Shown piece after piece: positions 1-64,000 of a stretch of 64,000 nt of DNA. The translations under genes were made by a program, and so were the position numbers. A model generated the notes under the pieces. It ran no database searches and was not told where the DNA came from. It saw only the letters and a list, made by a program, of their open reading frames with translations. The DNA comes from Cyclobacteriaceae bacterium (GTDB lineage: Bacteria; Bacteroidota; Bacteroidia; Cytophagales; Cyclobacteriaceae), in contig JABFRS010000001.1 in the NCBI GenBank assembly GCA_013141055.1, forward strand, positions 806,001 through 870,000, in the 5' to 3' direction. Every line of letters starts with the position of its first letter. Position 1 is the first letter of the stretch.

Positions 1-1
1 T

Positions 2-1264
2 ACAAGGGCCCTGAAAGCAGAAGGCTATACACAGCCCACTCCAATTCAAGAACAAGCCATTCCAGTATTGTTAGAACGCAAAGACCTATTAGGTTGTGCG
101 CAAACAGGAACTGGAAAAACATTAGCATTTGCTGCACCGATTCTACAACTACTCCACCAGGATGAGTTGTTTGTGAAAGGTCCTGCCGGAATTAAAACTC
201 TTATTCTTACTCCTACCCGCGAGCTTGCCATTCAGATCGGCGATAGCTTCGCTACGTATGGAAAGTTTCTAAAATTGAAACATGCTGTCATCTTTGGTGG
301 TGTGTCACAAAAACCTCAGACCGATGCTTTACGCAACGGGGTGGATATACTGATTGCCACACCAGGCCGTTTGCTCGACCTGATGGATCAGCGCTTTGTC
401 CATCTGCAGAATCTCAAGATCTTCGTTCTTGATGAAGCAGATCGCATGCTGGACATGGGTTTTATCCATGATGTAAAGAAGATCATTGCAAAGCTGCCGG
501 TAAAAAGACAGACTTTATTTTTCTCAGCAACTATGCCGCCTGAGATCTCCAAGCTGGCGAATACAATTCTTACCAATCCGGTTCGTGTTGAAGTAACTCC
601 GGTTTCTTCTACAGCAAATACCATTCAGCAACAGCTTTACTATGTTGAAAAATCTGACAAGAGATCATTGCTTCTTCATCTTCTAAAAGACAAAAGCATT
701 GAGACTGCGTTGGTCTTCACGCGTACCAAGCATGGCGCAGACAAGGTTGTAAAAGATCTTAACCGCGCAGGCGTTACCGCTGAGGCGATTCACGGAAATA
801 AATCACAGAACGCTCGTCAAAGAGCCTTGAGTAACTTCAAAACCAAACAGACAAGGGTTCTTGTGGCAACGGATATCGCTGCGCGTGGTATTGATATCGA
901 TGCATTGTCGCACGTTATCAACTATGAGCTGCCGAATATTCCGGAAACATATGTTCACAGAATTGGTCGTACCGGCCGTGCCGGAGCCAGTGGCATAGCA
1001 TTCTCTTTCTGTGATTCAGAAGAGAAAGAATATCTCCGTGACATTCATAAGCTGATTGCAAAAACAATTCCTGTAATCACTGATCAGCCTTATCATTCAA
1101 CCAGTACAGTAAGCCTACCTCCACCAAAACAAGGCGGTGGTCAGCGTCAAAGTGCTTCCAGAAAATCAGGAGGAGGCGGTGGTCGCTCAAACTCATTCCG
1201 TAAATCATCTTCTGGTTCTGGCTCCGGCCGCAGCTGGTCAAAAGATAGAAGAGAAAGAAACTGA
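2..1264 (+). CDS. DEAD-box RNA helicase, RhlE-like (5' end outside window)
   Basis: ATP-dependent RNA helicase of the DEAD-box family, expected to remodel structured RNA in the cytoplasm (cold adaptation, ribosome assembly or RNA decay). The reading frame is open to the left edge and already shows the Q motif (GYTQPTPIQ), so the true start lies upstream; the TTG at 68 is internal. Visible in order: Walker [15 protein letters not shown], the DEAD box [11 protein letters not shown], the second RecA domain with ARGIDI and [10 protein letters not shown]. The C-terminal ~45 residues are a low-complexity Gly/Ser/Arg tail of the RNA-binding type common in Bacteroidota helicases. RhlE-like is the closest subgroup by motif wording; the subgroup is inferred, the family is certain. 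Confidence 0.96.
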
Positions 1265-1282
1265 TTGTAGTTGAATTCATAT

Positions 1283-1316
1283 AAAAAAAAGACCGCTGCA
1301 AGGCGGTCTTTTTTTT
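1283..1316. terminator. Bidirectional rho-independent terminator
   Basis: A perfect 6-bp GACCGC/GCGGTC stem with a 6-nt loop, flanked by eight A on the left and eight T on the right. It lies between the convergent helicase and transglutaminase genes and can serve both. Confidence 0.88.
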
Positions 1317-1327
1317 GTCAACATTTA

Positions 1328-2278
1328 TTATTGCTGCATTTGCATCTCCTGATGCTTCCTGAATGAATTACTATACGAAGACGTCGTGGGAGTCGAATAG
1401 ACAATTTCATTTTCCTGGTTGCTTACAAGCCCGTCTTCATAAGAAACGGAAACCGCCACCTCCAGCGTATGATTTGATGAACCGCGATATGTGCCTTTCA
1501 CAGGTGAACAATCAGAGAAATTTTTACCAACTGCTAAGCGAACGTGAGTTTCATTCACCACGCAATTGTTGGTTGGATCCAGTCCTATCCATCCATAGAA
1601 TGGAATGTAAGCTTCCACCCAGGCATGCGTCGCTCCTTCCCCTCTCATTCCGCTTTTGTTAGGACAAATATATCCACTCACGTAACGTGAGGGTATGGAG
1701 ATCAGCCTAAGCATCACCAAAAGGATATGAGCAAAATCCTGACATACACCTGATTTTATTTCCCAGATCTCATCTACCGTTGTCTCTACAGTGGTAATTC
1801 CCTTTCTGTATAGGAATGTATCAAATACATACTGGCAGAAATTTTTCGCTGACTCCAGTGGTGTAAGATTTTTAGAACGCTCTGCTGAGATGATCTTTCC
1901 AAGTTCCTCAAATGAATGAAATCGTTCCTGCCTGAGAAAGTCAATGTATTCAAGATTGAGAGCCAGATTCCGAAGATCGTTCCATTGCTTTTCGGCAGGT
2001 TCAGTCTCTTCCGGCATGAATCTGTTTTTTGTAATGACGACAAGCTGGGAGTCAATCACTAATTCATTATGCGCCTGGGCATTGGTAAAGGTTCCTACCT
2101 TATTGCCATAGTAATCCACGTGAATATGGATCATAGGATTTGCAGACACGACGATAACATGTTGCAGAATTTCCTGAAAATCATCCTCCAACGGATATAG
2201 CATGATCTGATTTGCGCTATCGCGAACATAGCCTTCATACGAATATCTGGTAATGTGCCTGATCTTGAACTTTGACAT
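1328..2278 (-). CDS. Transglutaminase-like cysteine protease/peptidase family protein
   Basis: Bacterial transglutaminase-like protein of 316 residues with a beta-rich N-terminal domain (residues 1-80) followed by the papain-like core. The catalytic triad is visible: Cys179 in SGVCQDFAH, His218 in ATHAWVEAY and Asp234 in LDPTNN. It is the last gene of a leftward trio with alpha-E and circularly permuted ATP-grasp proteins. This trio is a known conserved neighbourhood, proposed from genome context to make and process a peptide-like amide-linked product; the substrate is not known. The cysteine protease or amidase role is family knowledge; the pathway is inference. The start ATG is preceded by 51 bp of non-coding sequence. 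Confidence 0.92.
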   Translation of the reverse strand: MSKFKIRHITRYSYEGYVRDSANQIMLYPLEDDFQEILQHVIVVSANPMIHIHVDYYGNKVGTFTNAQAHNELVIDSQLVVITKNRFMPEETEPAEKQWNDLRNLALNLEYIDFLRQERFHSFEELGKIISAERSKNLTPLESAKNFCQYVFDTFLYRKGITTVETTVDEIWEIKSGVCQDFAHILLVMLRLISIPSRYVSGYICPNKSGMRGEGATHAWVEAYIPFYGWIGLDPTNNCVVNETHVRLAVGKNFSDCSPVKGTYRGSSNHTLEVAVSVSYEDGLVSNQENEIVYSTPTTSSYSNSFRKHQEMQMQQ

Positions 2279-2329
2279 TATCGCTCTGATTACTAGCTAT
2301 GTATATATTAAGTTGTTACTGCTGGCCAA

Positions 2330-3265
2330 TTAACTGTTGGCAAAGTATGATTGATTCATTGCAATTCCAATTTCATAAAAGTCCTGGTTGATTTCCCGCA
2401 GATAATTATGAAGGCCCATTTTTGAAATGCTCTGAACGTTGGAATACTGGATCTTGCTTCTGACCCTTCCGATAATAAAATCAACCCGTGCATATCCCTC
2501 CATGTTTTGCTCATCTTTCAATCTTCCAAAATGGCGGTGAAGCTGATTTAAAGAATACAGTACTGATCTGGGAAAATCCACATTGAACAACACCTGATCG
2601 ACAACATTTCGGGCTTCGAAACCCGAACGGTATCTTTTCAGGTACAGGGCATAACCGGAAACTGACAACAACAAATATTTCCAGTAGGTTGTATCGGTCG
2701 ACTTTTCAAGATCATATGATACATCACTGAATCTCACATCCAGAATATCCGTTGACTGAATGGCGCGTTCAAGGAATTTTCCAATGTTCATAAAACTAAG
2801 TCCCTCCCCCCTGAACATGGTATTATCGGTAACTCCATAATACAACATACACTGTCTTACCAGTGAATCCAGCACTGTCATCGGATCCTCCACCAGCAAT
2901 GCGTGTTCCAGCTTCTCATCCCGGATGACATGATAAAATTCGTTCAGAGACTGCCATAATTCTTTGGTGATATTATCCTGAACGGATCTCGCATTTTCAC
3001 GCGCCTTGGTGATCATGTTCAGTACTGAGTTTGGATTATCCTTATCCACCACCATGTATTGCAGTACTTTTCTGCCGCTGTGCTCCATTTTGGAGATCTC
3101 TTCATCATCCAGATTACTGAATATTTTTAATACAGGATGCCAGCTAAACTCCTCACGATCCTCCTGAGAGGAATGATGATTGACTTTGAGCATACGAAGA
3201 ATACCATCAGCACGCTCCATGTACCGCGACATCCAATAGAGAGAATCTGCTACGCGGCTCAGCAT
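2330..3265 (-). CDS. Alpha-E domain protein (DUF403)
   Basis: All-helical alpha-E domain protein of 311 residues. The diagnostic N-terminus MLSRVADSLYWMSRYMERAD is intact, and the length matches the family. No enzymatic residues are known for this family; it always travels with circularly permuted ATP-grasp and transglutaminase-like proteins, as here, and probably forms part of the same complex. It sits between the two, 51 bp before the transglutaminase gene and 111 bp after the ATP-grasp gene, on the same strand, so co-transcription is likely. Function beyond the neighbourhood is unknown. Confidence 0.9.
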   Translation of the reverse strand: MLSRVADSLYWMSRYMERADGILRMLKVNHHSSQEDREEFSWHPVLKIFSNLDDEEISKMEHSGRKVLQYMVVDKDNPNSVLNMITKARENARSVQDNITKELWQSLNEFYHVIRDEKLEHALLVEDPMTVLDSLVRQCMLYYGVTDNTMFRGEGLSFMNIGKFLERAIQSTDILDVRFSDVSYDLEKSTDTTYWKYLLLSVSGYALYLKRYRSGFEARNVVDQVLFNVDFPRSVLYSLNQLHRHFGRLKDEQNMEGYARVDFIIGRVRSKIQYSNVQSISKMGLHNYLREINQDFYEIGIAMNQSYFANS

Positions 3266-3376
3266 GCTAGAGAACGAAAAATTAAGATTGAAGAACTAAT
3301 AATCCGGAGAGAAGGCATCATTTGATTGAAGGGTTTCTATACTCGTTTGTAATGAGTCTTTTGATTATTTGATTTA

Positions 3377-4822
3377 TTAAGCAAGCACCCAGGTATCTTT
3401 ACTGCCCCCGCCCTGAGATGAATTCACCACCAGTGAACCTTCGCGCAAAGCAACACGCGTGAGACCTCCCGGAACAATTTCAATTCCATTCGGCCCACAC
3501 AATGCAAATGGACGCAGATCAATTCTTCGGGGCTGCATCTTTCCATCAATATAACATGGTGCGGACGACAAGCTGATGACGGGCTGAGCAATAAACTGAC
3601 GGGGGTCTTTCAATATCTCTTTTTTATAGTCTTCTATCTCTTTTTCAGAAGCAACATGACCCATCAGCATTCCATAGCCACCGGATTCGTTGGTTTTCTT
3701 GATCACCATCTTGTTGATATTCTCCAGAACATGCTTTTGTTCATCGGGTTTGGAAAGATGAAGTGTGGGAACATTTTTAAGAATCGGCTCTTCATTGAGA
3801 TAATAGCGGATCATGTCAGGCACATAGACATAGATCGCCTTATCATCCGCTACACCGTTTCCGATAGCATTGATGATGGCTACATTCCCTTTGCGATAAG
3901 CAGATAAAAGCCCGGATACTCCAAGTGCGCTTTCAGGATTAAATACTAACGGATCGAGAAACTCATCATCCACTCTTCTGTAAATAACATCTACCTGCTG
4001 AAGTCCGCTGGTGGTCTTCATGTAAACTCTGTGATTTTCCACCACAAGATCGCGGCCCTCCACCAATTCGATACCCATCAGGCGCGCAAGAGTGGTGTGT
4101 TCAAAATATGCAGAGTTGAAAATCCCGGGCGTGAGCAACACTACATTGGGTGCAGTTGTTTTTCGGGGAGAAAATGAAACCAGATTCTTATAAAGGATAT
4201 TAGGATAGTCGGTGACAGGAAGTACTCGATTCTGAGGAATGAGATCCGGAAATATTCGTTTGGTGATCTCACGGTTCTCAATCATGTATGAAACACCGGA
4301 GGGAGTTCTGAGATTGTCTTCAAGAACATAAAAGGTTCCATCACCATCACGAATGAGATCAATGCCAGCGATCTGCACATAGATATCATAGGGAACATTA
4401 ACTCCCTGCATCTCGCGCAAAAAATGCGGACAGGAATACACCAGGTCGATGGGAACAATGCCATCTTTTAATATAAACTGCTGGTGGTACACATCTTTCA
4501 GGAACAGATTCAAAGCACGAAGCCGTTGCGTGATACCCTTTTCAATGAGCTGCCACTCCGATGCCATGATAATCCTTGGAATGATATCAAAAGGAAATAT
4601 CTTCTCAATTCCTTCACCGCTTGAGTAGACGGTAAATGTGATACCCTGGCTCATGAATAGTCGCTTCGCCAGTTCTTCTTTTTTATTGAGCTCTTCTGCG
4701 GAAATGTCCAGCAGAAAATCAAAAACTTTCTGATACTGAGGCCTTACACGGTCCGGAGCATGCATCTCATCCCACACCAGAGGGTTGTGAGGGTACTTTT
4801 TAAAGAGGTCGGCTGCTTCCAT
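3377..4822 (-). CDS. Circularly permuted type 2 ATP-grasp protein
   Basis: 481-residue protein of the circularly permuted ATP-grasp (DUF404/DUF407) family. Members are thought to form an amide or peptide bond using ATP, by analogy with other ATP-grasp ligases. Characteristic segments seen are the N-terminal WDEMHAPDRVRPQY, the YVLEDNLRTPSGVSYM segment in the first half, KTNESGGYGMLMG and the C-terminal LVVNSSQGGGSKDTWVL. It is the first gene of the leftward trio ATP-grasp, alpha-E, transglutaminase-like, so a promoter is expected just right of 4822. The substrates cannot be told from sequence. Confidence 0.93.
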   Translation of the reverse strand: MEAADLFKKYPHNPLVWDEMHAPDRVRPQYQKVFDFLLDISAEELNKKEELAKRLFMSQGITFTVYSSGEGIEKIFPFDIIPRIIMASEWQLIEKGITQRLRALNLFLKDVYHQQFILKDGIVPIDLVYSCPHFLREMQGVNVPYDIYVQIAGIDLIRDGDGTFYVLEDNLRTPSGVSYMIENREITKRIFPDLIPQNRVLPVTDYPNILYKNLVSFSPRKTTAPNVVLLTPGIFNSAYFEHTTLARLMGIELVEGRDLVVENHRVYMKTTSGLQQVDVIYRRVDDEFLDPLVFNPESALGVSGLLSAYRKGNVAIINAIGNGVADDKAIYVYVPDMIRYYLNEEPILKNVPTLHLSKPDEQKHVLENINKMVIKKTNESGGYGMLMGHVASEKEIEDYKKEILKDPRQFIAQPVISLSSAPCYIDGKMQPRRIDLRPFALCGPNGIEIVPGGLTRVALREGSLVVNSSQGGGSKDTWVLA

Positions 4823-5023
4823 GAATAGTAATATGCAGTAAAGTACTATCCTGAAGAGACATTTGCGATTTTCTCAGGGAAATATTTTATGCAAACGAGT
4901 GCTGTTTACCAAAGATTCGTTGCTTATTATTCGAAAACTCCCAATAAAATTCCCAAAATTATGAATTGATGATTTAGCTCTAAAATGTGAATTGACCAGT
5001 AACCTTAAATCAGAATCAGGATC

Positions 5024-5530
5024 ATGAAGCCAGTTTCCCTCGACGAAATTCATATCAGCAACACCCTTGAGCCAGGAGACCTTGGCTATATCATCCACCT
5101 CCATGGAAAAATCTATGGTAAGGAATATGGTTATGGACCCGGCTTTGAATCATATGTCGCCTCCAGCCTCCTGGAATTCTATAATAACTATCAACCCCAC
5201 AACAATCGTGTATGGATCTGCAAGCATGAGAAAACAATGATCGGGTGCCTGATCCTTATGAATCGTGGCGAAGCAGCGCAGCTTCGTTACTTTATTATTG
5301 AGCCCGCTTATCGCGGAATCGGACTTGGAAAAAAGCTGATGGAGCTGTTCATGAAATTCCTCAAAGAATGTAACTACAGATCCTCGTATCTCTTAACCAC
5401 CGGCGAATTAAAGGCCTCAGCTTATCTCTATAAATCAAGCGGCTTCACGCTGACAGAAGAGAAAGCTTCATTTGATAATTTTGGAAAGGATGTGGTGGAA
5501 CAACGTTATGATTTAAAGATCAATGATTAA
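5024..5530 (+). CDS. GNAT family N-acetyltransferase
   Basis: 168-residue GNAT acetyltransferase that would transfer an acetyl group from acetyl-CoA to an amine substrate. The acetyl-CoA pyrophosphate loop is visible as PAYRGIGLGKKLMELF (motif A), preceded by the beta-4 strand LRYFIIEP. The C-terminal YLYKSSGFTLTEEK is the usual closing strand segment. A short purine stretch (CAGGA) precedes the ATG. It is transcribed away from the ATP-grasp trio and stands alone. The substrate is not predictable. Confidence 0.9.
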   Translation: MKPVSLDEIHISNTLEPGDLGYIIHLHGKIYGKEYGYGPGFESYVASSLLEFYNNYQPHNNRVWICKHEKTMIGCLILMNRGEAAQLRYFIIEPAYRGIGLGKKLMELFMKFLKECNYRSSYLLTTGELKASAYLYKSSGFTLTEEKASFDNFGKDVVEQRYDLKIND

Positions 5531-5557
5531 ACAAATATTGAAATAGCGGGCATAAAA

Positions 5558-5583
5558 AAACCGACCCACCCCTGGATCGGTTT
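5558..5583 (+). terminator. Possible weak terminator after GNAT gene
   Basis: AAACCGA pairs with TCGGTTT across a 12-nt loop, 27 bp after the stop codon, but there is no T tract beyond TTT. It may be a weak or factor-assisted terminator. Confidence 0.35.
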
Positions 5584-5742
5584 CAACCTACCTAAACACC
5601 CTAAGCCCTGCTGGCTTATAAGGCAAATAGCTTGTTACAGCTGCAGTTTAGACAGAAGATTACCTCCAGGTCACACAAAATCCTTCACTATTTATTATTT
5701 GCATAAAGGGTCTATTTCGCATCCAAATGCACATATTTACCC

Positions 5743-5750
5743 TATCTTTC
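5743..5750 (+). promoter_or_regulatory. Possible -7 promoter element of the efflux operon
   Basis: TATCTTTC is one base from the Bacteroidota -7 consensus TAnnTTTG and lies 39 bp before the preferred start codon at 5790. No good -33 element was found. Confidence 0.3.
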
Positions 5751-5789
5751 GTCGTCATTGTCCTCAACCCTATGAATTCCCACTCTGAA

Positions 5790-7061
5790 ATGTCATTATT
5801 TCCATGGCATGTAAAGAAATTTCTAGCTGGCGCTATAGTGCTCCTGACGGCGAGTTCAGCCGGACTCTATGCACAGTCCTCCTACACATTACAAACAGCA
5901 GTGATCACTGCCAGAACCAACAGCCCATTATTAAAAGGTGAAGGCTATAATATTAACATTGCTCAAGGCAGTCTTACCACAGCAAAGCTCTTTACAAATC
6001 CTGCTATTAATAATCAAACCTTATTATTAGCAAACAGTAAATACTATGCCCCTGGAACAGATGCAGGAAGTGCTACCAATCGCCAGGTGTGGTGGCAGGT
6101 GACAAAACCATTTGTTCTTCCATCTCAAAGAAGAAACAGAATTGACATTGCTACGCAAAACGTTTCGCTTTATGAAAAGGGTTATTCCGAAACGCTTAGA
6201 AATTTTTCATCCGACGTCGCCAATCAATGGCTCAATGCCTGGGTAATAAAATCGCGTCTCGAACTTTTAGATCAGGCCTTCACCAACATTGATAGCCTTG
6301 TAAAGATCAACAGGGCTCGTCTCCGCAATCAGGTGATCACCCAGACCGACCTTATCCGCACTCAGTTATTACAGGATCAGTACACGCTTCAGATCCTGAA
6401 TGCACAGAAAGAATTCAAGAATGAAATCCAGCGTCTTAAATTCTTAATGGGTGTAAAAGACAGTGTGGACGTCGACGTTGATGCCAACATTGAGACAACC
6501 CTCATCACCGGAACAGTCGATACACTGTTGAACCAGGCCATGAGAGAACGCAGTGATGTTCAGCAAGCCATCCTCGCGGCCAACATTGCTGAGACCAATA
6601 TCAAATATCAGAAGTCGCTGGTCATGCCGCAACCTGAGCTTGGTGTAATCTGGAATCCACAGAACACTGTCCCTTATGTTGGCTTCTTTGGAACGATAAA
6701 AGTTCCGCTGTTCGACAGGAACCAGGGTGAGATCCAGAAATCCAAATTCATGCAGCTGCAGGCACAGGAAGGAATTCGCAGTGCACAGCTTCGCCTTAGC
6801 ACAGAAGTTCAGGCAGCGTATCAGTCGTACCAGATTGAGAAAGAGAATCTCAAAAAATATGAGACCATGATGACACAGTCTGATCAGGTGCTTGATAATG
6901 TGCGTTATTCTTATCTGAAGGGAGGAACTACCATCATTGACTTTCTCGACGCTCAAAGAAGCTGGTTTGATACCCGGCAATTATTTCTGAACGCCCGTCT
7001 CTCCTACTTCCAGAGTTATATCCAGCTGTTGTACGTAACCGGACTTATTAATCAATTATGA
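5790..7061 (+). CDS. TolC-family outer membrane efflux factor (CusC/CzcC-like)
   Basis: Outer membrane channel of a tripartite metal efflux pump, 423 residues. The start at 5790 gives a clean Sec signal peptide: KK at residues 9-10, a hydrophobic core, and cleavage after LYA at about residue 28. An in-frame ATG at 5727 would add 21 residues before this leader and is unlikely. The body shows the two helical TolC repeats, with typical segments NQWLNAWVIKSRLELL and SYLKGGTTIIDFLDAQRSW near the end. The adaptor gene overlaps its stop codon by 4 bp, so the two are translationally coupled. It heads the efflux operon that runs to 12181. Confidence 0.92.
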   Translation: MSLFPWHVKKFLAGAIVLLTASSAGLYAQSSYTLQTAVITARTNSPLLKGEGYNINIAQGSLTTAKLFTNPAINNQTLLLANSKYYAPGTDAGSATNRQVWWQVTKPFVLPSQRRNRIDIATQNVSLYEKGYSETLRNFSSDVANQWLNAWVIKSRLELLDQAFTNIDSLVKINRARLRNQVITQTDLIRTQLLQDQYTLQILNAQKEFKNEIQRLKFLMGVKDSVDVDVDANIETTLITGTVDTLLNQAMRERSDVQQAILAANIAETNIKYQKSLVMPQPELGVIWNPQNTVPYVGFFGTIKVPLFDRNQGEIQKSKFMQLQAQEGIRSAQLRLSTEVQAAYQSYQIEKENLKKYETMMTQSDQVLDNVRYSYLKGGTTIIDFLDAQRSWFDTRQLFLNARLSYFQSYIQLLYVTGLINQL

Positions 7062-8065
7062 TCATGCGCCAGACCGTTCTTCTGATCTTATTCGTATCGG
7101 TGTTGCTTTCCTGTAGCAAGGAAAATCATCAGGAACGTCATCTTAACTTTACCAAACCTAAGGTAGTCGACGATGTCATCACTTTTTCAGATGATACCAT
7201 TGCCTCCTATTTCACCTCGCAAGGAATTACGACCTCTGACCTTCAGACTGATTTTTCAGTTCCGGCGAGAGTTGTTGCTACCGTCATGACATCTTCAGAA
7301 AACCCATCGCTTAACCTTATCCTTTTTGACAATCCCGAACTCACTACCGACTACACTCAGCTGTTACAACATCTTGCAAACATAAAGCAGATTGAAGAGG
7401 TAATGATCAAGCAACGGTCCATCGAACTGGAGCGTGTCCTGGATCTTCAGAAACATGGTGCCGCTACCGGTCGTGATGTCCTTGAAGCACAAACAGCACT
7501 TTCACTCGAGAAGACCAATCTTATCAATGAAAAATCTTCGCTGATTGAAGAAGAATCCATTTTAAAGCTCAGCGGCTTCAGCACCGAAGATCTTCGCAAG
7601 GCAAAGCCCAACACCGTTTGGGTAATCTCGGAGATCGCCGACAATCAGATCAGTAAGGTAAAGCCTGGCGAAAGCTGCAAGGTGACATTCTCTTCCTATC
7701 CAAATGAAGTATTCAATGGCAAGATCGATGACATCGGCGATGTTGTTGACAACGTTACCCGCATGCTTAAACTTCGCATCGGCATTACCAATCCTGACCG
7801 GCGATTGAAAGCAGGAATGTTTGGCAATACTCGTTTCGGATTAAAAGAGGGAAATTTTCTAACGGTTCCATTAGAAGCAATCGTAACGGTTCAGGGAAAG
7901 AACTACGTCTTTGTTAAAACTTCATCACGGACATTCGAAAGAAGAAAGGTGACAACAGGTCAGCAGGCTGGACTCCGCATGATCGTATTTGATGGTATCG
8001 CTGAGCACGAAGAAGTAGTTGTAAAAGGCACCATGCAATTAAAAGGTCTTGCATTCGGATATTAA
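7058..8065 (+). CDS. RND efflux periplasmic adaptor lipoprotein (HlyD/CusB-like)
   Basis: Membrane fusion protein linking the inner membrane pump to the TolC channel, 335 residues. It begins with a lipoprotein signal (LLSCS, lipid-attached Cys19). The central part is a helical hairpin (LLQHLANIKQIEEV... QTALSLEKTNLINEKSSLIEE), followed by the beta-barrel segment with KPGESCKVTFSSYPNEVFNGKI and LKAGMFGNTRFG, typical of the HlyD_D23/CusB group. It is shorter than E. coli CusB. ATGA overlap with the upstream gene and an 11-bp gap to the DUF190 gene place it in the operon. Confidence 0.9.
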   Translation: MIMRQTVLLILFVSVLLSCSKENHQERHLNFTKPKVVDDVITFSDDTIASYFTSQGITTSDLQTDFSVPARVVATVMTSSENPSLNLILFDNPELTTDYTQLLQHLANIKQIEEVMIKQRSIELERVLDLQKHGAATGRDVLEAQTALSLEKTNLINEKSSLIEEESILKLSGFSTEDLRKAKPNTVWVISEIADNQISKVKPGESCKVTFSSYPNEVFNGKIDDIGDVVDNVTRMLKLRIGITNPDRRLKAGMFGNTRFGLKEGNFLTVPLEAIVTVQGKNYVFVKTSSRTFERRKVTTGQQAGLRMIVFDGIAEHEEVVVKGTMQLKGLAFGY

Positions 8066-8076
8066 ACCATAAGCGT

Positions 8077-8379
8077 ATGATACAGGCTCAGATTTTTTTC
8101 GACAGAGACAAGTTCAAGGACGACAAGCCCATGACCGATTACATTATGGAGTTCCTGGCAGAGAATGACATCATTGGCGCTACTGCTTTTCGTGGTGAGC
8201 TTGGATTTGGCGAGAATCAAAAGATCAATCGCCCTGGAAGACTTTTCTCCTTTGATGAACCTCCAATGGTGGTAACGTTCATCGATGAAGATGACAAAGT
8301 CAGGAAAGTGCTTACTGCCTACAGAAAAAAAGTTAAGAGTGGATTTATTGTTCTTACCCACGTAGAGATCTGGAAATAA
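8077..8379 (+). CDS. DUF190 family PII-like protein
   Basis: 100-residue protein matching the DUF190 family, which has the PII/CutA ferredoxin-like fold. Diagnostic wording: IIGATAFRGELGFG after the first helix, PMVVTFID for the middle strand and the terminal IVLTHVEIWK. The family is predicted to act as a small trimeric sensor or regulator. Its location between the adaptor and the RND pump, with a 1-bp gap to the pump start, suggests that it binds a metal or nucleotide and modulates the efflux complex; that is inference. Confidence 0.85.
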   Translation: MIQAQIFFDRDKFKDDKPMTDYIMEFLAENDIIGATAFRGELGFGENQKINRPGRLFSFDEPPMVVTFIDEDDKVRKVLTAYRKKVKSGFIVLTHVEIWK

Positions 8380-8380
8380 G

Positions 8381-11300
8381 ATGATACGCGGCCTCCTGAT
8401 ATTTTCCCTTACCAACCGATGGATTGTCATTGCTTTGGCAATCGTCACATCGGGGATTGGATACTGGTGCTTTACACAATTAAAGATTGAAGCCTATCCC
8501 GATATCGCAGATACGAATGTAATCGTCATTGCGAAATATAATGGACGGGCCGCCGAGGAAGTAGAGCAACAGGTTACGATCCCTATCGAGCGGGCACTTA
8601 ATAATGTTCCCAAAGTATTAGACCGAAGAAGCAGAACCATCTTTGGTCTTTCCGTGGTTCAATTAACTTTTGAAGATGGCGTTAATGATTACTTCGCACG
8701 TCAGCAGGTAAACGAGCGACTGGCAAGTGCAGAGTTGCCCGATGGGGTAAGTCCGGAGCTCGCACCTCTCACCACTGCTGTGGGTGAAATTCTCCGCTAT
8801 GTTGTTGAAGCGCCCGCTACATTCAGTCCTACCCAACTTCGTGACTTACAGGATTGGGTCATCCGACCATTTCTTCTTCAGGTTCCAGGCATTGCTGATA
8901 TCACGACGTTCGGTGGTCCGTTAAAACAATTTCAGATCCTCATCTCTCCTGAAAAATTAAGGAGATACAATCTTACTGTCAATGATGTCATTTCCTCTGT
9001 TGAGAAAAACAATCTGAACACTGGTGGCAATGTAATGGAGCGCGGCGGCCAGGGATTTGCAGTCCGTGGACTTGGTGCATTAAAATCTATTCAGGACATT
9101 GAAACCATCGCACTTAGTTCCTATAACGGAGTTCCTGTCTTCATCCGTGACGTAGCATCGATTGAAATCGCTCCACCGCCGCCATCCGGAATTCTTGGAT
9201 ATACCTTCAAGAGCGAACAGATCGAAAGCAATAGCGGAACGGAAGGAATCATTCTTCTAAGAAGAGGAGAAAATCCGAGCGAGGTTCTTAAAAAAGTAAA
9301 AGAACAGATCGCCGCCCTTGAACGTGATGAATTACCGGAAGGTGTAAAGATCAGAACGCTTTATGATCGGAGTTTTTTGATCAATCACTCTCTGGAGACG
9401 GTGGGTAAGACCCTTTTCGAAGGAGTGTCGATCGTTGTGATCATCCTTATCTTCTTTTTAGGAAGTGTGCGCTCTGCGTTGGTGGTTGCGCTGACAATAC
9501 CTTTTGCTTTGCTCTTTGCTTTTATTCTTATGCGCCTTACGGGAATTCCCGCAAACTTACTTTCATTAGGTGCAATTGACTTTGGAATTATTGTGGATGG
9601 TGCCTGCATCATGGCAGAGCACCTGATACGAAAGTACAGAAGTGCTACTCCCGGTGATAAAGAGCAGGGTATTCTTAAGATCACATTGCTGTCAGCTCAG
9701 GAAGTAGGCCGCGAAATATTCTTCTCTGTAACCATCATCATTCTTGCTTACATGCCAATCCTGTTGATGACACGTGTGGAAGGAAAGCTCTTCTCCCCGA
9801 TGGCATTGACACTTGCATTTGCCGTGATCGGATCCATGATCTGTGCACTCACGCTCATACCAGTACTTATCTCGTTTGCTTATAAAAAAGGATTGGAGAA
9901 TCTCGACAAGCCCATTCCACAGCATAAGAATCCAGTCCTGGATTTTCTGGAAAAGAAATACAAGAACACCATTGTAAAGATACTGGAGGTTCCAAAGATG
10001 ATCACCATCGTGGGCTTTTCCATCGTCTTTGGATTGATTGCAACAGGCACCAGCCTTGGAACAGAATTCCTTCCTGAACTTGACGAAGGATCTATCTTCC
10101 TTCGATGCTTCCTGCCGGCAGGCGTCAGCATACAGGAGAATGCAAAGATCGCTCCCGGCATTCGCAAGATCATCGCCAGGTATCCACCGATTGATTACGT
10201 CATTACCCAAACGGGACGTAATGATGACGGTACGGATCCGTTTCCAACCAACCGTACAGAAATACTCGTTGGGTTACGGGATTATAATCTGTGGAATGAC
10301 ACCATTCAGAAGAAGGAACTTGTATCACGCATTCAGAATGATTTGCAAGAGCAATTTCCGGGAGCATTCTTTTCAACAGGTCAGCCGATCATAGATCAGG
10401 TGATGGAGATCGTAACGGGAAGTGCCGCCGATCTTGCCATTTCTGTTATTGGTGATGACCTTGAATTGATGCGAAGTAAAGCTGATACGATCTCAAGCAT
10501 TGTTCAGGGAATGCAAGGAGCCGTTGCCGTAAACATTGAACAAGAGGGAAGACAAGCTCAGCTGGCGATCACTATCAACCGTGAAAATGCAGCACGTTAT
10601 GGCATCAGTGTAAATGACATTCAGGCGTTGGTTGAATCCGCGATTGGCGGCAAAACGATCTCTGTTTTATATGACGGCGCAAAGCGATATGATATTGTTG
10701 TTCGCTACCTCGCGGAAAGCAGAAATACCATTGAGTCAATTAAAAATCTCCAGGTTCCTTCCGCCCAGGGAGCCCTCATTCCGATGAGCCTGTTGGCAAG
10801 TGTAGAATTCTCTGAAGGTCAAACCAACATCTATCGTCTCAACGGCAAGCGGATGGCTACTGTCCGCACCAATATCCGGGGACGTGATCAGGGAGGGTTT
10901 GTCACAGAGGTTGGTAAAAAGATTAGCGAGACACTTACTATTCCTAAGGGTTACAGCGTTGTATATGGCGGGCAGTATGAAAACCTCGAGCGCGCAGGAA
11001 AACAACTTTCTATAACGATACCTCTTACGATCATCATGGTATTCATTTTGCTTTTTTCATTGTTTAAGAACTTCCGGCATACGTTTGTTGCAATGTCCTG
11101 CATATTGTTTGCGCTGGGCGGCGGTATTGCAGCATTGCTGGTCCGCGGTTATCATTTTAATGTATCAGCAGGTGTTGGCTTTGTATCGATCTTTGGAATT
11201 TCCGTTATGGCGGGAGTGCTTCTCGTTTCTGCCATCAAGAGAATGGAAGAAGCTGAAGGCACGGATCTTAAGCAAATGGTTGCTCTTGCCTCTTCTGAAC

Positions 11301-11518
11301 AGCTTCGGGCTATTGTTTCGATTCTGATCGTTGCGATTGTTGGTTTAATCCCTGCGGCAATTTCATCGGGTATCGGATCTGATGTTCAGCGACCATTGGC
11401 AACGGTGATCATCGGCGGACTCACCAGTACGCTGGCGTTTGCACCGGTATTACTTCCTCCGCTTTATTACCTGATGGAAAAATCAAATAGAAAAAAGAAC
11501 CCTGAGTATCACCATTAA
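8381..11518 (+). CDS. CzcA/CusA-type heavy-metal RND efflux pump
   Basis: Inner membrane proton-driven pump of the HME-RND family, 1045 residues, the usual length. The first transmembrane helix is at residues 10-30, followed by the large periplasmic porter loop. The family signature GAIDFGIIVDGACIMAEH near residues 395-412 carries the acidic residue of the proton relay. The second half repeats the layout (NIRGRDQGGF, then a transmembrane bundle with GVGFVSIFGISVMAG). Divalent (Co/Zn/Cd) versus monovalent (Cu/Ag) specificity cannot be decided without alignment. It follows the DUF190 gene by one base and is followed after 6 bp by a response regulator gene. Confidence 0.95.
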   Translation: MIRGLLIFSLTNRWIVIALAIVTSGIGYWCFTQLKIEAYPDIADTNVIVIAKYNGRAAEEVEQQVTIPIERALNNVPKVLDRRSRTIFGLSVVQLTFEDGVNDYFARQQVNERLASAELPDGVSPELAPLTTAVGEILRYVVEAPATFSPTQLRDLQDWVIRPFLLQVPGIADITTFGGPLKQFQILISPEKLRRYNLTVNDVISSVEKNNLNTGGNVMERGGQGFAVRGLGALKSIQDIETIALSSYNGVPVFIRDVASIEIAPPPPSGILGYTFKSEQIESNSGTEGIILLRRGENPSEVLKKVKEQIAALERDELPEGVKIRTLYDRSFLINHSLETVGKTLFEGVSIVVIILIFFLGSVRSALVVALTIPFALLFAFILMRLTGIPANLLSLGAIDFGIIVDGACIMAEHLIRKYRSATPGDKEQGILKITLLSAQEVGREIFFSVTIIILAYMPILLMTRVEGKLFSPMALTLAFAVIGSMICALTLIPVLISFAYKKGLENLDKPIPQHKNPVLDFLEKKYKNTIVKILEVPKMITIVGFSIVFGLIATGTSLGTEFLPELDEGSIFLRCFLPAGVSIQENAKIAPGIRKIIARYPPIDYVITQTGRNDDGTDPFPTNRTEILVGLRDYNLWNDTIQKKELVSRIQNDLQEQFPGAFFSTGQPIIDQVMEIVTGSAADLAISVIGDDLELMRSKADTISSIVQGMQGAVAVNIEQEGRQAQLAITINRENAARYGISVNDIQALVESAIGGKTISVLYDGAKRYDIVVRYLAESRNTIESIKNLQVPSAQGALIPMSLLASVEFSEGQTNIYRLNGKRMATVRTNIRGRDQGGFVTEVGKKISETLTIPKGYSVVYGGQYENLERAGKQLSITIPLTIIMVFILLFSLFKNFRHTFVAMSCILFALGGGIAALLVRGYHFNVSAGVGFVSIFGISVMAGVLLVSAIKRMEEAEGTDLKQMVALASSEQLRAIVSILIVAIVGLIPAAISSGIGSDVQRPLATVIIGGLTSTLAFAPVLLPPLYYLMEKSNRKKNPEYHH

Positions 11519-11524
11519 GAATCT

Positions 11525-12181
11525 ATGGAATCACCTATTACAGTTATCATTGCTGACGATCATAAAATCATTCGTGTTGGCCTTAGCGGAATTCTGGAGC
11601 GCGAGGCAGACATCAAAGTAATCGGTGAGGCTGAAAGTGCTGAAGAGGTATTGAACATTCTCGTTACCACTCCTGCTGAAGTTATCCTGATGGACATTGA
11701 CCTGGGAGAAACCGACGGCATCACCGTAACACGCAAGATCAAAGAACTTTATCCTATGATCCATGTGCTGGGACTTACCATGCATGAAGAACCGGATTAT
11801 ATCATCAAAATGCTGGAAGCAGGTGCCAGCGGATATCTCTTAAAGAATGCAGGCCGTGAAGAGCTATTGACGGCGATCCACACAGTAGCAAAAGGGGACA
11901 GCTATTTCAGTCAGAAAGTTTCTTCCACATTGCTTCAGGCAATCACACAACAAAAGGGTGCCGCAGGACAAAAGAAGCCAATCGGTCCAACGCCACTCTC
12001 CGATCGTGAGATTGAAGTGCTGAGACTCATCGCCCAGGAGTTCTCCAATGGTGAGATTGCTGAAAAGCTTTTCATCAGCATACGCACCGTAGACACCCAC
12101 CGTCGAAATCTTCTTGAGAAGCTGCAGGTAAAGAACACTGTGGGATTGGTTAAATACGCCATTGAAAAAGGCATTATTTAA
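11525..12181 (+). CDS. NarL/LuxR-type response regulator
   Basis: 218-residue DNA-binding response regulator. The receiver domain has the acidic pair D11/D12, phosphoacceptor Asp57 (ILMDIDLG), the conserved Thr of LGLTMHEE and the Lys of YLLKNAG. The C-terminal helix-turn-helix is of the LuxR type (LSDREIEVLRLIAQEFSNGEIAEKLFIS... VDTHRRNLLEKL). It is the last gene of the metal efflux operon, 6 bp after the pump, so it may autoregulate the operon. No kinase is adjacent; the nearest orphan kinase is encoded at 14761. Confidence 0.95.
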   Translation: MESPITVIIADDHKIIRVGLSGILEREADIKVIGEAESAEEVLNILVTTPAEVILMDIDLGETDGITVTRKIKELYPMIHVLGLTMHEEPDYIIKMLEAGASGYLLKNAGREELLTAIHTVAKGDSYFSQKVSSTLLQAITQQKGAAGQKKPIGPTPLSDREIEVLRLIAQEFSNGEIAEKLFISIRTVDTHRRNLLEKLQVKNTVGLVKYAIEKGII

Positions 12182-12282
12182 CTAATACAGCAGGTAATAG
12201 GCAATTCTCGCAGGTACCTGAGACAATCACTGATTTTCACAAAATAGGTTTTTCCCTCTCGGTTGAGCGGAGTCCTCAGATC

Positions 12283-12290
12283 TACTTTTG
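12283..12290 (+). promoter_or_regulatory. Bacteroidota -7 promoter element
   Basis: TACTTTTG is an exact TAnnTTTG match, 26 bp before the sigma factor start, with a TTG at 12263-12265 as a possible -33 element. Confidence 0.6.
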
Positions 12291-12316
12291 ACCTGTCGAC
12301 CTAAAACCCTTTTGCC

Positions 12317-12937
12317 ATGTCAATCACAATTATTTCCACTACCAGCGACGAAGAATTGGTTAATGCAATCCGTCAGGATGACCGCAAAGCTCTTGGTGAG
12401 TTGTATAATCGTTACTACAAAAAAGTATTCAACAAGTGCTTTTCATTTACCAAAAAACAGGAAGAAGCTTTTGACCTTGCTCAGGAAGCATTGATGAAAG
12501 CTTTCGACAACATTCACTCTTTCAAAGGTGAATCATCTTTCTCAACATGGCTTTACACGATCACACACCGTCATTGTCTTGCGGCTCTTAAAAAGAATGG
12601 CCGGTTCCAGTTCCACAGACTTGAAGATAATTTTATAGGTGATGAAGACAGCACTGACGCTTCACCGGTTTCAGAAGAGACAAGCGAAAGAGCCGAACAG
12701 GAGTTGATCATGTATTCACTCATCAAGGCATTACCAGAGAAAGAAAGAAATCTTTTGAATTTAAAATACCTTGAAGGAGAGTCTATTGAAAACCTCCAGT
12801 CTCAAATGAATCTTTCTGCCAGCGCAGTGAAAATGAGATTGAAGAGGACACGGGAAAAGCTCAATTCGTTATACGCACTTGCCCTCACCTACGGCCTCGA
12901 GCAGGTATTGGAACAAATCGAATTATTTACAGCATAA
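12317..12937 (+). CDS. ECF-type RNA polymerase sigma factor
   Basis: Sigma-70 family factor of the extracytoplasmic function type, 206 residues. Region 2 spans about residues 15-95 (LYNRYYKKVFNKCF, the -10 recognition helix SFSTWLYTITHRHCL). Region 4 spans about 135-190 with the helix-turn-helix LEGESIENLQSQMNLSASAVKMRLKRTREKL. An acidic, variable linker lies between them. No anti-sigma factor gene follows; the next gene is a Usp-like protein 39 bp downstream. Its regulon cannot be predicted here. Confidence 0.93.
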   Translation: MSITIISTTSDEELVNAIRQDDRKALGELYNRYYKKVFNKCFSFTKKQEEAFDLAQEALMKAFDNIHSFKGESSFSTWLYTITHRHCLAALKKNGRFQFHRLEDNFIGDEDSTDASPVSEETSERAEQELIMYSLIKALPEKERNLLNLKYLEGESIENLQSQMNLSASAVKMRLKRTREKLNSLYALALTYGLEQVLEQIELFTA

Positions 12938-12976
12938 TAACGTGACCTTGATTTAAAATGCCACTCAAAAGCTGGA

Positions 12977-13546
12977 ATGGTTTTCAAGAAGACACTGCTT
13001 TATCCTTTCAATATCAATACTCCTTACTTCGAAGGATATGCCTGGGCCATGGAGCTTGCGCTTCGCATGAAAGCCAGGCTTCAGTTGTTTACTACTACAG
13101 AAGTTGCTCCCGGCATCACCACCACACCTGATTCTATATATCACTCTCTTCTTGAAGCACAGGGATACTTTCTTGAACATTATCAACACTCAGGAATAAA
13201 ATCAAATGTTGCTGCACTTGAACCCAACATCGTAAAAGGAAATCTGAAAGATGAACTGATCTCGCATCTCAGGAAGAAATCTGTAGACATCGTTATCATT
13301 GATCCTTTCTTTCTTTCAACTCATTTCAGAGAAATCACAGAGATTGAAAAACAATCCAAAGGGCTCATCATTCTGCCGGAGCACAAAGAACCTTCCTCTG
13401 AAAAATCGCACCCGCCGGGAACCGATCATTTCTATGATGTGCTACGCCGGGCCGAACTTTACAAGTTGCCCGAAAACTTCTTTAACACCCTCGGGAATGA
13501 CCTTTCGGTATTTAATTACCTCCGAAGGTTCTTTCAGAAAAAGTGA
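12977..13546 (+). CDS. UspA-like protein (divergent)
   Basis: 189-residue protein that reads like a single universal stress protein fold. N-terminal KKTLLYPFNINTPYFEGYAWAMELALRMKARLQLFTT resembles the beta1-alpha1-beta2 unit of Usp proteins, and KKSVDIVIIDPFFLS the alpha3-beta4 unit. The C-terminal nucleotide-binding motif of ATP-binding Usp proteins (G-x2-G-x9-G-S/T) is not present, so it is probably not ATP-binding. The C-terminal ~50 residues are not recognised. It follows the ECF gene closely and may be co-transcribed. Confidence 0.55.
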   Translation: MVFKKTLLYPFNINTPYFEGYAWAMELALRMKARLQLFTTTEVAPGITTTPDSIYHSLLEAQGYFLEHYQHSGIKSNVAALEPNIVKGNLKDELISHLRKKSVDIVIIDPFFLSTHFREITEIEKQSKGLIILPEHKEPSSEKSHPPGTDHFYDVLRRAELYKLPENFFNTLGNDLSVFNYLRRFFQKK

Positions 13547-13594
13547 TTCCACCAGACTCCTATGCCGGGATTTTACCTTACGTATGTAAAAGGG

Positions 13595-13602
13595 TAACTT
13601 TC
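13595..13602 (+). promoter_or_regulatory. Possible -7 promoter element
   Basis: TAACTTTC, one base off TAnnTTTG, 22 bp before the start of the D15-type barrel gene. Confidence 0.35.
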
Positions 13603-13624
13603 GACTATCAACCTTGGGTTTGTG

Positions 13625-14755
13625 ATGTTTACAGGTAGGTTTCTTATCATTTGCTGTCTCGGATTATGCTCTTTCTCCGCCTGGTCGCAAGCCGATCCTA
13701 AAGCGGATACAAAAATTGATGAACCCATTATTCCTGTTGAGCACAAAAAACAAAAACGCCTTGTTCTGTTTCCTGTACTGGTGAAGTCACCGGAATATTC
13801 CTGGGGCGCAGGCATCGCCGGTACTTACTTCTTTAATCTTTGGAACGACTCCACCACCCGCACATCGAACATCAAAAACGTTTCCTTTTATACATTACGC
13901 CGTCAGCTTATCATTGCCAGCGACGGCACGATCTATTCACCCAACGAAAAATACATCCTCCACTTTATAGCATCATTCAGTCATTTTCCAGACAGGTTCT
14001 GGGGACTAGGAAATGAAACACCGCTGGAGAATCAGGAGAACTACAGCATCAGTCAGTTCGATCTCTATCCGCAAATCCTTAGAAAAGTCTTTTCGGATTT
14101 TTACCTGGGCGTGAGTTATGAATTTCAGAACGTCTATGATTTTGAATACAATGCCGACGGCACGAGTCTTTTCGATCTGGAGAATATAACAGGAAGAAAG
14201 GGTGGTAAAATTTCCGGTGCCGGAATACTGGTTACGTGGGACAGTCGCGACAATGCATTCAGTCCTTCAAAAGGATTCTATGCCCAGTATTATCTGGGAG
14301 ATTATAATGAAAAGATCGGAAGTGATTTTAATTTTACCATTCACAACCTTGACATGCGGACGTACTTTGGATTCAAAAAGGATCGTGTGCTGGCTTTTCA
14401 ATTAAATATTATCTCTACCATTGGAAATACTCCTATCCGTGATCTCGCCAGCATGGGCTCAAGTTCATACATGAGAGGATATTATGAAGGACGATTTACG
14501 GATCGCAGTATGGTTGCCTTTCAGGCGGAATACAGAGTTCCTGTCAAAGGGCGTTGGGGATTTACAACTTTCGCAGGCGTGGGTCGTGTTGGCAGCTCAT
14601 TGACAGATGCATTACGAATTGAAAATGTAAAGCCATCCTTTGGCATCGGATTGAGATATGCTTTGCGTCCTAAGGAAAAACTAAACCTGCGTGTGGATGC
14701 AGGGTTTGGTCAACAGTCTCAGGGAACCTATATTAACATCGGCGAATCCTTCTAG
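13625..14755 (+). CDS. BamA/TamA-like outer membrane barrel protein (D15 surface antigen family)
   Basis: Outer membrane beta-barrel of 376 residues with an N-terminal signal peptide ending in AWSQ. The body is the D15/Omp85 barrel: alternating strands such as LVTWDSRDNAFSPSKGFYAQ, the typical RDNAFSPSKG box, MRGYYEGRFTDRS containing the RGY-type element, and the final FGIGLRYALRPKEKLNLRVDAGFG. There are no POTRA domains, so it is not BamA or TamA itself. Small barrels of this type in Bacteroidota have unknown roles. The ATG at 13625 is preferred over the GTG directly before it. The kinase gene follows after 5 bp. Confidence 0.85.
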   Translation: MFTGRFLIICCLGLCSFSAWSQADPKADTKIDEPIIPVEHKKQKRLVLFPVLVKSPEYSWGAGIAGTYFFNLWNDSTTRTSNIKNVSFYTLRRQLIIASDGTIYSPNEKYILHFIASFSHFPDRFWGLGNETPLENQENYSISQFDLYPQILRKVFSDFYLGVSYEFQNVYDFEYNADGTSLFDLENITGRKGGKISGAGILVTWDSRDNAFSPSKGFYAQYYLGDYNEKIGSDFNFTIHNLDMRTYFGFKKDRVLAFQLNIISTIGNTPIRDLASMGSSSYMRGYYEGRFTDRSMVAFQAEYRVPVKGRWGFTTFAGVGRVGSSLTDALRIENVKPSFGIGLRYALRPKEKLNLRVDAGFGQQSQGTYINIGESF

Positions 14756-14760
14756 ATATT

Positions 14761-16179
14761 GTGAAAGCTATTGGCGTAAGATCCCTGCTTATTCTTTCCA
14801 TCATTCTTACAATGGTGAGTGCCTTCATTACCTATCTGAATGTGCAGCAAAAAAAGGAAGCCATTGCCCTGGTGATCCACAACTATAAGGTAATCCAGGC
14901 CTCCACACGTTTACTTTCCCTTTTGAAAGACGTTGAAATTGGTCACCGTGGATATCTGATCACGGCCGATAAATCTTTTCTTCAACCTTATGAAGAAGCA
15001 TTGCTTGATATCCATTATGACATGGATACCCTAACCCTCCTGGTAAAGAACAATCAGCGACAGCTTGAGATCCTGCAAAAAAGACTCATCCCATTAGTGG
15101 ATGAGAAAATGGCAGATCTTGAAGAGAGCCTTATCATCTTAAAGACATACGGACAGGACAGCGCTTCTCATTTTAATGGAATGAAGATCGCCAAAGCAAA
15201 AATGGACAGCATTCATTTCTGGACCACCAACTTCATTCAGCACGAACAGGAACTTCTGAAAGAACGAAGCGAAGCATTGGAGAGTCAGTATTTTCTGAAT
15301 GATGTCATACGGTTTTCAAGCTTCACATTGATTGGCATCATCTCCTTTGCGGCTCTGATCACCATTGCCAACAAAGAGAATGACAATAAACGTTTGCTGG
15401 TGGAACTACAGCAGTTCAATCAGCAATTGGAATTCAAAGTCAAGGATCGCACACGACGATTGGAAGAGGCTAATAAGGATCTTCTCAGATTAAACGATGA
15501 AAAGAATCATTTCCTTGGCATCACAACGCATGATCTCAAGGCGCCGCTCGCCGGAATTTCCGGACTTCTTGAATTGATGAAGCTGGAAAAGACATCTTTA
15601 TCCGGAAAACATCTCGAATACATTCAGCTGATGGAGGCAACCTGCCAGGATATGTTGCGACTGATCTCCGATCTTCTTGACCTGAGCCGCATTGAACATG
15701 GAACGACAACGGTTATTATTCAGGAGGTGCCGGTCAGTAAAATCATCGGGCAGCTTGAAGATCATTTCCGCTCCTGGGCCTCAAGAAAAAATATCCATCT
15801 GACGTTCGTCAATAAAGTAGCAAAAGACATCATCATCACGGATCATGACATTGCTGTCAGAATTCTGGATAATCTTATCTCCAACGCAATCAAGTTTTCA
15901 CCGAAAGGAAAGGAAGTGCTGGTTTCGTTGATGGATGAAGATGCCAGACTGCGAATCGACATCAGCGATCAGGGTCCCGGCATCAGGTTGGAAGACAGGG
16001 ATAAATTGTTCCAGAAGTTTCAAAAGCTCAGCGCACGACCCACCGACGGTGAAAGCTCTTCTGGCCTTGGCTTATCCATTGTAAAAGACCTGGTAGACTT
16101 TCTCAAGGGCTCTATTGAGGTAAAGAGTGAAATGGGGAAAGGCACTACTTTCATCATCCGGCTGCCGAATAGTCTCTGA
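14761..16179 (+). CDS. CHASE3-domain sensor histidine kinase
   Basis: Membrane sensor kinase of 472 residues. Transmembrane segment 1 (residues 8-26) is followed by a CHASE3 extracytoplasmic domain (about 30-175, with the characteristic EIGHRGYLITADKSFLQPY), transmembrane segment 2 (about 181-203), a short coiled coil, HisKA with phospho-acceptor His257 (FLGITTHDLKAPLAGI), and HATPase_c with N box DNLISNAIKFSPKG, G1 DQGPGI and G2 SSSGLGLSIV. The start is GTG, 5 bp after the barrel gene. There is no adjacent response regulator; the orphan NarL-type regulator encoded at 11525 is a candidate partner, by inference. Confidence 0.93.
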   Translation: MKAIGVRSLLILSIILTMVSAFITYLNVQQKKEAIALVIHNYKVIQASTRLLSLLKDVEIGHRGYLITADKSFLQPYEEALLDIHYDMDTLTLLVKNNQRQLEILQKRLIPLVDEKMADLEESLIILKTYGQDSASHFNGMKIAKAKMDSIHFWTTNFIQHEQELLKERSEALESQYFLNDVIRFSSFTLIGIISFAALITIANKENDNKRLLVELQQFNQQLEFKVKDRTRRLEEANKDLLRLNDEKNHFLGITTHDLKAPLAGISGLLELMKLEKTSLSGKHLEYIQLMEATCQDMLRLISDLLDLSRIEHGTTTVIIQEVPVSKIIGQLEDHFRSWASRKNIHLTFVNKVAKDIIITDHDIAVRILDNLISNAIKFSPKGKEVLVSLMDEDARLRIDISDQGPGIRLEDRDKLFQKFQKLSARPTDGESSSGLGLSIVKDLVDFLKGSIEVKSEMGKGTTFIIRLPNSL

Positions 16180-16267
16180 AATCTTCCTTTTGATCTACTA
16201 AAGGCTGAGGTGCCGCATCTTATCGGCACGTTACAGTGACTATTTCCGTTATGTAATCTCTAAACAT

Positions 16268-16274
16268 AAAGGAG
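16268..16274 (+). promoter_or_regulatory. Strong Shine-Dalgarno site
   Basis: AAAGGAG, 7 bp before the ATG at 16282. It is unusually canonical for this window and fixes that start. Confidence 0.7.
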
Positions 16275-16281
16275 AAAGCAT

Positions 16282-16740
16282 ATGAAAACCGCACTGTGTA
16301 CAACGATTTTGAGCATCCTCATAACATTCTCAGTAAACGCGCAACTCTTCAATTCTTCTCATGTTCCCGAAGAAGCAAGAGTAAATTTTAACCTTCAGTA
16401 TCCTAAAGCAAAGCAAACAAACTGGACTAAAGACACGGATGGATATCAGGTGAGGTTTCGTTCAGGAAGACATTACATTGTAGCAGTTTATGATCTTCAG
16501 GGAAGGTCCGTCGCTGAGATCCTCAAGATCAGCAAAGACATGCTTCCAACACTTGCGAGAAAGCAACTAAGAGAGAACTATGCATCGTATGCGATTGAAG
16601 ATGCCGTAAAAATAAAGTCGGTCGACGGAAGAATAGTCTATGGCACACACATCGGCACGGCTGAAGAGTCGCTTGAGCTGGTCTTCAATGATAGTGGATA
16701 CATGATCTCCATTACCTCTGACGAGATCAGCACGGATTAG
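16282..16740 (+). CDS. Secreted PepSY-like domain protein
   Basis: 152-residue exported protein. A signal peptide ends at VNAQ (about residue 20). The rest matches the Bacteroidota PepSY-like (DUF2874) repeat: VPEEARVNFNLQYPKAKQTNW, then YQVRFRSGRHYIVAVYDLQGRSV and MLPTLARKQLRENYASYAIEDAVKI. Such proteins are periplasmic or secreted; PepSY domains are often inhibitory or ligand-binding, but no function is established for this group. It stands alone after the kinase gene with its own strong ribosome binding site. Confidence 0.75.
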   Translation: MKTALCTTILSILITFSVNAQLFNSSHVPEEARVNFNLQYPKAKQTNWTKDTDGYQVRFRSGRHYIVAVYDLQGRSVAEILKISKDMLPTLARKQLRENYASYAIEDAVKIKSVDGRIVYGTHIGTAEESLELVFNDSGYMISITSDEISTD

Positions 16741-16810
16741 AATTCTCCACCGGTAATAACTCATTTTTTAGTCATTTTATAGTCTTTCTGACTCTGAGTT
16801 GCTCACTTAC

Positions 16811-16842
16811 GGTATGAGCTCGTACCCTCTGCAGGGTATGAG
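16811..16842. promoter_or_regulatory. Overlapping palindromes, candidate operator
   Basis: GGTATGAG/CTCGTACC forms a 16-bp near-palindrome (one mismatched pair) at 16811-16826. CTCGTACCC and GGGTATGAG then form a second inverted repeat across TCTGCA at 16819-16842. GGGTATG recurs at 16859-16865. All copies lie upstream of the ankyrin gene promoter. Confidence 0.35.
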
Positions 16843-16886
16843 AATTATACAATTTCAAGGGTATGTTCTGCCTTTGGAGAGGCGGG

Positions 16887-16894
16887 TACATTTG
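16887..16894 (+). promoter_or_regulatory. Bacteroidota -7 promoter element
   Basis: TACATTTG matches TAnnTTTG exactly, 25 bp before the ankyrin gene start. Confidence 0.55.
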
Positions 16895-16919
16895 ATCATC
16901 ATCAAACACCCTTACTCCC

Positions 16920-18755
16920 ATGAAGAAATTTGTTTTAATTCTGCTTTGTGCCATAAGCTCCTGGCAGTTGCAAGCACAGAATGACGAGTTGATCACAGCA
17001 AGTCTCAAAGGAGATTTCGCTAAAGTAAAATCACTTGTAGAAAGTGGAGCCAACGTAAAGTATGTTGATCCCAATGGCAATACTCCGCTGGGAGTTGCCT
17101 ACTTCTCACCCGAGATCGCCGAGTATCTTCTTTCCAAGGGAGCAGATCCCAATGGAGGCAGTGCTCCTGTGCTGGTGAGTGCATCACGCTATTATTCAGT
17201 TGATGTTATGAAGATGGCACTGAAAGCCGGTGCTGATCCCAACAAACCATTAGTGGTTAAAGTAGATGCCTCCGCTGCCATCCGGAAATTACTGGAAGAT
17301 GAAAAGGCAAAAGGAAAGAAAGCGAACAAAGGAATGGTGAAAGCCTATGAAGACATGATCGCTAAAATGCCTGCAGGAAATACTACCAGCTATTCTGCAT
17401 TGCAATGGGCGGTAGGCAACACCAATTGCCGTGAATGTATTGAGCTGCTGCTGAATGCAGGAGCAAAGACAGATTTCAAAAACAATCTTACCGGCGGAAA
17501 CATCGTTCACGAACTGGAGTCAACGTGGATCCCGAACTCACAACGTGCTGCTAACATCCAAACCAACATTCCTTACTTCGAGAAAGCAGGCATGGGAATT
17601 CCTGACTGGTATAAAAATCTGGATGTTTCCAAATACGGAGACATGGATGATATCCTCACGCTCCTCATAAATAAAGGTGCAGACATCGAGTTCGTAGACA
17701 ACAATGGAAGAACACCACTAAAAGATGCCATACTACAGCCAACTCCTAAGGAAGACGTGGTGATGGCGCTCGTCAATCATGGAGCCAATGTAAAGAAGCT
17801 TGGAATGACACTGGAAGACACTGAGTTCACCAAGGAAACTTCTACCGTTGATAAAGTAAAGACACGCTATGACTTTCCAAGAGAAGGCAGAAACTCGGGC
17901 GGTGGCGGTTACAGTGCCAATATGGATCTGCTGAAGACCAAACCAAAAAGAGTGGCACTCATCAGCTACTATCTGTATGATCCAGGAAAAGGCAAGACCA
18001 AAACTTCTTCTACCTCCACCATGACCACCACCAGCGTTTCTGTCTGGAGAACACCCAATGAGATCGGTCAGGCACAGGTGAACGGTTTCTATAGCAAAAG
18101 CATTGATGCATTGAAGGGAACCTTTAAAGAAAATGGAATTGACCTTCTGACTCCGGATGAATTCCTGGACACAGATGAGAAAGCTGAGTTCTATTATGGC
18201 TTTGATCAGGAGAGCGCTAAAAAGGAGAAGACATCCATCAAGCGTGGTGCTGTAGGCGGAATCTTCCAGGTGGCTGTTGCGGATGCTTCAACGCTAAAGG
18301 TTTCTCCCAGCGGAAAAGGTTATCGCTCATTCTTTATTGCGAATGAAGGTGAAGATGAATCGATGCTTGCCAACTTCCAGGGCGGTGTATTCAGTGCCAA
18401 CAGAAAAATGTCTTCAAGCCTGGGCTATGATCTTGCAAAAGGTCTGGGTGTAGATGCGGTTATCGTTGTGTATGTATGCACACGAAAGATCAAGATCGAC
18501 AAGGAAGACTATGGAGTCAATTCCGTTGTAACGATGATGCTGGGACCTAATCCAGGCAAGTCGGAAGAAACAGATGCTGAAGCCAAAAACCTTGGACAGT
18601 TCTATTGCGGAACAAGAACCTACTATGGCACACCTGTTCTTTTCAAAGAATCAAAAGGTGTCTTTGGGCAATATGATGGAATGGCCAATGTCATGAAGTC
18701 GCATGTTGAGAAGATGTGCCGGTATGTGAATGGAAAAGAGAAGGATACAGAATAA
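16920..18755 (+). CDS. Secreted ankyrin-repeat protein
   Basis: 611-residue exported protein. A signal peptide (MKKFVLILLCAISSWQLQAQ) is followed by ankyrin repeats: NDELITASLKGDFAKVKSLVESGANVKYVD, NGNTPLGVAYFSPEIAEYLLSKGADPN, and later SALQWAVGN...CIELLLNAGAKTD and DDILTLLINKGADIEFVDNNGRTPL. The C-terminal half (from about residue 335) is a separate globular domain containing KRVALISYYLYDPGKGKT and DAVIVVYVCTRKIK, which I do not recognise. Ankyrin repeats mediate protein binding; the partner is unknown. It ends just before a strong terminator. Confidence 0.85.
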   Translation: MKKFVLILLCAISSWQLQAQNDELITASLKGDFAKVKSLVESGANVKYVDPNGNTPLGVAYFSPEIAEYLLSKGADPNGGSAPVLVSASRYYSVDVMKMALKAGADPNKPLVVKVDASAAIRKLLEDEKAKGKKANKGMVKAYEDMIAKMPAGNTTSYSALQWAVGNTNCRECIELLLNAGAKTDFKNNLTGGNIVHELESTWIPNSQRAANIQTNIPYFEKAGMGIPDWYKNLDVSKYGDMDDILTLLINKGADIEFVDNNGRTPLKDAILQPTPKEDVVMALVNHGANVKKLGMTLEDTEFTKETSTVDKVKTRYDFPREGRNSGGGGYSANMDLLKTKPKRVALISYYLYDPGKGKTKTSSTSTMTTTSVSVWRTPNEIGQAQVNGFYSKSIDALKGTFKENGIDLLTPDEFLDTDEKAEFYYGFDQESAKKEKTSIKRGAVGGIFQVAVADASTLKVSPSGKGYRSFFIANEGEDESMLANFQGGVFSANRKMSSSLGYDLAKGLGVDAVIVVYVCTRKIKIDKEDYGVNSVVTMMLGPNPGKSEETDAEAKNLGQFYCGTRTYYGTPVLFKESKGVFGQYDGMANVMKSHVEKMCRYVNGKEKDTE

Positions 18756-18781
18756 CTGAACGTCATTACCCCTAACCCCCG

Positions 18782-18813
18782 GTCCAATGGTAACGTTACC
18801 ATTGGACTTTTTT
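18782..18813 (+). terminator. Rho-independent terminator
   Basis: A 26-bp perfect palindrome (GTCCAATGGTAAC and its complement) directly followed by six T, 26 bp after the ankyrin gene stop. Confidence 0.92.
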
Positions 18814-18831
18814 ATTGAGGTGTGGCCTGCC

Positions 18832-18839
18832 TATATTTC
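18832..18839 (+). promoter_or_regulatory. Possible -7 promoter element
   Basis: TATATTTC, one base off TAnnTTTG, 28 bp before the phosphoesterase start. Confidence 0.3.
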
Positions 18840-18867
18840 GATGACTTTAATTGTCGTTCGCATATAA

Positions 18868-19368
18868 ATGAAAATAGGGCTCCTCTCTGATACTCACTCC
18901 TACCTCGACCCCAAAGTCTTTGAGTATTTTAAAGAGTGTGATGAGATCTGGCATGCGGGGGATATCGGTGATCCTGCTGTGATTGATGCACTGGAGAACT
19001 TTAAGCCAGTCCGGGCTGTCTATGGTAACATTGATGACAAAAATCTGCAGATCCGTTTTCCGGAAGATCTTTGGTTCGAGTGTGAAGGCACGAAGATCTG
19101 GATGACTCACATTGGTGGAGCTCCGCCTAACTACAATCCACGTGTAAAGAAGATTCTTAAAGAAAAGACACCGGATATTTTCATTTGCGGGCATTCACAC
19201 ATTCTGCGTGTTAAGAAAGATGATCGTTATAATATGTTGTATATCAATCCGGGTGCGGCAGGCAATCATGGGTTTCACAGGATGAAGACGTTGATCAGGA
19301 TGGAGATTACGACTGGTAAGGTTTCGAGGATGGAAGTGATTGAGCTTGGGCTGCGCGGGCAAGGTTGA
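18868..19368 (+). CDS. YfcE/MJ0936-type metallophosphoesterase
   Basis: 166-residue calcineurin-like phosphoesterase of the YfcE/MJ0936 family. Metal ligands are visible: DTH in LLSDTHSYLD, AGDIGD, YGNID, THIGG, and GHSHI with the following NPGA. Known members hydrolyse phosphodiesters in vitro with a bound metal pair; the physiological substrate is generally unknown. Cytoplasmic, no signal peptide. Full length and intact. Confidence 0.93.
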   Translation: MKIGLLSDTHSYLDPKVFEYFKECDEIWHAGDIGDPAVIDALENFKPVRAVYGNIDDKNLQIRFPEDLWFECEGTKIWMTHIGGAPPNYNPRVKKILKEKTPDIFICGHSHILRVKKDDRYNMLYINPGAAGNHGFHRMKTLIRMEITTGKVSRMEVIELGLRGQG

Positions 19369-19388
19369 AAGAGAATAAATATAGTGTG

Positions 19389-19415
19389 GTTGGTGACAAC
19401 ACCAACTTAAGACAG
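19389..19415 (+). repeat. Dispersed hairpin repeat, family A (copy 1)
   Basis: GTTGGTG-ACAA-CACCAAC hairpin followed by TTAAGACAG. Family consensus: GGTYGGTG, 3-4 nt loop, CACCRACC, then NNAGRCAA. Confidence 0.8.
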
Positions 19416-19428
19416 AATTAATTCGAAC

Positions 19429-19456
19429 CCATTAAAATGGTTGAGGTGAGATATCC
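19429..19456 (+). repeat. Dispersed repeat, family D (copy 1)
   Basis: CCATTAAAATGGTTGAGG followed by TGAGATATCC. The same segment recurs at 23395. Confidence 0.65.
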
Positions 19457-19463
19457 GACACTT

Positions 19464-19490
19464 TGTCTCAGGTCGGTGTTGTCACCGACC
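19464..19490 (-). repeat. Dispersed hairpin repeat, family A (copy 2, inverted)
   Basis: TGTCTCAGGTCGGTG-TTGT-CACCGACC, i.e. the family A hairpin with its AGACA tail, on the minus strand. Confidence 0.75.
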
Positions 19491-19527
19491 TTACTATTAA
19501 CTTCAGCTGATCATGGTTTCGTTTATA

Positions 19528-19552
19528 TGGTGACAACACCAACCTAAGGCAA
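19528..19552 (+). repeat. Dispersed hairpin repeat, family A (copy 3, decayed left arm)
   Basis: TGGTGACAACACCAACC followed by TAAGGCAA; the left stem has lost two matches. Confidence 0.6.
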
Positions 19553-19741
19553 TACTAAAACCGTGGGCTGTAGTCTCATAAAAAAAATAATTCAATCCGG
19601 AACATTCAGCACAGGTTGAGCGTATCTTTTGTTGTCATTCTGTATATGCTTTGATCTTATACGCCGGAGCCTGGAGTGGTTATTCTGCGGTTGGCCAGAA
19701 GCGCTAATTCAGGCCTATAAGCGGCAAAATGACCCTCGACT

Positions 19742-19862
19742 CTAGGTTTTACCTAGGTTCGAGCTAGGTTCTACCTAGGTTCAAGCTAGGTTCTACCTAG
19801 GTTCTGCCTAGGTTCTGCCTAGGTTCAAGCTAGGTTCTGCCTAGGTTCAGGCTAGGTTCTCA
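19742..19862 (+). repeat. Tandem array, 11 copies of an 11-bp unit
   Basis: Eleven consecutive units of CTAGGTTCNNN with no spacers. The last three bases vary between TAC, TGC, AAG, GAG and AGG; the first eight bases are constant except in the first unit (CTAGGTTT). The period is close to one helical turn, so all CTAGG steps face one side of the DNA. It lies in a gene-free region. Confidence 0.92.
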
Positions 19863-20034
19863 CTACCCATTTCTTAGGCTAATACCGGTTTAGTATCGGA
19901 TGATGTCCCAATGAGTGTCTTATTCTGGCCTATTTGTGTGTTCAATGGGTATCCGCTTTGGTTCGGAAAGGGATTAAAGGATCACAGTATAAAACCAAGG
20001 TTATGGTAATCCTTTATTTTTTTATCATCAAGAT

Positions 20035-20062
20035 GGTTGGTGAAAACATCAACCAAAGACAA
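20035..20062 (+). repeat. Dispersed hairpin repeat, family A (copy 4)
   Basis: GGTTGGTG-AAAA-CATCAACC followed by AAAGACAA, one stem mismatch. Confidence 0.8.
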
Positions 20063-20073
20063 GAACCAATATT

Positions 20074-20296
20074 GTTGCGTACCTACGGCACGCTGGCCCA
20101 ACAAAATCATACGATTTCTACAAAGATTTGGTCCCGCTGGGACCAGTACCTACCAACATGTTGTACCGTTATTAATAATTGTCCTGCAGCAATGACCTTT
20201 GACATCAATCATTGCAGTTAGTTAAGCCCCAGAGGGGCCCAAATCTTTGTAGTCAACATAACCGGAATTTGCACCGGCGTGCCGTAGGTACGCAAC
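20074..20296. mobile_element. MITE-like element with perfect 20-bp terminal inverted repeats
   Basis: The ends GTTGCGTACCTACGGCACGC (20074-20093) and its exact reverse complement (20277-20296) bound a 223-bp non-coding segment. A second inverted pair lies inside: CTACAAAGATTTGG at 20118 and CCAAATCTTTGTAG ending at 20252, each next to a GGACC/GGGCC-type mini-hairpin. ATT flanks both ends directly, a possible 3-bp target duplication. There is no transposase gene, so any movement would be in trans. A small mobile repeat is inferred; a long stem-loop RNA is the alternative. Confidence 0.5.
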
Positions 20297-20366
20297 ATTC
20301 TTTACAAAGAATTTCTTGTCACCGACCGTGCTATTATGGTAGCACTGTATTTCTTTCTCTTCCATA

Positions 20367-20393
20367 GTTGGTGAAAACACCAACCAAAGACAA
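20367..20393 (+). repeat. Dispersed hairpin repeat, family A (copy 5)
   Basis: GTTGGTG-AAAA-CACCAACC followed by AAAGACAA. Confidence 0.8.
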
Positions 20394-20544
20394 TCAATGT
20401 GCGGATGAAAATTATCAACCATAATCTCGCCCCTTCAGGGCTTAACCTTATCTCCGCATATTATACGGCACGCTTCGCATGCCGCTAATAAATCTCGGCC
20501 CTTCAGGTCTACAAATACACAATGCAGTTAGAGATTAGATCATC

Positions 20545-20561
20545 GCCTTAGTGCTATATGG
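20545..20561 (-). repeat. Dispersed hairpin repeat, family B (partial, inverted)
   Basis: Reverse complement reads CCATATAGCACTAAGGC, the left arm and loop of family B; the right arm is lost. Confidence 0.6.
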
Positions 20562-20584
20562 TGATCCTATTTCTTTATCGTTTA

Positions 20585-20608
20585 GGTTGGTGAACACATC
20601 TAAGACAA
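20585..20608 (+). repeat. Dispersed hairpin repeat, family A (copy 6, truncated)
   Basis: GGTTGGTGAACACATC then TAAGACAA: the right arm is shortened. It is directly followed by an intact copy. Confidence 0.65.
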
Positions 20609-20611
20609 GAT

Positions 20612-20639
20612 GGTTGGTGAAAACACCAACCAAAGACAA
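20612..20639 (+). repeat. Dispersed hairpin repeat, family A (copy 7)
   Basis: Perfect GGTTGGTG-AAAA-CACCAACC followed by AAAGACAA, immediately downstream of the ABC permease stop codon on the opposite strand, where it could also act as a transcript end. Confidence 0.85.
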
Positions 20640-20644
20640 GACAC

Positions 20645-23110
20645 CTATTCATCCCTCAACACCGTCACAGGATTGGTCAACGCCGCCTTCACCGAATGAT
20701 AGCTCGTAATCACAATCGCCACCATCAGCGTTCCCACTCCCGTCCAGGCAAAGATCCACAGCGAGATCGGAACCCGGTATGCAAAATCCTGCAACCACTG
20801 CGTCATCATCCAATATGATAGAGGCGCGCCAATGATAAATGCTATTACGATCAGATGCGTGTATCCGCGTGAGATCAATGTCAATATGTTCCACACCGAT
20901 GCTCCCGAAACTTTTCTGATACCGATCTCCTTCGTCTTCTGCTCCAGCGTATAGATGATCATGCCCAGCAATCCCAGCGCTGCAATCAATATCGCCAGCG
21001 TCGCCATCACCGTTAATGTCTTCGCAAATTGCTGTTGTGTTCTGAATGAATCCGCGAACTTCTGATCAATGAATGAATACTGGAATGGCAATCCATTCGC
21101 ATGGGTCTTCCAGAGTTTCTCTGCCGCTGCCATCGTACTCTCCCACTCCTCTGCACTTTGCGCTCCGATGCGGAGTGTTACATACTTTGTATTACCCGCA
21201 CCGAGCACCGGACTCTTTATATGAAAGATCGCCATCGGTTCTATCGGGCTCTCCAGCGACCAGTAGTGAAAGTCTTCCACCACTCCCGCGATCTCATACA
21301 CATCATTCTCACCCGGCTTGGTAATTCTCTTTCCGATAACGGATTCATCCACATTCCATCCGATCTCTCTCACCGCAGTTTCATTCAGGATCAATCTCTT
21401 CACATCTCCCGGAATGTCTGCCTGAAAGTTGCGGCCCACTTTCATCTTTATACCCAGCGTTGGAATATAGTTCTCGTCGCCGGTGGTGAAGTTCAAGGGA
21501 AGAGTCTTCTGATTGGTCCCTTCTGCTGTAAAGCTGTCACCACCAAAGATCGTTGGCGGCACCGACGTGCACCAGGAACTGCTGACAACACCGGGGATAT
21601 TGAGAGCCGCTTTCGCAAAGGCTTCACCATCGCCGACATTCTCAACATGCTCGATCACCATCAGATTCTCCTTGTTGAAACCAAGATCTGTTTCAGAAAC
21701 AAACTTCAGCTGCTGGAATACCACCGACGTACATAATATCAATACAATTGAAACGCTGAACTGAAAGATCACCAGTCCGTTGCGGAATGCTTTACCACCA
21801 CCGGTCTTCATCTTTCCTTTCATTGCTTCCACAGGATTGAAAGCGCTGAGGAATATCGCCGGGTAACTTCCCGAGATCAGCGCCATGAAGAGAATCAAAG
21901 AGATCAGTGCGATCATCAATACAGGATCGCTGAACAGATTCATCTGCAGGGATTTTCCCACGATGGCATTGAAGCCAGGAAGCAGCAGCTGCGCAATGCC
22001 CAGTGAAATAAATAATGCGATCCCACAGAATATCAACGCTTCCAGGAGATAGTTGAAGCTCAGCTGTGCACGACCGAGTCCCATGATCTTGCGGATGCTT
22101 GCCTCTTTGATTCGTCTCGTAAACTGTGCCGTAGACAAATTCATAAAGTTGACGCACGACAACAATACAATGAATGCTACCGCTCCCATCAGAGAGTACA
22201 GTATTTTGATGTTGCCTGAATCATTCAATCTATTGTAAACAATTTCTTCCGGAAGGTGAATGCTGGTCATGGGTTGCAGGAACAGCTCCCATTTCTTTCC
22301 CGACTTCACATACTCGTCGTACGACATATTCATAGCAGCACGAATGGACGTCTCGGCATGCTTGCGCGGAATGAGGGCAAGCTTTGCTTTGGTGTTTTCG
22401 ATGTTGGTTCCGGGAGCAACTTTAATATACGTTTCAAGCTGCGTCCATATCCAGCTCCAGTGACGTTTCTCGAGACCGAAACCTTCCATGGACAAAAGAA
22501 TATCAAATTCGATGTAAGAATTTTCGGGAGTATCTTTTACGACACCGGTGACTTCGTAGGTCTTCTGGTTGTCGGCTTTACCGAGACGCACCAGCTTGCC
22601 GATGGGGTTCTCATCATTGAAATATTTTTTAGCAGTAGACTCCGTCATCACGAGCGTGTTGGTCTGACGTAATGCTGAGTTGGCATCCCCTTGTATCAAA
22701 GGGAAGCTGAACATCTTGAAGAAGTTGGTATCGGCGGCAAGAACTCTTTCTTCCTCGAATGCTATCACCTCATTGGCAGCGTCGGTATAGGATACAACAA
22801 AGTTGCCGGGAGTGTGAATGCTGGTGAGCAGTTCCATTTCGGGAAGTTCTTCTTTGAGCGCCATGGCGACGCCGGGACCGGTGGAAGAGAACTGATGATT
22901 ATCACCATCGCCCCAGATGAACGTCTGGTTGACGCGATAGATACGATCGACATCTTTATGAAACCCGTCGTATGAAAATTCATGACGGATGTATAGATAG
23001 ATCAGCATAGTGCTGGCGATGCTGACGGTGAGTCCCAGGAGGTTGATGAAAGAGAAGAGACGTTGTCGTTCGAGGTTGCGGATGAAGAGGACGAGGTAGT
23101 TCTTGATCAT
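20645..23110 (-). CDS. FtsX-like ABC transporter permease (MacB periplasmic-core type)
   Basis: Inner membrane permease of 821 residues, the large Bacteroidota FtsX type: transmembrane helix 1 (RLFSFINLLGLTVSIASTMLIYLYI), MacB-like periplasmic domain, a three-helix FtsX core with INFMNLSTAQFTRRIKEASIRK-like wording, then a second copy ending in LGLLGMIIYTLEQKTKEIGIRKVSGAS. The start is set at the ATG of MIKNYLVLFIRNLERQ. The open frame extends 46 residues further to 23248, but that part is proline-rich, does not match the family and runs into repeat family B. These proteins work with a separate MacB-like ATPase; none is encoded nearby. A second such permease is at 48788. Confidence 0.9.
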   Translation of the reverse strand: MIKNYLVLFIRNLERQRLFSFINLLGLTVSIASTMLIYLYIRHEFSYDGFHKDVDRIYRVNQTFIWGDGDNHQFSSTGPGVAMALKEELPEMELLTSIHTPGNFVVSYTDAANEVIAFEEERVLAADTNFFKMFSFPLIQGDANSALRQTNTLVMTESTAKKYFNDENPIGKLVRLGKADNQKTYEVTGVVKDTPENSYIEFDILLSMEGFGLEKRHWSWIWTQLETYIKVAPGTNIENTKAKLALIPRKHAETSIRAAMNMSYDEYVKSGKKWELFLQPMTSIHLPEEIVYNRLNDSGNIKILYSLMGAVAFIVLLSCVNFMNLSTAQFTRRIKEASIRKIMGLGRAQLSFNYLLEALIFCGIALFISLGIAQLLLPGFNAIVGKSLQMNLFSDPVLMIALISLILFMALISGSYPAIFLSAFNPVEAMKGKMKTGGGKAFRNGLVIFQFSVSIVLILCTSVVFQQLKFVSETDLGFNKENLMVIEHVENVGDGEAFAKAALNIPGVVSSSWCTSVPPTIFGGDSFTAEGTNQKTLPLNFTTGDENYIPTLGIKMKVGRNFQADIPGDVKRLILNETAVREIGWNVDESVIGKRITKPGENDVYEIAGVVEDFHYWSLESPIEPMAIFHIKSPVLGAGNTKYVTLRIGAQSAEEWESTMAAAEKLWKTHANGLPFQYSFIDQKFADSFRTQQQFAKTLTVMATLAILIAALGLLGMIIYTLEQKTKEIGIRKVSGASVWNILTLISRGYTHLIVIAFIIGAPLSYWMMTQWLQDFAYRVPISLWIFAWTGVGTLMVAIVITSYHSVKAALTNPVTVLRDE

Positions 23111-23244
23111 GGGGGACGGGTTTTGGAGGGGAGGTTTGCAAAGTGCGTACCAGTAGAGAAAGGGAGAATTGGGGGTGGAAAGGGAGGTTTTGGAGGGGGT
23201 GGATGTTCGGAAGTGAGGTGGGGTGTGCGGAGGCGACCATGTAG

Positions 23245-23268
23245 CCATGTAACACTAAGGCTACATGG
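23245..23268 (+). repeat. Dispersed hairpin repeat, family B
   Basis: CCATGTAAC-ACTAAG-GCTACATGG, one stem mismatch. Family consensus: CCNTGTAGC, ACTAAG-type loop, GCTACANGG. Confidence 0.75.
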
Positions 23269-23317
23269 TGATACACCAATGCAGACCAAAATGCAGGAAC
23301 ACGGATTATTTGGATAG

Positions 23318-23337
23318 CCCACGGTTTTAACTGTGGG
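23318..23337. repeat. Palindromic repeat, family E
   Basis: CCCACGGTTTTAACTGTGGG, a near-perfect palindrome related to the one at 23437. Confidence 0.65.
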
Positions 23338-23394
23338 TTATAAATTGATGTCAACGCACGCAACCATTTCAATGGTTTCATTGTACAAATTATA

Positions 23395-23424
23395 AACCAT
23401 TAAAATGGTTGAGGTGAAATATCC
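23395..23424 (+). repeat. Dispersed repeat, family D (copy 2)
   Basis: AACCATTAAAATGGTT palindrome followed by GAGGTGAAATATCC, as at 19429. Confidence 0.65.
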
Positions 23425-23436
23425 AATCGCCATTGT

Positions 23437-23454
23437 CCACGGTTAAAACCGTGG
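23437..23454. repeat. Palindromic repeat, family E
   Basis: CCACGGTT-AA-AACCGTGG, perfect 8-bp arms. Half of the motif also appears near 19560. Confidence 0.65.
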
Positions 23455-23460
23455 GCTTGC

Positions 23461-23550
23461 ACCCATCAGCGTAGCTGATAATCCGTGTTAATCTGCATTC
23501 CTTTCTCAAGCAAGAGTGCATTATTACTTATCCGTGAATCCGTGTTCCTT
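23461..23550 (+). repeat. ~90-bp intergenic repeat, family C (copy 1, left of island)
   Basis: Shares CATCAGCGTAGCTGATA, AATCTGCATTC, TTTCTCAA and TATCCGTGAATCCGTG, in that order and spacing, with the copy at 31793. Confidence 0.75.
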
Positions 23551-23716
23551 TTTTCTCTCTTCCGATTTTCCAATTGGCTTTAAATCGTCCATTATTTTCC
23601 TCCCTTTTTTCCCCACCTCCTTCCTCTCCCCCATCCTCTCCTCTCCCAGCGCCGGGGGCACGGTTTTGTTGCCCGTTTTTTCATGGAATTAATATTTCAA
23701 CCAAAAACCAATAGTT

Positions 23717-24208
23717 ATGAAAAACGAAAATAGCAGCAGCTCCAAAGCGGTCAGTGCGATTCCAAAAGGATTTCATACCGTTACCCCATTTCTCGTGATC
23801 AACGATGCACCCAAGGTGATTGAATTTATAAAGAAGGCATTTGATGGTACGGAAGATTTCAAGCTGATGACGGACGACAACCAGGTCATGCATTGCTCGA
23901 TGCGCATTGGTGATTCCAACATCATGATCGCCGATGCGATGGACTCAATGCCGGAACAACGGGCGATGCTCTTCTTATATGTTGATGATGTTGATAGAGT
24001 GTACAAGAAAGCCATTGCCGCGAAGGGTGAATCCGTGCGCGACGTCCGCAACGAATTCTATGGCGACCGTGCCGGAGCAGTGAAAGATCCGAGCGGTCTC
24101 ACGTGGTGGATAGCGACTCACGTTGAAGATGTGAGCGATGAAGAACTAAGGAAGAGAAGTAAAGAAGCCGAGGACCAGATGAAGAAGGCTGAGCCGATGG
24201 AGCATTAG
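23717..24208 (+). CDS. VOC family protein (glyoxalase/PhnB-like)
   Basis: 163-residue protein of the vicinal oxygen chelate superfamily. The start of the domain, FHTVTPFLVINDAPKVIEFIKKAFD, and the second half, LFLYVDDVDRVYKKAIAAKG with DRAGAVKDPSGLTWWIATH, match the PhnB/YdcE-like subgroup with a complete beta-alpha-beta-beta-beta pair. The C-terminus is a charged helix (SDEELRKRSKEAEDQMKK). Enzymatic activity is uncertain; many PhnB-like proteins have no known substrate. Confidence 0.88.
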   Translation: MKNENSSSSKAVSAIPKGFHTVTPFLVINDAPKVIEFIKKAFDGTEDFKLMTDDNQVMHCSMRIGDSNIMIADAMDSMPEQRAMLFLYVDDVDRVYKKAIAAKGESVRDVRNEFYGDRAGAVKDPSGLTWWIATHVEDVSDEELRKRSKEAEDQMKKAEPMEH

Positions 24209-24632
24209 TATAAATTAGAATTATGCAAGAGTGACGTAAGACAACTTATAAAATAGAACCGCAAGGACACGAGGTGGACTTTGCGGTTTTTGTTTAGGTT
24301 AATGTTGGAATATTAGATCACTTATGAACATAAATGAACGTTGCTCTGAGGGTCAAGAGGTTACAAAGGTTCGTTGTAACGTGGGTAATACAAGTATAGA
24401 GATTTTTTGTATAAACAAATAAAAGGCGCTTTCGAAATTATCACGGTAAAAGTGAACTAACAACGAAATACAGATCACTAACTACTTATTTCCAAAAGTA
24501 TTTAAGGCTGTACAATAATGTTCAGATAGCTTCATCAATCCATTCTAAATAGACGAACAACGCCATACTTCAAATGTTTAAATAATGTTGGTGTCAGTTA
24601 AAAAAAATGAGAGACCTTCTGAATTGCCCCAT
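24209..24632. other. Gene-free AT-rich stretch at island edge
   Basis: Apart from the terminator at its left end I see no gene, repeat or RNA. Base composition turns visibly AT-rich from about 24300, marking the left border of the island. Confidence 0.6.
24257..24292 (+). terminator. Terminator after VOC gene
   Basis: AACCGCAA and TTGCGGTT pair across a 16-nt loop, followed by TTTTGTTT. Confidence 0.7.
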
Positions 24633-24920
24633 TCACACCAAACTTTTTTCTTTAAGAATTGCAACGTACTGAGGTTGTGATAGGGTACATTTCGCGAATG
24701 CAACAAATTCCTTTTTATTAAGATTTATTTGCCGTGACATTTCACGGATCAAATAATCATTTATCTCTTGGTTGTTATGACTAAACTTAGTACGGCACCG
24801 CGTAAGTTTTCCATCGTGCCAAAACTCAATCCACTTATGATCTTTACTCTTATTAGGCGCTTCCTTAAATCCTTTGCCGCAGAGATTTTTGAGTGTTTCT
24901 TTACCATCAAGAGGAGACAT
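24633..24920 (-). CDS. HicA-like small protein (putative toxin)
   Basis: 95-residue protein. The first 35 residues read like a HicA double-stranded-RNA-binding fold: LDGKETLKNLCGKGFKEAPN, then KDHKWIEFWHDGKLTR with His28 where HicA has its catalytic His. Unlike classical HicA it continues with TKFSHNNQEINDYLIREM and a C-terminal helical tail (LNKKEFVAFAKCTLSQPQY). HicA toxins cleave mRNA. The gene lies 9 bp downstream of a larger gene with a HicB-like C-terminus, on the same strand, so the pair looks like a toxin-antitoxin operon in reversed order. The assignment is by eye and tentative. Confidence 0.5.
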   Translation of the reverse strand: MSPLDGKETLKNLCGKGFKEAPNKSKDHKWIEFWHDGKLTRCRTKFSHNNQEINDYLIREMSRQINLNKKEFVAFAKCTLSQPQYVAILKEKSLV

Positions 24921-24929
24921 ACAGGATTG

Positions 24930-25886
24930 TTAAATTACAATTAGCTTAAGTGCCTTTTTTATTTCTATCACATCTGCACTCAGTTTGCTGTCAGGCAAGT
25001 TTATATACCGGCTATAGATATGATCAAACTCTTCCGAAAATTTGAATCTTGCTTCATCCACATTTTTACCAAAGGCGTAAATCCCAAATTGCTTGTTTTC
25101 CAGAGAATATAATCCCTCCTCATGAATCAATTCACAGTAGAGTGGATACTTAAATTTATATTTTCTGCTTTCAAAGGAAATAGTCGTGAACGAGTATACC
25201 GGATTGGTAATCTCTTCAAACAATTCTAAAACTTTGGGGGTAGCTCTTCCCCCCTTAATCTCTACCATTGCCAATGAAGTCCTTATTTCCTGCTTAATTT
25301 CAGCAGACGAAACTGGATCAGGAATTAAAATTGCGTAATTAATTCCCTCTGGCTTTGAAATTTTATGATCAATTTTTTTAAAGCTTGATCCTAATTTGAC
25401 GTTAGCCTTGTCGTTGTTAGCGATACCTTCAACGATTGGCTTAAATATTCTTTGACGCTGAATTGGATCAAATCTCTTTGACATTGATGTCAGAAATTGT
25501 CTATCATTAAAGTCAGTAGACACAATGGCCTTGTAATCATCGAATGCTTCTAACTTCCAGGATTTTAGATCTTTAATTTGAGGGATGGAATTGTACTGTG
25601 TGACAATGTTAGGACTGATTGCCATCCCACAGCTCTCAAACTTTAAATCAACAATCAGCAAAGCATTGTCTTCAAGGAGACTCGACTTAATGGTTTTTAA
25701 CTTCGCCTTATCGTTTTGCCTATTGATTTTATCATACTCAATATCAATAAAGGCGTTGTAAGACTCATTGAAAGATTTTAAAACCCTTATTAAATCTTGG
25801 GCATCCACAGCACCGCCAAACTTTACTTTTGACGTTAGCTTGAAATAAATAGCAGTTTCTCTAAGCGGTTGAAGGAATTCTTCCAT
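24930..25886 (-). CDS. Hypothetical protein with HicB-like C-terminus (putative antitoxin)
   Basis: 318-residue protein not recognised over most of its length. Residues 1-195 form an alpha/beta domain starting FLQPLRETAIYFKLTSKVKFGGAV. The C-terminal region holds YPLYCELIHEEGLYSLENKQFGIYAFGKNVDEARFKFSEEF (split here only for description: a strand pair, then GIYAFGKNVDEA followed by a helix), which resembles the partial RNase H fold of HicB antitoxins. No DNA-binding domain is obvious. It precedes the HicA-like gene by 9 bp. If the pair is real, this is an antitoxin with a large N-terminal extension. Codon use and AT content match the island, not the flanks. Confidence 0.45.
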   Translation of the reverse strand: MEEFLQPLRETAIYFKLTSKVKFGGAVDAQDLIRVLKSFNESYNAFIDIEYDKINRQNDKAKLKTIKSSLLEDNALLIVDLKFESCGMAISPNIVTQYNSIPQIKDLKSWKLEAFDDYKAIVSTDFNDRQFLTSMSKRFDPIQRQRIFKPIVEGIANNDKANVKLGSSFKKIDHKISKPEGINYAILIPDPVSSAEIKQEIRTSLAMVEIKGGRATPKVLELFEEITNPVYSFTTISFESRKYKFKYPLYCELIHEEGLYSLENKQFGIYAFGKNVDEARFKFSEEFDHIYSRYINLPDSKLSADVIEIKKALKLIVI

Positions 25887-26060
25887 GGAGTAGCATAAAA
25901 ATAGTCAAATATTACACATTCCGGTACCACGGTTGACGGGCAGTGGGAAGTCACAAATGGACAAATTAACAGATACGGTTACTCGCTACAGCGTTAAAAA
26001 ACTCACTGGAAATTCGACACAACACCGTGTACAATTCTGATCTACTCTTTCTATTAAATT

Positions 26061-29000
26061 CTAAAGGACATAAATAATACTTTGAGCAAACTTTGCCCAA
26101 GGCTCGACATCTAATTTAGTTCTTTGAGTTGGATAGGGAACTCGATATTGACGTTCTCCCAATACATTCCAAATCATTGTTAAATCATGGGCTTTCAAGT
26201 AACGATCTAGTAAATCTTTTCTTATAAAATGCACTTTCTCATTATTTATGTAGGTTTCTTCACCCGAGAATTGAAAAATAGAGGCCACTTTTTTCGAAGG
26301 TCTTTCCAAAAGATTCGCACTTTGTGGCTGATTAATCAAATCCAATTCTTCGGAAATTTCTTTAGCAATTGCCATGGAATCATTTATGTGAACCTGGGGA
26401 GAAAATATTTCTAGGTTAATTTCTTCCTTAATATCCCTTTCCAAAACCTCCGGAATTTTCCGCTGTGTTAAGCCAGCCTTTTGCATTTCAAATTTTACAG
26501 GGTCTACATCATTTTTTCCTGAAGTAAAAAATATGTAACCACTCTCGTGCAAGATCACCGAGTTACTATACTTTTCCTTTATCATCTTCCAAAATTTTGA
26601 TTCAGAGTATGTGGACAATTTAACCTCGGCACGAAATAGTTTACTGACCATTTGCGTCACATTTCCTTTATAGGTTCTCAATTCAATGGGGTGCGCTTCA
26701 AAATTATTTGATTCAAAAATTGGAGATCTAGGGACTTCCCCATGGAATACTGTTCTGTTTGTTGGCGTTATATCAGTAATGAATTTAATGGAATTAAGGT
26801 GGCTCTTTACAAAAGGAAGGTCTTTATTATGAATGAAAAACGTCTGCACGTGAGTGTAAATTTCTTTGTTGCTAGGTTTGTCATACTGGTCATGGCTCCC
26901 ATAAATTAAAATCCAAGGTCCCTGATTTCCTTTCAAGCTCTCCACTTTAAAAAATTTTTGGATTCCTGGTAATGCGTGATGACCTAACCAAGTTTTCATA
27001 TCCAGTGACTTATCTTCCAGAAAATCATCCGTTATTATCGGAATATCTGGTTTAAAATCTGGATAAGTAGGATCTATTCGAGATTCATACCGAAGCTCAC
27101 TCAAAGTCTTTGGACTAAGAAAAAAACCTCGCAACTCATAAAACGCAATAAGAGTATATTTCTCTCCATATTTCAGCACAGATTTACTTGAGTTGTTACT
27201 ATATCCACGAAATTGTGCAATTTCAGTATCGATACTTTCAAATGACTTAAAGTCGTATCCTAATTGATACGCTCTCCAGCGAATATTAGAGAGCGCTTTC
27301 TTGTACTTTATAGTTGGCCGATATTCATCACCAAATCCAAACTCCCGCATTTTGTTCTTTTCAGAAAAATAATCGATTAAAGAATTCCCTTCGCGGTACT
27401 CGTGTTTATTTCTGTCTTTTGACTCACCCCATTTCTTAATTCCAACTTCTTTAATAGGAAGCTTAATTCGTGCCTTCTCTTCATCACTCAGCATCGTAGG
27501 GTTTGCAGAAATTCCCAGAGATAGAATATTTAATGCAAAATCATTAATCAAAATGTTTGTAGTAGAATACTTGGCAAGTTCGGAGTAAAGATTGGTATAA
27601 ATAAACCTACAAAGGTCTTCAAATAGCCCATTTGAAAACTCATCGTGCATTACATTAACTTTTGCAAGAATGACACCATACATCACACTACCCAAACGCT
27701 CAAAAATCATCGGATCATTTATCGAAATCGATGATTTGAATAATTCAACAAGCTCATACGGAAACCTTCTACCGTACCAATAAAGACTTTTCGCAGCGCC
27801 GCTGTTAATAGACTCTTTTGTACTTGTAAAACACCACATTAAAAATTTCGCAATAGTTTGGCATTTTAATTTTGACAATTCATCAAGTTCGATTGAACTA
27901 AGACAGGTAATCTCAAAAGACTTAAAAAGAGCTTCATAAAATCCAAGATCCCTGTGACGGAGAGATTCAGACCACAGTAAATCACGCTCACGCATTGAAC
28001 ATTCCCTCAGGAGTTCCGACCACAATTCCATATTTAACGGATGGCCAGGCACAAGTAAGGTCTCCTGACTATGCCTCAACAATAAACCCCTCTGTTTTCT
28101 CTTTTTGAAAATAGATTTGATTAGATCTCTTTGATTAGCGTCAATGACAGATGGTGACAACGACAGCATCGTAATCACAGATGAATTGAATAATTTATTA
28201 TATTCTTTTTCCTTCGGAACAATATCATGGAAGAATACTCCCTTTTTCTTCGGAAGAAGTGCCGACAGACACTCAAGAATGTCCTCATGATAGGGGTCTC
28301 CTTGATTCGCTGGTCCCTTTAAAACTTTTTGATGAAATTCCTTACTTGTAATTAGTGTATTTATATCATCCGAATAGTGATAAATCAAATAACTTGCAAT
28401 GACATAACCTGCCATCAAGTCGTAAGTAAATCCGACATATTCATGATCGTCAGCCCAGTCTCTCAACAGCAATAACTCCTCATCTAATAAAGCCTTTGAT
28501 TTCGATTTCCAAAAATCTTCATCAATTTTTGCATCCACAATCAATTTAAAATTTTCAAATGTGATTCCACGAATGTCACTCTCCCAAAAAGCTTTGCCAA
28601 TCCCTAGGATCGATTTAGAAGCAACTTTTTTGATGGTATTAATTGGCCCATACTGTTCCTTTAATTTTTCAAAAATTCTTACATCACAGGTAGAAATATA
28701 AGCCTCGAAAATATCGTATATGGAATCCAATCCAAGTGTTACATGCACAACATCCTGTTTACGATGATTCTTAGTTTCGCAAAATATTTTTAACAGTAAC
28801 GGTTTCCTGAATTGTTGCAAAGACAGATAGGTAATTTCACTGACAATTTTATACTTCGAAAAGTATTTGCCAACCATTTCTTGAATGTCAGCTTGATCAT
28901 TAAATCCATACACTTCATGAAAGCCTTCTTCATTTATCTGCCAGTTTCGTTCCCAAATTGCTTTCCTATAGCTTGTCCTACTTGTAGTGAACAGCACTAG

Positions 29001-30428
29001 GTTGGGATAAGCTGTAATCTGTGCCTCAATTCCATCTAGATCGTCCTTCCACCTCCGATTAAATTTACCGTCGACACCAAGAGACTCATTAAGACCATCA
29101 AAGATTAGGGGAATTCTGCAATTATGAATGACTGCCTTAATTTGCAACTCATCCAAAAATTCTTTGAAGGAATAGTTACTACGAATATCAAGTAAATCCA
29201 GAATTTGGCGTTCGATTGAACTCGAGTCGTTAAATTTGCTGGCTGGGATAAAAATTGCCGGTTGTCCCTTATCAAGCTGTTCCTTAGCTAAGGCAATTGA
29301 CAAATGAGTTTTACCAAGACCTGCTCCACCAAGTATATGAAGACGTTTTGACTCTCCTATTTTACTATGCTCAAAGAAATATTTTATTTCCTCAACAATT
29401 TTTGCTCCATGATAGGAAGGAGAATTAACAAGTCTAATAACCCGGTCTAAACGGTTATCGTCTTGATGTTGTAATTCATATCCCTTCTGAAATTGAATTT
29501 TTTGGGAAAATCCAATTTTGTTTAATTGAGAAATTAAGTCTTCTAATAGAGCACTGTATTGCTGATATTTTACAACTGTTACATATTGAAGGCCATTTGG
29601 ATTAACTTTTAGAAGAAATAGGTCTAGAATTCCTTTTGCCTCTTTACTGGCAGCAACAAGTTCCCTTCCTTTTTTTACAAAAATATCTTTGACCGCCATC
29701 CACGCGATTCCGTCATCATTAATATTTTCAAGTTGTAGTAAATTATCCTCAAGTTTTTCAAGATTTTCATTTAAATTTCTCAGATAACTCTTTAGTCTTC
29801 CATTAAAAATATTGTTCACCAACAATGGAGCGGTGTAATAAAATTCTAACTCGGAATCGACAGTATGGAGGTCTTGATCAAATTTAAGAGCTATTGGATG
29901 GAAGAATTTCTCAAATGATGTATTGAACCAATGGTGATCTAATTCAAGAGAATTGAAAAAGTGACTTTTTATACCTTCAAAACCGGGTTTGTTAAGAAAA
30001 GAAAAAATTTCAGTTTGACCCCAATGAATCAGTTTAACAGTCCTATTGCCGGGAATTTTTCCTTTTAAAACGTTTTCAAACCAATTTCTTTCAGTTGGAG
30101 TTAAGTCAGCAATTGTACACAATATCCAAGTGGTCATGTTCGGGTGAACCGAAAGAGCCTTTTTCAGAGAGTCAATTATCTTACTCTTCCTAGACGGGGT
30201 TAATCGACCATTATCATCATAAAACTTTACTTGCCATCCAGTTTCCTTTTTATCAGGTTTTATTAGGAAAAACTCCACACCATCACCACCGCCGGAATCA
30301 TCAATTGGCCAAAGGTTAGCTGATTCTTCAGATCTTGAAACAATTTGATAAACTAATTGCTCAAAACTCTTACTCTTAGATGACCTATAGGGTTCTAGTC
30401 TCGCCCAATCAATCATTTCCCTTGCCAT
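26061..30428 (-). CDS. Avs-like protein: PD-(D/E)xK nuclease fused to STAND/NACHT-type NTPase
   Basis: 1455-residue multidomain protein. Residues 1-~165 form a restriction-endonuclease-like domain with FEQLVYQI (Glu23), Asp49 in SGGGDGVEFF and Q66-V67-K68 in GWQVKFY, the order and spacing of Mrr/Cap4-type nucleases. A coiled-coil-rich linker follows. The P-loop is GGAGLGKT (367-374) and Walker B is PLIFDGLNES (440-449), then TTSRTS, as in NACHT/STAND ATPases. The C-terminal ~800 residues look helical at first and later mixed; no TPR is obvious and I do not recognise the domain. Nuclease-STAND fusions of this size (Avs family) bind a phage protein with the C-terminus, oligomerise and degrade DNA. 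That role is inferred here. A 65-residue gene ends 11 bp upstream. Confidence 0.75.
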   Translation of the reverse strand: MAREMIDWARLEPYRSSKSKSFEQLVYQIVSRSEESANLWPIDDSGGGDGVEFFLIKPDKKETGWQVKFYDDNGRLTPSRKSKIIDSLKKALSVHPNMTTWILCTIADLTPTERNWFENVLKGKIPGNRTVKLIHWGQTEIFSFLNKPGFEGIKSHFFNSLELDHHWFNTSFEKFFHPIALKFDQDLHTVDSELEFYYTAPLLVNNIFNGRLKSYLRNLNENLEKLEDNLLQLENINDDGIAWMAVKDIFVKKGRELVAASKEAKGILDLFLLKVNPNGLQYVTVVKYQQYSALLEDLISQLNKIGFSQKIQFQKGYELQHQDDNRLDRVIRLVNSPSYHGAKIVEEIKYFFEHSKIGESKRLHILGGAGLGKTHLSIALAKEQLDKGQPAIFIPASKFNDSSSIERQILDLLDIRSNYSFKEFLDELQIKAVIHNCRIPLIFDGLNESLGVDGKFNRRWKDDLDGIEAQITAYPNLVLFTTSRTSYRKAIWERNWQINEEGFHEVYGFNDQADIQEMVGKYFSKYKIVSEITYLSLQQFRKPLLLKIFCETKNHRKQDVVHVTLGLDSIYDIFEAYISTCDVRIFEKLKEQYGPINTIKKVASKSILGIGKAFWESDIRGITFENFKLIVDAKIDEDFWKSKSKALLDEELLLLRDWADDHEYVGFTYDLMAGYVIASYLIYHYSDDINTLITSKEFHQKVLKGPANQGDPYHEDILECLSALLPKKKGVFFHDIVPKEKEYNKLFNSSVITMLSLSPSVIDANQRDLIKSIFKKRKQRGLLLRHSQETLLVPGHPLNMELWSELLRECSMRERDLLWSESLRHRDLGFYEALFKSFEITCLSSIELDELSKLKCQTIAKFLMWCFTSTKESINSGAAKSLYWYGRRFPYELVELFKSSISINDPMIFERLGSVMYGVILAKVNVMHDEFSNGLFEDLCRFIYTNLYSELAKYSTTNILINDFALNILSLGISANPTMLSDEEKARIKLPIKEVGIKKWGESKDRNKHEYREGNSLIDYFSEKNKMREFGFGDEYRPTIKYKKALSNIRWRAYQLGYDFKSFESIDTEIAQFRGYSNNSSKSVLKYGEKYTLIAFYELRGFFLSPKTLSELRYESRIDPTYPDFKPDIPIITDDFLEDKSLDMKTWLGHHALPGIQKFFKVESLKGNQGPWILIYGSHDQYDKPSNKEIYTHVQTFFIHNKDLPFVKSHLNSIKFITDITPTNRTVFHGEVPRSPIFESNNFEAHPIELRTYKGNVTQMVSKLFRAEVKLSTYSESKFWKMIKEKYSNSVILHESGYIFFTSGKNDVDPVKFEMQKAGLTQRKIPEVLERDIKEEINLEIFSPQVHINDSMAIAKEISEELDLINQPQSANLLERPSKKVASIFQFSGEETYINNEKVHFIRKDLLDRYLKAHDLTMIWNVLGERQYRVPYPTQRTKLDVEPWAKFAQSIIYVL

Positions 30429-30439
30429 ATTATGGACAA

Positions 30440-30637
30440 TTACTTAATTGAATTTAATTCTGCAATTTCCTCTTTGAATAATTTACCGATGACAGGATCA
30501 TCAATTAAAGCTGTGATTTCATCAGCTTCCCTATTATAAGTTACTACACTGCCAGATTGAATGTCATATCTATCCCTAAGTTCCAAAACCACAGAATGAA
30601 ATTCGTCTTTCTTAAACGCTCTGAATGTAAATTCCAT
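30440..30637 (-). CDS. Small hypothetical protein, partner of the Avs-like gene
   Basis: 65 residues from the ATG at 30637 (MEFTFRAFKKDEFHSVVLEL), which has AAGGTG at a suitable distance. In-frame codons allow an N-terminal extension up to 30739, but that part lacks a ribosome site and reads poorly. The protein is charged and predicted alpha/beta (DRYDIQSGSVVTYNREADEITALIDD), with no membrane segment or known domain. It ends 11 bp before the nuclease-NTPase gene on the same strand, so the two should be co-transcribed. A regulatory, inhibitory or accessory role for the large protein is inferred from position alone. Confidence 0.6.
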   Translation of the reverse strand: MEFTFRAFKKDEFHSVVLELRDRYDIQSGSVVTYNREADEITALIDDPVIGKLFKEEIAELNSIK

Positions 30638-30644
30638 ATATAAA

Positions 30645-30650
30645 CACCTT
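30645..30650 (-). promoter_or_regulatory. Shine-Dalgarno-like site deciding the start
   Basis: AAGGTG on the minus strand, 7 bp before the ATG at 30637; supports the 65-residue form of the small protein. Confidence 0.5.
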
Positions 30651-30863
30651 AAATGAATAGCTTTACCTTGAATGGTTAACATTTCAACAAACCGATTTGT
30701 AGCAAATGTTGGCGTCCACCAGCTCTTACAAATTAACAAATATTTTAAAGCTAGATTACTTTGTAACTTATGATCTAAGTAGTCTGCAGACTGTTAGTCG
30801 AACAATGTACTGAAATTCCTCAATTTTCTTTGCTTTCTCAATTCAAAAGAATAGCACTAAAGT

Positions 30864-30871
30864 TATATTTG
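30864..30871 (+). promoter_or_regulatory. Bacteroidota -7 promoter element
   Basis: TATATTTG, exact TAnnTTTG, 29 bp before the membrane protein start, in the divergent intergenic region of the island. Confidence 0.5.
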
Positions 30872-30900
30872 TTGCTCCTCCTACACCCAAGAAAGCTTCT

Positions 30901-31680
30901 ATGGAACATGACGCTAAAAAGTACGTGGACTTTATTCACCATGCTTTACACCTAGACGACGAATCCAGAAAGAAATCAATTTGGATTGTTATTCGAGTAT
31001 TAAACATTCTAATGAATATCCAACTAGCAATATTTATTGCAGAGTATTTTGGATACAATATTATTGCGACAACTTTAAATTTTGATCTAGTACTATCTGT
31101 ATTAAAGAACTATGACCTAATAATTGGTATTATCTTTTTCTCCATCACCTATTTTGGTATAAAGATTTCAATGTGGATATTAACCAATGGCTTGGCTTAT
31201 AGTGGACGTTGGCTTTCAGTCAAACAAACTGAAGCTGATAAGCAAAAGTTAAATGATCGTATGGTAATTGACGAAGTGGCCTTAAAAGTAGAATCAGAGA
31301 ACGCTCTCGGAAGAATGACCTTTTACACGGATTTCATAAGAAAGCATAATTCTGTAAACGAATTCTTAATAAAGATATCGTTAACCTATGGAATCATAGT
31401 TTACACTAAGTTCAATTCATTGTATTATAAGCCCTTCCTCGACCTTCTTTTATTCAGCATTATGCTATTAATGCTTTCTCTGGCTGCCATAAGAAGTCAA
31501 TACCTAAAAGATCAGATGTTTGAGCCTTTTTACTTAAAAAGAACTCCCTTTAAGGTAAAGAAACTCTCCAAGTTTCGACGTAGGACACTTAAAGTAATAG
31601 GCATTTTGGCGATGTTGGTGGGGACATTTGCTCTTCTTTTGATTGGAATTTTTGGTTCTTCCCTAGTTACCCAACTGTAA
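30901..31680 (+). CDS. Hypothetical multi-pass membrane protein
   Basis: 259-residue protein with about four hydrophobic segments: residues 27-48 (IWIVIRVLNILMNIQLAIFI), ~73-95 (LIIGIIFFSITYFGIKISM), ~178-199 (PFLDLLLFSIMLLMLSLAAI) and the C-terminal ~232-255 (LKVIGILAMLVGTFALLLIGI). A charged loop of about 70 residues separates the second and third. No family recognised. It is transcribed divergently from the nuclease-NTPase operon and shares the island's AT-rich composition. It may be a membrane component of the same system or an unrelated passenger. Confidence 0.65.
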   Translation: MEHDAKKYVDFIHHALHLDDESRKKSIWIVIRVLNILMNIQLAIFIAEYFGYNIIATTLNFDLVLSVLKNYDLIIGIIFFSITYFGIKISMWILTNGLAYSGRWLSVKQTEADKQKLNDRMVIDEVALKVESENALGRMTFYTDFIRKHNSVNEFLIKISLTYGIIVYTKFNSLYYKPFLDLLLFSIMLLMLSLAAIRSQYLKDQMFEPFYLKRTPFKVKKLSKFRRRTLKVIGILAMLVGTFALLLIGIFGSSLVTQL

Positions 31681-31757
31681 ACAACTGTTCTTCTTCACCT
31701 CCATAAAAATCTCTTCCTTGATCGTGGACTATAGTTTCATAACAGCGTCACTTACCA

Positions 31758-31787
31758 TTTGTCTCAGGTCGGTCTTATCACCGACCT
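31758..31787 (-). repeat. Dispersed hairpin repeat, family A (inverted)
   Basis: TTTGTCTCAGGTCGGT, a 6-nt loop CTTATC, then ACCGACCTGGG. Confidence 0.75.
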
Positions 31788-31792
31788 GGGTG

Positions 31793-31880
31793 CACTCATC
31801 AGCGTAGCTGATAAATCCGTGTCAATCTGCATTCATTTCTCAAACAAAGCTGTATTCCTATCCGTGAATCCGTGACCCTG
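31793..31880 (+). repeat. ~90-bp intergenic repeat, family C (copy 2, right of island)
   Basis: Same order of blocks as the copy at 23461 (CATCAGCGTAGCTGATA, AATCTGCATTC, TTTCTCAA, TATCCGTGAATCCGTG) and the same orientation. The two copies bracket the AT-rich island as imperfect direct repeats. Confidence 0.75.
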
Positions 31881-31907
31881 TATTCGTTTAAGTTTTTTTG
31901 TTCATGA

Positions 31908-31935
31908 GGTCGGTGAAAACACCGCCCTAAGACAA
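31908..31935 (+). repeat. Dispersed hairpin repeat, family A
   Basis: GGTCGGTG-AAAA-CACCGCCC followed by TAAGACAA; one stem mismatch. Confidence 0.75.
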
Positions 31936-32016
31936 ATCAATCCCCATTTCCCAAAATGGTATACATTTTGATAAATTCGTTGTATTAATTCCAATTCAGT
32001 ATCAACTCAAAATTAT

Positions 32017-32739
32017 ATGATCTACAAAAAGCTATTCCTCTTTTGTTTTGCGGTTGCCATTTCAGCGATGACGCTTAAAGCACAGGTCGAAGATCCAGGA
32101 CCCGGCACCGTGGTGGTCTATTCAGAGAACGGAGACAAATTTACACTGTATCTCAACGGTGGACAGATGAATGCAAGTCCCATGTCGAGGGTGGTGGTTG
32201 AGAATTTTAAGGAAGTACCAGTGTCTTTCCGTATGGTGTTTGAAGACGGGTCACCGGAACTAACAAAGAAAGGTCTTCGTCAGGGGAAATATTGTCTTTA
32301 CTCCATTGTAAAAGACAAGAAGGGCAACGCTCTTAAAATGAAAGGCTGTTCAATGGATCCTCCGGCGGATCCTGCAGGCACATCAACACAATCACCTGTG
32401 ACTACTTCAGCAGCTTCGACACCAGATCAGCTATCAGCGAAGTTCGTTGACGGGATGATCGTTATCAACGATGGCCGTACGATCGCAGTGAAGAAGGTTC
32501 AGGCAAACGGAATGACCTATCCACGCGTGATCATGACGGCGCTTCCTGGCGCAAAAGTTTCTATTACGTATGATGATAATTCAGAGAGCTATAGTGCAGA
32601 ATCTCCTCTTAAGTATGAGGTAAAAGATTTTCAGCTCAACAATGCATACTTCACACTTACTGTTGACGAAGGTGGGCCTGCCAGAACATGGCATGTGAAG
32701 TTGCAGAATGCTAATGGATATGATTTGAAAATTGATTAA
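32017..32739 (+). CDS. Secreted hypothetical protein
   Basis: 240-residue exported protein. The signal peptide ends LKAQ at about residue 23. The N-terminal half starts with a beta-rich segment (GTVVVYSENGDKFTLYLNGGQMN) of the type found before DUF4476 in Bacteroidota proteins. A Pro/Thr/Ser linker (PADPAGTSTQSPVTTSAAST, ~118-137) leads to a second beta-rich domain (PRVIMTALPGAKVSITYDDNSESY). Function unknown. The gene stands alone between two repeat clusters. Confidence 0.7.
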   Translation: MIYKKLFLFCFAVAISAMTLKAQVEDPGPGTVVVYSENGDKFTLYLNGGQMNASPMSRVVVENFKEVPVSFRMVFEDGSPELTKKGLRQGKYCLYSIVKDKKGNALKMKGCSMDPPADPAGTSTQSPVTTSAASTPDQLSAKFVDGMIVINDGRTIAVKKVQANGMTYPRVIMTALPGAKVSITYDDNSESYSAESPLKYEVKDFQLNNAYFTLTVDEGGPARTWHVKLQNANGYDLKID

Positions 32740-32741
32740 CC

Positions 32742-32765
32742 CCCTGTAGGACTAAGGCTACAGGG
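32742..32765 (+). repeat. Dispersed hairpin repeat, family B
   Basis: CCCTGTAG-GACTAAGG-CTACAGGG, directly after the stop codon of the secreted protein gene. Confidence 0.8.
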
Positions 32766-32775
32766 TTACGCCCAT

Positions 32776-32793
32776 GGTAGCACTTCGGCTACA
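32776..32793 (+). repeat. Dispersed hairpin repeat, family B (weak copy)
   Basis: GTAGC-ACTTCG-GCTAC, only the inner stem is conserved. Confidence 0.6.
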
Positions 32794-32799
32794 AGGTCA

Positions 32800-32823
32800 C
32801 CATATAGCACTAAGGCTATATGG
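32800..32823 (+). repeat. Dispersed hairpin repeat, family B
   Basis: CCATATAGC-ACTAAG-GCTATATGG, perfect 9-bp stem. Confidence 0.8.
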
Positions 32824-32824
32824 C

Positions 32825-32885
32825 ATCACGGATTCACGGATAAGGAATAAAAAAGCTTTTGCTTTAGAAAGGAATGCGGATTGTC
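32825..32885 (-). repeat. Intergenic repeat, family C (copy 3, inverted, partial)
   Basis: CACGGATTCACGGATA, then TTTAGAAAGGAATGCGGATT: the reverse complement of the right part of the copies at 23461 and 31793. Confidence 0.65.
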
Positions 32886-32921
32886 TGCCGGATGGATCCT
32901 TTTGATCAGTGAAATCCGTGG

Positions 32922-32945
32922 CCCTGTAGCACTACGGCTACAGGG
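32922..32945 (+). repeat. Dispersed hairpin repeat, family B
   Basis: CCCTGTAGC-ACTACG-GCTACAGGG, perfect 9-bp stem. Confidence 0.8.
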
Positions 32946-32978
32946 CTGCGCTCCTGTTCCCGTCTAAGTTTTTTCTTA

Positions 32979-33002
32979 CCATGCAGCCTTAGCGCTACAT
33001 GG
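32979..33002 (-). repeat. Dispersed hairpin repeat, family B (inverted)
   Basis: CCATGCAGC-CTTAGC-GCTACATGG with one mismatched pair; the loop orientation shows that it is inverted. Confidence 0.65.
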
Positions 33003-33014
33003 ATTCGTCAAGAA

Positions 33015-33043
33015 GGTCGGTGAAAAACACCGACGTAAGGCAA
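33015..33043 (+). repeat. Dispersed hairpin repeat, family A
   Basis: GGTCGGTG-AAAAA-CACCGACG followed by TAAGGCAA. Confidence 0.75.
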
Positions 33044-33199
33044 TTGAATCTCCATCCCACTCCCATTTTGTCTTATGTTCATTTTCGTACATCTTTGTAC
33101 GCCAAAGATCAGTTTTCGGCATGGAAACCGCATTTCCGGACACTGGGTGCACTGGCACAATTTTCTCTCTATACGTTTCCCTAAACCTAATACTGAACC

Positions 33200-34564
33200 G
33201 TGAACGAAGGCAAAATACTGATGATCGATGACGATGAGGATGTTCTCCTCGCCGCCAAAATGCTGCTTAAGAAATACAACTACCAGATCATCATCGAGAA
33301 GAATCCCAACAAGATCCCTTTCTTATTAAACAACGATACGTACGATGTCATCCTGCTTGACATGAACTTCAGCAAGGATACTACCAGCGGTAAAGAAGGT
33401 TTCGAATGGCTCGGAAAAATAAAAGAGAAAGATCCTCAGGCCGTCGTCATCATGATCACTGCCTTCGGTGATGTGGAGATGGCCGTGCGTGCCCTGAAAG
33501 ATGGCGCCACCGATTTCATCTTAAAGCCATGGCAGAATGAAAAACTCATCGCCACGATCTCTACCGCCATCAAGTTAAAGAAATCATACAACGAGGTTGA
33601 CAAGCTCCGCAAAGCCAAGCAGATGCTGGAAGAGCAGATCAGTCAGCCGTTCCGTGACATCATTGGAAACAGCGATGCCATGCAGGAGGTGTACACGCTC
33701 ATCGACCGTGTTGCCAAGACCGACGCCAACGTTCTCATCCTCGGAGAGAACGGTACCGGAAAAGAACTCATCGCACGCGCCATTCACCAGAAGTCATTGA
33801 GAAGTGACAACTCTTTTGTCGCGGTCGACATGGGTGCCATCACTGAAACTCTTTTTGAAAGTGAACTCTTCGGTCATAAGAAAGGTGCCTTCACCGATGC
33901 CCGTGAAGATCGTCCCGGAAGATTTGAGCTTGCCAACGATGGTACATTGTTCCTGGATGAGATCGGAAACCTTAGCCTGAATCTCCAGAGTAAATTATTG
34001 AGTGCTTTGCAGTCGCGGAAAGTAACACGTGTCGGATCCAACAATTCGGTAGACGTGGATATCCGGTTGATCTGTGCCACCAACATGCCGATTGAGCAGA
34101 TGGTGAAAGAGGGGAAATTCAGACAGGATCTTTTATACAGAATTAATACTGTTGAAGTGCACATCCCTCCTCTCGCGGATCGTGTCGATGATATTGTTAT
34201 GCTGGCCAATCACTTCCTGGATCACTATTCAAAGAAATACAGAAAGGAAGTATTGACGATTGCGTCGGATGCAGTGACCAAGCTTAAGAAATATGCCTGG
34301 CCGGGAAATGTTCGCGAGCTTCAGCATTCTATTGAGCGCGCTGTGATCATGGCGGACTCTGCGACGCTACAAGAGACTGACTTTCTTTTCAGTCGCAAGT
34401 CGGACTCTTCTGCCAATGCAGACACCCTCAAGCTGGATGAAGTGGAAAAGGCAGCGGTGGTAAAAGCATTGCAGCTTCACAATGGAAATATTTCGAAGGC
34501 TGCCGATGAGTTGGGGTTAACCCGCGCGTCGCTTTACCGTAGAATGGAGAAGTACGGACTTTGA
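33200..34564 (+). CDS. NtrC-family sigma-54-dependent response regulator
   Basis: 454-residue transcription activator. Receiver domain: acidic pair D10/D11, phosphoacceptor Asp54 (ILLDMNFS), Thr in MITAFGD and Lys in FILKPW. AAA+ domain: Walker A GENGTGKE (182-189), the sigma-54 contact loop GAFTDA (229-234), Walker B LFLDEIG (250-256) and R-finger segment FRQDLLYRIN. C-terminal Fis-type helix-turn-helix (GNISKAADELGLTRASLYRR). The start is GTG. The cognate kinase gene follows after 25 bp. Activation of sigma-54 promoters is family knowledge; the signal is unknown. Confidence 0.96.
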   Translation: MNEGKILMIDDDEDVLLAAKMLLKKYNYQIIIEKNPNKIPFLLNNDTYDVILLDMNFSKDTTSGKEGFEWLGKIKEKDPQAVVIMITAFGDVEMAVRALKDGATDFILKPWQNEKLIATISTAIKLKKSYNEVDKLRKAKQMLEEQISQPFRDIIGNSDAMQEVYTLIDRVAKTDANVLILGENGTGKELIARAIHQKSLRSDNSFVAVDMGAITETLFESELFGHKKGAFTDAREDRPGRFELANDGTLFLDEIGNLSLNLQSKLLSALQSRKVTRVGSNNSVDVDIRLICATNMPIEQMVKEGKFRQDLLYRINTVEVHIPPLADRVDDIVMLANHFLDHYSKKYRKEVLTIASDAVTKLKKYAWPGNVRELQHSIERAVIMADSATLQETDFLFSRKSDSSANADTLKLDEVEKAAVVKALQLHNGNISKAADELGLTRASLYRRMEKYGL

Positions 34565-34589
34565 TCGTTTGGTGACTTACTGATTACTT

Positions 34590-35954
34590 ATGGAAATCAA
34601 TTGGCGTTCCCCGCTGATGACACGGCTGATCATTTTTACAGTGACGCTGTTCTTCTTTGGCTGGCTTGTTGCGAAAGGATCGTCATTCATACTAATATTA
34701 TGTGTGGGTGCCGGCGTTGCCTTCCAGCTGATGCGCTTCGGTCATGTCACCCAGGAGCATGAGACTACTACACCGAATTCAAACGCTCCCCTGCCGGATC
34801 TGTCATCGATCTCATTCGACGAACCAACACAATCTTTCAAGTCGGCATCGGAAGATGTGAATGTGAAGCATCATTGCTCACGCATGAATGAAGCGTATAG
34901 TTCGGCGAAGATGGCGCGCCGTGAACGGGATTCCGATTACCAGTTCTTCCGCAACATCGTTCAGCATGTGGGTATCGGCTTGCTGACATTCAAGAAAGAC
35001 GGTGCGGTACAGATCATCAACAGTGCGGCGAGAAGATTGCTGCGTGTGAATCAGATACAGAATATCACAGAGCTCAACTATGCCAGTCCGACACTGGTAG
35101 AGTCATTCCAGAAACTTAAGACGGGTGGTCGTGAGCTGATCCGTCTGAAGATCGGTGATGATACGGTACAGCTTTCGGTGTTCGCGATTGAGCTGACGCT
35201 GCGTGGTGAAGAGATCAAGCTGATCTCCATGAGCAATATCCAGAGTGAGCTGGAAGAAAAGGAAATGGAAGCATGGCAGAATCTCGTGCGCGTATTGACG
35301 CATGAGATCATGAATTCGGTAACGCCGATTTCTTCTTTGGCAGGAACAGTGGAAGAAGAATTACAGCAGCAACTACAGAAAGACAGTTTCGAAATAAAGA
35401 GAGACGAGCTGGAAGACATGCATCTTTCTCTGCAGACGATCAGCAGACGCAGTGCGGGGTTGATCAAGTTTGTAAAAGAGTTCCGCAACCTGACGCAGGT
35501 GCCGCAGCCACGACTTTCAGAAATTGCCATTAATCCATTGCTGGAAGAGATGGCGATGCTTCACAAGAAAGAGCTGAGCGACCGAGGCATTACGATCACG
35601 GTGAAGACTGATCCACCGCAGCTTACGGCGCTGGCGGATAAATACATGATCGAGCAAGTGCTGATCAATCTTATCAAGAATGCCATCCAGGCATTTGAAG
35701 AACAGACTGACAAGAAGATCGAGTTGTCGGCCTACACGAGCGACAAGGGAAGACCGATCATCAGCATTACGGATAATGGTCCGGGCATTGATCCGGAAGC
35801 ACTGGAGAAGATCTTCATACCATTCTTCTCGACGAAGAAGACGGGCTCAGGCATTGGACTGAGTTTGTCACGACAGATCATGAGAGTGCATGAAGGAAGG
35901 ATCACGGCGAAGAGCACGGTTGGGGAAGGGACGGAGTTTTTGCTGCGATTCTAA
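34590..35954 (+). CDS. NtrB-type sensor histidine kinase
   Basis: 454-residue kinase paired with the upstream NtrC-type regulator. Two close transmembrane helices at the N-terminus (about 12-26 and 32-48) with almost no periplasmic loop, so it senses in the membrane or cytoplasm. A PAS-like domain (FRNIVQHVGIGLLTFKKDGAVQIINSA region) spans about 115-215. HisKA carries His238 in VLTHEIMNSVTPISSL. HATPase_c has the N box NLIKNAIQAFEE, G1 DNGPGID and G2 SGIGLSLSRQI. Probably co-transcribed with the regulator. Confidence 0.95.
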   Translation: MEINWRSPLMTRLIIFTVTLFFFGWLVAKGSSFILILCVGAGVAFQLMRFGHVTQEHETTTPNSNAPLPDLSSISFDEPTQSFKSASEDVNVKHHCSRMNEAYSSAKMARRERDSDYQFFRNIVQHVGIGLLTFKKDGAVQIINSAARRLLRVNQIQNITELNYASPTLVESFQKLKTGGRELIRLKIGDDTVQLSVFAIELTLRGEEIKLISMSNIQSELEEKEMEAWQNLVRVLTHEIMNSVTPISSLAGTVEEELQQQLQKDSFEIKRDELEDMHLSLQTISRRSAGLIKFVKEFRNLTQVPQPRLSEIAINPLLEEMAMLHKKELSDRGITITVKTDPPQLTALADKYMIEQVLINLIKNAIQAFEEQTDKKIELSAYTSDKGRPIISITDNGPGIDPEALEKIFIPFFSTKKTGSGIGLSLSRQIMRVHEGRITAKSTVGEGTEFLLRF

Positions 35955-35990
35955 AGAATCTTTCATGTTTGATCTTTAATCCGGTCTTTA

Positions 35991-35998
35991 TACCTTTG
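35991..35998 (+). promoter_or_regulatory. Bacteroidota -7 promoter element, near-leaderless
   Basis: TACCTTTG, exact TAnnTTTG, only 6 bp before the acyl carrier protein ATG; a TTG at 35969-35971 is a possible -33 element. The transcript would start at or next to the ATG. Confidence 0.5.
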
Positions 35999-36004
35999 AA
36001 CTCC

Positions 36005-36244
36005 ATGCAAGACATCCAGAAGAAAGTTACCTCGATCCTCACCGACAAGCTCGGAATTCCTGAATCTGAAATCACTCCTGATGCAAGCTTTGTAAAAGAC
36101 CTTGGCATTGACTCTTTGGATTACGCAGAGCTGGTAATGGAGTTTGAGCAGACCTTCGATATCAAGATCCCTGACGACGATGCAGAGAAAATGCAGACGA
36201 TCGGTCAGGCAGTGAGCTACATCAGCAGCAAGCTGAAAGCATAG
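36005..36244 (+). CDS. acpP: Acyl carrier protein
   Basis: 79-residue acyl carrier protein. The 4'-phosphopantetheine attachment Ser37 is in GIDSLDYAELVMEFE, and the surrounding acidic helices fit the AcpP type. The ATG at 36005 gives the normal ACP length; an upstream in-frame ATG at 35969 would add 12 hydrophobic residues and lies before the promoter-like element. No fatty acid synthesis genes are adjacent, so this may be a secondary carrier protein; the symbol reflects the family, not proven use in the main pathway. Confidence 0.88.
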   Translation: MQDIQKKVTSILTDKLGIPESEITPDASFVKDLGIDSLDYAELVMEFEQTFDIKIPDDDAEKMQTIGQAVSYISSKLKA

Positions 36245-36269
36245 CCCGTTAAATCTTACATTTTAAATC

Positions 36270-36632
36270 TTACCGTTTCTTTTTCGGGGACACATACGGT
36301 TCGTTGAGCTCGAACTGACTTCCGAGTCGCGTCATCTTTTCGGCGATGGGTGCAAGAAAGAGTTGGACGTCGTTGGGATTCTTTAGAGGATAGTAGAACC
36401 ATCCACCCTGTTCGACATTCCAGAAGACAATATATTTCTGATCGGAGACGAGCAGTACGTCCATCTCATAGATCTCATCACCGTTCTTGTCTAGGATGCC
36501 GGTGAATTGTAAGAGGATGTGGTCTTTTTTATGAAGTTCGCCTTTGGTACATTCAATGGCATTGAGTCGCATGAGCAGGTGGGATTCGGTGTCCCATGCT
36601 TTGAATTTGATCTTGCGGTGTTTGAATTCCAT
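36270..36632 (-). CDS. YopX-like protein
   Basis: 120-residue protein resembling the phage-linked YopX family: KIKFKAWDTESHLLMRL at the start and the hallmark LLQFTGILDKNGDEIYEMDVLLV in the middle (given as two blocks, LLQFTGILDKNG and DEIYEMDVLL). YopX-like proteins occur mainly in prophages; function unknown. Here it stands alone, convergent with the acyl carrier protein gene and without other phage genes, so it is probably domesticated or a remnant of past integration. Confidence 0.7.
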   Translation of the reverse strand: MEFKHRKIKFKAWDTESHLLMRLNAIECTKGELHKKDHILLQFTGILDKNGDEIYEMDVLLVSDQKYIVFWNVEQGGWFYYPLKNPNDVQLFLAPIAEKMTRLGSQFELNEPYVSPKKKR

Positions 36633-36689
36633 TTACGATGGAAAGTTAATGTTTAGTTGTGATTTGGTGAAGCATCGTTTATATAAAGA

Positions 36690-36717
36690 GGTTGGTGGAC
36701 AACACCAACCTTAGGCA
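36690..36717 (+). repeat. Dispersed hairpin repeat, family A
   Basis: GGTTGGTG-GACAA-CACCAACC followed by TTAGGCAA. Confidence 0.8.
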
Positions 36718-36741
36718 AGACAACCTCAGACACTCGTGATG

Positions 36742-36769
36742 GGTTGGTGAAAACACCAACCCCAGGCAA
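36742..36769 (+). repeat. Dispersed hairpin repeat, family A
   Basis: Perfect GGTTGGTG-AAAA-CACCAACC followed by CCAGGCAA. Confidence 0.8.
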
Positions 36770-36792
36770 TAATCCGAAAGGAAAAACTCTCC

Positions 36793-36800
36793 TATCTTTG
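36793..36800 (+). promoter_or_regulatory. Bacteroidota -7 promoter element, near-leaderless
   Basis: TATCTTTG, exact TAnnTTTG, 7 bp before the lipid kinase ATG, with no ribosome site between. Confidence 0.5.
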
Positions 36801-36807
36801 TCCACCC

Positions 36808-37707
36808 ATGACAGAAAACAAGGTTCTCTTCATCATCAACAAGTACTCGGGCACGGGCTTTCAGGATTCTCTTGAAGGTAAGATCATTGACATGTGCTCA
36901 CTCCTCAACCTGGAGGTGACGATCGAATACACACAACATAAGGGTCATGCAACCGAGCTCGCGAAGTGGGCAGTGTCAGAAGGAATACCACGGGTGTTTG
37001 CAATGGGCGGCGACGGAACGGTCAACGAAGTGGCGCAGGGTCTTGTTCATACCTCCACTGCTATGGGCATTCTTCCAAAAGGTTCCGGCAACGGACTCGC
37101 CCGTCATCTTCACATACCTCTCAAGACCAGCGGTGCACTGGAGCTGCTTGAAAAATATTCCATCATCAACATGGACACACTATTGGTGAATGATCGCCTG
37201 TCGGTGAATGTTTCTGGCATTGGATTCGACGGACATGTTGCAGGGAAGTTCGGAAAGAACGGTAAGCGCGGCCTCATCGGTTATGGTAAACTGGTGGTAA
37301 AAGAATTTCTGCGATTCAAAGAGTTTCCGATACAACTCTCACTGGATGGTAAACTATTAAAAAGAAGATCATTCATCCTTGCACTGGCCAACTCATCGCA
37401 GTTCGGCAACAATGCAAAGGTATCTCCCTTCGCTTCGGTATGTGATGAACTGATCGACGTATGCTTCATTAAGAAAGTTCCCATCACACAAGCCCTTGGC
37501 TTTGCACAAAAGATGTTCATGGGAAAGATCAACCGTTCTGCTTTTGTGGAGCGATTGCAAGGGAAGAATCTTACAATAGAGTTTGATGAACCGATGCCGT
37601 ATCATATTGATGGAGAGGCGATGGAGCCGGTAGAGAATTTTAACATCTCCATATCGCCAGGGTCGCTGAAGATGATCGTTCCCGACAAGCCCGGGCTGAA
37701 GCCTTAG
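36808..37707 (+). CDS. Diacylglycerol kinase family lipid kinase (YegS/DgkB-like)
   Basis: 299-residue lipid kinase of the DAGK catalytic family. The ATP-binding signature GGDGTVNEV (residues 67-75) and the substrate loop LPKGSGNGLARHL are intact, as are the second-domain elements FGNNAKVSPFA and HIDGEAMEP. Such enzymes phosphorylate diacylglycerol or sphingoid-type lipids at the inner membrane. The bacterial substrate is not certain; Bacteroidota make sphingolipids, so a sphingosine-like substrate is conceivable. Single gene with its own promoter-like element. Confidence 0.93.
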   Translation: MTENKVLFIINKYSGTGFQDSLEGKIIDMCSLLNLEVTIEYTQHKGHATELAKWAVSEGIPRVFAMGGDGTVNEVAQGLVHTSTAMGILPKGSGNGLARHLHIPLKTSGALELLEKYSIINMDTLLVNDRLSVNVSGIGFDGHVAGKFGKNGKRGLIGYGKLVVKEFLRFKEFPIQLSLDGKLLKRRSFILALANSSQFGNNAKVSPFASVCDELIDVCFIKKVPITQALGFAQKMFMGKINRSAFVERLQGKNLTIEFDEPMPYHIDGEAMEPVENFNISISPGSLKMIVPDKPGLKP

Positions 37708-37800
37708 CAAGTCCTAAAAATACCGCAAACGATGGCAGGCACTTTATCCGGTACTTCCCGTTAAAGACCTAGTTATAACCATTTCAAACCCATAAACTAT

Positions 37801-38922
37801 ATGAAGAAAATCTCCGCACTCTTTACAATGATGCTTGTCACGGCGTATGCCATGGCTCAATTAGTGTCTCCCCCAAATGGCGACAATCAGAAAGCAAAAG
37901 TTATCCAGTGGATTGGACCTGTTGAAGTCAGTATTGTTTACAGCAGTCCTGATGTACACGCGCCGAATGGTGATGATCGCAAAGGTCACATCTGGGGTGA
38001 GCTTATTCACGTAGGCTATATTGATCAGGGTTTTGGCACTGCGAAAGAAGCACCGTGGAGAGCGGGGGCCAATGAGAACACTGTCATCACATTCTCTCAT
38101 GATGTAAAGATCGAAGGCAAAGACCTGAAAGCCGGCAGCTACGGTTTATTTCTTGGCTACGCTAAAGAAGGACAGTCAACCTGGATCTTCTCCAATAATA
38201 CTTCCAGCTGGGGAAGCTACTTCTACAATAAGAGTGAAGATGCATTGCGTGTGAATGTTACACCGGTAGATGGTGCTTACACTGAATACCTTACTTATGG
38301 ATTTGAGGATCGCAAGTCAAACGGCGCGACTGCATTTTTACAATGGGAGAACAAGAAGGTTCCGTTCAAGATTGGAGTTGCCAACGTAAATGAAATCTAT
38401 GTATCGCAGATGAGAAACCAGCTTCGTTCGAATTTAGGTTTTGACTCCCGCAACTACACCGCTGCAGCACAGTTTGCCGCACAGAACAAGATCAATCTTG
38501 AAGAGGCATTGAAGTGGGCTGATAGCGGAATGGATCCTAACCTCGGAGGTCAGGAAGATTTTAACGGATTGAACGCTAAGTCAACTGTGTTGCGTGCGAT
38601 GGGCAAGAATGCTGAAGCTGATGCTGCGATGGACAAGGCGATCAAGATACCAGGCACTCCGGTTCAGGCGATCCATCAGTATGGCCGCGGATTGTTGAAT
38701 GCAGGGCAGAAGGAAAAGGCAATGGAAGTATTCCAGTATAATGCGAAGGTGCATCCTGAAGAGAAGTTCACACCTAACGTAGGACTTGCAAGAGGCTATA
38801 CGGCTTTGGGCGACAAGAAGAATGCCATCAAGTATTGGGAGATTGCTATAAAGAATCTACCGGCAAATCAGGCTGCGAATCTGCCAATGTACCAGGCTGA
38901 GATTCAAAAGTTGAAAGGATAA
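37801..38922 (+). CDS. Secreted DUF2911 protein with TPR-like C-terminus
   Basis: 373-residue exported protein. The signal peptide ends AMAQ (about residue 19). DUF2911 occupies about residues 25-190 (VEVSIVYSSPDVHAPNGDDR, WRAGANENTVITFSHDVKIE, LKAGSYGLFLGY). The remainder is tetratricopeptide-like helical repeats (LRAMGKNAEADAAMDKAIKI, LLNAGQKEKAMEVFQYNAKVHP, ARGYTALGDKKNAIKYWEIA). DUF2911 is common in Bacteroidota with unknown function. Single gene followed by a terminator. Confidence 0.9.
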   Translation: MKKISALFTMMLVTAYAMAQLVSPPNGDNQKAKVIQWIGPVEVSIVYSSPDVHAPNGDDRKGHIWGELIHVGYIDQGFGTAKEAPWRAGANENTVITFSHDVKIEGKDLKAGSYGLFLGYAKEGQSTWIFSNNTSSWGSYFYNKSEDALRVNVTPVDGAYTEYLTYGFEDRKSNGATAFLQWENKKVPFKIGVANVNEIYVSQMRNQLRSNLGFDSRNYTAAAQFAAQNKINLEEALKWADSGMDPNLGGQEDFNGLNAKSTVLRAMGKNAEADAAMDKAIKIPGTPVQAIHQYGRGLLNAGQKEKAMEVFQYNAKVHPEEKFTPNVGLARGYTALGDKKNAIKYWEIAIKNLPANQAANLPMYQAEIQKLKG

Positions 38923-38957
38923 ATGATCTTCAGCGATTGCTGAATAATAAGTCAGAG

Positions 38958-38993
38958 AATGATCCGTGATGAAAGTCATGGATCATTTTTTTT
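38958..38993 (+). terminator. Rho-independent terminator
   Basis: ATGATCC/GGATCAT stem with a partly paired inner part, followed by eight T. Confidence 0.88.
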
Positions 38994-39004
38994 GATGTCA
39001 GCTG

Positions 39005-39021
39005 CAGGGAATCGAACCCTG
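39005..39021 (-). other. tRNA T-arm-like remnant
   Basis: On the minus strand CAGGG-TTCGATT-CCCTG is a perfect tRNA T-arm with the TTCGA loop. The sequence around it gives no acceptor stem and no acceptable D arm, so it is not a complete tRNA. It may be a fragment left by an element that used a tRNA gene as attachment site, or chance. Confidence 0.35.
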
Positions 39022-39103
39022 ATCCACCAAGATTGGCTAAAACCATCCGGAAAATTTTCGGTTTGGATCAACGCAGGAGATTAAGAATTCACTAATTTGA
39101 ATA

Positions 39104-39565
39104 ATGGAAAAAGAATTCTTAGAGACGTGGGAGATCCATCAGAGGATCAACCTCTACCTGCTTGACTCAATCGCCGAGGCACATCTTTCCGACATCTCCT
39201 CTTCCAAGGGAAGAACCGTTGGTGAGCAGTTTGCACACATTCATAACGTGCGACTTATGTGGCTTACGGCGGCCAAGCCTGAGTTACTGAAGGGACTTGA
39301 AAAAATTGATAAAGAGAAAGGCATTACAAAAGGTCAGTTGAAGAAATCACTGACCCAATCTTCAAAGGCGATAGCATCCTTACTTGAGTCTGCCGTTAAA
39401 GAAGGAAAGGTAAAAGGGTTCAAGCCACATCCGATGGCATTCCTCGGTTATCTCATCTCTCATGAATCACATCACCGCGGTCAGGTCATGCTATGCTTAA
39501 AACAGTCGGGCCACCCGGCAGACAAGAAGATAGGATTTGGACTTTGGGAATGGGGAGTCAGGTAA
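39104..39565 (+). CDS. DinB family protein
   Basis: 153-residue DinB/YfiT-like four-helix-bundle protein. Potential metal ligands His45/His47 (EQFAHIHNVRLMWL) and His120, His123 and His124 (LISHESHHRGQV) match the three-histidine pattern. DinB-like proteins include metal-dependent thiol transferases; many have no assigned reaction. Single gene, convergent with the SUI1/DnaJ pair. Confidence 0.88.
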   Translation: MEKEFLETWEIHQRINLYLLDSIAEAHLSDISSSKGRTVGEQFAHIHNVRLMWLTAAKPELLKGLEKIDKEKGITKGQLKKSLTQSSKAIASLLESAVKEGKVKGFKPHPMAFLGYLISHESHHRGQVMLCLKQSGHPADKKIGFGLWEWGVR

Positions 39566-39592
39566 TCGAATATAAACTTAGTATCAAACTTA

Positions 39593-39940
39593 CTACCCTC
39601 CTGCTTTCTTAGCACGGTATTTTTCCTGCGTGAGGATCGTCAATAATTTATCACGCACGTCACCCTGAATGAGTATCTCTCCATCTTTGGAAGATCCACC
39701 CACACCGCATTTTGTCTTTAACAGTTTCGCAAGGGTTTCGAGATCGGCAGCGGTGCCAATGAAACCGGAAACAACCGTCACCTGTTTGCCTGCCCTTCCG
39801 TTCTTATCAAGGAACAATTTCAGATTCTGCTGCTGTGGCGGCAATGTCTCCGCTTCTTCTTTGGATGCATTCTGAAATGCGAAGTTTGAGTCGGTTGAAA
39901 ACACCACTCCTTCCCTCTTCTTCCAATCGTTCTTGCTCAT
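39593..39940 (-). CDS. SUI1/eIF1-like translation factor (YciH family)
   Basis: 115-residue SUI1-domain protein. The C-terminal two-thirds has the eIF1 fold: KLFLDKNGRAGKQVTVVSGF, then TLAKLLKTKCGVGGSSKDGEILIQGDVRD, the family signature. Bacterial YciH is a non-essential factor that affects initiation accuracy and has been linked to stress response. Its ATG overlaps the stop codon of the DnaJ-domain gene (ATGA), so the two are translationally coupled. Confidence 0.92.
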   Translation of the reverse strand: MSKNDWKKREGVVFSTDSNFAFQNASKEEAETLPPQQQNLKLFLDKNGRAGKQVTVVSGFIGTAADLETLAKLLKTKCGVGGSSKDGEILIQGDVRDKLLTILTQEKYRAKKAGG

Positions 39941-40746
39941 AATATGGAGACAATTAAAAAGATAAGATTAAAAAACATCAAGGTACAAATTGCCACCTGA
40001 ACACTGAACCGGAATTCCAGTCCGGTCTTCAGTTTTAACCCTGCAATGGAAAGCGCCAGCAGGATGACAGGCATGAACATGAAATTCTGATATACAGATC
40101 CCAGACTTGTGATGGTAAAGAGCTTGTCTTGCGATTCGACCTTTACCATCAGGTTGAGAATGCGGGAGCTGATCACGGTGGCTGTTGAACCTGCATCAAA
40201 GTGTTTCGATCCTTCCGCAGAAACAGGAAACTGATGATTCTTGTTGGTGACCACCACATACGGTGTGTGATGACTTTCACGTAGACCGATTGCCTCCGCT
40301 TCTGAGAGAACTTTCTCTTCGCTGATGCGGAACGGAAGCATATAGTCGATGACCAGTGCACCACACCATCCAATACCAATCAATGATATCAGGCGGAGAT
40401 AGCGAAGCAGATGTGCCATCATCAGCAATCGTTCTGAAGGCTGATAGGGTTTCGGGCGATACCCTGCCTGTTGTTTCTTGCGATACGCCGGATCACGATG
40501 ATATCTTTGAGGCGGCGGTGGTGTGGATATGATATGTGCTGAGTTCAGCAGTTGATCATAGCGGAAACGTTTTTCGGGATCCGACAATACTTCATGGGCT
40601 TCATTGATCTCCTGGAAGAGTGAAGATGATTGAGGAGATGGGTTTTTATCCGGGTGGAAAACAATGGCCAGTCTCCTGAACGCACGCTTGATCTCCGCAT
40701 CATTGGCAGTGCGACTGATTCGAAGTATTTGATAATAGTTCTTCAA
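39937..40746 (-). CDS. DnaJ-domain membrane protein
   Basis: J-domain protein of about 269 residues. The J domain is N-terminal (KNYYQILRISRTANDAEIKR, then the HPD motif in VFHPDKN and EVLSDPEKRFRYD). There is no G/F or zinc region. A Pro/Tyr/basic linker leads to a transmembrane segment (LRLISLIGIGWCGALVIDYML) and two more hydrophobic segments at the C-terminus. It should recruit Hsp70 to the membrane. The TTG at 40746 is chosen because family J domains start here; an in-frame TTG at 40773 would put the start inside the terminator hairpin. It overlaps the SUI1 gene by 4 bp. Confidence 0.8.
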   Translation of the reverse strand: MKNYYQILRISRTANDAEIKRAFRRLAIVFHPDKNPSPQSSSLFQEINEAHEVLSDPEKRFRYDQLLNSAHIISTPPPPQRYHRDPAYRKKQQAGYRPKPYQPSERLLMMAHLLRYLRLISLIGIGWCGALVIDYMLPFRISEEKVLSEAEAIGLRESHHTPYVVVTNKNHQFPVSAEGSKHFDAGSTATVISSRILNLMVKVESQDKLFTITSLGSVYQNFMFMPVILLALSIAGLKLKTGLEFRFSVQVAICTLMFFNLIFLIVSIL

Positions 40747-40762
40747 CGGGCCGGAGTTAAAT

Positions 40763-40793
40763 AGCTGTGCCAACGACTAGCGTTGGCACAGCT
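40763..40793 (-). terminator. Hairpin between Usp and DnaJ genes
   Basis: AGCTGTGCCAACG and CGTTGGCACAGCT are perfect 13-bp arms around ACTAG. It lies 15 bp after the tandem Usp stop and is followed on the minus strand by only a weak T run (ATTTAAC), so it may end transcription or protect the mRNA 3' end. Confidence 0.7.
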
Positions 40794-40807
40794 AATAAAA
40801 AATAGAA

Positions 40808-41662
40808 TTAGTGTTTTACGACAAACGTCAGCACCGGACGAGTTGAATGACTTGCAACATCTTCGGCAACGCTGCCGGCGATCACGTGAGCAAATCCTGA
40901 ACGGCCATGGGTAGCCATCGCTATCAGGTCTGCATCGATCTGATCGGCAAAGCGAATGATGCCTTCTTCAGCAGTCAGATCATTGTAGATATTCAAGGTA
41001 TAGTTTTTCAGGCCAAGCTTCTTGGCGAACTTGTCCATGTATGCTTTCACAATATGGTCGCGCTGAAAATCTCCGGGTGTATTGATCCTCACAAGGTGAA
41101 CGGTTGAATTATAAATTGCCTGTGTCCTTTTTACCATGCGTGAGAATACTTCTTCATCCTTGGACATGGCGGTTGCGTAGACGATGTTCTTGTAATCATT
41201 GCTGGACGGTTTCTTTTGCACTGTCAGCACAGGGCTTTTTGAATTGCGGATCACTTTTTCGGTATTTGATCCGATCAGCATTTCCGATGCACCGGAACGG
41301 CCTGCAGTTCCCATCACAATCAGGTCGACTTTATGCTCACTGATAATGGTCCTCATTCCATGATAAGGATTACCAACGCGAAGTTCACCTTCTACTTCTA
41401 CGGCAGAGTATTTAGGATCCTTTACAACTTTTTCAAGCTGGGCTTTTGCTTTTTGAATCAGTTTAAAGTTGAACAGCTTATCGTTGAAGTTCATGTCTTT
41501 GGTGGAAACCTGGCCTTCAACATTAAAAGACCCGCCGGTTGCCTCTTCGATCACGTGAAGTAAAACGATCTTGGCGCCGGATTTTTTTGCAATATCAAAT
41601 GCGACGTCGGTTGCCATCGCTGCTGTTTTGGAAAAGTCTGTAGGAACAAGAATCTTTTTCAT
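40808..41662 (-). CDS. Tandem universal stress protein
   Basis: 284-residue protein made of two UspA domains. Domain 1 (1-~150) has the ATP-binding motif GTAGRSGASEMLIGSNTEKV, and domain 2 has ATHGRSGFAHVIAGSVAEDV, so both halves keep the G-x2-G-x9-G-S/T pattern. N-terminal KKILVPTDFSKTAAMATDVA is typical. Cytoplasmic stress-survival proteins of this kind bind ATP; the exact role varies. Monocistronic, with a strong hairpin after the stop. Confidence 0.95.
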   Translation of the reverse strand: MKKILVPTDFSKTAAMATDVAFDIAKKSGAKIVLLHVIEEATGGSFNVEGQVSTKDMNFNDKLFNFKLIQKAKAQLEKVVKDPKYSAVEVEGELRVGNPYHGMRTIISEHKVDLIVMGTAGRSGASEMLIGSNTEKVIRNSKSPVLTVQKKPSSNDYKNIVYATAMSKDEEVFSRMVKRTQAIYNSTVHLVRINTPGDFQRDHIVKAYMDKFAKKLGLKNYTLNIYNDLTAEEGIIRFADQIDADLIAMATHGRSGFAHVIAGSVAEDVASHSTRPVLTFVVKH

Positions 41663-41870
41663 GGAGTAGAAAGTTAGGTGATAGGTAAAATTAGAGGATT
41701 TTGAGGTAAAAGCGGGCCTATAGAAAAAGTTATTTTGGTCTTCCTGACGTCAAAAAGCAATCTTTTTAAGTAGATATCAGAATATTTTCCCCGTGTGTGT
41801 CCGGATCATTAAATGTCGATCGTCATTGGGTTGTAGTTCAAAAAATTAACAACTTTAAAAAAACATCATT

Positions 41871-42233
41871 ATGAAAGAATTCATGTACCTGTTCCGCAAT
41901 TCATTGCAAAACGATGAAGCATTTGCCAAGATGAGTCCAAAAGAAATGGAAGCAGAAATGCAGAAGTGGAATACCTGGATGGGTGATCTTGCACAAAAAG
42001 GCAAGCTTGTAGGCGGACAGCCATTATTCCCGCAAGGTAAAGTGGTAAAAGCCATTACCAACAAAGTAACAGACGGCCCATTCATTGAAGGTAAGGATAT
42101 CGTTGGCGGATATTTGCTGATCAAGGCAAACGACCTTCAGGAAGCAACAGCACTTTCAAAAGGCTGCCCTACACTTACCGATCCAACCGGATCAGTGGAA
42201 GTGAGAGAGATCATGCCGGTAGAGCATCCATAA
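41871..42233 (+). CDS. YCII-related (DGPF) domain protein
   Basis: 120-residue protein with the YCII/DGPF fold. KEFMYLFRNSLQNDEAFAKM starts the ferredoxin-like fold, and the family name motif is seen as VTDGPFIEGKDIVGGYLLIKA. DGPF proteins are regularly encoded next to ECF42-type sigma factors, as here 72 bp upstream of one, and are thought to work with it. No catalytic activity has been established for the group. Confidence 0.92.
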   Translation: MKEFMYLFRNSLQNDEAFAKMSPKEMEAEMQKWNTWMGDLAQKGKLVGGQPLFPQGKVVKAITNKVTDGPFIEGKDIVGGYLLIKANDLQEATALSKGCPTLTDPTGSVEVREIMPVEHP

Positions 42234-42251
42234 CTAATTCAGCAATAATGG

Positions 42252-42282
42252 TAAGCAGTGACCCGATTGCTGCTTATTTATT
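42252..42282 (+). terminator. Terminator or attenuator between DGPF and ECF genes
   Basis: TAAGCAG/CTGCTTA stem, 11-nt loop, then TTTATTATTG. It lies within the DGPF-sigma pair and could reduce read-through into the sigma gene. Confidence 0.55.
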
Positions 42283-42305
42283 ATTGTTTTACAAACCCAT
42301 GAAAA

Positions 42306-43565
42306 GTGAGCGAACCTAAAATACTTCTCGATCATCTTTTCCGACATGAATCAGGAAAGCTCGTTTCCATCCTCACGAAGATCTTCGGTCCTCACAATCT
42401 TGAACTTGCAGAAGATGTAGTTCAGGATACTCTTCTCAAGGCGCTTGAACACTGGAAGTTTCACGGAACTCCTGATAATCCTTCTGCATGGCTTTTCACG
42501 GCAGCGAGGAACAAAGCGATGGATGTCATTCGTCGCGAGCGACATCACAAAGAATTTGCGGCAGAAGTCTCTCCCCTTCTCAAATCAGAATACTCTGCCG
42601 GCGCAACGCTGACACAACTTGTTCATGAAAATGAAATTGAAGATGAGCAGCTTCGTATGATGTTTGTGTGCTGCCATCCAATGGTGGCAGAAGAAGGTCA
42701 GGTGGCATTGATCCTGAAAACACTTGGCGGGTTCAGTGTTGCAGAGATCGCCAAAGCATTTCTCACATCGGAAGAAACAATTACCAAAAGGCTTTATCGT
42801 GCACGCCAGCAGTTCAGGACAGAGAAAGTTGCCTTTGCACTGCCTAAACCTTCTGAGTTAAAAGAACGACTTAATAATGTGCTGACGGCCATCTATCTCA
42901 TTTTCAATGAAGGTTATAATTCATCGTATCACGATTCACTGATCCGGGAAGATCTTGTGGAAGAATCTTTGCGACTTGGAAAAATGCTGGTGGATCATCC
43001 CCTTACACGACAGCCTGAAAGTCTGGCGATGCTGGCATTGTTCTGCTTTCAATCGTCAAGACTGTATGGAAGAGTGGATGAGACAGGACAACTGGTTCAG
43101 CTGAAAGACCAGGACAGGAAAAAGTGGGACCAGGAAATGATACGGCAGGGAATATTCTATCTTCAGAATGCATCTTCCGGTGATCAGGTATCTGCCTACC
43201 ATTTTGAAGCAGCCATTGCTCATGAACATTGCATTGCTCCATCCTATCAGGAGACTGCCTGGGATAAGATCCTTACTCAATATAACTGGCTGTTTGAAAT
43301 GCGTCCCGATCCTTTGATCGCATTGAACCGTCTTGTTATTTATGCGGAAGTGCATGGACCGGGAAAGGCTTTGAAAGAATTGCAGAAACTTCCTGATAAA
43401 GATCTGTTGAAGAATTACTATCTGTACCCTGCTGTGATGGGCGAATGGAATGCACAGCTGGGCAATCATGCAGAAGCGAAGTCTTACCTTGAGCAGGCCA
43501 TTAAGCTGACACACTCACCTTCGGAGAAGCAATTGCTCCAATCCAAAATCAACAAACTATTTTAA
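42306..43565 (+). CDS. ECF42-like sigma factor with long C-terminal extension
   Basis: 419-residue sigma-70 family factor. Region 2 is at about 10-80 (LELAEDVVQDTLLKALEHWKFHG, PSAWLFTAARNKAMDVIRRE), region 4 at about 110-170 (LRMMFVCCHPMVAEEGQVAL, GGFSVAEIAKAFLTSEETITKRLYRAR). It then has an extra ~240-residue helical domain (LIFNEGYNSSYHDSLIREDL to the end), the hallmark of the ECF42 group, which resembles TPR repeats and replaces an anti-sigma factor. The DGPF gene upstream is the usual partner. The start is GTG. Confidence 0.92.
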   Translation: MSEPKILLDHLFRHESGKLVSILTKIFGPHNLELAEDVVQDTLLKALEHWKFHGTPDNPSAWLFTAARNKAMDVIRRERHHKEFAAEVSPLLKSEYSAGATLTQLVHENEIEDEQLRMMFVCCHPMVAEEGQVALILKTLGGFSVAEIAKAFLTSEETITKRLYRARQQFRTEKVAFALPKPSELKERLNNVLTAIYLIFNEGYNSSYHDSLIREDLVEESLRLGKMLVDHPLTRQPESLAMLALFCFQSSRLYGRVDETGQLVQLKDQDRKKWDQEMIRQGIFYLQNASSGDQVSAYHFEAAIAHEHCIAPSYQETAWDKILTQYNWLFEMRPDPLIALNRLVIYAEVHGPGKALKELQKLPDKDLLKNYYLYPAVMGEWNAQLGNHAEAKSYLEQAIKLTHSPSEKQLLQSKINKLF

Positions 43566-43597
43566 GGCAATTATCCTGTTGGCGGGCCTGAGGTCGT

Positions 43598-43605
43598 TAC
43601 TTTTG
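43598..43605 (+). promoter_or_regulatory. Bacteroidota -7 promoter element, near-leaderless
   Basis: TACTTTTG, exact TAnnTTTG, 8 bp before the helicase ATG, with TTG at 43579-43581 as a possible -33 element. Confidence 0.55.
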
Positions 43606-43613
43606 CTGACTTT

Positions 43614-45533
43614 ATGAACTCACTCCAGCAACTGCAGGTTACCCTTGAACTTATTCAAATCGAACGACAGGCCGATCTGGAGCAGTATCGTCAGAAAGTT
43701 CTTTTGAGATCACTCACACAACGCACAAAAGAAGGCGTCACCTGGTATCCTGTAAAGTTGAAAAGAGATTACATCGGAACCGGCGAGCGGATCTTTGTGG
43801 AGCTGGAACGCACCAATCATCTTGATCAACCTCATAGCTTTCAGAGTGGAAAGCTGGTGAGTCTTTTTTGCAATGCATCGGGAAAGCCTGAGAAAGAACA
43901 CATGAATGGAGTCGTTAATTATGTCAGCGACAACACACTTGTACTGACCATCAATGGAGACGAGCTACCGGACTGGATTGACAATGGAATGCTGGGCGTC
44001 GATGTGATGTTCGATGAGATGACCTATAAAGAAATGGAGTACGCCATGAAGGCGGTCATGAAGGCGGATGGAAATCGTGTGGCGGAATTACGGGAGATAC
44101 TTTTAGGTGATGCAGATTCCAAAGCTCTGAATAAAAGTGATCTGCCAAATATTGGAAGCAGCATACTGAATGAAAGTCAGAACGATGCATTGAAGATCAT
44201 TTCTGCTACGCCGGATGTGGCGTTTATTCATGGTCCTCCGGGAACGGGCAAGACTACAACATTATCGCAGGCTATTCAGCACACAACAAAAACGGAAGGA
44301 CAAGTGCTGGTGTGCACACCCAGCAATGCAGCGATTGATCTGCTGGTGGAGAAGCTGAGTGGATTGGGATTGAATGTTGTTCGCATTGGTCATCCGGCAA
44401 GAGTGACAGAGCAAACGCTCAGCAAGACGATGGATGCCCGCATTGCCGCTCATGCAAACTATCCTGAGCTGAGAGCATTGAGAAAAAAGCTTGAACATGT
44501 ACGTGGGATGGCTTTCAAATTCAAGAAGAACTTTGGCCACCACGAAAGAGAAGAGAGGCGGCGATTGAAAGAGGAATCGCGCATGCTGAAATCAGATGCT
44601 GACATGCTGGAGTTTTACATCATCAACGATCTGCTCAACAATGCTGAGGTTATCTGCAGTACATTGGTAGGCTCTTCACATCCGATCTTAAAAGGAAGGA
44701 AATTTAAAACGGCCTTTATTGATGAAGCTGCCCAGTCGCTGGAGCCGGCATGCTGGATACCGATACTGAGATCACAACGTATAATTTTCGCTGGAGATCA
44801 TTGTCAGCTCCCTCCTACGATCAAGTCGCTTGATGCTGCCAAAAGAGGATTGTCAACAACGCTCTTTCAAAAAGGAATATCCAGGCATCCTGATCGCTCC
44901 ACAATGCTGAAGGTGCAATACAGAATGCATCAGCACATCATGGAATTTTCATCGCGCTATTTTTATAAGGATGAACTGATCGCACACGATTCGGTAAAGG
45001 GCCAACTGCTGAATCATCAACAGCCGGTAGAATTCATTGACACTGCCGGGTGCGGATACAATGAAGAACAGGATCCCGAGACACTTAGTCGTTTCAACAC
45101 GGAAGAAGCAAGGTTGCTGATCCAGCAGACAGAGAGACTGGTAGAGGAAATCGGTCTTGAACAATGGATTGAACAGAACATTACCCTTGGGATCATCACA
45201 CCATATCGTGCACAGGTTGATCTGCTGCATAAGCTTGCTGAGAGCTCTTCAACACTCGAACCATTGAATAAACTAATCACCATCAACACGGTGGATGCCT
45301 TTCAGGGACAAGAACGCGATGTGATTGTCATCAGCTTTGTGAGAAGCAACAATGAAGGCGAGGTCGGATTTCTGGCCGACATTCGCAGGACGAATGTGGC
45401 GATGACAAGAGCGAAAAGGAAACTGATCATGATCGGCGACAGTGCTACGCTGGGTTCGCATCCGTTTTATGTGGAGCTGATCGACTATGTGCAGAAGGGT
45501 GAGTTTTACAAGAGTGCATTTGAGTTGAAATGA
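43614..45533 (+). CDS. UPF1/IGHMBP2-like superfamily 1 helicase
   Basis: 639-residue AAA-domain helicase. An N-terminal beta-barrel region (about 30-130) precedes Walker A GPPGTGKTTTLSQA (~207-215), VCTPSNAAIDLLVEKL, Walker B FIDEAAQSLEPA (~369), FAGDHCQLPPT, then the second RecA domain with VQYRMHQHIMEFSS, NTVDAFQGQERDVIVISFVRSN and NVAMTRAKRKLIMIGD. Members unwind DNA or RNA 5'-3'. Its last codons overlap the next gene, a DNA glycosylase, by 4 bp, suggesting a repair-related role. Confidence 0.94.
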   Translation: MNSLQQLQVTLELIQIERQADLEQYRQKVLLRSLTQRTKEGVTWYPVKLKRDYIGTGERIFVELERTNHLDQPHSFQSGKLVSLFCNASGKPEKEHMNGVVNYVSDNTLVLTINGDELPDWIDNGMLGVDVMFDEMTYKEMEYAMKAVMKADGNRVAELREILLGDADSKALNKSDLPNIGSSILNESQNDALKIISATPDVAFIHGPPGTGKTTTLSQAIQHTTKTEGQVLVCTPSNAAIDLLVEKLSGLGLNVVRIGHPARVTEQTLSKTMDARIAAHANYPELRALRKKLEHVRGMAFKFKKNFGHHEREERRRLKEESRMLKSDADMLEFYIINDLLNNAEVICSTLVGSSHPILKGRKFKTAFIDEAAQSLEPACWIPILRSQRIIFAGDHCQLPPTIKSLDAAKRGLSTTLFQKGISRHPDRSTMLKVQYRMHQHIMEFSSRYFYKDELIAHDSVKGQLLNHQQPVEFIDTAGCGYNEEQDPETLSRFNTEEARLLIQQTERLVEEIGLEQWIEQNITLGIITPYRAQVDLLHKLAESSSTLEPLNKLITINTVDAFQGQERDVIVISFVRSNNEGEVGFLADIRRTNVAMTRAKRKLIMIGDSATLGSHPFYVELIDYVQKGEFYKSAFELK

Positions 45534-46192
45534 TGAGAGATAAGATCCTTGAGTTTTATAGGCAACTGAAGATCAAAGGGAAAGTTCCGAAAGGAATTGA
45601 GGTGCTGAATCCATATCTCGACCCTTACGCAATGGACATTTGCAATAGATTCTACAGCAAGTATTACAATGATGACAAGCCCAGAACATTAATGCTGGGA
45701 ATCAATCCGGGAAGGTTCGGTTCGGGACTTACAGGAATCTCATTTACAGATCCCATCAAGCTTGAAAAGATCTGCGGCATTGAGAATACATTGTTAAAGA
45801 AACCGGAACTGTCATCAGATTTTATTTTCGCGATGATTGACAAGTTCGGTGGGCCGGAGAAGTTTTACGGCAAGTATTTCATTTCAGCAGTCTCACCACT
45901 GGGATTTACGAAAGACAGCAAGAACATTAATTATTATGATGATGCTTTGCTTGAGAAAGCAATCAAGCCATTTGCGATTGAATCCATTTCAAAGATCCTG
46001 GACATGGGTATCCGTCGTGATAAATGTTTCTGCATTGGCGAAGGCGAGAATCTGAAATTCCTTAAGAAGCTGAATGAGGAGAACAAATGGTTTGGCGAGG
46101 TTGTACCGTTGTCACATCCACGGTTTATTATGCAGTACAAACGAAAGTCAGTATCTGCTTACATCGACAAATATCTCCAGCTGCTTCAATAA
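45530..46192 (+). CDS. SMUG2-like uracil-DNA glycosylase family protein (DUF4918)
   Basis: 220-residue protein of the uracil-DNA glycosylase fold. The active site loop is LGINPGRFGSGLTGI (residues 56-70) and the DNA-intercalation loop is LSHPRF (194-199), the pattern of the SMUG2-like group common in Bacteroidota. It would remove uracil or a related damaged base from DNA. The start ATG overlaps the helicase stop (ATGATG), so the two are co-translated. The exact base specificity is unknown. Confidence 0.85.
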   Translation: MMRDKILEFYRQLKIKGKVPKGIEVLNPYLDPYAMDICNRFYSKYYNDDKPRTLMLGINPGRFGSGLTGISFTDPIKLEKICGIENTLLKKPELSSDFIFAMIDKFGGPEKFYGKYFISAVSPLGFTKDSKNINYYDDALLEKAIKPFAIESISKILDMGIRRDKCFCIGEGENLKFLKKLNEENKWFGEVVPLSHPRFIMQYKRKSVSAYIDKYLQLLQ

Positions 46193-46201
46193 TCTGATAC
46201 A

Positions 46202-48673
46202 TCAAATTCGTTTTTTCGCGCCGCGTATCGCAACAGCCGTAAATGCATCTTCCGGCCAGGAATGTTTTGGATATCTCATGCGCAGTTCTTTGCGAACGTC
46301 GTGATAGGTAGTCTGCCAGAAGCTTTTAAGATCCTGCGTCACCTGGACAGGCTTGTATCCGGGAGAAAGCAAGTGCAGTAAGATTTTAATACGACCCTCA
46401 TTCACAACAGGAGTTTCCAGCTGACCAAACATTTCTTGCAGCCTCACCTCCATGACAGGGGATCTTCCATCAGGAAAATATTGAAGAGGAATCAATGATC
46501 CACTGGGAACCGGCATTCGTGAAGGCACCAGAACTTCCAGTCGGCTTTGAAGGTTCCAGGGAATGAGTCCATTAATTATCGTGATAAGGTCCAGCTTCTG
46601 AAGTTCTGATTGCTTGTAAATTGAAACGAGGTATGGCTCAAGCCAGGTTTCAAGAGTATTCAGGAGATGATGTTCACTTGTATCGGGCCATGCATCATCC
46701 GGTCGCCAGATCTTCAGACTTTGAATTCTTGCACATAGAGTATTGCATTCTTCATTCCAGCCCAGCATCTTCAATCCCTTTTCACGAATGACAGAGAGCA
46801 GTACAACGTTCTTCTTCTCCTCGTTAAATTTCGAAACAGGTTTGCTTTGCAGGAGAAGCGTGCCCACTTTCTTTTCAAGCGCGGATGCGATCATGCCTCG
46901 TTCATCATCCCACCGTATTACTTCACTTTCCGTAGCCATGACCATGAGGTCTTCCTCACTGACGGCAGCGGCAAGAAAGATCTTTCCTTCTTTTTGTCCT
47001 GCATCCAGTTGGGTAGCACATAGCCACGACTCGTGGACCAAAGGATCGTGATCGGGTAATTTGGCAACACGTCCGTTTGCCAGTGTATAGTAATTACTTT
47101 GCTTTGATTGCTGTCGCGCAAGACGTTCGGGATACGCAGCTACTACCAATCTTCCAACTTCATATCCACCCGGTGCTGTGGTGTCAACAGCGACACTCAA
47201 CATCTTTCTCCAGTTGGTGGCGAGTTTTTCAATCCGCTCCAGAATATTCTTATCAGCATTTCCCCTTTCACCGCTTCGCCATTTTCTCAATGTCTCGATG
47301 CGCAATGAAATGTCTGCACCAGCTTCCTTGGCCAAAGGATCACGCTCTTCCAGCAAGGCAGCAATATCACACGCTATACTTTTTTCTTTTTTTGAGATCG
47401 CCTTCAGCAACATGTGAGAGATGCGTGGATGCGTTGGCAACTGCAGCATCTCTTTGCCTCTTGAGGTAATTCCATTCTCATCCAATGCATCCAGTTGGAT
47501 CAAAAGTTCTTTTGCCTGATTGACAGAACCCGGGGGCGGTGGTGTTATCCAGGTCAACTCCTTCACATCTTTTACTCCCCACTGAGATAATTCCAATAAC
47601 AAAGAAGCAAGATCCGCTTCCAGAATTTCCGGCTTGCGGTGCGGAAGCAAGTTTCTTTGAATCGCTTCCGTCCATAGTCGGTAACAAACTCCGGGACCTA
47701 ATCTTCCTGCTCTGCCGGTTCGCTGATCTGCAGCATCATTGGTAACCCGTACGGTTTCAAGTCTTGTGAGTCCACTGCGCGGATCGAAACGTGACACACG
47801 TGATACACCACTATCAATCACCACTCCGATGCCTTCAATGGTGAGGGATGTTTCTGCAATAGAAGTTGCAAGAACAATTTTACGCTGTCCGTTGGTTGCG
47901 GGAAGTATAGCTTCCTGCTGTTGTTTGAACGGAAGATCGCCAAACAATGGATAGATGATGGCACCAACGCTCTCCTCTTCCAGCAATTGCTGTGTTCTTC
48001 TGATCTCTCCCGCGCCGGGCAGGAATGCCAGGATATCTCCCTTCTCTTCACGAAGTGCTTTGCGGATTGCCTGCAACATCTTCACTGAAATATGATTATC
48101 AGAATCAATGTTGAGGTAATTGATCTTTACCGGAAATTGTTTTCCTGTGGAAGTGATTACAGGAGCATGTCCCAGTAAGCCTGAAAGTTGTGCACCATCA
48201 AGTGTAGCGGACATGATCAGTATTCTCAGATCATCCCGCAAGACATTCTGCATCTGAAGACTCAACGCAAGCGCAAGATCTGACTGAAGGCTACGCTCAT
48301 GAAATTCATCAAAGATGAGAAGTCCCACTTCTTCAAGACTATTATCTGACTGGATCATGCGGGTGAGTATCCCTTCCGTGATCACTTCAATTTTTGTCTC
48401 CTTGCTTATGTTAGTATCAAACCTGACACGATAGCCAATGGTCCCTCCTATTTTTGTCTCTTTGAGATCTGACATTCGCTGAGCGACTGATCTCGCTGCC
48501 AGTCTTCGCGGTTCCAGCATCATGATCTTCTTCCCAGCAAGCCACGGTTCATCTAAAAGTTCCAAGGGAAGAATGGTCGACTTTCCTGCACCGGGCGGAG
48601 CCTGAAGAATGACAATTTTGCTGGACTGGAGTGTATTCCTGAGCTGAGGAAGGATGGAGAGAACAGGGAACAC
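46202..48673 (-). CDS. hrpB: ATP-dependent helicase HrpB
   Basis: 823-residue DEAH-type helicase of the HrpB family. Walker A APPGAGKST (25-33), LEPRRLAARSVAQRM, DEFHE box (LLIFDEFHERSLQSD), SAT (IMSATLD), LVLATSIAETSLTI-like motif V, and QRTGRAGRLGPGVCYRLW. The HA2 segment is followed by the HrpB C-terminal domain (LVVAAYPERLARQ ... LLHLLSPGYKPVQVTQDLKSFW). GTG is taken as start because an in-frame stop lies eight codons upstream with no ATG between and the protein lines up with the family from here. Role in RNA metabolism is not well defined. Confidence 0.95.
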   Translation of the reverse strand: MFPVLSILPQLRNTLQSSKIVILQAPPGAGKSTILPLELLDEPWLAGKKIMMLEPRRLAARSVAQRMSDLKETKIGGTIGYRVRFDTNISKETKIEVITEGILTRMIQSDNSLEEVGLLIFDEFHERSLQSDLALALSLQMQNVLRDDLRILIMSATLDGAQLSGLLGHAPVITSTGKQFPVKINYLNIDSDNHISVKMLQAIRKALREEKGDILAFLPGAGEIRRTQQLLEEESVGAIIYPLFGDLPFKQQQEAILPATNGQRKIVLATSIAETSLTIEGIGVVIDSGVSRVSRFDPRSGLTRLETVRVTNDAADQRTGRAGRLGPGVCYRLWTEAIQRNLLPHRKPEILEADLASLLLELSQWGVKDVKELTWITPPPPGSVNQAKELLIQLDALDENGITSRGKEMLQLPTHPRISHMLLKAISKKEKSIACDIAALLEERDPLAKEAGADISLRIETLRKWRSGERGNADKNILERIEKLATNWRKMLSVAVDTTAPGGYEVGRLVVAAYPERLARQQSKQSNYYTLANGRVAKLPDHDPLVHESWLCATQLDAGQKEGKIFLAAAVSEEDLMVMATESEVIRWDDERGMIASALEKKVGTLLLQSKPVSKFNEEKKNVVLLSVIREKGLKMLGWNEECNTLCARIQSLKIWRPDDAWPDTSEHHLLNTLETWLEPYLVSIYKQSELQKLDLITIINGLIPWNLQSRLEVLVPSRMPVPSGSLIPLQYFPDGRSPVMEVRLQEMFGQLETPVVNEGRIKILLHLLSPGYKPVQVTQDLKSFWQTTYHDVRKELRMRYPKHSWPEDAFTAVAIRGAKKRI

Positions 48674-48711
48674 TTTGTAGATTAAGATGAAGAGTTAAAA
48701 TGCAGCGCGTA

Positions 48712-48719
48712 CAAAAATA
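48712..48719 (-). promoter_or_regulatory. Bacteroidota -7 promoter element
   Basis: TATTTTTG on the minus strand, exact TAnnTTTG, 38 bp before the hrpB GTG. Confidence 0.5.
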
Positions 48720-48787
48720 GAATTTCTTCTAAATAATAAGGAGATCCAATTTAAGGAACGAACTTTTTTCAGATTAATATCAATTCA

Positions 48788-51199
48788 TCACTCATACTTT
48801 AAGGACTGGACTGGGTTGGTGCGGGCAGTGCGGAGTGAATGGAAGGCAACCGTGAAAAATGAGAACATCAGTGCCAGCATTCCAACCAGCAGGAAGATGA
48901 AGTAGTTCAAAGTCGCCTGGTAAGCGAAATTGCTCATCCACTGTGAAATGATATAATAGGATACTGGTATCACCACAATGGAAGCGATGATCACGAGGAT
49001 CATTACCTCTTTGTATAACAAGTAGATAATGGAAGGCGTACTGGCACCATGTACTTTTCGGATTCCGATCTCTTTGGTTCGTTGGCTTGCTGTGAAGGCT
49101 GATAATCCCAACAGACCTAACAGTGAGATAAAAATACACACGTATGACAATCCTGACAGAAGCTTGAATTGAGTTTCATCTGCTTTATACTGATCGTTGA
49201 ATCTCTCATCCAGCAAGAAATACTCATACGGATGATTCGGATCGATCTTAGTCCATTTATCCTGAATGAAACTCAGCGTGCCTGGCAGATCGCCCTTCAC
49301 TTTAAGATGAAGCCATCCACCTTCTTCTCTTGATTTCACAATGAGCATTGGCTCCACCGCGTTGTGCAGCGATTTGAAATTAAAGTTCTTCACGATCCCA
49401 ACAATGTGTCCGTCTTCTTTTCCATGAAACCATTTTACTCTTTTTCCAATGGGATCCTTCCATCCCATGAGCTTGGCAGCGGCTTCATTGGCGATGAATA
49501 CATTATCGGTATCGATCTTTGGCCCGGGAAGGAATTCACGACCGCTGGCCATGGTTATTCCTAAGGTTTTAAAATAATCATCCCCGACAAACATAAGGTT
49601 GAATCCCTGCTGTTGCATGCCGTTATCTCCTTCGACCCACATGGCGGAGCCACCCATCTCCATACCCATTACATTGTAAGATGTCGTTGCAGAAAGAATA
49701 TGAGGGTTCTGCAAAAACTCATTCTTGATGCCGTTGAGCTGTTGCTGAACAACCGTGTCTTGAATGGCTAGCAGTACAATATTCTCTTTATCAAATCCAA
49801 GGTCTTTATTCCTGATGTAGCTGATCTGATCCTGCATGAATAAGGTACATACCACTACAAAAATGGAAATTGAGAACTGAGCGGTGATCAGGAACTTACG
49901 CAGCACCCTGGAAGAAGTCCGGTTCTTGAAGGTCCCTTTTAAAGCACTGATCGTTGGTATCTGTGGCAGATAGAATGCAGGATACAATCCTGAGATAATT
50001 CCGATTCCTAATGCGATGCCCAGTGAACCGAACAACAGCGTTTTATTACGAATGAAATCGGGAGAAAGATTCTTACCAATAAGAGAGTTAAAAGAGGTAG
50101 CCTCCAGCACAAAAAACACAAACCCTACTGCGATCAATAGAGAGACAAAAGAAAGAAATATTGATTCGGTAAGGAAGGAAAGAACAAGTGAAGATTTGCC
50201 GGAGCCGAGCGCCTTCTTCATGGCAATCTCTGTTGAGCGCTGTACCGATTTAGCAGTGGAAAGATTCATGTAATTGATACATGCCAGCAGGATGATAAAA
50301 ACTCCGATCGCCGTAAATGCATAGAGGTAGGAAAGATTGCCATGAGGCTCATCCTCTTCCAGCGCAGAGCGAAAATGGATATCATCCAACCGTTCAAGGA
50401 TGGGCTCATACTTGCCATTCACCTGGTCGCCAAACGATTTGTAATACTTGTCAAATATGAATTTGAACTTGGCGTGAAAATCTGCGGTATTATAATCTTC
50501 AGGCACCAGCAGATAAGTGTAAACATCCGGATTCCAGAAAGCTTCCGAACTCAATTGTCCGCCTTGTGTGAACCATTCCCGGTCTATCAGTCGCGACAGA
50601 AGAATATTAAACTTGAGATGTGTATTGGGAGGAACATCCTTTATCACACCGGTAACTGTGTACAAAGCATCCTCCACCTGGAGTATCTTGCCTAATGCCT
50701 CACCATCGCCAAAATACTTCTTTGCCTGTGATTGAGTAAGCACCAACGTATTGCGTTGGGTCAGCGAAGTTTTGGGATCACCCTGTATGAACTCATGCGT
50801 GAAGACATCAAAGTAAGTTGAATCGGTACGAACAATATCCTCTTCATAAAATGCTTTCTCTTCTCCGCCAACCGGTTTGTATTTGATCAGGGTGTGATCC
50901 CAGTTGTTGGCACGAACTACTTCCAGAACTTCCGGAAGCTCCTGCTTTAATATCTGACCTAGCTCACGGGCAGACCGTCCGATACTTCTATCGATTCCTG
51001 TTGCGGTAAGATGTCCGCCGAGCCTGTAAATTCTTTTATAGTTTGCATGATGCTTATCGTAGTTAAGATCATTTTGAAGAATGAGGAGGAGTATGATGCT
51101 GACAGCAATTCCCAATGCAAGACCAAGGACATTCAACGTTGAGAAGAACTTATCCTTTAAAAAGACCCGTATAGCAAATTTGATGTGGGTAAGCAGCAT
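48788..51199 (-). CDS. FtsX-like ABC transporter permease (MacB periplasmic-core type)
   Basis: 803-residue permease of the same large Bacteroidota family as that at 20645. The N-terminal helix FFSTLNVLGLALGIAVSIILLLIL is followed by the MacB-like periplasmic domain, the first FtsX core (INYMNLSTAKSVQRSTEIAMKK-type box), a second periplasmic part and the final FtsX core with LGLSAFTASQRTKEIGIRKVHGAS. Such permeases export or transduce signals with a separate ATPase; none is adjacent. The two permeases are paralogues, not recent duplicates. Confidence 0.92.
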   Translation of the reverse strand: MLLTHIKFAIRVFLKDKFFSTLNVLGLALGIAVSIILLLILQNDLNYDKHHANYKRIYRLGGHLTATGIDRSIGRSARELGQILKQELPEVLEVVRANNWDHTLIKYKPVGGEEKAFYEEDIVRTDSTYFDVFTHEFIQGDPKTSLTQRNTLVLTQSQAKKYFGDGEALGKILQVEDALYTVTGVIKDVPPNTHLKFNILLSRLIDREWFTQGGQLSSEAFWNPDVYTYLLVPEDYNTADFHAKFKFIFDKYYKSFGDQVNGKYEPILERLDDIHFRSALEEDEPHGNLSYLYAFTAIGVFIILLACINYMNLSTAKSVQRSTEIAMKKALGSGKSSLVLSFLTESIFLSFVSLLIAVGFVFFVLEATSFNSLIGKNLSPDFIRNKTLLFGSLGIALGIGIISGLYPAFYLPQIPTISALKGTFKNRTSSRVLRKFLITAQFSISIFVVVCTLFMQDQISYIRNKDLGFDKENIVLLAIQDTVVQQQLNGIKNEFLQNPHILSATTSYNVMGMEMGGSAMWVEGDNGMQQQGFNLMFVGDDYFKTLGITMASGREFLPGPKIDTDNVFIANEAAAKLMGWKDPIGKRVKWFHGKEDGHIVGIVKNFNFKSLHNAVEPMLIVKSREEGGWLHLKVKGDLPGTLSFIQDKWTKIDPNHPYEYFLLDERFNDQYKADETQFKLLSGLSYVCIFISLLGLLGLSAFTASQRTKEIGIRKVHGASTPSIIYLLYKEVMILVIIASIVVIPVSYYIISQWMSNFAYQATLNYFIFLLVGMLALMFSFFTVAFHSLRTARTNPVQSLKYE

Positions 51200-51312
51200 G
51201 CAGTGAGGTTTGTTGGGGACTGAACAAAACTTAAAATAGTTTTAAGCACCCGATTCAGGGTATTAATTTAGGCATAATACACGGCACTGAAAAGAACATT
51301 CAACTCAACATG

Positions 51313-53052
51313 CTATATCCTCGCCTGATAGGTGTATAATTCAAAATACCTTCCCTTCTTCGCGATCAGTTCTTCATGCTTTCCGCGTTCTGCAATGTTG
51401 CCACCCTCCACTACCAATATCTGATCAGCCTGACGAATCGTACTGAGCCTGTGGGCAATGACAAACGTTGTTCTTCCTTCCATCAACACACGAAGACTTT
51501 CCTGAATCAATGATTCACTTTCTGTATCAAGATTGGAAGTCGCCTCATCCAGGATCAAAATTCTCGGGTTTGCAAGAATCGCACGGGCAATAGCAATCCG
51601 CTGTCGCTGACCTCCGGAAAGTTTTACACCACGCTCACCAATCAACGTATCAATTCCTTTTTCGAAACGATCTGTAAACTCATGAACGTGAGCTGCCTTT
51701 ACAGCAGCCTGTACCTGATCATTCGTTGCATTGGGTCTTGGAAATAAAATATTCTCTTTGATTGTTCCCTCAAAAAGGAAGTCGTCCTGTAAGACAACTC
51801 CTAACTGACTGCGGTAACTATCCAATGATACTTTCGAAAGGTCTGTTCCATCAATTGTGATCTTTCCGCTTTGAGGATTTAAAAAAGATGCAGCTAGTCC
51901 AGCGATCGTTGTCTTGCCTGATCCGGAGGTTCCAACCAAAGCCGTTACTGATCCTGAAGGTGCGTTGAAGGTAATGTTCCTTACTACTTCCTTGCCCTCT
52001 TCATAAGCAAAAGAAACATCCCTGAATTCTATATCACCCTTGAATGAATTCATCCTGATAGTTCTTGCTGTGCCATCATCTTCCGGGGTCATGTTCATCA
52101 ACTCTTCTGTACGATCCAATCCCGCAAAGGCTTCCGTTAGCTGACTTCCTATGTTGCTCATCTGAACAATCGGCGCAATCATAAATCCGAGGTAGACAGT
52201 AAATGAAACAAACTCACCCACAGTCATTGACTTTTCGATCATCAGATAACCACCGACTCCCATGATACCCGCGGATGCCAATCCCAAAAGGAATGTTGCT
52301 GAACTTGTGATCAGACTGGTCGAGGTAAGACTTGCTTTTATATTCAGGAAGAGGCGTTCTACACCAAGTTCAAAACTTTTGATCTCCTGTTGCTCCGCAT
52401 TAAAGCCTTTGATCACTCTGACACCATTTAAGGTTTCGGTAAGTCTGCCTGTTACATCGGCATTGATCTTTCCCCGCTCACGGAAGATAGGTCTGATCTT
52501 GGCGAAAGCCTTCAAAGATATCAATCCAAAAATCCCAACAGGAACAAGAACCAGCAAGGTCATCATCGGACTGATGTCAATTAACAAAATGAGGCAAAGG
52601 ACGGAAGTGAGGACACCGCCCACCAATTGAACCAGCCCCGTGCCTACAAGATTGCGGACACCTTCAACGTCGTTCATGATCCTGCTGACGAGAGCACCTG
52701 ATTTATTGTTATCAAAAAAACTGATGGGAAGGCGCAACACCTGCTGCTGAACTCTTGATCTCAATTGAGAAATAAGACGTTGAGCCTCCACACTTAATAT
52801 CTGAGTCAATATATAAGAGGTGACCGCCTGAATCAATACAGAAGAGGCAACGGCAATGATCACCAGCTTCAGCATTCTCATATCACTATTCGCAATGACA
52901 TCATCCATGAGATATTTCGTGGCACCAGGGAGCACAAGTCCGGCAAGGCGACTGACAATAATGAGGAGCAAGCCGACGAGGAGAATCCCCCTTCTGGGCC
53001 AGATAATTGTTTTAAATACTTGCAGGAGAGATACTTTCGGCGGTTTACTCAT
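51313..53052 (-). CDS. MsbA-like ABC exporter (fused permease and ATPase)
   Basis: 579-residue half transporter that would dimerise in the inner membrane. Six-helix membrane domain at about 15-305, including FFDNNKSGALVSRIMNDVEGV. The nucleotide-binding domain has Walker A GTSGSGKTT (~374), Q loop VLQDDFLFEGTI, signature LSGGQRQRIAIARA (~478), Walker B ILILDEATSNLD (~500) and H loop VIAHRLSTI. Lipid A or lipid-like and drug export are the typical roles; the substrate cannot be called. Confidence 0.94.
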   Translation of the reverse strand: MSKPPKVSLLQVFKTIIWPRRGILLVGLLLIIVSRLAGLVLPGATKYLMDDVIANSDMRMLKLVIIAVASSVLIQAVTSYILTQILSVEAQRLISQLRSRVQQQVLRLPISFFDNNKSGALVSRIMNDVEGVRNLVGTGLVQLVGGVLTSVLCLILLIDISPMMTLLVLVPVGIFGLISLKAFAKIRPIFRERGKINADVTGRLTETLNGVRVIKGFNAEQQEIKSFELGVERLFLNIKASLTSTSLITSSATFLLGLASAGIMGVGGYLMIEKSMTVGEFVSFTVYLGFMIAPIVQMSNIGSQLTEAFAGLDRTEELMNMTPEDDGTARTIRMNSFKGDIEFRDVSFAYEEGKEVVRNITFNAPSGSVTALVGTSGSGKTTIAGLAASFLNPQSGKITIDGTDLSKVSLDSYRSQLGVVLQDDFLFEGTIKENILFPRPNATNDQVQAAVKAAHVHEFTDRFEKGIDTLIGERGVKLSGGQRQRIAIARAILANPRILILDEATSNLDTESESLIQESLRVLMEGRTTFVIAHRLSTIRQADQILVVEGGNIAERGKHEELIAKKGRYFELYTYQARI

Positions 53053-53083
53053 TCGGGTAGGAAGGCGGTTTTATATCAGAAGC

Positions 53084-53091
53084 CAAAGATA
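53084..53091 (-). promoter_or_regulatory. Bacteroidota -7 promoter element
   Basis: TATCTTTG on the minus strand, exact TAnnTTTG, 31 bp before the ABC exporter start. Confidence 0.55.
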
Positions 53092-53167
53092 ATGACGTTG
53101 CGGGCTTCCGTTTATTGCATTCACATATTTCTATGACTTCCGTTTAACGTCACACACCACAATATCC

Positions 53168-54700
53168 TCAAAGGATGCCTTTTGGTATTACCCTCCTGCT
53201 CATTGTTCCGATATTCTTTGCAGTGCCGGCTTTTGAATCCGGATTATAAGTAAGCGTGGTTTCCCAGGAATTGGCAGGCTTAAATTCCTCATCCATTCCT
53301 TTCAATACACCTTCTGTAATTTTTCTGGAGTGAATGATCGTTACACATTCAGTATTGAGGTTGGCGCTTCTGGGATCAAGATTGAATGTGCCGATGACTG
53401 TGATCTTCCCATCAATGACGATTGACTTGGCATGAAGTCCGAAGATCGGGGTGAAATTCATCTTCATCTGCAGGGCACCGGTCATAACTTTAAACCGCTC
53501 TGCTGCATCGGGCTTGAATTCAAATATTCTTACGCCTGTCTTCAGTAGTTCCTCACGATCACGGCGATAACCGCTAAAGGCTTCAATGTTGTCTGTTGAG
53601 GAAAGGCTATTGGTAAGGATCCTCACTTTCACACCACGCTTCACAGCCTCGCTGAAAAGATTGCGGCTTTTCTCTGTTGTGATGAGATACGGTGACTGAA
53701 TGTCGAGTGTAGATTTTGCTTCCTGAATAAGTTTTACCAGCGCTTCGGTACTTGCGCCACCACCACCGATTCCATCTGAGCCATCATTCTTACCCGGCGC
53801 ATCGGAAACATATTCAATGCTGTCAAGCCAGACAAACGATCCCGACTTTTGTATTTTCTCAAACGTTAATGGAAGATTCTTAATTCTTTCACGAACCTGC
53901 GGCCAGAAGTTTTCAGGGTTGCAGGCATATTGATGGAGTCGTTCAAATTTATTTGCAACAACGCTATCACTTTTCTCTTCATCAACAAGCCATGCAACGG
54001 GAACGCTGAGAGGATGATTCCAGAATTCATCAAAAGAGCTTTGAACGTTATCAGCGATCTTTCCCAACAGCAACACATCGCGGTCACGGAAATTGTATTC
54101 ATGATCGTAATCAAAATATTCGTCTGCAATGTTGCGGCCGCCAGTGATCACAATTTTCTCATCGACCGTGAATGTCTTATTGTGCATGCGCTGATTTGCA
54201 CCTCTGAAGTCTGTTGCAAACTTTTTGATCTTGCTGATAATGTTCTTTCCGAGGTTTGTTCCGGGATTATACACCTTGATCTCAATATTGTCATGTGAAT
54301 CCAGTGTGAGTATTTCATGCACTCCTGCGTCCACCATGATATCATCGACAATGATCCGCACCTTGACACCACGGTCGGCGGCACGAACGAGGTAATCACA
54401 GGCGATCAGTCCTACATTATCAGGGGAGAAAATAAAATACTGGATGTCGATCGATTTTTCTGCATACTCACTTAGCCATGCACGCGCTACCATTGATCCT
54501 CCACCGTCCTCCAGGACAAACACACCTGTGCTGTCTTCCATTTTGTCAGCAAACGGCTCCAGTAATTTTGAAAGAGAAATAGAATCATTGCGGTGGATAC
54601 TGGAGCAGAACTCGCCTTTATTTTCAAGAATGTCCTTTTTCTTTTCCTTAGAACAGGAAGCAGTTATTAATGAAAGAATCAAAAGGAGTTTGAGTTTCAT
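53168..54700 (-). CDS. Phospholipase D-family lipoprotein (cardiolipin synthase-like)
   Basis: 510-residue PLD-superfamily enzyme. Start at 54700 gives a lipoprotein leader (LITASC, lipid-attached Cys16); an ATG 24 bp further up would put eight charged residues before it. Both HKD motifs are present: MHNKTFTVDEKIVITGGRN in the first half and LHAKSIVIDGKITVIGTFNLD in the second, as in ClsC/YmdC. It would act on phospholipids at the cell envelope, by phosphatidyl transfer or hydrolysis. The upstream hydrolase gene stops 2 bp before its ATG, so they form one operon. Confidence 0.9.
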   Translation of the reverse strand: MKLKLLLILSLITASCSKEKKKDILENKGEFCSSIHRNDSISLSKLLEPFADKMEDSTGVFVLEDGGGSMVARAWLSEYAEKSIDIQYFIFSPDNVGLIACDYLVRAADRGVKVRIIVDDIMVDAGVHEILTLDSHDNIEIKVYNPGTNLGKNIISKIKKFATDFRGANQRMHNKTFTVDEKIVITGGRNIADEYFDYDHEYNFRDRDVLLLGKIADNVQSSFDEFWNHPLSVPVAWLVDEEKSDSVVANKFERLHQYACNPENFWPQVRERIKNLPLTFEKIQKSGSFVWLDSIEYVSDAPGKNDGSDGIGGGGASTEALVKLIQEAKSTLDIQSPYLITTEKSRNLFSEAVKRGVKVRILTNSLSSTDNIEAFSGYRRDREELLKTGVRIFEFKPDAAERFKVMTGALQMKMNFTPIFGLHAKSIVIDGKITVIGTFNLDPRSANLNTECVTIIHSRKITEGVLKGMDEEFKPANSWETTLTYNPDSKAGTAKNIGTMSRRVIPKGIL

Positions 54701-54702
54701 AA

Positions 54703-55629
54703 TTAAATCTTTTTTTGCAACCATTCCTCAGCAAGAAATTCTTCTATTACACCAATTGTAAGTTCAGGAATTTTACTTCCCTTCTTCGCCGTTATCGATT
54801 CACCAATATAAGCTCCATGGACACCCGGTAATATCACGAGCTGAGAATTAGTGATCAACCGATGCATTACAGTCGCATGTTCAGGGCTCATGACATCCTT
54901 ATCTGCACTCAGAATAAGAGTGGGCATGGTTATGGATTTCAGATCATCATCCTTCCAATCCTTAAAATTTATCATGCGGTCGCGGTCCTTATCATGCATG
55001 ACCTGAAGATGATCTTTATCAGGAGCAACTTCAAGATATGCTGTCTTTAGTTGCTCAGGCATATTCTCAAGCGATGCTGTCTTCATAAAGTCGAAGAAGC
55101 CGGGCATCATTCCTTCTCTTTTGTAAAAAGCTGAGGCAATGATCAGTTTATTCACTACTTCCGGATGACGGATCGCAACCTGCATGGCGGTATTGCCACC
55201 ATTGCTGAATCCAAAAAGATCTGCCTTGCCGACTTTCAGATGCTGAAGAAGTGCAAATACATCATCAGCATCCTGTTCAAAAGTTTCAGGGCCTTCGCGA
55301 TCACCTGAATGACCATGAGCCTGAAGTTCCATTGCAATAATTCTATGGTTCTTTGCCAGAAGAGGAAGTATGTTTCCGAAGGTGGTTCCAATAGTAGAGC
55401 CTCCACCATGAATCAATACCAGTGGAATCTCACCCTCGCCATAGATCTCATAATACATGCTGATACCATTGACTTGTGCATATCCACTTTTTACTGAATT
55501 CATTATCTCCTGGCTTTTACTTTCCCCTGAAACACTATTATCATTTTTAGAATTGACACAACCGAGCATCAATAATGACAGGCCGAAAATAATAATCAAT
55601 TTCATAAATGAAGCCTTGGATATTGTCAT
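54703..55629 (-). CDS. Alpha/beta hydrolase lipoprotein
   Basis: 308-residue hydrolase. A lipoprotein leader (LSLLMLGC, Cys24) precedes the fold. Oxyanion-hole segment LVLIHGGGSTI, nucleophile Ser142 in FGFSNGGNT, acid in SADKDVMSPEH, and His in LPGVHGAYIGES. Esterase or peptidase-like; substrate unknown. ATG at 55629 overlaps the upstream stop codon (ATGA). A second ATG at 55605 also gives a good leader and cannot be excluded. The phospholipase gene follows after 2 bp. Confidence 0.9.
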   Translation of the reverse strand: MTISKASFMKLIIIFGLSLLMLGCVNSKNDNSVSGESKSQEIMNSVKSGYAQVNGISMYYEIYGEGEIPLVLIHGGGSTIGTTFGNILPLLAKNHRIIAMELQAHGHSGDREGPETFEQDADDVFALLQHLKVGKADLFGFSNGGNTAMQVAIRHPEVVNKLIIASAFYKREGMMPGFFDFMKTASLENMPEQLKTAYLEVAPDKDHLQVMHDKDRDRMINFKDWKDDDLKSITMPTLILSADKDVMSPEHATVMHRLITNSQLVILPGVHGAYIGESITAKKGSKIPELTIGVIEEFLAEEWLQKKI

Positions 55630-56036
55630 TTCAATGCCACATGGTAAACATCCGTATCATTTCTTTCAATGTTTCGGATATGAAAACCTCCTGGCTGCGG
55701 AATCTCCTCTTTCAGATCAAAGAGTGTGCATGATTTCGGAAGTCGCGAAAAGATCAGTAAAAAATTGAAAGACTGACCATCAGGAATCACCGTCCATTGT
55801 GGCGCATAGGTGATGTTTTCAGCATGAACCATTTCTGCCCTTGAAGAAGATGACCTGTCAATCAGGAAAGTAGTTCTCCAGATTCTGATGAGCATGTCAT
55901 CGCCAGGATTATCGAAATGGCAATGAACATACATATAGGCATCTTCCAATAATTCGGGATGGATGGAGGCGAGTACCTCCATGTCAACAAATGGTTTGGC
56001 CTTAACGGGAGGATCTTGAGTAATAACCGGCTTCAC
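55626..56036 (-). CDS. Hypothetical protein
   Basis: 136-residue protein without signal peptide or membrane segment. Predicted beta-rich: AYMYVHCHFDNPGDDMLIRIWRTTFLID, then WTVIPDGQSFNFLLIFSRLPKS and GGFHIRNIERNDTDVYHV. No family recognised. It lies between the Tat-exported aminotransferase gene (14-bp gap) and the lipoprotein hydrolase gene (4-bp overlap), so it belongs to this leftward operon. Confidence 0.7.
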   Translation of the reverse strand: MKPVITQDPPVKAKPFVDMEVLASIHPELLEDAYMYVHCHFDNPGDDMLIRIWRTTFLIDRSSSSRAEMVHAENITYAPQWTVIPDGQSFNFLLIFSRLPKSCTLFDLKEEIPQPGGFHIRNIERNDTDVYHVALK

Positions 56037-56050
56037 AAAAGCTGACGTTA

Positions 56051-57334
56051 TTAAGCAGAAAGTTCTTTCACAATCTGTATCGCACGGTCGATCTCCGCCT
56101 CACTGTTAAAAATGTTGGTGCAATGTCTTACACCAAACACATCTCCCTGTGCGCGGGGACGCATCTTGCCTTTTTCCCAATAGGCGTCCTGAAGCTGTGC
56201 TCCTGTCAGTCCATCAATATTGTAAACAGTAATTCCGGCGCAGAGGGATTCATCTGTCGGTGAATAGATCTTCACTTTACTATTCTGACGCAAGCCAGTT
56301 CTCAATCGTTCGCCCAGGAACTTTATTCTTGCATAGACTTTATCCGGACCGATCTCATTGTGAAAGTCAAGTGCTGCTTCCAGTCCTTTCAATACAGGAA
56401 AGTTTCCGGTACCTCTTTGTGTAAATCTGAAACCTTCATCATCATGGTTATCCCAACGTGTGCTGGCAACCGTCGTCCAGACGTCTTTCATTTTGTCAGC
56501 TCTTACATACATGAAGCCCGTTCCTGCCGGAGCTCCCATCCACTTATGAAAACATCCCAGATAAACATCACAATCAATATCTTTTACATCTATTTTGATC
56601 TGACCAATGGTCTGAGCTCCATCCAGCACCGTCAGTATGCCTCTCTTCTTTGCTTCAGCACAAATTTCTTTAACAGGAAGTATGGCACCACTTCCTGAGA
56701 TCATGTGCGACAACATCAGAACCTTTGTCTTAGGTGTGAACGCTTTTACAATAATGTCATACAATTCTGTTGCACTGTGTGCAGGCTTTGGTATGGCAAC
56801 GGTTTTGAATACCACACCGTAGCGCTTCTCTTTGATGAGCCAACCGCCTTTTCCGCCGGAATGTTCCTGATCGGTGGTCAATACTTCGTCTCCTGGTTTA
56901 AGCGTAATTCCATTCGCGATGTAGCTCATGCCATGCGTAACATTGTCCGTCATTGCAATCTCAGGAACGGTAGCATTAAAAAGTTTTGCAACCCGTGTGC
57001 GGATGCCCAGGAGATTATTGTAGCCACTGATAAACTCTTCCTTATTGTCATCTTTATAAGCCCAGTCAGCAACATTTTCTGCAAGGTATTTCACATGCTC
57101 TACCATTTTATCGACCACTACCTTTGGCATAGCCCCTACGGTACCTGTGTTGAAGAAAACTTTGTCTTTGGATAGCGTAAACTGATCACGGATCTTCTTC
57201 CAGTATTCCGGGTCGTCGGCTAACGGGAGAGAATTATCCGTTTCAAAAGTCTGCTTCCCCAATACCTCCATGGAAGTCAGCGCAAGCGTGCTCAGGCCAA
57301 GACTTTTCAAAATACTTCTTCGTGATAGTTTCAT
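56051..57334 (-). CDS. Tat-exported class V aminotransferase (isopenicillin N epimerase-like)
   Basis: 427-residue PLP enzyme of the aminotransferase class V family. The start at 57334 exposes a twin-arginine leader (MKLSRRSILKSLGLSTLAL); the frame runs 27 residues further into the divergent SET gene and is not used. PLP-binding Lys264 is in LGCFHKWMGAPAGTG, and the Asp that contacts the PLP nitrogen in VLDGAQTIGQ. The group includes cysteine desulfurase-like and epimerase-like enzymes; an exported PLP enzyme implies folding and cofactor loading in the cytoplasm. First gene of the leftward operon to 53168. Confidence 0.9.
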   Translation of the reverse strand: MKLSRRSILKSLGLSTLALTSMEVLGKQTFETDNSLPLADDPEYWKKIRDQFTLSKDKVFFNTGTVGAMPKVVVDKMVEHVKYLAENVADWAYKDDNKEEFISGYNNLLGIRTRVAKLFNATVPEIAMTDNVTHGMSYIANGITLKPGDEVLTTDQEHSGGKGGWLIKEKRYGVVFKTVAIPKPAHSATELYDIIVKAFTPKTKVLMLSHMISGSGAILPVKEICAEAKKRGILTVLDGAQTIGQIKIDVKDIDCDVYLGCFHKWMGAPAGTGFMYVRADKMKDVWTTVASTRWDNHDDEGFRFTQRGTGNFPVLKGLEAALDFHNEIGPDKVYARIKFLGERLRTGLRQNSKVKIYSPTDESLCAGITVYNIDGLTGAQLQDAYWEKGKMRPRAQGDVFGVRHCTNIFNSEAEIDRAIQIVKELSA

Positions 57335-57382
57335 AACTGACAGATCGTTAAAATTAAATTCTGATGAGACTTGAAGATACTT

Positions 57383-57390
57383 TAATTTTC
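57383..57390 (+). promoter_or_regulatory. Possible -7 promoter element
   Basis: TAATTTTC, one base off TAnnTTTG, 4 bp before the SET gene ATG. Confidence 0.25.
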
Positions 57391-57394
57391 CGGC

Positions 57395-57829
57395 ATGAAC
57401 ATTTCCCGAAAACATCTTTTCGTTAGAAAATCACAGCTTCCCGATTCCGGCAAGGGGCTATTCACGAAAGTGGAAATCAAAAAAGGTGATCGCATCATAG
57501 AATATAAAGGCAGGCATCAGCTGTGGCGTGAAGTCAAGCATGAAGATGGCTTCAATGGATACCTGCTCCGACTCAATCGCACCATGGCTATCAATGGCGA
57601 ACCTTCTACCGGAGCGCTCGGGCGTTATGCCAACGACGCAGCGGGTGCCAGTCGTATCAAGGGACTGCGCAATAATTCAGTTTACAATATCTATGGAGAC
57701 CGTTGCTTTATTGAAGCAACACGAGACATTACTAAAGGCGGCGAGGTTTTCGTAGCTTATGGAAAAGAGTATTGGGATCTGGTGAAGAAGATTAAAACTC
57801 TGGGATTGAAAAGACCGAGAAAACGATGA
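57395..57829 (+). CDS. SET domain protein
   Basis: 144-residue protein consisting of a SET domain. SQLPDSGKGLFTKVEIKKGDRIIEYKG is the N-terminal S-adenosylmethionine-binding part, GRYANDAAGASRIKG replaces the usual NHS-type motif, and GEVFVAYGKEYWDLV is the C-terminal conserved block. It should transfer a methyl group to lysine in a protein. Bacterial SET proteins of this small type are common in Bacteroidota; targets are unknown. Divergent from the Tat aminotransferase operon with about 60 bp between the start codons. Confidence 0.9.
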   Translation: MNISRKHLFVRKSQLPDSGKGLFTKVEIKKGDRIIEYKGRHQLWREVKHEDGFNGYLLRLNRTMAINGEPSTGALGRYANDAAGASRIKGLRNNSVYNIYGDRCFIEATRDITKGGEVFVAYGKEYWDLVKKIKTLGLKRPRKR

Positions 57830-57942
57830 GGCTGATTCCCCCATAATTAAAGCATCCCTTCTTATCAAATATTCTCATTAATTAGTCTCCGCCGCATCAT
57901 TTCTCACCCTACCAATCGTTAGCTTCTTCCCTTCCCTTTCGG

Positions 57943-57950
57943 TAATTTTG
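57943..57950 (+). promoter_or_regulatory. Bacteroidota -7 promoter element
   Basis: TAATTTTG, exact TAnnTTTG, 18 bp before the mutase start. Confidence 0.55.
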
Positions 57951-57968
57951 CTTTTCTAGAAAGCCAAA

Positions 57969-60900
57969 ATGGAAGCGATCAAATCCGATAAAACCGAGAA
58001 GAAAAATCTGGCCGGCCATGAGGCCCCTAAACCATACGTACCCAAGAACAAAGTCAGGATTGTAACAGCTGCAAGTCTCTTCGATGGACATGATGCTGCA
58101 ATAAACATCATGCGCCGCATCATCCAGGCTACAGGTTGTGAAGTGATTCACCTGGGTCACGACCGCAGTGTTGAAGAAGTTGTGAATACTGCCATTCAGG
58201 AAGATGCTCAGGCAATTGCCATGACCAGCTATCAGGGTGGGCACAATGAATATTTTAAATACATGTATGATCTGCTTCAGGAAAAGGGAGCTGGTCACAT
58301 CAAAATATTTGCTGGTGGCGGCGGAGTGATCCTGCCGTCAGAGATCAAGGAGTTAATGGATTATGGCATCACGCGCATCTACTCCCCTGATGATGGACGG
58401 TCCCTTGGACTACAAGGCATGATCAATGATCTTGTCATGCAGAGTGATTATGCGCTGGGTGACAAGCTTGAGAATGAAGTGGAACAACTCTCATCAAAGA
58501 ATCCCGTAGCCATTGCGCGACTGATTACAGCAGCAGAAAATTATTTCGATCAGCATACAGAAGCATTTAAATACATTCATAGTCAGGCTGAAAAGGCTAA
58601 GGTTCCTGTGCTTGGAATTACGGGCACCGGTGGTTCTGGAAAATCATCGATGGTAGATGAGATCGTAAGAAGATTTTTATTCGACTTCAAGGATAAAACG
58701 ATCGGACTTATTTCTGTCGATCCATCAAAACGAAAAACTGGCGGCGCACTATTGGGAGATCGCATTCGCATGAATGCAATCAACAACCCAAGAGTATTCA
58801 TGCGTTCACTGGCAACACGTCAATCCAATCTGGCTTTGTCAGTCTATGTAAAGGAAGCTATTCAGGTATTGAAAGCAGCGAATTATGATCTGATCATTCT
58901 TGAAACCTCAGGAATTGGTCAAAGCGATACAGAGATCATTGATCATAGCAATGTGTCACTTTACGTTATGACACCTGAGTATGGTGCCGCAACACAGCTT
59001 GAAAAGATCGACATGCTTGATTTTGCCGATGTGATCGCACTCAACAAGTTCGACAAGCGTGGAGCACTGGATGCCTTGCGCGATGTGAAGAAACAATTTC
59101 AACGCAATCACAATCTCTGGAACTCAAAAGTGGATGAGATGCCGGTGTTCGGTACGATCGCTTCACAGTTCAATGATCCCGGAACCAATCAGCTTTACAA
59201 ACAGATCATTGACAAGATTCAGGAAAAGACTGGAGGCAATCTGAAATCGACTTTCAAGATCACAAAACAGATGTCAGAGAAGATCTTTGTGATCCCTCCA
59301 AACCGCACCCGGTATCTCAGTGAAATTTCGGAGAACAACAGGGCCTATGATACCCGGAGCCTTGAGCAAAGCAACATTGCTCAAAAGCTCTTTGCACTCC
59401 ACAAGACAATGGAGCACTTGAAAGCTTCCAACCATGAGCCAAAGAAAGATACTTATACGTCATTGATCAGCCAGCTTGAGGCAGAAGTTGAAAAATTGAA
59501 ACTCAACCTTGATCCAAAAAACTGGAAGCTTCTTGAAGAATGGCCCAAGAAAGTTCAGCAATACAAAGAACCACTCTTCAAATTCAAGGTCAGAGATAAG
59601 GAAATTGGAATTCAGACACATTCTGAATCCCTCTCTCATCTTCAGATTCCAAAGGTCTCTCTTCCTAAATATGAAGCATGGGGAGATCTTTTGAGATGGG
59701 TATTGCAGGAAAATGTTCCTGGTGAATTTCCGTTTACCGCAGGCATTTATCCATTCAAACGTGAAGGTGAAGATCCAACGCGGATGTTTGCAGGAGAAGG
59801 CGGGCCGGAACGTACCAACCGCAGATTTCATTATGTAAGCTTGTCGACACCGGCAAAGCGACTCTCCACTGCATTTGATTCTGTTACTCTTTACGGAAAT
59901 GATCCTGACTACCGTCCTGACATCTATGGAAAGATCGGAAACTCAGGTGTGAGCATCTGCTGCCTTGATGATGCTAAAAAACTTTACAGCGGATTTAATC
60001 TGGCCGATCCCAGAACATCCGTATCAATGACGATCAATGGTCCCGCACCTATGCTGCTGGGATATTTTATGAATACTGCCATTGATCAGCAATGTGAGAT
60101 ATACATTCGCAAGAATGGAATGGAGAAAGAAGTAACGGACAAGATTGAAAAGATCTATAAAGATAAAAAAGCTGAAAGACCCCATTATCAGGGACCGCTT
60201 CCAAAAGGCAATGATGGCCTGGGACTTCTTTTACTGGGCGTCACTGGAGATGAGGTTTTGCCAAAAGATGTTTACCAGAAAATCAAAACCGATACTCTTT
60301 TACAAGTGAGGGGAACGGTTCAGGCGGACATCCTCAAAGAAGATCAGGCTCAGAATACCTGCATTTTCTCAACTGAATTTGCTTTGCGACTGATGGGCGA
60401 TGTTCAGCAATATTTCATTGATCAGAACATCAGGAATTTCTACTCTGTATCGATCTCTGGATATCACATTGCCGAAGCTGGTGCGAATCCTATTTCCCAG
60501 TTGGCATTTACACTTGCCAATGGCTTCACATACGTGGAGTATTATCTGAGCCGCGGCATGGACATCAATGAGTTTGCACCTAATCTCTCTTTTTTCTTCA
60601 GCAACGGCATTGATCCGGAGTATTCTGTTATCGGAAGGGTAGCAAGAAAACTGTGGGCTAAGGCGATGAAAAACAAATATGGAGCGAATGCTAGAAGTCA
60701 GATGTTGAAATATCACATTCAAACTTCAGGGCGTTCCCTTCACGCGCAGGAGGTTGACTTTAACGATATCCGCACCACACTACAGGCATTGTATGCGATT
60801 TATGATAATTGCAACTCTCTCCACACCAACGCTTATGATGAGGCTATCACCACTCCCACGGAAGAATCAGTGAGAAGGGCAATGGCCATCCAGCTTATTA

Positions 60901-61409
60901 TTAATAAGGAACTGGGGCTGTCAAAAAATGAAAACCCGATACAGGGATCTTTTATTATTGAAGAGCTGACAGATCTTGTAGAGGAAGCTGTTCTGGCTGA
61001 ATTTGATCGCATCACAGAAAGAGGTGGTGTATTGGGTGCAATGGAAACAATGTACCAGCGCGGGAAGATTCAGGAAGAAAGTCTCTATTATGAAACTCTC
61101 AAGCACACTGGTGAATTTCCAATCATCGGTGTCAATACATTTTTGAGCTCAAAAGGCTCTCCAACGATCGTTCCTCAGGAAGTGATCAGGGCAACTTCTG
61201 AAGAAAAGGAGTATCAGATCAAGATGCTCCGTGCTTTGCATGCTTTTCATAATGACCATGTAGAAGGCCATCAAAATGCATTACAAGATGCAGCGGTTAT
61301 GAACAAGAATATTTTCGAAGCGCTGATGGAAGCTTGCAAGGTTTGTTCGTTAGGACAAATTACAAAAGCACTATTCGAAGTAGGTGGTCAATACCGGAGA
61401 AATATGTAA
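57969..61409 (+). CDS. icmF: Fused isobutyryl-CoA mutase IcmF
   Basis: 1146-residue B12-dependent acyl-CoA mutase with its own chaperone. The N-terminal cobalamin-binding domain (about 28-160) has the lower-ligand His41 in [13 protein letters not shown] and IFAGGGGVI. The central MeaB/ArgK-like GTPase has Walker [10 protein letters not shown] (219-227), the switch region with ETSGIGQSD, and NKFD (specificity). The C-terminal mutase barrel (about 550-1146) starts near [10 protein letters not shown] and includes [16 protein letters not shown]. It would interconvert isobutyryl-CoA and n-butyryl-CoA, and some IcmF proteins also accept pivalyl-CoA. Full length and intact. Confidence 0.95.
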
Positions 61410-61432
61410 ATCGAAATCATTGTAATAAACGA

Positions 61433-61461
61433 AAAGAGCCTTCCATTATAGAAGGCTCTTT
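61433..61461. terminator. Bidirectional rho-independent terminator
   Basis: AAAGAGCCTTC/GAAGGCTCTTT perfect 11-bp stem with a 7-nt loop, between the mutase gene and the convergent secreted-protein gene. Confidence 0.9.
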
Positions 61462-61521
61462 CATTTCATAGCTTGACTAATTTAATTTCTTGCTTTAGTT
61501 GATTTAACAACTATTGCCGGA

Positions 61522-62085
61522 TTAGTAACGGATCGTGCGAATGTTGCCAGTGTTATCTGCAATTTCAAAAGTAGGCACGCCAGTGATGTTCTTCAGGTTG
61601 TAAACCATTCCGAAGTTTCCATCAATCGTTCTGTAGTCTGTGTGTACAAGGTTATTTGCACCATCATAGATACGAACGCTGATTTCTTCCTGACCGCTGT
61701 TAGCAACTGTCAGAAGATACTTAGGGCAGTTAGCCATTTTAGAAACCTGTACATTCTTAACTTTTGTAGCTTTAGAATACACAACGGTTTGAGCTTCTGT
61801 TCCCTTTTGGTCAGCAATCTCAATCGTATAAGTTCCTTGCTCCATACCAGCAAAGTTAACGCTACGAATAAAACCGTTTACATTCTTGGTAGTTTCAGCA
61901 AAAACAACTTCAGCTTCCTGATTGAAGATTGTCATCTTTACTTTTCCTACTGTTTCACCTTCATAGATTACCTTGAAGGTACCGTTGGTCTTCTGACCAA
62001 TCACTGCAATGCGTGGACCAGGTCCAGAGAATGCCGCTGTACTTACCAGTACAATCATGGCTGCGAGGAATAATTTTGCTTTCAT
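61522..62085 (-). CDS. Secreted beta-sandwich-like hypothetical protein (paralogue 1)
   Basis: 187-residue exported protein. The signal peptide ends AAFS (about residue 20). The mature part is two beta-rich units, with the signature NGFIRSVNFAGMEQGTYTIEI and later IDGNFGMVYNLKNITGVPTFEI. The same layout occurs in the neighbouring protein at 62416. It resembles the C-terminal secretion or Ig-like domains common in Bacteroidota but no family is assigned. Function unknown. Confidence 0.75.
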   Translation of the reverse strand: MKAKLFLAAMIVLVSTAAFSGPGPRIAVIGQKTNGTFKVIYEGETVGKVKMTIFNQEAEVVFAETTKNVNGFIRSVNFAGMEQGTYTIEIADQKGTEAQTVVYSKATKVKNVQVSKMANCPKYLLTVANSGQEEISVRIYDGANNLVHTDYRTIDGNFGMVYNLKNITGVPTFEIADNTGNIRTIRY

Positions 62086-62415
62086 AATGTTAGTTATTTT
62101 TTTTCTTGTTGAACTATGATGTAAATGTACGGGTGGGTATGACGCATGATCGTTTGCTGTAAGAAAACTTGATTTTTAATTTGAAAAATCGTTTGCGGCT
62201 TGTGATTCATTAGTCTAGTAAGCAAATGGAGATAAAAATGCGCTTACGACTCTGATTTATTGAAACACAAAAATTCTGACACAGTAATCGATTGCGGTCC
62301 AAGTATACTTTTATGCCTTTAATGATAATAAAGGCTGAGGTACTGATAAAAAAGAAGTCGCCCTGACTTTCGTCAGAGCGACTCTCAAAAAATGATACTC
62401 TATATTATTATAATG
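62086..62415. other. Intergenic region between the two secreted proteins
   Basis: About 330 bp with the terminator at 62357 and the AT-rich upstream region of the 61522 gene. No gene, repeat or RNA seen otherwise. Confidence 0.6.
62357..62382 (-). terminator. Rho-independent terminator of the second secreted protein gene
   Basis: GTCGC-C-CTGAC and GTCAG-A-GCGAC arms around TTTC, followed on the minus strand by CTTCTTTTTT. Confidence 0.88.
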
Positions 62416-62991
62416 TTACTTCACGATAGTGGCTGCAACACCTTTTCTATCCATTACTTCAAAAGATACTGGTCCCTGGATGTCTTTCAGATCAAACAAT
62501 CTTGCCACATCACCAGAAACTGCCGTTGGCTCAGAGTAGATCTTTTCACCTTTATCATTAAAGATGCTTAAATCAAACTTTTCAGCTCCCTGACCCGCCA
62601 GTGTGAAAAGGAATTTGCCATCCTTTAAAGAAACAACGTGAGCAAGCTTTTGAATTTTACCCGTTCTATACTCAACTGTTTCCGTCAACCAATTTGAGCC
62701 ATTGTCAAGCTTGATCGTGTATGTGCCTTCCGCCAGATTGGCAAAGTTATAGGGACGAATAAATCCATTTGACATTTTGATCACTTCAGAAAAAACGACT
62801 TTGTCATCTGAGTTAATAATCTCCACCTTCACATCAGATGCTTCTTCTGAACGGTAGAATAATTTATAAGATGATTCTGAGTTGCGAATAACTGCGATTC
62901 CGGAAGTTGTCTTGGGTGTATCGTTCCTTCTTGCTGCAAATGTGAGTGAGCTAACCAAAATGCCCAACATCAACAAACTAACTTTTTTCAT
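62416..62991 (-). CDS. Secreted beta-sandwich-like hypothetical protein (paralogue 2)
   Basis: 191-residue exported protein starting at the ATG of MKKVSLLMLGILVSSLTFAA; the open frame extends 29 residues upstream but lacks a leader there. The mature sequence mirrors the 61522 product: SSYKLFYRSEEASDVKVEIINSDDKVVF, NGFIRPYNFANLAEGTYTIKL, then LFDLKDIQGPVSFEVMD. The two are tandem paralogues, each with its own terminator, so they are transcribed separately. Function unknown. Confidence 0.78.
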   Translation of the reverse strand: MKKVSLLMLGILVSSLTFAARRNDTPKTTSGIAVIRNSESSYKLFYRSEEASDVKVEIINSDDKVVFSEVIKMSNGFIRPYNFANLAEGTYTIKLDNGSNWLTETVEYRTGKIQKLAHVVSLKDGKFLFTLAGQGAEKFDLSIFNDKGEKIYSEPTAVSGDVARLFDLKDIQGPVSFEVMDRKGVAATIVK

Positions 62992-63172
62992 AACAGGGGT
63001 GTTTAATTGTTTTTGGTTATCAGACGAGGGGCATGTTTTAAATGTTGCAGCGTGATTGTTAATTATTCCTAAATGCAACCAAAATCATACTTTAAATGAT
63101 TTAAACATCGAAAGTATTTTAATGACATTTCTGCCATTAAAGTATTTTGAAAATATTTGATTAAAACAGAAA

Positions 63173-63760
63173 CTAATTCAGATGAAATACGTCCTTAGCC
63201 TTCTCCGCTTGTGTTAGAAGATGCTTTTGGAATCTGAGGCGTGAGGTGAGGAAAACCTCTCTTTTATCTTCTTCTGAGGTTACAAATTTCAGCTTATCTT
63301 CAAGATCAAGACTAAGTTCATTTGCTATGTGATAAATGGAACATGGCGATGGAAGCTTATTGATCTTCAACAAACGCATGAATTCCTCAAACTCTTTTTG
63401 AATTTTTGTCCCGGCAGGATCCTGAAGATCAACTTCCCAGAAATTCACATCACCACCTGGATAGAGTTTATCTTTAAAAGTTCTAAATAGTGTATCCATT
63501 TGGAACAGGTCCTGACATTTCACAATAATGTCAGATTCACCACTATCATATCGTTTGATAACACTTTCAAGCTTTACGAGCGAACCAAGCTTAGTGGTAT
63601 TAAGAGTATGATTGAAATAGATTCCAAAGGAGATGTCCCTCTCCTCAGCATCCTTCAATAGTTGTCGATACCTTGGCTCAAAAATGTGCAGCGGAACCAT
63701 TTCCCCCGGAAGGGGAAAAATAGTAAGGGGAAACATTGGTATCCTGATGGGTACAGACAT
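63173..63760 (-). CDS. LON peptidase substrate-binding domain protein
   Basis: 195-residue protein made only of the LON N-terminal domain. IPMFPLTIFPLPGEMVPLHIFEPRYRQLLKDA (here as two blocks, IPMFPLTIFPLPGE and VPLHIFEPRYRQLL) is the diagnostic start, and DISFGIYFNH and the helical C-terminal half follow. There is no ATPase or protease domain. Stand-alone LON-N proteins are widespread and may bind misfolded proteins; no role is proven. The apt gene ends 37 bp before its start, on the same strand. Confidence 0.9.
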   Translation of the reverse strand: MSVPIRIPMFPLTIFPLPGEMVPLHIFEPRYRQLLKDAEERDISFGIYFNHTLNTTKLGSLVKLESVIKRYDSGESDIIVKCQDLFQMDTLFRTFKDKLYPGGDVNFWEVDLQDPAGTKIQKEFEEFMRLLKINKLPSPCSIYHIANELSLDLEDKLKFVTSEEDKREVFLTSRLRFQKHLLTQAEKAKDVFHLN

Positions 63761-63797
63761 GCTTGAATAACAACGAATGTATGTTAAAGTTATCCGA

Positions 63798-64000
63798 TTA
63801 AAACCGTACTAAATAATGCGGCTCAACGTCAAACTGTTCTGAAAGCTTCTTTTCTCCCGGTAAAAAAGACAAATTGATCAAAAACGAATACCCGGCTACC
63901 ACTCCACCAATCTTCTTTACCAGATCTCCTGCCGCGGCAGCAGTTCCTCCTGTTGCCAGAAGATCATCATGGATAACAACGCGTGATCCTTTCGGAAAAG
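63798..64000 (-). CDS. apt: Adenine phosphoribosyltransferase (N-terminus outside window)
   Basis: C-terminal 66 residues of adenine phosphoribosyltransferase, which makes AMP from adenine and PRPP in purine salvage. The PRPP-binding motif [18 protein letters not shown] is intact, preceded by PKGSRV and followed by [18 protein letters not shown] and the typical ending near [12 protein letters not shown]. The gene enters from the right edge. It lies upstream of the LON-N gene on the same strand and may be co-transcribed with it. Confidence 0.92.

Follow-up and report, generated by a model that had tools for sequence, protein, structure and literature searches.

An Avs2-like nuclease-STAND protein from a clade beside Avs2, encoded in an AT-rich stretch of a Cyclobacteriaceae genome

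The closest described relative of the protein studied here is Avs2 (AVAST type 2; solved structure 9o4e; NCBIfam model NF041813). According to two reports, the large terminase is sensed by Avs1 to Avs3 and the portal by Avs4, and an ATP-dependent assembly switches on the N-terminal effector of Avs proteins (PMC12724215; PMC12931631). An Avs2 from Klebsiella reportedly also binds Ksap1 (PMC12724215). The 1455-residue protein encoded here resembles Avs2 in its domain order, its NTPase motifs, a C-terminal motif and a profile alignment over nearly the full length.

The AT-rich stretch and its genes

Between positions 24250 and 31750 of the window (the whole stretch of DNA analysed, 64,000 nt), the GC content was 0.354, compared with 0.444 on both flanks. 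The lowest-GC 7.4-kb sliding window started at 24201 and, with a GC content of 0.352, was the AT-richest of the whole window; the 419 sliding windows outside the stretch, which overlap and are not independent, had a mean of 0.445 (sd 0.010, minimum 0.418). This contrast bears out the first-pass annotation, which had placed an AT-rich region at about 24.3 to 31.7 kb, and the gene content described there agrees with the ORF list. Five notable ORFs were found at 24.2-31.7 kb, one on the plus strand and four on the minus strand, where they read in the order 65-aa, 1455-aa, 318-aa and 95-aa ORF. The features and the evidence for each are:

26061-30428, minus strand: Avs2-like nuclease-STAND-sensor protein, 1455 aa, intact (ORF list, PADLOC, NCBIfam, tree, hhalign, PDB profile search)
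29859-30428, minus strand: predicted PD-(D/E)xK nuclease domain of Avs4 type, residues 1-190 (profile, AlphaFold model, invariant residues)
28749-29438, minus strand: STAND/NACHT NTPase, residues 331-560 (Pfam, motifs)
29307-29330, minus strand: P-loop (motif)
29082-29111, minus strand: Walker B (motif)
26064-28742, minus strand: predicted sensor, the C-terminal half, residues 563-1455 (AlphaFold model, Avs3 and Avs2 matches)
30440-30637, minus strand: 65-aa ORF, 11 nt upstream of the Avs gene (one paralogue in its own genome)
24930-25886, minus strand: 318-aa ORF, its C-terminal ~80 aa very weakly HicB-like (relatives, hhalign)
24633-24920, minus strand: 95-aa ORF, weakly HicA-like (Pfam below cut-off, relatives, hhalign)
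30901-31680, plus strand: 259-aa divergent ORF with hydrophobic stretches (ORF list)

No Rfam match at the gathering score was found in 22500-33500, and promoter-like sites occurred at chance level (30 found, 29.3 expected). The stretch had also been called a defence island, a term that we keep as an interpretation of a window in which ARAGORN found no tRNA and in which an integrase was sought by eye alone in the ORF list. Among 57 other genomes of the genus, one had a DNA match (66% identity) to the gene on the right of the island (32017-32739). No empty site was found: in this sole genus match, the ORFs to the left of the counterpart of 32017-32739 match no ORF lying left of the island in the window.

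Relationship of the large protein to Avs2

The Avs gene is present as a single copy in its own genome and has no internal stop. The PADLOC Avs2 models matched its product with a best E of 3.3e-112 over residues 5-974, which supports its assignment as Avs-like, and the earlier reading of a 1455-residue nuclease-STAND fusion stands with its frame intact. On the NCBIfam Avs2 model NF041813, the protein scored 254.3 bits and did not reach the cut-off of 1000. Of 295 family genomes and 395 phylum genomes, 11 and 12, respectively, had an Avs2-like match, each count including the genome studied here. Scanning a species-genome collection with a four-row alignment led to 42 loci from Bacteroidota, Poribacteria, a cyanobacterium, a Bacillota member and others, the closest relatives being from Sphingobacteriaceae (~33% identity over nearly the full length). 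Viral contigs gave 118 pattern matches, none of which encodes a relative; one phage record had a partial match. The Avs protein matched 76 plasmid records, every one with less than 60% identity.

Pfam NACHT matched the protein with an E of 0.0003 (21.1 bits, below the cut-off of 26.7), which supports a NACHT/STAND NTPase. Six NTPase positions were counted in 29 rows of the clade described below: positions 372, 373, 444, 447 and 448 were invariant in all 29, among them G372, K373 and D444, while position 374 was T in 28 rows and S in one. The P-loop (residues 367-374) and Walker B (440-449) read from the sequence by the first-pass annotation are present, and give the protein the STAND NTPase of an AVAST member.

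Could this gene instead encode an NTPase that is degenerate or has a host function? In line with this explanation, no PADLOC model matched any other ORF of the AT-rich stretch. Against it stand the absence of an internal stop, the conservation of the candidate catalytic residues (see below), the sporadic distribution across the family and the phylum and a homology to Avs2 that spans nearly the whole protein; we consider this explanation very improbable. The 1455-aa protein is real and intact, and very probably a defence protein of a known kind.

We then compared the clade with Avs2 in a 40-row tree, in which 31 rows, including the window protein, were split from nine Avs2 rows with an SH-aLRT of 100, placing the window protein outside Avs2. 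The tree was made with a quick method and a midpoint root, with four long branches flagged, and its rows cover the clade and Avs2 among the Avs types. It includes 28 of the 42 loci; two were left out as near-copies (L089, L094) and 12 as broken or incomplete (L075, L082, L084, L086, L087, L092, L096, L100, L101, L102, L106, L109). It also represents 4 of the 10 further genomes matched in the family search and 9 of the 11 matched in the phylum search, with G444 and G610 represented through L091 and L085, taken as the same contigs. The 29-row conservation counts omit L050 and L099. Among the Avs2 rows, L054, L055, L058 and L059 were scanned against PADLOC and L054, L058, L059 and L060 against NCBIfam, while L052, L053, L056 and L057 were called Avs2 from the tree alone.

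On the NCBIfam Avs2 model, three Avs2 rows scored 1429, 1658 and 1344 bits, and the fourth, on a long branch, scored 738, below the cut-off of 1000. Two clade rows scored 191 and 338 bits, also below 1000, and the best E among 27 clade rows was 9.1e-122, which would correspond to roughly 400 bits. Five of the six PADLOC Avs2 models matched all 27 clade rows, and the sixth matched 26. Aligned by hhalign, the clade and Avs2 profiles gave a probability of 100 over 1294 columns (6-1431 against 3-1383); residue by residue, the alignment was read to ~755, and for the sensor part the homology rests on this summary range. Homology to Avs2 therefore covers nearly the full length, sensor included. In the PDB, the clade profile matched the solved Avs2 (9o4e_A, E 1.3e-99) over stretches 187-1023 and 1037-1243; this match starts at profile position 187, which leaves out the nuclease domain, and omits the last sensor part (1312-1419, at -0.2 bits). 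Most rows of both groups carry the C-terminal motif, as RKDLL...L.W..WGER in the clade and RK...L.W.VLGEK in Avs2.

The differences from Avs2 are a mean clade-Avs2 identity of 16-26% in five segments outside the linker, the separate clade of the window protein and its 254 bits against a cut-off of 1000. Since both the curated cut-off and the tree place the protein outside Avs2, we named it Avs2-like rather than Avs2; on sequence grounds, it belongs to a clade beside Avs2 and not inside it. We found no description of this clade in the literature searched, a set that excluded the founding AVAST papers. Annotation may leave the clade unnamed, because the curated NCBI Avs2 model scores it far below its cut-off.

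Nuclease, sensor and proposed trigger

A profile of 34 N-terminal domains matched Avs4 (8dgf, residues 5-174) in the PDB with an E of 6.7e-7. The AlphaFold model of this domain (pLDDT 86.8) also had Avs4 as its best PDB match, with a Foldseek E of 1.1e-6 and, in VIA, a Z of 13.8 over 174 residues (rmsd 5.6), restriction endonucleases being among the next rows. By profile and by fold, the solved nuclease nearest to it is therefore that of Avs4, and the PD-(D/E)xK fold proposed earlier for the N-terminus holds as a prediction. The window protein nevertheless differs from Avs4 in that it matches none of the Avs4 models of PADLOC and NCBIfam at E up to 1. PADLOC LmuA matched 5 of the 27 clade rows (E up to 1e-5).

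Of the catalytic residues put forward in the first-pass annotation, Glu23, Gln66 and Lys68 were invariant in 29 of 29 clade rows, but Asp49 was kept in only 25. Glu52 is conserved in all 29 and is for that reason the better candidate catalytic acid. The resulting clade pattern is E...GVE...QxK, which we take to be Mrr-like, and these residues are kept in seven of the nine Avs2 rows. As in AVAST proteins, the N-terminus is predicted to fold as a nuclease, and its candidate catalytic residues are invariant.

The C-terminal half (residues 563-1455) was modelled by AlphaFold from 33 rows with a pLDDT of 84.7 and a pTM of 0.81, as a helical solenoid to ~1112 followed by a beta-rich domain at ~1161-1455, a predicted repeat-type sensor such as AVAST proteins have. 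At E ≤0.001, Foldseek returned two matches to this model, both terminase-bound Avs3 (8dgc; E 1.1e-5 and 1.8e-5), with a TM-score of 0.25 and an rmsd of ~30. A flexible solenoid may give such values, but the match is not strong. In VIA, alignment with the Avs3-terminase structure 8dgc gave a Z of 15.5 over 429 residues (rmsd 7.7, model residues 285-893), with the next row at Z 9.8. The lower rows say little, since NLR proteins are mixed there with clathrin adaptors, exportins and other solenoids. Avs3 is thus the best, if loose, structural match of the C-terminal half; it differs from the window protein in this low TM-score, in its chain length (2004-2028 residues) and in sequence, where the clade profile found no Avs3 match in the PDB at E up to 1.

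The sensor had earlier been described as of a type that could not be matched. This does not hold: besides the structural match to terminase-bound Avs3, the near end-to-end alignment of the clade with Avs2 (6-1431 against 3-1383) and the match to 9o4e indicate an Avs2-type sensor at a distance.

The solved Avs2 9o4e was not among the sensor fold matches listed by Foldseek and VIA, though it is present in the PDB sequences; the fold library may lack it.

We consider it likely that the 1455-residue protein works like Avs2, as an antiphage sensor encoded by a single gene, with a terminase-type trigger followed by DNA cutting. The basis of this reading is the intact frame, the predicted nuclease fold, the NTPase motifs, the relationship to Avs2 and a predicted sensor nearest to Avs3. 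In the resting state, the nuclease would be inactive. The solenoid and the beta-rich domain would recognise a conserved packaging protein of the phage. The large terminase subunit is the most likely candidate, given the precedent of Avs1 to Avs3 and the loose match to terminase-bound Avs3. Binding, together with ATP, would lead to assembly through the STAND domain, and the clustered Avs4-type nuclease domains would then cleave the DNA of both phage and host, thereby stopping the infection and probably killing the cell.

The same machine could also answer to another trigger (the portal, a Ksap1-like protein or something else), with the large terminase not being its target. The clade parts from Avs2 with an SH-aLRT of 100, identity between the window protein and the clade is 43.5% in the nuclease but only 22.8% over residues 1113-1455, and Ksap1 is a reported second ligand of one Avs2, next to the terminase (PMC12724215). 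With ~20% identity to the nearest relatives in residues 1240-1455, the trigger may differ. However, the best structural match of the sensor is an Avs3 bound to terminase, and within Avs2 the C-terminal part diverges as much (31.5% identity) as it does within the clade (32.9%), so that divergence alone is no sign of a new target. A trigger other than the terminase is therefore rather unlikely, and we favour the Avs2-like sensor with a terminase-type trigger.

The gene neighbourhoods of the relatives weigh against an Avs2-like defence role. Around 27 relatives, we collected 169 neighbouring ORFs (≥90 aa, within 5 kb, longest non-overlapping) and scanned 146 of them; the 23 omitted were 22 ORFs of L068, L085 and L103 (taken as near-copies or the same context) and one Avs gene fragment in L099. 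Any one PADLOC family (E 1e-10) occurred in at most two of the 146 proteins, and any one Pfam family (E 1e-5) in at most three. These neighbours, taken without control loci and hence giving no measure of enrichment, included no recurrent partner gene and only scattered defence genes, and we count both observations against the Avs2-like defence reading.

The small ORFs and the HicBA-like pair

The ORF list gives the small upstream gene as 99 aa from a TTG, and an internal ATG gives 65 aa; we chose the latter start since the single relative found aligns from the internal ATG. The 65-aa ORF had no Pfam match. It was found in one of 345 genomes of the phylum and one of 290 of the family, in both cases its own genome, where it is present twice. 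Its paralogue there is 54% identical and is followed after 7 nt by another ORF (counted from the first possible start of that ORF), within an island that also encodes an integrase, RadC and, below the Pfam cut-off, a TIR-like protein. Neither the 65-aa nor the 95-aa protein had a match in plasmid records. The 259-aa ORF was found solely in its own genome among the 345 searched, and there is no evidence that it is part of the Avs system.

The 318-aa and 95-aa ORFs had been proposed as a HicBA-like toxin-antitoxin pair. Two adjoining genes are indeed present, but the resemblance to HicBA is very weak. On Pfam HicA (cut-off 27), the 95-aa ORF scored 13.2 bits, and of its four relatives three scored 22.7, 13.5 and 12.2 bits and one had no match; HicA is thus below the cut-off in four of five members and absent in the fifth. 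Pfam gave no HicB match for the 318-aa ORF or its four relatives scanned, all five partners being unmatched, and a sub-threshold PHD_like match was found in two of these relatives. The 95-aa ORF family had no HicA match in the PDB. Unlike in HicAB, HicA and HicB domains above curated cut-offs were not found side by side, and the antitoxin-like gene comes first. The likeness lies in small hhalign profiles of the pair, which align in register with E. coli HicA (E 0.029, probability 1.7%; one unrelated control, E 0.29, 0.2%) and HicB (E 0.041, probability 1.3%; one unrelated control, E 0.24, 0.3%), very weakly in both cases.

Relatives of the 95-aa ORF occur in four loci (L062, L063, L066, L067), each adjoining a relative of the 318-aa ORF. 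Relatives of the latter occur in seven loci, and the three without a 95-aa match (L061, L064, L065) speak against a strict pair. The 318-aa relatives share little similarity in their N-terminal parts, and two of them have just 116 aa. None of the loci holding relatives of the pair had an Avs match, and the two genes are probably a separate passenger.

Under a different view, the genes at 24633-31680 would act in defence as a single composite unit, the Avs gene being under the control of the small upstream gene and guarded by the HicBA-like pair. Four ORFs share a strand, 11 nt separate the 65-aa ORF from the Avs gene, the AT-rich stretch is common to all, and the 65-aa paralogue also lies upstream (7 nt) of an ORF in the second island, with its integrase and sub-cut-off TIR-like protein. 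However, blastp (E 0.1) found no relative of the 65-aa ORF, the pair or the 259-aa ORF among the ORFs of at least 35 aa in the 42 related loci, some of which are short contigs. The relatives of the pair sit in loci without an Avs match, and 174 nt separate the pair from the Avs gene. We regard such a unit as improbable. The term operon used in the first-pass annotation is weakened for similar reasons: the shared strand stands, but relatives of the pair occur without Avs and the 65-aa ORF has no blastp relative in the 42 related loci. Nor do we give much credence to the idea of the clade as a separate AVAST type that has a phage trigger of its own and is controlled here by a 65-residue protein specific to this genome, whose gene would closely precede effector genes in at least two islands.

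With this protein, the Avs2-like sensors come to include a divergent clade with members in Bacteroidota, Poribacteria, Cyanobacteriota and Bacillota. Only the divergence of this clade and the orphan 65-aa gene are surprising. If the trigger is the terminase, as in Avs2, the protein would be one more member of a system whose principle is known. If the trigger differs from the terminase, the clade would help to show how one sensor scaffold switches its target.

Repeats on either side of the AT-rich stretch

The AT-rich stretch of the window is flanked by two copies of a dispersed intergenic repeat, which lie in the same orientation, 8.33 kb apart:

23458-23555, dispersed intergenic repeat, copy 1
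31791-31885, dispersed intergenic repeat, copy 2

When the source genome was searched with positions 31690-32760, ten other places matched, eight of them outside the window. We also observed a 25-nt repeat, with five copies clustered at 32742-33003, right of the island, and a sixth at 23245, left of it.

A second island in the same genome

A second island (L113:3520-9034) is located on a second contig of this genome and contains an integrase, RadC and a TIR-like protein (below the cut-off). It also holds the sole relative found for the window's 65-aa ORF, the one just upstream of the Avs2-like gene.

Neighborhood and N-termini of related Avs2 genes

One Avs2 gene lies 3.6 kb away from a CRISPR-like array of approximately 47-50 repeats with a period of about 72 nt, split into two blocks:

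L052:14133-18644, CRISPR-like array

Two Avs2 proteins lack the nuclease residues:

L055:6291-10427, Avs2 protein without nuclease residues at the N-terminus
L056:5339-9496, Avs2 protein without nuclease residues at the N-terminus

Both come from the same bacterial family, and their N-terminus appears hydrophobic, as if the effector had been swapped.
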